DNA from: Ruminococcaceae bacterium UBA6364
GTDB taxonomy: Bacteria > Bacillota > Clostridia > Oscillospirales > Acutalibacteraceae
DNA length: 13,513 nucleotides
NCBI GenBank assembly: GCA_002440045.1
Contig: DJRI01000098.1
Coordinates: forward strand, 72,894 to 86,406
Direction of reading: 5' to 3'
The translations under genes and the position numbers were made by a program. Below are positions 1 to 13,513 of this stretch, piece by piece. Position 1 is the first letter of the stretch. Each line of letters begins with the position of its first letter. The notes under the pieces were generated by a model. The model saw only the letters and a program-made list of their open reading frames with translations, was not told the origin of the DNA and ran no database searches.

Positions 1-515
<515 letters not shown>

Positions 516-518
516 CTA

Positions 519-809
<291 letters not shown>

Positions 810-845
810 TTACCTCCTAAAAAAGATAATATTATTAACATTTGT

Positions 846-872
846 TTAGCACTCACATCTTCCGAGTGCTAA
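846..872. promoter_or_regulatory. CIRCE operator (HrcA binding site)
   Basis: Perfect inverted repeat TTAGCACTC-N9-GAGTGCTAA (846-854 and 864-872), the canonical CIRCE sequence bound by the heat-shock repressor HrcA in Firmicutes. It lies 43 bp upstream of groES, at the expected start of the transcript. hrcA itself is not in this window. Confidence 0.97.
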
Positions 873-877
873 TTATA

Positions 878-905
878 ATAATAACCCGTTTTCCGAAAAA
901 ATCAA
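878..905 (-). promoter_or_regulatory. groESL promoter (sigma-A type)
   Basis: On the minus strand, TTGATT (900-905) and TATTAT (878-883) are 16 bp apart. This puts the transcript start near 871, inside the CIRCE element, as expected for HrcA repression. An alternative -10 (TATAAT, 872-877) lacks a well-spaced -35. Confidence 0.65.
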
Positions 906-941
906 GCCTTTTTTCAAAAAATTTTTCCTCAAAACCCAATG

Positions 942-975
942 TTTACAAATAGGTAACATAATTGTTACTTGTAAA
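942..975. repeat. Nested inverted repeats at the Wzy_C gene promoter (candidate operator)
   Basis: Inner repeat GTAACA-TAAT-TGTTAC (953-968) is perfect. An outer repeat TTTACAA (942-948) / TTGTAAA (969-975) flanks it, with four extra bases (949-952) on the left side only. The right half overlaps the -35 region of the rightward promoter, as repressor operators do. The cognate regulator is unknown. Confidence 0.55.
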
Positions 976-990
976 ACTCATACATATATA
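962..990 (+). promoter_or_regulatory. Candidate sigma-A promoter of the Wzy_C gene
   Basis: TTGTTA (962-967), 17 bp spacer, TATATA (985-990). The predicted start near 997 gives a leader of about 65 nt. That leader contains a small CCGA-TTTT-TCGG hairpin (about 1027-1039) just before the AAAGGAG ribosome site. Confidence 0.5.
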
Positions 991-1061
991 GTAAAATATG
1001 CTCCCACGGAATGAATTGACCAAAAACCGATTTTTCGGCGTTTTATAAAGGAGTAAGTTGA

Positions 1062-2375
1062 GTGGACGCATCTGCGCTTAAAAGCAAAACCGACGATTCT
1101 TCCCGCAAATTTATTTACACAACCGCATTTTTGGCGGCACTTCTTCCCGAATATATTGCCCCCCTGCTGACTCTTGCAGGCTTTGTTGTGTTTAAAAGAA
1201 GGTATTCTTTGACCTCGCAAAAGGTGCGCCTCGGCACCGTAGGCAAGGTCTTTCTCGCGTTTATGTGCTACAGCCTTTTAAGCTCGCTGTGGTCGCTCAC
1301 GCCGCTTTATTCCGCCGCAATTTCGCTTTTGTGGATGGGAATGCTTCTCGGCTCGTTTATGGTGTCTAACCTCGTCGTGAAAAAAAGTCAGCTTGAAACG
1401 CTTGTAACGGCATTTTCCTTGGGCGGCGGCGCAGTCGGCGGCATTGGGCTTTTGCAATATGTTGTGCTTATGTTAAAAGGGCACATTTTAAACCCGCTTT
1501 GGGGCTTTTTTGATAAAATAATATATGAGTTTATGCCGTTTGATATTACCTACACCGCAACCGTGTGGGAAAAATCACGCGCGGCGTCCACGTTTGACAA
1601 TCCGCTTATCTGCGCGACGTATTTAATAATGATTCTTCCCATAGCCGTTTACGGCTTTATAAGCGGCGAAAAAAAGCACCGCAGGCTGTGCGGAATTTCG
1701 GCTGTCCTCATATTGGGCGGCATAGCCGGCACAACCTCGCGCGGGGCGGCGCTTGCCGTTACGGCGTCGCTTGTGGTGCTTCTTTTTATGAACTCAAAAA
1801 AGGCGCTCAGCGTTTTTGTAACAATTTTGGCTTCGGCAGGGATTTTTATTCTCGGCATTGTCAAGCGAAACGAAATTCTTGAATTTGACCTTGAAAAATC
1901 AACCGACTCTCGCCTTAAAATGTGGGAGGCATGCTTTAAATCCATTTCAGAAAGGCCGCTTATTGGCTTTGGCGCGGGGTGCGAAAGCACGGCGCAAAGA
2001 ATGGCCGAGTTCGGCGTTCGCCGCCCGCACGCGCACAGCCTTTATATAGAAATGACTTCGGAATTGGGAATTTTGGGTCTTTTGTTTTTATTTGTCGTTT
2101 TCGGATTTATTATATACGATATTATAAAGCTCATTAAGCTCGGCGACGGCTGGGGCAAGCTCGGCATAGCTTTTCTCGCGATATTCGTCGGCTTTGCGGT
2201 AATTTCGCTTACGGAATTTACACTTCAGACGCCTAAAGAGCTTCAATATTTTATGCTCGTCCTCGGCATGCTTGAAGCAACAAAGCGAATGGCAATCGAG
2301 AACAAGACGGAATACGGCAAAGAAAGAAAAGAAATTCTAAAAGAAGAAAAAGTCAAAGAGTACACGCCTGTATAA
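1062..2375 (+). CDS. O-antigen ligase-like polytopic membrane protein (Wzy_C/WaaL family)
   Basis: A 437-aa integral membrane protein with roughly ten to twelve hydrophobic segments and a charged C-terminal tail rich in Lys and Glu (about 410-435). Between membrane segments is the signature of the Wzy_C superfamily (O-antigen ligases and polymerases). It has the R284-L-K-M-W stretch, then RPLIGFGAG (about 298-306), a central HAHS motif (His323, His325) and an SELGILGLL run leading into the next helix. Family members transfer or polymerise lipid-linked glycans on the outer face of the membrane. In a Clostridium-type cell the acceptor would be a wall or exopolysaccharide, not lipid A. The GTG start at 1062 is chosen because AAAGGAG (1047-1053) lies 8 nt upstream. 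No glycosyltransferase or flippase gene is adjacent, so the polymer it acts on is unknown. Confidence 0.85.
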   Translation: MDASALKSKTDDSSRKFIYTTAFLAALLPEYIAPLLTLAGFVVFKRRYSLTSQKVRLGTVGKVFLAFMCYSLLSSLWSLTPLYSAAISLLWMGMLLGSFMVSNLVVKKSQLETLVTAFSLGGGAVGGIGLLQYVVLMLKGHILNPLWGFFDKIIYEFMPFDITYTATVWEKSRAASTFDNPLICATYLIMILPIAVYGFISGEKKHRRLCGISAVLILGGIAGTTSRGAALAVTASLVVLLFMNSKKALSVFVTILASAGIFILGIVKRNEILEFDLEKSTDSRLKMWEACFKSISERPLIGFGAGCESTAQRMAEFGVRRPHAHSLYIEMTSELGILGLLFLFVVFGFIIYDIIKLIKLGDGWGKLGIAFLAIFVGFAVISLTEFTLQTPKELQYFMLVLGMLEATKRMAIENKTEYGKERKEILKEEKVKEYTPV

Positions 2376-2460
2376 AGCCTAAAACACAAAACGCACCGCT
2401 TTAATTGCATTATACCGATTGTTAAATTGCGCGAACGGCAAGCCCGTTAAAAAAGTTGAA

Positions 2461-2479
2461 AAAGATTCAAAAAATCTTT
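2461..2479. repeat. Small inverted repeat upstream of the tRNA promoter
   Basis: AAAGATT (2461-2467), CAAAA loop, AATCTTT (2473-2479). A weaker stem AACGG/CCGTT sits just before it (about 2436-2450). Neither is followed by a T tract on the plus strand, so no convincing terminator for the Wzy_C gene is visible. Confidence 0.3.
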
Positions 2480-2489
2480 CAAAAAACTG

Positions 2490-2518
2490 TTGACAAATCG
2501 CGAATTTGATGTTATATT
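2490..2518 (+). promoter_or_regulatory. Strong sigma-A promoter of tRNA-Leu
   Basis: Consensus TTGACA (2490-2495), 17 bp spacer, TATATT (2513-2518). The predicted start near 2525 is a few bases before the mature tRNA 5' end at 2531. Confidence 0.85.
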
Positions 2519-2530
2519 ATCTAAGCACTT

Positions 2531-2615
2531 GCGAGAGTGGCGGAATCGGCAGACGCGCACGTTTGAGGGGCGTGTGTAGCAGTACGTACGGGTTCAAGTC
2601 CCGTCTCTCGCACCA
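2531..2615 (+). tRNA. tRNA-Leu (anticodon GAG)
   Basis: A complete class II tRNA. The acceptor stem is GCGAGAG (2531-2537) with CTCTCGC (2605-2611), then discriminator A2612 and an encoded CCA (2613-2615). The anticodon stem CACGT/GCGTG closes the loop TTGAGGG, with anticodon GAG at 2565-2567 reading CUC/CUU leucine codons. The long variable arm typical of tRNA-Leu forms a GTA/TAC mini-hairpin. The T arm is ACGGG-TTCAAGT-CCCGT. It is a single-gene transcript with its own promoter and terminator. Confidence 0.97.
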
Positions 2616-2620
2616 AAAAA

Positions 2621-2649
2621 GCAGTGATTGAACAATCACTGCTTTTTTT
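2621..2649 (+). terminator. Rho-independent terminator of tRNA-Leu
   Basis: Stem GCAGTGATTG (2621-2630) / CAATCACTGC (2633-2642) followed by seven T (2643-2649). An A6 run precedes the stem, so it can also terminate minus-strand transcripts. Confidence 0.92.
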
Positions 2650-2676
2650 GATATTTGCCATATTATCAAAAACTGC

Positions 2677-2707
2677 GGGAGCTGTAAAAACCTTTTTTAC
2701 AGCTCCC
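2677..2707. terminator. Bidirectional terminator hairpin after the aminotransferase gene
   Basis: A perfect 14-bp stem, GGGAGCTGTAAAAA (2677-2690) with its complement at 2694-2707. It lies 23 bp beyond the stop of the minus-strand aminotransferase gene. TTTT follows on the plus strand and GCAG plus five T on the minus strand. Together with the tRNA terminator it isolates the converging units. Confidence 0.8.
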
Positions 2708-2730
2708 TTTTCAATACTTACTTAATTAAC

Positions 2731-3993
2731 TTATTTGTTCTCTTCAAGCACTTTTTTGGCGGCGGCAAGAAGAATTTCAAGACCCTTTTTAAGCGTCTCC
2801 TCGTCCGCAAGAAGGCACGGCATAAGCTTAACAACGTCGTTGTTTCTGCCCGCGCGCTCAACGATAAGACCGTTATTGAAGCACTCTTTTACAATACCCT
2901 TTGAAATTACGTCGGGTTTAACCTTGATGCAATCAATGCCCCACATAAAGCCAACGCCGCGAATTTCAATTCTTTCGTCAAGGGCGGCAACCTTGTCAAG
3001 GTATTCTTTGATTATTGCGCTTTTTCTTCTTACGCCTTCTTCAACCTTTTCGTTAAGCATAACTTCAAGTCCCGCTTTTGCGGCAACAATTGAAAGCTGA
3101 CTGCCCCTGAAGGTTCCGTTATGCTCGCCGGGCGACCAAACGTCAAGCTCGGGCTTAAAGAGCGTAAGCGCAAACGGCATTCCGTAACCGCCGATGGATT
3201 TTGAAACGGTAACTATATCGGGTACTATGCCCGCTCTTTCAAACGAGAAGAATGTTCCCGTTCTTGCAGAGCCGACCTGAATATCGTCGCAGATAAGAAG
3301 TATGTCGTTTTTGGTGCAGAACTCGCGAAGACCCTGTAAAAATTCGTTTGAGAAAACGTATATTCCGCCGTCCGACTGAACAGGCTCGATAATGACCGCG
3401 GCAGGCTTTTTAACGCCTGAATGGTCGTCGTCAAGAAGTGTTTGCATATACTTTATAACGTCAAGCTCGGGGAACATATAAGGCGCGGGAATATGCGTTA
3501 CGTTTTCAAGCTCTACGCCCGCACCCTCTCTTGAAGCGCGGTCCGTGGTAAGCGCCAAAGAGCCAAGGGTCATTCCGTGGAAAGCGCCCATAAACGCAAA
3601 TACGTTATTTCTCTTTTTAACTTTTCTTGCAAGCTTGAGCGCCGCTTCAACGGCGTTTGTGCCTGTGGGGCCGGGGAACTGAATTTTGTAGTTAAGGCCC
3701 CTCGGAATAAGCACGTTCTTTTCAAAAAAGTCAATAAAATCGCGCTTTGCCGATGTAAACATATCAAGCGAATGAATGATTCCGTCGCTTTCAAGATAAT
3801 CTATAACTCTTTTTTTGATATAGTCGTTGTTGTGACCGTAGTTTAAAGCGCCGGCGCCGCAGAAAAAGTCGATATACTGCTTGCCGTCTTCTGCATATAT
3901 CACAGAGCCTTTTGCCTTTGTGAAAACCGCCGGAAAGCTTCTGCAATAAGAGCGCACCTCGGATTCGTACTGTTCAAAAACCGATGTATTCAT
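2731..3993 (-). CDS. ectB: Diaminobutyrate--2-oxoglutarate aminotransferase, EctB type (class III PLP enzyme)
   Basis: Cytoplasmic PLP enzyme that, in this family, transfers the amino group of glutamate to aspartate semialdehyde to give L-2,4-diaminobutyrate. Using the 420-aa reading, EctB hallmarks are the N-terminus SVFEQYESEVRSYCRSFP, then FPGPTGTNAVEAALKLAR (106-123), FHGMTLG (138-144) and ICDDIQVG with the PLP-ring Asp236. The Schiff-base lysine is Lys265 in VSKSIGGYG, followed by GEHNGTFRG (289-297). Length matches EctB. The ATG at 3993 is preferred: GGAG (4005-4008) lies 11 nt upstream, whereas an in-frame GTG at 4005 would overlap that site. No ectA, ectC, diaminobutyrate decarboxylase or peptide synthetase gene is nearby, so the end product is unknown. 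It is the last gene of the TetR-led cluster, 93 bp after the symporter, and a hairpin lies in the gap. Confidence 0.88.
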   Translation of the reverse strand: MNTSVFEQYESEVRSYCRSFPAVFTKAKGSVIYAEDGKQYIDFFCGAGALNYGHNNDYIKKRVIDYLESDGIIHSLDMFTSAKRDFIDFFEKNVLIPRGLNYKIQFPGPTGTNAVEAALKLARKVKKRNNVFAFMGAFHGMTLGSLALTTDRASREGAGVELENVTHIPAPYMFPELDVIKYMQTLLDDDHSGVKKPAAVIIEPVQSDGGIYVFSNEFLQGLREFCTKNDILLICDDIQVGSARTGTFFSFERAGIVPDIVTVSKSIGGYGMPFALTLFKPELDVWSPGEHNGTFRGSQLSIVAAKAGLEVMLNEKVEEGVRRKSAIIKEYLDKVAALDERIEIRGVGFMWGIDCIKVKPDVISKGIVKECFNNGLIVERAGRNNDVVKLMPCLLADEETLKKGLEILLAAAKKVLEENK

Positions 3994-4029
3994 AATATTT
4001 TTCACTCCGTAAAAGAATATTAAATAACC

Positions 4030-4061
4030 CGAACGGCACCGAGAAACCCCGAGTGCCGTCG
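4030..4061 (-). other. Hairpin between symporter and aminotransferase genes
   Basis: ACGGCAC (4033-4039) pairs with GTGCCGT (4053-4059), and outer CGA/TCG bases can extend it. The minus-strand sequence after the stem is GGTTATTTAATATT, which is not a clean T tract. It could be a weak terminator, an mRNA-processing or stabilising stem, or an attenuator that lowers aminotransferase expression relative to the upstream genes. Confidence 0.5.
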
Positions 4062-4086
4062 AAGGAATTTTTGCTGAAAAGCGTTA

Positions 4087-5610
4087 TTATTTTTTGCCCG
4101 ATTTTCTTTCGGCTATTTCGGCAACCATTTGCTGCTGCTTCTTTTCGGTTATTGTGTAGAAGAGCATCGGAATAATTGTGCCGACCATGCTGAGTGCGCC
4201 CGCAAGAATAAGAATGTTCCAGAGAAGTCCTTTGCCCTCTTCCGAAATTGCGGGAGACATTGCGGGGTTGATGCCCGCCCAGCTGTATGAGAACACGCCG
4301 ATAAACGCGCCGACAGCCATACCGATTTTGTTGATGAAGGTCTGCATGGCAAAGCAGATACCCTCGGCTCTTTCGCCTGTTTTCCACTCAAGGTAGTCAA
4401 CAGTGTCGCCTATCATAGCATAGGTAATAATGTTGTTTACGCCCTGCGGAATGCCGAGAAGAACAAGACCGATTGCGCACACGACAAGCTTCCAGGGTGC
4501 GTCGTAGCCGATGAAATACATAGCGAACATTACAACCGCGCCGAGAACGTGAACGGCGATATATGCCCATTTCTTTGTGAATTTCTTTGTCATCCACGGC
4601 ACAAGAAGCGAAGCGACAAGTCCGCCGGGAACAACAAGAAGCGTAATAAGACTGTAAAGTCCTTCGTTGTTAAGAACGTATTTTGCGAAATAAAGTCCGC
4701 CGGTGTAGGTATAAACCATTCTCGCACCGCCGAGAATGCCCGAAAGAACAACAAGAAGAAGCTCTTTGTTTTTGAAAAGAAGCTTTAAGTTGTGGCCGAG
4801 TGAGGGCGGCGTATCGGTAGAAGTGAAACGCTCTTTTGTGTTGTTGAAGCCGTAGTAGAACATGGGTATGGCAATAACAACAAACACTGCGGCGCAAATG
4901 AAATAAGTCCATTTAAGAGCATCTGCATTTTTATAAATACAATCTCGTTTAACCGTTCCTATAAGAGCTTCTGCGACGCCGTCGTCTGCGGTATATTTAT
5001 ACTTTGCAGTAACTGCAGATGTAATTATCGGAACGCCTACGGTAACGATACCCGCGCCGAGCGTGCACACAAGACGCGTAACGGTAAGAAGGTTTCCGCG
5101 GACTATTGTGTCGTTTGTCATACATGTTGAAAGTCCCCAATAAGGAACGTCGGCAACAGTGTAAACAACCGACCACAAAACATATACAACCGAAATAATT
5201 ACAAAGGTTGAAAGAGTTTTTGCGGGTAAAAACGGGAAGAAGCAGATTATTGTCATAACCGCTATCGGAATAGCCATCCATTTAAGATACGGGCGGCATT
5301 TGCCCCATTTTGTTCTTGTACGGTCAACTATAGAACCCATTATCGGGTCGTTGAGAGCGTCGAAAACGCGGCAGCCGAGCATAAGGAAAGCAACAGCCAT
5401 AGCGCCGGTTATAGAACCGAATATGCCGCCTTTTTCAACGCTTCCGAAAAGAAGCGCGTCGGTCATAAAGATTGTAAGGTAAGAACCGATTATTGTGCAG
5501 ATAAGGTTCTGACCGAAGCCCGTAACGGCATATGCCACGGCTTCTTTCGGCTGAAGTCCGTCGCCGGGCTTTGTGCCGTACACTTTGTGAAGCATATCGT
5601 TGATTTTCAT
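4087..5610 (-). CDS. GPH-family sugar:cation symporter (MelB-like MFS transporter)
   Basis: A 507-aa, roughly 12-helix transporter of the glycoside-pentoside-hexuronide:cation symporter family, which imports glycosides or uronides with Na+ or H+. The diagnostic helix 2/loop 2-3 block is present: RVFDALNDPIMGSIVDR (81-97), continuing with TRTKWGKCRPY. Asp84, Asn87 and Asp88 match the cation-site Asp55, Asn58 and Asp59 of E. coli MelB, so coupling looks intact. A further family-like stretch is GDTVDYLEWKTGERAEG (about 405-421). An inserted hydrophilic segment (about 200-230, TAKYKYTADDG onward) lengthens the protein slightly. The ATG at 5610 has AAAGGAGA (5618-5625) upstream and starts 19 bp after the cyclophilin stop, which suggests cotranscription. 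The substrate cannot be read from sequence; the adjacent dockerin protein suggests a plant-glycan sugar, but that is inference. Confidence 0.88.
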   Translation of the reverse strand: MKINDMLHKVYGTKPGDGLQPKEAVAYAVTGFGQNLICTIIGSYLTIFMTDALLFGSVEKGGIFGSITGAMAVAFLMLGCRVFDALNDPIMGSIVDRTRTKWGKCRPYLKWMAIPIAVMTIICFFPFLPAKTLSTFVIISVVYVLWSVVYTVADVPYWGLSTCMTNDTIVRGNLLTVTRLVCTLGAGIVTVGVPIITSAVTAKYKYTADDGVAEALIGTVKRDCIYKNADALKWTYFICAAVFVVIAIPMFYYGFNNTKERFTSTDTPPSLGHNLKLLFKNKELLLVVLSGILGGARMVYTYTGGLYFAKYVLNNEGLYSLITLLVVPGGLVASLLVPWMTKKFTKKWAYIAVHVLGAVVMFAMYFIGYDAPWKLVVCAIGLVLLGIPQGVNNIITYAMIGDTVDYLEWKTGERAEGICFAMQTFINKIGMAVGAFIGVFSYSWAGINPAMSPAISEEGKGLLWNILILAGALSMVGTIIPMLFYTITEKKQQQMVAEIAERKSGKK

Positions 5611-5629
5611 AAAAATGTCTCCTTTAAAC

Positions 5630-6124
5630 TCAATCGGCGATGGTTGCCGTTTTGATTCTTATGGGGGTTACGGGCGTTGAACGCTCGCCGCCGAAGCTCA
5701 TTCTTCTTTCGGTTTTTAAAAAGTCATCAACGGTTTCCATTCCGCTTATTACCTTGCCGAACGCCGCATACTGCCCGTCAAGAAAGCTGCAGTCGTCATA
5801 GCAAATAAAGAACTGACTGCTTGCAGAGTCGGGATTGCTGCTTCGAGCCATCGAAACAATGCCGCGTGTGTGCGAAAGAGGATTGTTGACGCCGTTTTGT
5901 AAAAACTCGCCCTTAATATTTTCGTCGCTTCCGCCGCAGCCCGTTCCTTCGGGGTCGCCGCCCTGCGCCATAAATCCGTCGATTACGCGGTGAAAGGTAA
6001 GACCGTCGTAAAAGCCGCTTTTAACAAGCTTTTCAAAATTTTTCACGGTAATGGGCGCGTATTCGGGATAAAGCTCAATAACAAACTCCCCGCCGTTTTC
6101 CATAACCACTTTTACCTTTGACAT
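5630..6124 (-). CDS. Peptidyl-prolyl cis-trans isomerase, cyclophilin type (PpiB-like)
   Basis: A 164-aa single-domain cyclophilin that catalyses cis-trans isomerisation of Xaa-Pro bonds. There is no signal peptide, so it should act in the cytoplasm, and the length matches bacterial PpiB. Active-site residues are conserved: TFHRVIDGFMAQGGDP (43-58) carries Arg46, Phe51 and Gln54, equivalent to Arg55, Phe60 and Gln63 of human CypA. SSQFFICYD follows at 102-110. The CypA Trp121 position is Phe114 (FLDGQYAAFG), as in many bacterial cyclophilins that bind cyclosporin weakly. The ATG at 6124 is served by TCCTCCTT (plus strand, 6131-6138), and the stop codon of the upstream dockerin gene lies inside this ribosome site. 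The two genes are therefore almost certainly translated from one mRNA. Confidence 0.95.
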   Translation of the reverse strand: MSKVKVVMENGGEFVIELYPEYAPITVKNFEKLVKSGFYDGLTFHRVIDGFMAQGGDPEGTGCGGSDENIKGEFLQNGVNNPLSHTRGIVSMARSSNPDSASSQFFICYDDCSFLDGQYAAFGKVISGMETVDDFLKTERRMSFGGERSTPVTPIRIKTATIAD

Positions 6125-6136
6125 TCTTGTTCCTCC

Positions 6137-7210
6137 TTAATCCGTTATCGGATTTATTACATAATTTTCTGACATTTTGGAAACCTGCTTTACCGTCATA
6201 TTGTAATTATTCGTGGCGGTCTTTTGCTTGTTTATTATATCCACGGTGTAGTCATATGCATAATTTGCATTGATAACGCCGCCTGTAGACGCATCTATTT
6301 CAACTGTGACTTTGCCGTTTTTAAGCCATATCGCTTTAAATGCCGTGTCGCTGTTTGTGTTGTATGTGGGAAGGTCAAACACCTTGCCGTAAGGAAGCTT
6401 TAAGCGTTCCGAATACTGACCGCTTTTATAGGGGTATGTAGTTGCGTCGTAGCTGTAGTTGTTCATATTGACGGTTATTGTGATTTTTCCGTCGTTATAA
6501 ACAAGCGAAACATCTTTAACATCGGCTGACGTGAGCTTGCACGACCAGGTGTACTGTGTAACCGGGAAATAGTAGTAGTGCTGAGACGTGCCGCTTTGAA
6601 CCGTTCTTTTTGTTTCTTTCGGTGTATAAACCTGCTCCGACTCTGCAATGGATTTGTCAAGCTGAGCCATCATTTGTTCATACTCATTTTCGTCAAAAAG
6701 AGATTTCATTGACTCCATAGAGCTTTTAACGCGTTTAAGGTATGCCGTGTACTCCATATTTGTAACATTGAGCGAGGAAAGAGGCGCGCCCTTTGCCGTA
6801 ACCTTCATAGAAGTGCATGTGTCAACGCGCGTTCTCTGAAAGCCGGGCTTTCTCGATTTGACCCAGTTAAGCTCGGTGCAAAGATATTCAAGAATTTCGT
6901 CGCTGCTGAACATATCTTCAATTTCGAGCGAATATCTCAAAACCTTGAGCGCGTCGCTTGTTGTCACCTTGCCGTCGCCGTCCGCGTCAAGACTTTTATT
7001 CTTAGGCATATCTTCTATGCCGATAGCAACCCTTAAGATATAAAGAGCGTCCGACGAAGCGATTTTCCCGTCGCTGTCGGCGTCAAATGCGTCAAAGCGT
7101 GCAAGGATTTTTTTCGTCGCCGCCCTGTCTTTTTCGGCGGCAAACGCCGTCACCGAAAGAACCGAAAAAAGCAAGACTGCCGAAAGAAGCACACAAAGAA
7201 ATCTTTTCAT
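6137..7210 (-). CDS. Secreted protein with N-terminal type I dockerin domain
   Basis: A 357-aa secreted protein. Residues 1-24 form a Sec signal peptide (MKRF, hydrophobic core, cleavage probably after AFA). Immediately after it is a type I dockerin with two calcium loops: D43-x-D45-x-D47-G-K-I...D54 and D75-x-D77-G-D79-G-K-V...D86. Each is followed by an ALxxLR helix. Dockerins bind cohesins on scaffoldins or can mediate surface attachment. Residues about 100-357 are an uncharacterised domain rich in Tyr, Thr, Ser and Lys with beta-strand-like segments; I see no glycoside hydrolase or protease motif. The dockerin is at the N-terminus, whereas most enzyme-borne dockerins are C-terminal. The gene starts 16 bp after the TetR stop and runs into the cyclophilin ribosome site. 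Start ATG 7210 follows AAGGAT at normal spacing. Confidence 0.82.
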   Translation of the reverse strand: MKRFLCVLLSAVLLFSVLSVTAFAAEKDRAATKKILARFDAFDADSDGKIASSDALYILRVAIGIEDMPKNKSLDADGDGKVTTSDALKVLRYSLEIEDMFSSDEILEYLCTELNWVKSRKPGFQRTRVDTCTSMKVTAKGAPLSSLNVTNMEYTAYLKRVKSSMESMKSLFDENEYEQMMAQLDKSIAESEQVYTPKETKRTVQSGTSQHYYYFPVTQYTWSCKLTSADVKDVSLVYNDGKITITVNMNNYSYDATTYPYKSGQYSERLKLPYGKVFDLPTYNTNSDTAFKAIWLKNGKVTVEIDASTGGVINANYAYDYTVDIINKQKTATNNYNMTVKQVSKMSENYVINPITD

Positions 7211-7226
7211 AACAAATCCTTCTTTT

Positions 7227-7886
7227 TTATTTAAAGTTGAATGCCGCTTTTAAGAATTTCATGGTTTGCGAAACAATAAGCTCGTCGCACTCCTCCTGCG
7301 GCTTGCCTATATAAGTTGAAAATCTTTTTTTATAATACTCGCATGCAGTCGAAAACTGCAGCATCATAAAAACATTGTCGAGCAAAAACGCGAAAAAACG
7401 CGGGTCAACGTCGTCTCTGACGTCGCCTGTTTTTTGTGCGCGCTCAATTTCGCTGACGTATATACTCGCCGAAATTTCTTCAATCTTGCGCGAAAACTCG
7501 GCAAGCTGTTCAAAACTGCCGTCGGAAGTGAGGGCGCAGTAAAGCTTTATAAGTTCCGGCTTTTCGCGCGAAAAAGAAACAAGCTTTCTTATAATTATTT
7601 CGGCTTTAAGAGCAATGTCCTCGTCGGACTGTGCAAGTGCCGAAAGCACGTCTTCAAGCTGAGAAAGCCCGTCTTTTACAACAAAAGAAAACATTTCTTC
7701 CTTGCTTTCAAAGTATTTATACACCGCGCCCACGCTTATACCCGATTTTTTTGCGATTTGCGAAACGGAGGTGTTCTGAAATCCGTTATCGGCAAATTCT
7801 TCGGTTATAACGCGCAGAATACGCTCGCGTTTTTCTTTGGGCAATTTTTCAAATGTTTTTTTGCAGCAGGGGTTTGAGTCAGCCAT
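7227..7886 (-). CDS. TetR/AcrR-family transcriptional regulator
   Basis: A 219-aa one-domain repressor type. The N-terminal TetR_N helix-turn-helix runs from RERILRVITEEFADNGFQNTSV (about 20-41) to IAKKSGISVGAVYKYFESKEEMF (about 44-66), with the recognition helix in VGAVYKYF. The rest is an all-helical ligand and dimerisation domain that does not reveal the inducer. The N-terminus has a CC pair at residues 7-8. The ATG at 7886 is chosen because GGAG (7892-7895) precedes it by 5 nt; an in-frame GTG at 7904 would add six residues but has no ribosome site. It is the first gene of the minus-strand cluster and probably controls itself and the four genes behind it through the site at 7929-7954. Confidence 0.92.
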   Translation of the reverse strand: MADSNPCCKKTFEKLPKEKRERILRVITEEFADNGFQNTSVSQIAKKSGISVGAVYKYFESKEEMFSFVVKDGLSQLEDVLSALAQSDEDIALKAEIIIRKLVSFSREKPELIKLYCALTSDGSFEQLAEFSRKIEEISASIYVSEIERAQKTGDVRDDVDPRFFAFLLDNVFMMLQFSTACEYYKKRFSTYIGKPQEECDELIVSQTMKFLKAAFNFK

Positions 7887-7928
7887 ATTTACTCCGATAT
7901 TCACAGTGTACGCAAAAAAAGCCGCCGC

Positions 7929-7954
7929 TTAGCGATTACTTACATAATGCGTCA
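7929..7954. promoter_or_regulatory. Candidate TetR operator
   Basis: An imperfect dyad between the TetR gene and its promoter: ATTA (7936-7939) and TAAT (7946-7949 region) flank CTTACA, with TTAGCG on the left and GCGTCA on the right. It sits at the predicted transcription start. Symmetry is partial, so this is a guess from position and base pattern. Confidence 0.3.
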
Positions 7955-7960
7955 GCTTTT

Positions 7961-7989
7961 ATAATACCATTATATCACGCCAAAATCAA
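7961..7989 (-). promoter_or_regulatory. Promoter of the TetR-led cluster
   Basis: On the minus strand, TTGATT (7984-7989), 17 bp spacer, TATTAT (7961-7966). This is nearly the same architecture as the groESL promoter. A second -10 match, TATAAT at 7969-7974, has no good -35. Predicted start near 7954, about 68 nt before the TetR ATG. Confidence 0.6.
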
Positions 7990-8043
7990 TAATAATGATA
8001 ACCAAATTTGCATTATTTTTTTCGGCAAACGTCCTTTCGGAAC

Positions 8044-8087
8044 AAAAAAATCGGAGCGCCGCGCAAAAAAGCCGCAGCCGCCCCGAT
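8044..8087 (-). terminator. Rho-independent terminator of the mgtE-phosphoesterase unit
   Basis: On the minus strand the stem ATCGGGGCG (8079-8087) pairs with CGCTCCGAT (8050-8058), nine pairs with one G-U. Further GC pairing is possible inside, and seven T follow (8044-8050). It lies 15 bp past the phosphoesterase stop. Confidence 0.88.
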
Positions 8088-8102
8088 AAACCGTATTGTT
8101 TT

Positions 8103-9245
8103 TTATTTTTTCTTTCCGCGTTTCTTTTTTAAAGCCACTATTGCTGCCGCGCCCGAAAGCACCGCCGCGCCGCAAGCCCCGATAAGAGCCGCCTTTTGTT
8201 TTAGCATTCCGTCGGCGTCCCAAATATAGCAAAGCTCCGCCAAAACGCCGTCGCCGCAAAGGTCCTTATAAGTCAAAAACTCGGTAGAATAGCTTCCGTC
8301 CTCATAAAGATTGAACACGCGCACGCCGCGGTTTCTTGCGCCGTAGCACCTGAAAGACGCGCACGAAGTCTGAATATAGTCAATTCCGTCAAGCGAAGCT
8401 TCAAAGCAGTTCGGGTGGTCGTGGCCGAAAATAACAGCTTTAACATCGCCGCACTCTTTAAGCGCCGCAGTCTGACCGTTATCGTCGCTCACAACCGACG
8501 GATATTCGTATATTTCGCCGTCAATTCCGCTTTTAAGACGGAAAAACCTGCCTTTTCCCTCGTCACAGCCCTGCACAGCGCCTTTGTCGTTTTCGCCGCA
8601 TTCCTCTAAAAACTCAAGCTCCGTTCTCATGGGGATATGCTGAAACATCAAAGACGGCACGGGTTTTCCGCCGTTTTGCGCTTTAAGCTCCGCGCTTTTT
8701 TTCTTATACCACTCAACGGCCTCGGGCTTTACGCATTCAAAGCACTTATCCTGTTCGCGGTCGTACCAAGCGGAATCAAGCATATAGAGGTTATAGCATA
8801 TTTTCTTGCCGTCCTCTGAATAAATCGGAATATTATATGTGTCGCAATCGGGCGAAGCGGGGTCGTCAAGTCCGACGCAGTTTTTATACGAGCGGTAAAT
8901 ATCCGCCTGCTCGTCTTTTGTGTGGCGGTTTCTGTCGTCGTGATTGCCGTAAATCATCGCAAACGGAATATTTCTTTTTTCAATCGGCGCAACAACGTTG
9001 TCTATCGCCTTTTTCATTGCGCCGAATTCTTTTTCTTTTGTGTCAAGCACAATCCTGCTGCCGAAGCGCGCGTCGCAAAGGTGATTGCCGAGAATGTTGT
9101 CGCCCGTAAGCACAACAAGGTCGGGCTTTACTCTGTCATATGCAATATTCAGCATTCTAACCATAGTCGGTCTTACAAACTGAAGGTCCTGCGGGTCGCT
9201 GACCTGAAGCAAGGTGAATTTTCCGTTTTTAAATTTAAGATTCAT
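8103..9245 (-). CDS. Metallophosphoesterase with C-terminal membrane anchor
   Basis: A 380-aa calcineurin-like phosphoesterase. Metal-ligand motifs appear in the usual order: D17 in QVSDPQD (motif I, with Gln19 where DxH families have His), LTGDN (46-50), YGNHDD (99-104), FQHIP with His203, and FGHDHPN (273-279). The substrate cannot be inferred. Residues about 352-372 are a single hydrophobic Ala/Gly-rich helix followed by a Lys/Arg tail (LKKKRGKKK). There is no N-terminal signal peptide, so a tail-anchored, cytoplasm-facing enzyme is the simplest model. No LPXTG motif precedes the helix. Start ATG 9245 has GGAG (9251-9254) 5 nt upstream. The gene begins 21 bp after the mgtE stop, so the two are probably cotranscribed, and a strong terminator follows. 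Confidence 0.88.
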   Translation of the reverse strand: MNLKFKNGKFTLLQVSDPQDLQFVRPTMVRMLNIAYDRVKPDLVVLTGDNILGNHLCDARFGSRIVLDTKEKEFGAMKKAIDNVVAPIEKRNIPFAMIYGNHDDRNRHTKDEQADIYRSYKNCVGLDDPASPDCDTYNIPIYSEDGKKICYNLYMLDSAWYDREQDKCFECVKPEAVEWYKKKSAELKAQNGGKPVPSLMFQHIPMRTELEFLEECGENDKGAVQGCDEGKGRFFRLKSGIDGEIYEYPSVVSDDNGQTAALKECGDVKAVIFGHDHPNCFEASLDGIDYIQTSCASFRCYGARNRGVRVFNLYEDGSYSTEFLTYKDLCGDGVLAELCYIWDADGMLKQKAALIGACGAAVLSGAAAIVALKKKRGKKK

Positions 9246-9266
9246 AAGCTCTCCGAAAACAATTAT

Positions 9267-10619
9267 TTATATTGGTAAAAACATTTTTGCAAAGCCGAAG
9301 TACACAAGAAGCGACACGGCGTCAACAATCGTGGTAATAAAGGGACTTGCCATAACAGCGGGGTCAAAGCCGAGCTTTTTCGCAACTATCGGGAGCGAAC
9401 AGCCTATAAGCTTTGCGCATATTACCGTTACCCAAAGCGTTAAAGCAACAACAAGCGCAACGGTTACGGAAACGTCCGAATTGCCCATTAAAAGCCCGTC
9501 TATCAAAATAACCTTTAAAAATGCGGCTGCTGCAAGCGAAATGCCGCAAAGAATAGACACGCGAAACTCTTTCCACATAACCTTGAAAACGTCTTTCACG
9601 CCGATTTCGCCGAGCGACAGTCCGCGGATTATCGTAACCGAAGCCTGACTGCCCGAGTTGCCGCCCGTATCCATAAGCATGGGAATAAACGCAGTAAGCA
9701 CAACGAGCTTTGAAAGCGCGTCTTCAAACGAAGAAATAATTATCCCCGTAAACGTTGCCGAAACCATAAGTATGAGAAGCCACGGGATACGCGATTTCCA
9801 TATTGAAAACGGCGTTGTGCGAAGATAGGGCTTGTCTGTCGGCGTAATAGCCGCCATTTTCTGGAAGTCCTCTTCCGCCTCCTCCTGCAAAACGTCCATA
9901 GCGTCGTCAACGGTAACGATACCGACAAGGCAAAATTCGTTATCGACAACGGGAAGCGAAAGAAAATCGTATTTATTGAAAAGCGCGGCAACCTCTTCTT
10001 TGTCGGTGTGGGTTTTTACGGAGATTATGTTCGTCTCCATAACGTCCGAAATTTTCTCGCTGTCGTCACAGGTCAAAAGGTCTTTTGCCGTGATTATTCC
10101 GAGAAGCTTGTGCTTTTCGACAACATAACAGGTATAAACCGTTTCAGAGCGAATACCCGCGGATTTGACTTTTTTAAGCGCGTCGCCTATTGTCATCGAC
10201 GGCAAAAGTGAAATGTACTCAAGCGTCATTATGCTGCCGGCGCTGTCCTCGGGATAATTTAAAATTGTGTTTATAGCCGTGCGCTTTTCGCCCGAAAGCG
10301 CAAGCATTCTTTCAACAACGTTGGCGGGCATTTCTTCTATGACGTCAACCGCGTCGTCGATGAACATATCGTCCATAATGCCCTTGATTTCGGTGTCGGT
10401 AAGCGCTAAAAGGAGCACCTGCTCCTCCTCCTGACCGAGATATGTGAAAACCTCGGCGGCGCGCTCTTTTGGAATAAGTCTGAAAAGGATAACCATATCC
10501 TTTTCGTCAAGCTCAGGGAAAAGCTCGGCTATATCGACAGGGTTAAGTGTGTCAAAAATGCTTTTTATAGCCTTGTACTGCTTATCCTGAAGAAGTCTTT
10601 CAAAGATTTCTTTGTTCAT
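9267..10619 (-). CDS. mgtE: Magnesium transporter MgtE
   Basis: A homodimeric Mg2+ channel/transporter of 450 aa, normal for the family. The acidic, helical MgtE_N domain covers residues 1 to about 128. Two CBS domains that sense cytosolic Mg2+ span about 132-250. A linking helix precedes five transmembrane segments (about 278-450). The pore signatures are PMLMDTGGNSGSQAS (313-327) and DPAVMASPFITTIVD (419-433); Asp433 corresponds to the pore Asp432 of Thermus MgtE. The CBS and N domains close the channel when Mg2+ is high. Start ATG 10619 has AAGGAGG (10629-10635) 9 nt upstream. The long leader holds an ORF and a terminator (separate entries), indicating control of transcription elongation. 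The phosphoesterase gene follows at 21 bp. Confidence 0.96.
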   Translation of the reverse strand: MNKEIFERLLQDKQYKAIKSIFDTLNPVDIAELFPELDEKDMVILFRLIPKERAAEVFTYLGQEEEQVLLLALTDTEIKGIMDDMFIDDAVDVIEEMPANVVERMLALSGEKRTAINTILNYPEDSAGSIMTLEYISLLPSMTIGDALKKVKSAGIRSETVYTCYVVEKHKLLGIITAKDLLTCDDSEKISDVMETNIISVKTHTDKEEVAALFNKYDFLSLPVVDNEFCLVGIVTVDDAMDVLQEEAEEDFQKMAAITPTDKPYLRTTPFSIWKSRIPWLLILMVSATFTGIIISSFEDALSKLVVLTAFIPMLMDTGGNSGSQASVTIIRGLSLGEIGVKDVFKVMWKEFRVSILCGISLAAAAFLKVILIDGLLMGNSDVSVTVALVVALTLWVTVICAKLIGCSLPIVAKKLGFDPAVMASPFITTIVDAVSLLVYFGFAKMFLPI

Positions 10620-10705
10620 TTTGTCTTACCTCCTTCATATTTTGCCGAAAGAAAGCGCCTTTTTGGTGCACCTTAAGGCAATTCAACAGAGTATAAGACA
10701 CGGGT

Positions 10706-10728
10706 AAAAAAACAGACCCGAACGAGTC
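10706..10728 (-). terminator. Intrinsic terminator in the mgtE leader (attenuator)
   Basis: On the minus strand GACTC (10724-10728), loop GTTC, GGGTC (10715-10719), then TG and seven T (10706-10712). It lies between the leader ORF stop and the mgtE ribosome site, so mgtE transcription must read through it. Bases 10716-10720 (CGGGT) can instead pair with ACCCG at 10701-10705. That alternative hairpin would destroy the terminator stem and could act as an antiterminator. Confidence 0.65.
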
Positions 10729-10740
10729 AGGCCGACGATA

Positions 10741-10857
10741 TTAAAGCAACGTGCCGAAAAAGCCCGAAACAGCCATGCGTTCCGGAGGTTGCCCGTTATC
10801 ATCGGTATTGACAAAAAGTCTGCTTCGCCCATGTCCGCCGCTACTGCCGGAATCCAT
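10741..10857 (-). CDS. Possible 38-aa leader peptide of mgtE
   Basis: A 38-codon ORF in the mgtE leader, beginning MDSGSSGGHGRSRLF, with NTDDNGQPPERM in the middle and ending SGFFGTLL. Its stop (10741-10743) is 12 bp before the terminator stem, so a ribosome at the end of the ORF would cover the stem's 5' arm. The acidic and proline-containing stretch TDDNGQPPE resembles the kind of sequence that destabilises ribosomes at low Mg2+ in E. coli MgtL-type leaders; this is analogy only. The ribosome site is weak (AAAGGG about 12 nt upstream). The same DNA also forms RNA hairpins, for example CCGGAAC/GTTTCGG, so it could instead be a structured non-coding sensor. Existence as a translated peptide is unproven. 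Confidence 0.4.
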   Translation of the reverse strand: MDSGSSGGHGRSRLFVNTDDNGQPPERMAVSGFFGTLL

Positions 10858-10908
10858 TATCTGTTCACGCCCTTTCGTTATTTTTTACGCGGATTTTCTC
10901 CACAGAAT

Positions 10909-10937
10909 AATATATAACTTTGCCCCTTTTTTGTCAA
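10909..10937 (-). promoter_or_regulatory. Strong sigma-A promoter of the mgtE operon
   Basis: On the minus strand, consensus TTGACA (10932-10937), 17 bp spacer, TATATT (10909-10914). Predicted start near 10902 gives a leader of about 280 nt before mgtE, far longer than needed for simple translation. Confidence 0.8.
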
Positions 10938-10957
10938 GAAAAAATTCCCGCGTTTAG

Positions 10958-11011
10958 GCATAACAGAGACCCGCTTCGGCTCTCTTAGGCTTAGGTCGAA
11001 CCCGGTTATGC
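10958..11011. repeat. Structured inverted-repeat element upstream of the mgtE promoter
   Basis: Outer arms GCATAAC (10958-10964) and GTTATGC (11005-11011) enclose two possible inner stems: GAGA..TCTC closing CCG/CGG (about 10966-10984) and GGT/ACC around CGA (10994-11002). Short direct repeats lie inside and beside it (TTAGGC then TTAGG; TTATGC twice). It codes for nothing and has no T tract of its own. It could be a small repeat of the genome, a regulator site, or part of an RNA. Confidence 0.45.
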
Positions 11012-11028
11012 TTATGCTTTATAAAATC

Positions 11029-11066
11029 AAAAAAACGCCCCTTGCGTTTTGCGCGCAAAGGGCGTT
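11029..11066 (-). terminator. Rho-independent terminator of the secreted CxxC protein gene
   Basis: Minus-strand stem AACGCCC (11060-11066) / GGGCGTT (11034-11040), one mismatch, then TTGCG/CGCAA inside. Seven T follow (11029-11035). It is 30 bp beyond the stop codon. Confidence 0.9.
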
Positions 11067-11096
11067 GAATTATTCACTGATTCGCAGATTCAAAAA

Positions 11097-11744
11097 TCAG
11101 TCGCCGCTGCCGCCGATGAGGCCGATGATGAACTGAAGAACGATAGCGATTGTGTTGATTACGTTGGAAAGGATGCCGAAAGTCTTGGAAGTAGCTTCGG
11201 AATGCTTTTCGCCGCAAACCTTGCAGGTGTCGGAAAGTGTTTCATTGCCTTCTTCGTCTGTGATTACGTCGTAGGAATGAAGCTCTTTGCCGTATGCGTC
11301 GCCGCAAACGCTGCAAACGTTCCAGTGATAGCCGTTATCGGTGTGATAGGGCTCAACAGCAACGTGATAAACGCTGAGGGGCATTTCCTGAGAGTAAGCA
11401 ACAGCTGTTTCGTCGCCGTTCTTGTACTCAACGGCAAACTTAACGATTTTGCCGTTATAGGACTCGTCAAAAGCGAAATCCTTATGAAGGTGAACGAATG
11501 TAGATGCCTCTTCGCCGGACTCTTCGTCAACGCTTGTTACCTCAACGAGAATGTACTCGTCGATAACTTCAACGCCGCGGTTCTCATAGCCGGGGAATTT
11601 AACGGTTTTGCCGGGGCATGTGTGTACGCCTTCAACGGTAACTTCGTCAAAGCAAATTACGTCGTCGCAGGCAGATGCCGAAACAGCGAGAACGCTGAAA
11701 AGCATGAGTACGCACAAAAAGACAGATAAAACTTTCTTTGTCAT
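11097..11744 (-). CDS. Secreted or membrane-anchored protein with paired CxxC motifs, function unknown
   Basis: A 215-aa exported protein I cannot assign. Residues 1-25 are a Sec signal peptide (MTKK, hydrophobic core, cleavage probably after ASA, just before Cys26; the preceding residues do not make a proper lipobox). An acidic, beta-rich middle region (about 30-130) follows. A possible zinc-ribbon comes next, with HWNVCSVCG (Cys144, Cys147), HSYDV (His156) and CKVCGEKH (Cys174, Cys177), a pattern seen in many Clostridia surface proteins. Residues 189-212 form a hydrophobic helix ending GGSGD, which could anchor the C-terminus. The start ATG 11744 has AAGGAG (11754-11759) 9 nt upstream. It is monocistronic, with its own promoter and terminator. 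Confidence 0.75.
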   Translation of the reverse strand: MTKKVLSVFLCVLMLFSVLAVSASACDDVICFDEVTVEGVHTCPGKTVKFPGYENRGVEVIDEYILVEVTSVDEESGEEASTFVHLHKDFAFDESYNGKIVKFAVEYKNGDETAVAYSQEMPLSVYHVAVEPYHTDNGYHWNVCSVCGDAYGKELHSYDVITDEEGNETLSDTCKVCGEKHSEATSKTFGILSNVINTIAIVLQFIIGLIGGSGD

Positions 11745-11825
11745 TTGTTAAGACTCCTTTAAAATTATTGAAGCTGAAGCCGATGGTGACACCAAAAGCG
11801 CACACATCAAACTGTGTTCACATTA

Positions 11826-11854
11826 ATATTACTATTATTTTCAAAAAAAATCAA
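11826..11854 (-). promoter_or_regulatory. Candidate promoter of the secreted CxxC protein gene
   Basis: On the minus strand, TTGATT (11849-11854), 17 bp spacer, TAATAT (11826-11831). The leader of about 75 nt can form an ACACA/TGTGT hairpin. No hairpin terminator for the upstream glycosylase gene is visible in 11745-11882, so some read-through is possible. Confidence 0.55.
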
Positions 11855-11882
11855 TAGCTTTTGTAATATCGGCGCAAATTTT

Positions 11883-12722
11883 TTATATTTCATTTTCCGC
11901 ATATTCTTTTTCAAGGTTTCTGCGCCAATGAAAAAGGTACTGCTGTGCTATGCCCTCGGTGCCTTTTATGCACTCGGGAAGCCCGTTTGGGTAAAGCTCA
12001 CTTACAATTCTTTTGACCCAAACATCCCTCGGGAAAGCCTCTGTCCTGCCGAAGCCGTAAAGAAGCGAGCATTGCGCCACCTTTTCGCCCACGCCCTTAA
12101 TTTTTAAAAGCTCTGCTTTTGCGTCTTCAAAGCTTTCTTTTTCAATGCGGGCGGGGTCAACTTCGCCTGTGCTGAACTTTTTTGCGGCGTCGATTATATA
12201 TTTTGCCCTGAAGCCCGCGCGTATCGGGGCAAGGTCCGCTTCCGAAAGCGCCGCAAGCACCGAAGGCTCGGGGAAGGTATAGCCGCCCTCTGTTTTTTCG
12301 CCGAAGTTTTCGCAAAGGCGCTCTATAATACCTTTTATACGCGGAATGTTGTTGTTAGCGGAAATAATAAAAGAACAGACCGTTTCCCACGGCTCCTGAC
12401 GAAGTATTCTTATGCCTGGGTATTCTTTGCAGGCGGTTTTAAGCTTTTCGTCCGAATACGAAGCGATTATTGCGGCGTAGTCTCTGTCAAGGTCAAAATA
12501 TCTGCGCCAGATATTTTCAAAATCATCCTTGCTTGTATTAAAAAGCGTTATGCTGTCGCCCTCCTGCTTTAAACGAAGGTGCTTTTTAAAAGCAATTCCG
12601 CAAAAAGCGCCGTCGTCTGCGGCGCTCCAGCGAAACGCCTGACCGCAATCGAGCGTCAGCGCGATATTCAAATTGTCAACTTCTTTAAGAACGGTATTTT
12701 TGCCGTCGCTTTCAACTTTCAT
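11883..12722 (-). CDS. ogg: 8-oxoguanine DNA glycosylase/AP lyase, OGG1 family
   Basis: Base-excision repair enzyme that removes 8-oxoguanine and nicks the resulting abasic site. The 279 aa contain an OGG_N domain (about 10-115, with LDCGQAFRW at 24-32) and a helix-hairpin-helix GPD domain (about 115-270). SANNNIPRI (121-129) matches the damaged-strand Asn loop of human OGG1. The hairpin KGVGEKVAQC (209-218) carries the catalytic Lys214 (OGG1 Lys249). The catalytic Asp233 is in FPRDVWV (OGG1 Asp268). All key residues are intact, so activity is expected. The ATG at 12722 is preceded by GGTGA, only a weak ribosome site. It is divergent from the small membrane-protein gene at 13203. Confidence 0.93.
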   Translation of the reverse strand: MKVESDGKNTVLKEVDNLNIALTLDCGQAFRWSAADDGAFCGIAFKKHLRLKQEGDSITLFNTSKDDFENIWRRYFDLDRDYAAIIASYSDEKLKTACKEYPGIRILRQEPWETVCSFIISANNNIPRIKGIIERLCENFGEKTEGGYTFPEPSVLAALSEADLAPIRAGFRAKYIIDAAKKFSTGEVDPARIEKESFEDAKAELLKIKGVGEKVAQCSLLYGFGRTEAFPRDVWVKRIVSELYPNGLPECIKGTEGIAQQYLFHWRRNLEKEYAENEI

Positions 12723-12737
12723 TTTATCACCGAAATA

Positions 12738-12766
12738 ATTAAATGCCCCCTTTTCTGCCCTGTCAA
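12738..12766 (-). promoter_or_regulatory. Promoter of the glycosylase gene, giving a very short leader
   Basis: On the minus strand, TTGACA (12761-12766), 17 bp spacer, TTTAAT (12738-12743). The predicted start is near 12731, only about 9-10 nt before the ATG, so the mRNA would be close to leaderless. Confidence 0.65.
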
Positions 12767-12796
12767 GAAGCTTTTTTAAAAAACTTGATTTTCTAC

Positions 12797-12849
12797 GTTT
12801 TTAACAATATTTTTTTAGGCGGTTTGTACTTTTTTTCATTGTTAAAAAC
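12797..12849. repeat. 12-bp perfect inverted repeat in the divergent intergenic region
   Basis: GTTTTTAACAAT (12797-12808) and ATTGTTAAAAAC (12838-12849), 29 bp apart. The spacer has two runs of seven T around AGGCGGTTTGTAC. It is AT-rich and not terminator-like; it may be a regulatory site. The whole stretch 12767-13202 shows no convincing gene on either strand. Confidence 0.5.
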
Positions 12850-12886
12850 AACCAAAATTTCTTGGAAAAATCGGCTCAAAAAAAAT

Positions 12887-12912
12887 CGACTTTAAGTATA
12901 ATTGTAAAGTCG
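12887..12912. repeat. 8-bp inverted repeat enclosing a TATAAT hexamer
   Basis: CGACTTTA (12887-12894) and TAAAGTCG (12905-12912) flank ten bases that include TATAAT (12897-12902). A -10 element inside an operator-like dyad suggests repression, but no good -35 is found at the right distance on either strand. Confidence 0.4.
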
Positions 12913-12968
12913 CTAAAACATTCGGTATATTTTCGCTTTGGAAAAATTTTGTAGAAAAATATGAAGAA

Positions 12969-12979
12969 TTTGTCGAAAA
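12969..12979. promoter_or_regulatory. Spo0A-box match
   Basis: TTTGTCGAAAA contains a perfect TGNCGAA core (12971-12977), the known binding site of the sporulation regulator Spo0A. A one-mismatch copy, TGTAGAA, lies 21 bp (two helical turns) upstream at 12950-12956. A seven-base site can occur by chance. Confidence 0.35.
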
Positions 12980-12991
12980 CCCATTGATACA

Positions 12992-13074
12992 GCCGTTTAC
13001 GGCGCAAGTTATAAACAGTTTCTACAAGGTTTTGAACATTTTTGAACACCATTTACGTTATACAGAATGTATAA
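12992..13074. repeat. Cluster of short palindromes and a direct repeat before the small membrane-protein gene
   Basis: GCCGT-TT-ACGGC (12992-13003) and TTATACA-GAA-TGTATAA (13058-13074) are perfect palindromes. Between them TTTGAACA occurs twice ten bases apart (13031-13038 and 13041-13048). They are probably regulatory sites for the gene at 13203. No clear -35/-10 pair could be fixed among them. Confidence 0.4.
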
Positions 13075-13202
13075 ATTTCGCACTTGTCATTTTGCCGACA
13101 GCGTTTTCGGGAAAGCAAAAAATCACAAAGCGCGCATAAAGAGCGAATAACCGCGCACCATATTTCAGAGTGAATTTTTTGTTGCGACAGAGGTGTATTT
13201 TT

Positions 13203-13475
13203 GTGATTAAAGGCGTAAACAAGCAGGTGCTTGAAATTAACGAAACCGACAACAGCTTTTTTGAAAAAGCCATATTTTTTGTAAAGCCCGAATATTCGGG
13301 ATATTCCGAGGGGCGTTTAAGAGAAAACGCAAAAAAGGAGCTTTCTCTTGCGGGCGCTCCGCCGAAGCCCGGCATTTTAAAAAACAAGCCGCTTTTAAAA
13401 AAGTGCGCAAAAAACGGCGCACTGCTTTTTGCAGGCGTAGTTTTGGGACTTTTGATTTCGCTCTTGTTCAGATAA
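13203..13475 (+). CDS. Small protein with C-terminal membrane helix, function unknown
   Basis: A 90-aa protein I do not recognise with certainty. The N-terminal half is soluble and mixed (GVNKQVLEINETDNSFFEKA, then IFFVKPEY). The middle is basic (SEGRLRENAKKEL, PPKPGILKNKPLLKKCAKN). Residues about 71-89 are one hydrophobic helix (ALLFAGVVLGLLISLLF) ending with Arg, so it is probably tail-anchored with its N-terminus in the cytoplasm. The GTG start at 13203 is chosen because AGAGGTG (13189-13195) lies 7 nt upstream; an in-frame GTG at 13170 lacks a ribosome site. It is followed at 22 bp by another start, so it probably heads an operon. The Spo0A-box match upstream hints at stationary-phase or sporulation control. 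Confidence 0.7.
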   Translation: MIKGVNKQVLEINETDNSFFEKAIFFVKPEYSGYSEGRLRENAKKELSLAGAPPKPGILKNKPLLKKCAKNGALLFAGVVLGLLISLLFR

Positions 13476-13497
13476 AGTGCTTGTAAGGAGGAGGGGC

Positions 13498-13513
13498 TTG
13501 GAAAAAACGTTCA
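13498..13513 (+). CDS. Start of a downstream gene, cut by window edge
   Basis: TTG at 13498 with a very strong AAGGAGGAGG site (13485-13494) a few bases upstream opens a frame reading M-E-K-T-F. Only five codons are visible, so the product is unknown. The 22-bp gap to the previous stop suggests cotranscription with the small membrane protein. Confidence 0.5.

Follow-up and report, generated by a model that had tools for sequence, protein, structure and literature searches.

The window, the whole stretch of DNA analysed here, contains 13,513 nucleotides from Ruminococcaceae bacterium UBA6364 (contig DJRI01000098.1). It carries mgtE on the minus strand, preceded by a leader with a short open reading frame (ORF) and followed by a metallophosphoesterase gene. 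The features of the locus are given below (SD, Shine-Dalgarno).

10909..10937, minus strand: sigma-70 type promoter of mgtE, TTGACA-17-TATATT, 11/12 matches
10620..10902, minus strand: mgtE leader RNA, about 283 nt; start near 10902 placed from the promoter, mgtE ATG at 10619
10870..10875, minus strand: SD-like AAAGGG for the leader ORF, read from the letters
10741..10857, minus strand: leader ORF, 38 amino acids, MDSGSSGGHGRSRLFVNTDDNGQPPERMAVSGFFGTLL, from the ORF translation and relatives
10822..10857, minus strand: conserved N-terminal stretch of the leader ORF, MDSGSSGGHGRS, from the comparison of relatives
10825..10827, minus strand: in-frame CGA, codon 11 of the leader ORF, from codon counts in relatives
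10797..10805, minus strand: S1, CCGATGATA, 5' arm of the antiterminator helix within the ORF, beginning 22 nt downstream of the first base of CGA
10744..10794, minus strand: hairpin region inside S1:S1', closing pair GGGCAAC/GTTGCTT, containing the 3' end of the ORF, from folding
10732..10740, minus strand: S1', TATCGTCGG, 3' arm of the antiterminator, overlapping the base of the terminator stem, from pairing and folding
10706..10733, minus strand: intrinsic terminator-like element, hairpin 10733-10715 and T7 10712-10706
10689..10700, minus strand: anti-SD strand, TGTCTTAtaCTC, predicted partner of either the mgtE SD region or the ORF
10622..10635, minus strand: mgtE SD AAGGAGG (10635-10629) and TAAGACA (10628-10622), predicted partner of the anti-SD strand
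9267..10619, minus strand: mgtE, magnesium transporter (TIGR00400, PF01769)
8103..9245, minus strand: metallophosphoesterase gene, calcineurin-like, 21 bp after mgtE

Family models identify the mgtE product as a magnesium transporter (TIGR00400, 481.6 bits, with the cut-off at 232.75; PF01769). A relative of the metallophosphoesterase gene adjoins mgtE in 17/17 same-genus loci and 0/13 others among the best 30 mgtE loci, whose flanks were examined. The gene may have a role tied to Mg2+.

A first-pass annotation, made from the letters of the window, had listed a consensus promoter, a leader of about 280 nt, a 38-codon ORF and a terminator ahead of mgtE. All of these are present. It had seen no M-box, and the Rfam covariance-model search of the window leader agrees, finding no family and no M-box (RF00380) even at an E value of 10. 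The M-box was also absent from locus L001. The terminator hairpin of the window has a folding energy of -9.1 kcal/mol, equalled by 8/200 shuffles, and it is imperfect, with two bases separating the stem from the T run. Folding of the complete leader is little better than that of its shuffles (z -1.6, 11/200 as good). Because this fold alone is unremarkable, the statistical case rests on relatives.

Judged by its sequence, the 38-codon ORF is a member of a leader-peptide family with the consensus MDAGSSxGxxxGRS. A search with the MgtE protein in 99 relative genomes gave 30 loci as best matches. An SD-preceded ORF starting with M[DE], within about 300 nt upstream of mgtE, was found at 28/30 of them. 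The earlier suggestion of an ORF-containing attenuator is supported. L024 has only a fragment of a coding gene there, L030 has no such ORF, and L020 and L027 are the least typical. Leaders also precede 15/20 lower-ranked mgtE matches (44-56% identical; partly by eye). In this survey of 20 lower-ranked mgtE loci, as in that of mgtA, the leader was chosen by eye among the listed ORFs. Two leaders, L189 and L201, start with M-S and were identified by eye; both contain CGA.

The N-terminus is MDSGSSGHGRS in most members of the window's genus and MDAGSSxGxxPxGRSR elsewhere. At larger distance it reads MDADNGKGIKPRS, MDDASQNTIAPRL or MDSSPGRSIQ. Codons have been gained in frame, as MDSGSSGGHGRS in the window against MDSGSSGHGRS in most genus members shows. 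Relatives keep the first 12 residues plus an in-frame CGA codon, and the tail varies in sequence and length (22-41 amino acids in 27 leaders). The first-pass annotation had placed a ribosome stall at TDDNGQPPE (residues 18-26). That site does not hold up, since among 17 genus loci only L004 has a similar stretch, QPPER. A sub-type with S-[PA]-[EDN]-[PS]-D-G-[RQ] occurs in the leaders of L158, L160, L162, L193 and L208, before both mgtA and mgtE.

A stricter scan used mgtE genes found through the protein alone, distant ones included. It found an M[DE] leader ORF before 35/55 of these, against 19/300 other genes. This count is preferred over 63/85, which includes loci found by pattern. Of the small SD-preceded ORFs, 35/56 at those mgtE loci and 19/134 at controls have D or E as residue 2. 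This residue is D or E in 94/96 collected leaders, which is a product of the finder and no evidence, because the finder demanded [ATG]TGGA. The order-wide pattern described below fixed codons 2-6 save the wobble positions, so that an AGT excess and third-position freedom are partly built in. Because of these biases in finder and pattern, positions were counted again in the 55 leaders whose loci came from the MgtE protein search. There, each of codons 2-7 varies most at its third position, though modestly, which fits a translated frame.

Beyond the order, 149 genomes sampled from the whole phylum were searched, and each of the best-matching ones contributed one mgtE locus, 29 in all. Their leaders, listed as ORFs with D or E at residue 2 or with a CGA, include MDADPGS, MDGDPGS, METDPGRS and MESDGYPLPK. 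Outside the order, M[DE]x[DE] precedes 11/28 mgtE genes against 7/300 controls. These leaders of other orders (L260-L288) resemble E. coli MgtL, with acidic residues 2 and 4 and a proline, and mostly lack CGA.

The link to Mg2+ transport was also examined independently of mgtE. The pattern M-D-[AS]-G-[SG]-[SG] was searched in 394 genomes of the order and occurred at 67 places, against 7 for the backward control. A clear SD, judged by eye, stands before 35 of the 67. Of these, 32 precede mgtE (the window included), 2 precede mgtA and 1 lies at a contig end (L092). L080, L081 and L094 have SD-like letters that fit less well and have no mgtE. A stricter pattern searched phylum-wide matched in 6/398 genomes, about the control frequency; one match (L104) is a leader before mgtE.

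The leaders of L035 and L097 lie directly upstream of a P-type ATPase that NCBIfam TIGR01524 describes as magnesium-translocating. L097 scores 1065 bits against a cut-off of 610.75, and the L035 fragment scores 535. A leader of the same kind, picked by eye among the listed ORFs, precedes 14/28 mgtA loci. The first-pass annotation had pointed to control of the leader-peptide type, and one kind of leader before the unrelated mgtE and mgtA, as far as sequence can tell, argues for it. The M-box, in comparison, was found in 7/147 genomes of the order under strict filters that lose weak matches. It stands in tandem with the leader at L139, L148, L206 and L274 (mgtE) and at L156, which is the locus of L035 (mgtA). 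L263 has an M-box before mgtE, and its ORF, MDPSPLPSSKK, is unsure as a leader.

In the window's genus the terminator is predicted to compete with a second helix, S1:S1'. S1 lies within the ORF and starts at nt 49-54 in 15 of 17 genus members. Its partner S1' lies at the base of the terminator's 5' arm. The letters vary by species, with CAGCGACA/TGTCGCTG, CGGCGATA/TATCGCTG, CAGCGGTAC/GTACCGCTG and GGCGGTT/GACCGCC beside CCGATGATA/TATCGTCGG in the window. The helix covaries: pairs 1-6 are standard in 16/16 members, with changes on both sides (L002 left out, S1 of L008 placed by hand). The helices were selected as the best, so pairing as such is expected and shuffles serve as the control. A member's own helix lies above the 95th percentile of shuffles in 13/17, L008 having been scored with the wrong T run. 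The mean own score is 20.7, against 16.9 with swapped partners and 14.1 for shuffles; the own helix beats swaps on average only.

When S1 is included in the fold, S1:S1' appears in the window stretch and the 7-bp terminator stem is lost (z -2.9, 0/200 shuffles as good). Folded without S1, the stretch forms the terminator. The window S1' begins right after the ORF stop, and in most genus members it lies further downstream. A ribosome at the window stop would cover S1', which fits a state with mgtE off. The first-pass annotation had offered a different antiterminator, CGGGT (10720-10716) with ACCCG (10705-10701). This pairing is present in the window and has no consistent equivalent across the T run in 16 same-genus relatives, and it was replaced by the conserved competitor S1:S1'. 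Conservation of ORF and terminator in relatives, on which the earlier reading depended, stands for the ORF (28/30, above) and for the terminator within the genus. A strict scan found terminators in 14/17 genus members against 2/48 other leaders, so termination is a local addition in the window's genus. L002 keeps the leader peptide and the SD hairpin and has neither S1' nor terminator, through natural loss or an assembly error.

Besides the terminator there is, in the folding models, a second gate that the first-pass annotation had missed: a hairpin hiding the mgtE SD. A strand complementary to this SD sits just upstream of mgtE, with letters differing among species. In the window, TGTCTTA..CTC pairs with GAG.TAAGACA. 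The same strand is computed to pair with the leader ORF, so that it joins either ORF or SD, as in an anti-SD translation attenuator.

Pairing probabilities were computed on RNA ending before the SD, as during transcription. The ORF:anti-SD pairing probability is 0.48 against 0.20 in synonymous recodings, and it is higher in 37/45 leaders (p 1.4e-7). Within the genus it is 0.53 against 0.26, higher in 11/17 (p 0.005), and in the window alone 0.52 against 0.41. The p values are optimistic, the leaders being related. In a shuffle test of the ORF:anti-SD duplexes, one of the weaker tests, 27/65 leaders fell below z -1.64. A species-swap duplex test was weak, the own strand pair being best in only 5/46 and 1/17. 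The ORF:anti-SD and SD tests used at most 65 leaders; the swap test scored 63 and the recoding test 62. Duplicates (L029, L034, L036, L057, L059, L107-L121, L130), repeated peptides and the unsure L020, L024 and L027 were dropped. The coding RNA appears to be selected to draw the anti-SD strand off the SD.

Folding to equilibrium with the SD present gives a small effect: the SD is free with a value of 0.20 in the free RNA and 0.14 with the ORF masked, the free state being higher in 41/48 distant leaders. In the genus the values are 0.23 and 0.19, with the free state higher in 13/17. The SD is thus mostly paired in both states. Compared with that of synonymous recodings, accessibility in the free state gives a borderline difference (p 0.04 and 0.06).

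The most enriched codon in the leaders is CGA. It occurs in frame within codons 2-18 of 87/96 leaders (82 mgtE, 14 mgtA), and it was a criterion in none of the searches behind this count. CGA makes up 98/180 arginine codons in codons 2-18 and 25/126 later in the ORF. Its share of arginine codons is 4.8% in 67 downstream mgtE genes, and it is 15/176 in the first 18 codons of 155 long ORFs from the leader loci. By frame, the triplet occurs 98 times in frame against 12 and 23 times in the others. The leaders found through the MgtE protein alone have CGA in 51/55 (49/53 without L189 and L201), as 61/91 arginine codons, with 61, 7 and 17 triplets by frame. It is present in 42 of 49 clustered representatives (49/87 arginine codons) and in 9/14 mgtA leaders. 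The codon before it is Gly in 47/87 and Pro in 19/87. The codon after it is AGY in 49 and another in 38, and this variability shows that CGA is not part of one fixed RNA word.

The first-pass annotation had set the peptide against a new RNA fold, to be told apart in relatives. Third positions are indeed the most variable (modestly, codons 2-7), yet the ORF nucleotides also appear to be selected for pairing, so the either/or split does not stand: peptide and RNA are not alternatives here. The same data bear on the best-surviving rival, an RNA that itself binds Mg2+ as a new riboswitch with an incidental ORF. Constraint on the ORF nucleotides exceeds protein need, and the first 11 codons are nearly invariant in 11 genus members, synonymous sites included, as such an RNA would have it. 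The modest third-position variability of the 55 leaders, the frame bias of CGA and a pairing architecture that varies between clades, unlike an aptamer, make the riboswitch improbable. A pure aptamer reading was rejected on the CGA frame bias and the third-position variability.

Slightly less probable again, and doubtful in our view, is an attenuator that senses arginine or general translation capacity (antibiotics included) and not Mg2+. It would account for CGA as the most enriched codon, but arginine codons do not form runs in most leaders, two unrelated families of Mg2+ transporter are encoded downstream, and leader and M-box stand in tandem at L139, L148, L156, L206 and L274. An attenuator of amino-acid biosynthesis was rejected, as the window ORF has no run of codons for a regulated amino acid and a transporter, not a biosynthetic gene, lies downstream. 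A small trans-acting protein, for example one acting on MgtE, would explain a conserved N-terminus with an SD in many species but hardly the variable tail or the selection for cis pairing at the synonymous level, and it is very unlikely.

The reading that we favour, and hold to be probable, is attenuation of mgtE in cis by a leader peptide: how well ribosomes manage to translate a short, fragile ORF would report the cellular Mg2+ level. Leader translation most likely acts as a magnesium gauge. Mg2+ is named as the signal mainly because two unrelated transporters of one ion share one kind of leader. With sufficient Mg2+, ribosomes would read the leader through to its stop codon and so block access to the ORF RNA. 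The terminator would then form (in the window's genus), the anti-SD strand would pair with the mgtE SD, and mgtE would be off. At low Mg2+, translation would fail early, with ribosomes pausing or dropping off in the N-terminal stretch, near the conserved CGA. S1 would pair with S1' and disrupt the terminator, and the ORF RNA would capture the anti-SD strand. With the terminator disrupted and the anti-SD strand captured, mgtE and the phosphoesterase gene would be on. We infer this direction, off on full translation and on after early failure, from the mgtL analogy and from the expectation that low Mg2+ should induce an importer.

S1 could be placed in 15 genus members, and in 12 of these the distance from the start of CGA to S1 is 21-23 nt. 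This spacing would leave S1 outside a ribosome halted at CGA, for a footprint of the size generally given. In L011-L013, CGA lies 6 nt before S1; a halted ribosome would cover S1 there, a misfit with a simple halt.

The genome G020 (98% complete), a relative, has tRNA-Arg with ACG, TCT, CCT and CCG, and no tRNA-Arg with TCG among the 41/45 tRNA matches examined. The window genome has tRNA-Arg ACG, CCT and CCG (15/22 matches examined). CGA is therefore most likely read by the inosine tRNA-Arg(ICG), as no TCG tRNA is among the matches examined. I-A wobble is weak and slow. An acidic residue at position 4 or a P-[DE]/[DE]-P pair occurs in 7 of the nine leaders without CGA, against 20/87 with CGA (Fisher p 0.0017; the sequences are related). 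This suggests that CGA and acidic motifs can stand in for each other in making early translation fragile. An I34 tRNA reads CGU, CGC and CGA in the published passage on it (PMC11066159). More tentatively, the Mg2+ sensor may be a codon and not the peptide. An in-frame CGA, read through I-A wobble by tRNA-Arg(ICG), would fail at low Mg2+, with acidic and proline motifs as the interchangeable alternative.

In Enterobacteria, leader translation is a known means of sensing Mg2+. The nearest comparison is MgtL, the mgtA leader of E. coli and Salmonella. Both are short ORFs before a Mg2+ transporter, SD-preceded in the window, with an acidic residue 2 followed by small or proline residues and arginine. 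In the passages of two papers that describe MgtL, full translation switches the gene off and failing translation at low Mg2+ switches it on (PMC11282234, PMC11552253). The E. coli peptide is MEPDPTPLPRRR, and the leaders from beyond the order are closer to it. The E. coli K-12 mgtL reads ...CCT CGA CGG AGA..., with CGA at codon 10. As regards two exclusive RNA conformations between which leader translation would choose, computed pairings that exist and covary were observed here, and translation may switch between them. MgtL differs in its Rho-dependent termination and its EPDP motif; the leaders here have an intrinsic terminator-like hairpin, in the window's genus only, and a hairpin that hides the SD. 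The start of the window peptide has no EPDP-like acidic/proline motif, only D2. The family here stands mostly before mgtE; the likeness concerns the working only, and no homology is claimed. By this analogy, we propose that the leader works like MgtL, is built differently and lacks the EPDP motif.

The M-box (ykoK leader) resembles the leader in standing before both mgtE and mgtA, and it differs in being absent from the window and found in few genomes of the order. Translation attenuators of the erm type are alike in that a downstream SD is hidden by an anti-SD strand or left free according to how a leader ORF is translated. They differ in peptide and in signal, since erm leaders respond to drugs. 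A passage on the mgtE motif reports it only from Thioalkalivibrio, as a riboswitch candidate (PMC11109978). As described there, it is likewise a candidate RNA that lies upstream of mgtE and takes in the SD; it is confined to that genus, and it is set apart here by its description only. In passages of another account, a different small ORF works together with the M-box of M. tuberculosis (PMC12810186). A search of the open-licence PMC literature found no account of the present leader.

By sequence, the leader family is a conserved mini-gene before a magnesium importer in gut Clostridia. In this order, whose members seldom carry an M-box, leader translation is apparently a common solution to Mg2+ sensing for both mgtE and mgtA. 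For mgtA, a 2024 paper has a passage calling the question of Mg2+ sensing "not fully understood" (PMC11552253). Passages of a review explain mgtL by the m1G37-dependent codons CCC/CCU, CUC/CUU and CGG, and CGA is absent from those passages (PMC6335274). If the codon reading were true, E. coli mgtL would have both elements, CGA and an acidic/proline motif. CGA is a codon-level element that one synonymous change could test, here and in E. coli mgtL. Such a test could separate the codon, peptide and RNA models of Mg2+ sensing.

Beyond the mgtE promoter, the window encodes a secreted-looking protein of 215 amino acids (11097-11744). A Pfam search with it gave no match. A strong terminator-like hairpin (11066-11034) separates its gene from the mgtE promoter. 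Some relatives have a gene at the same place that ends, by eye, in a similar hydrophobic tail.
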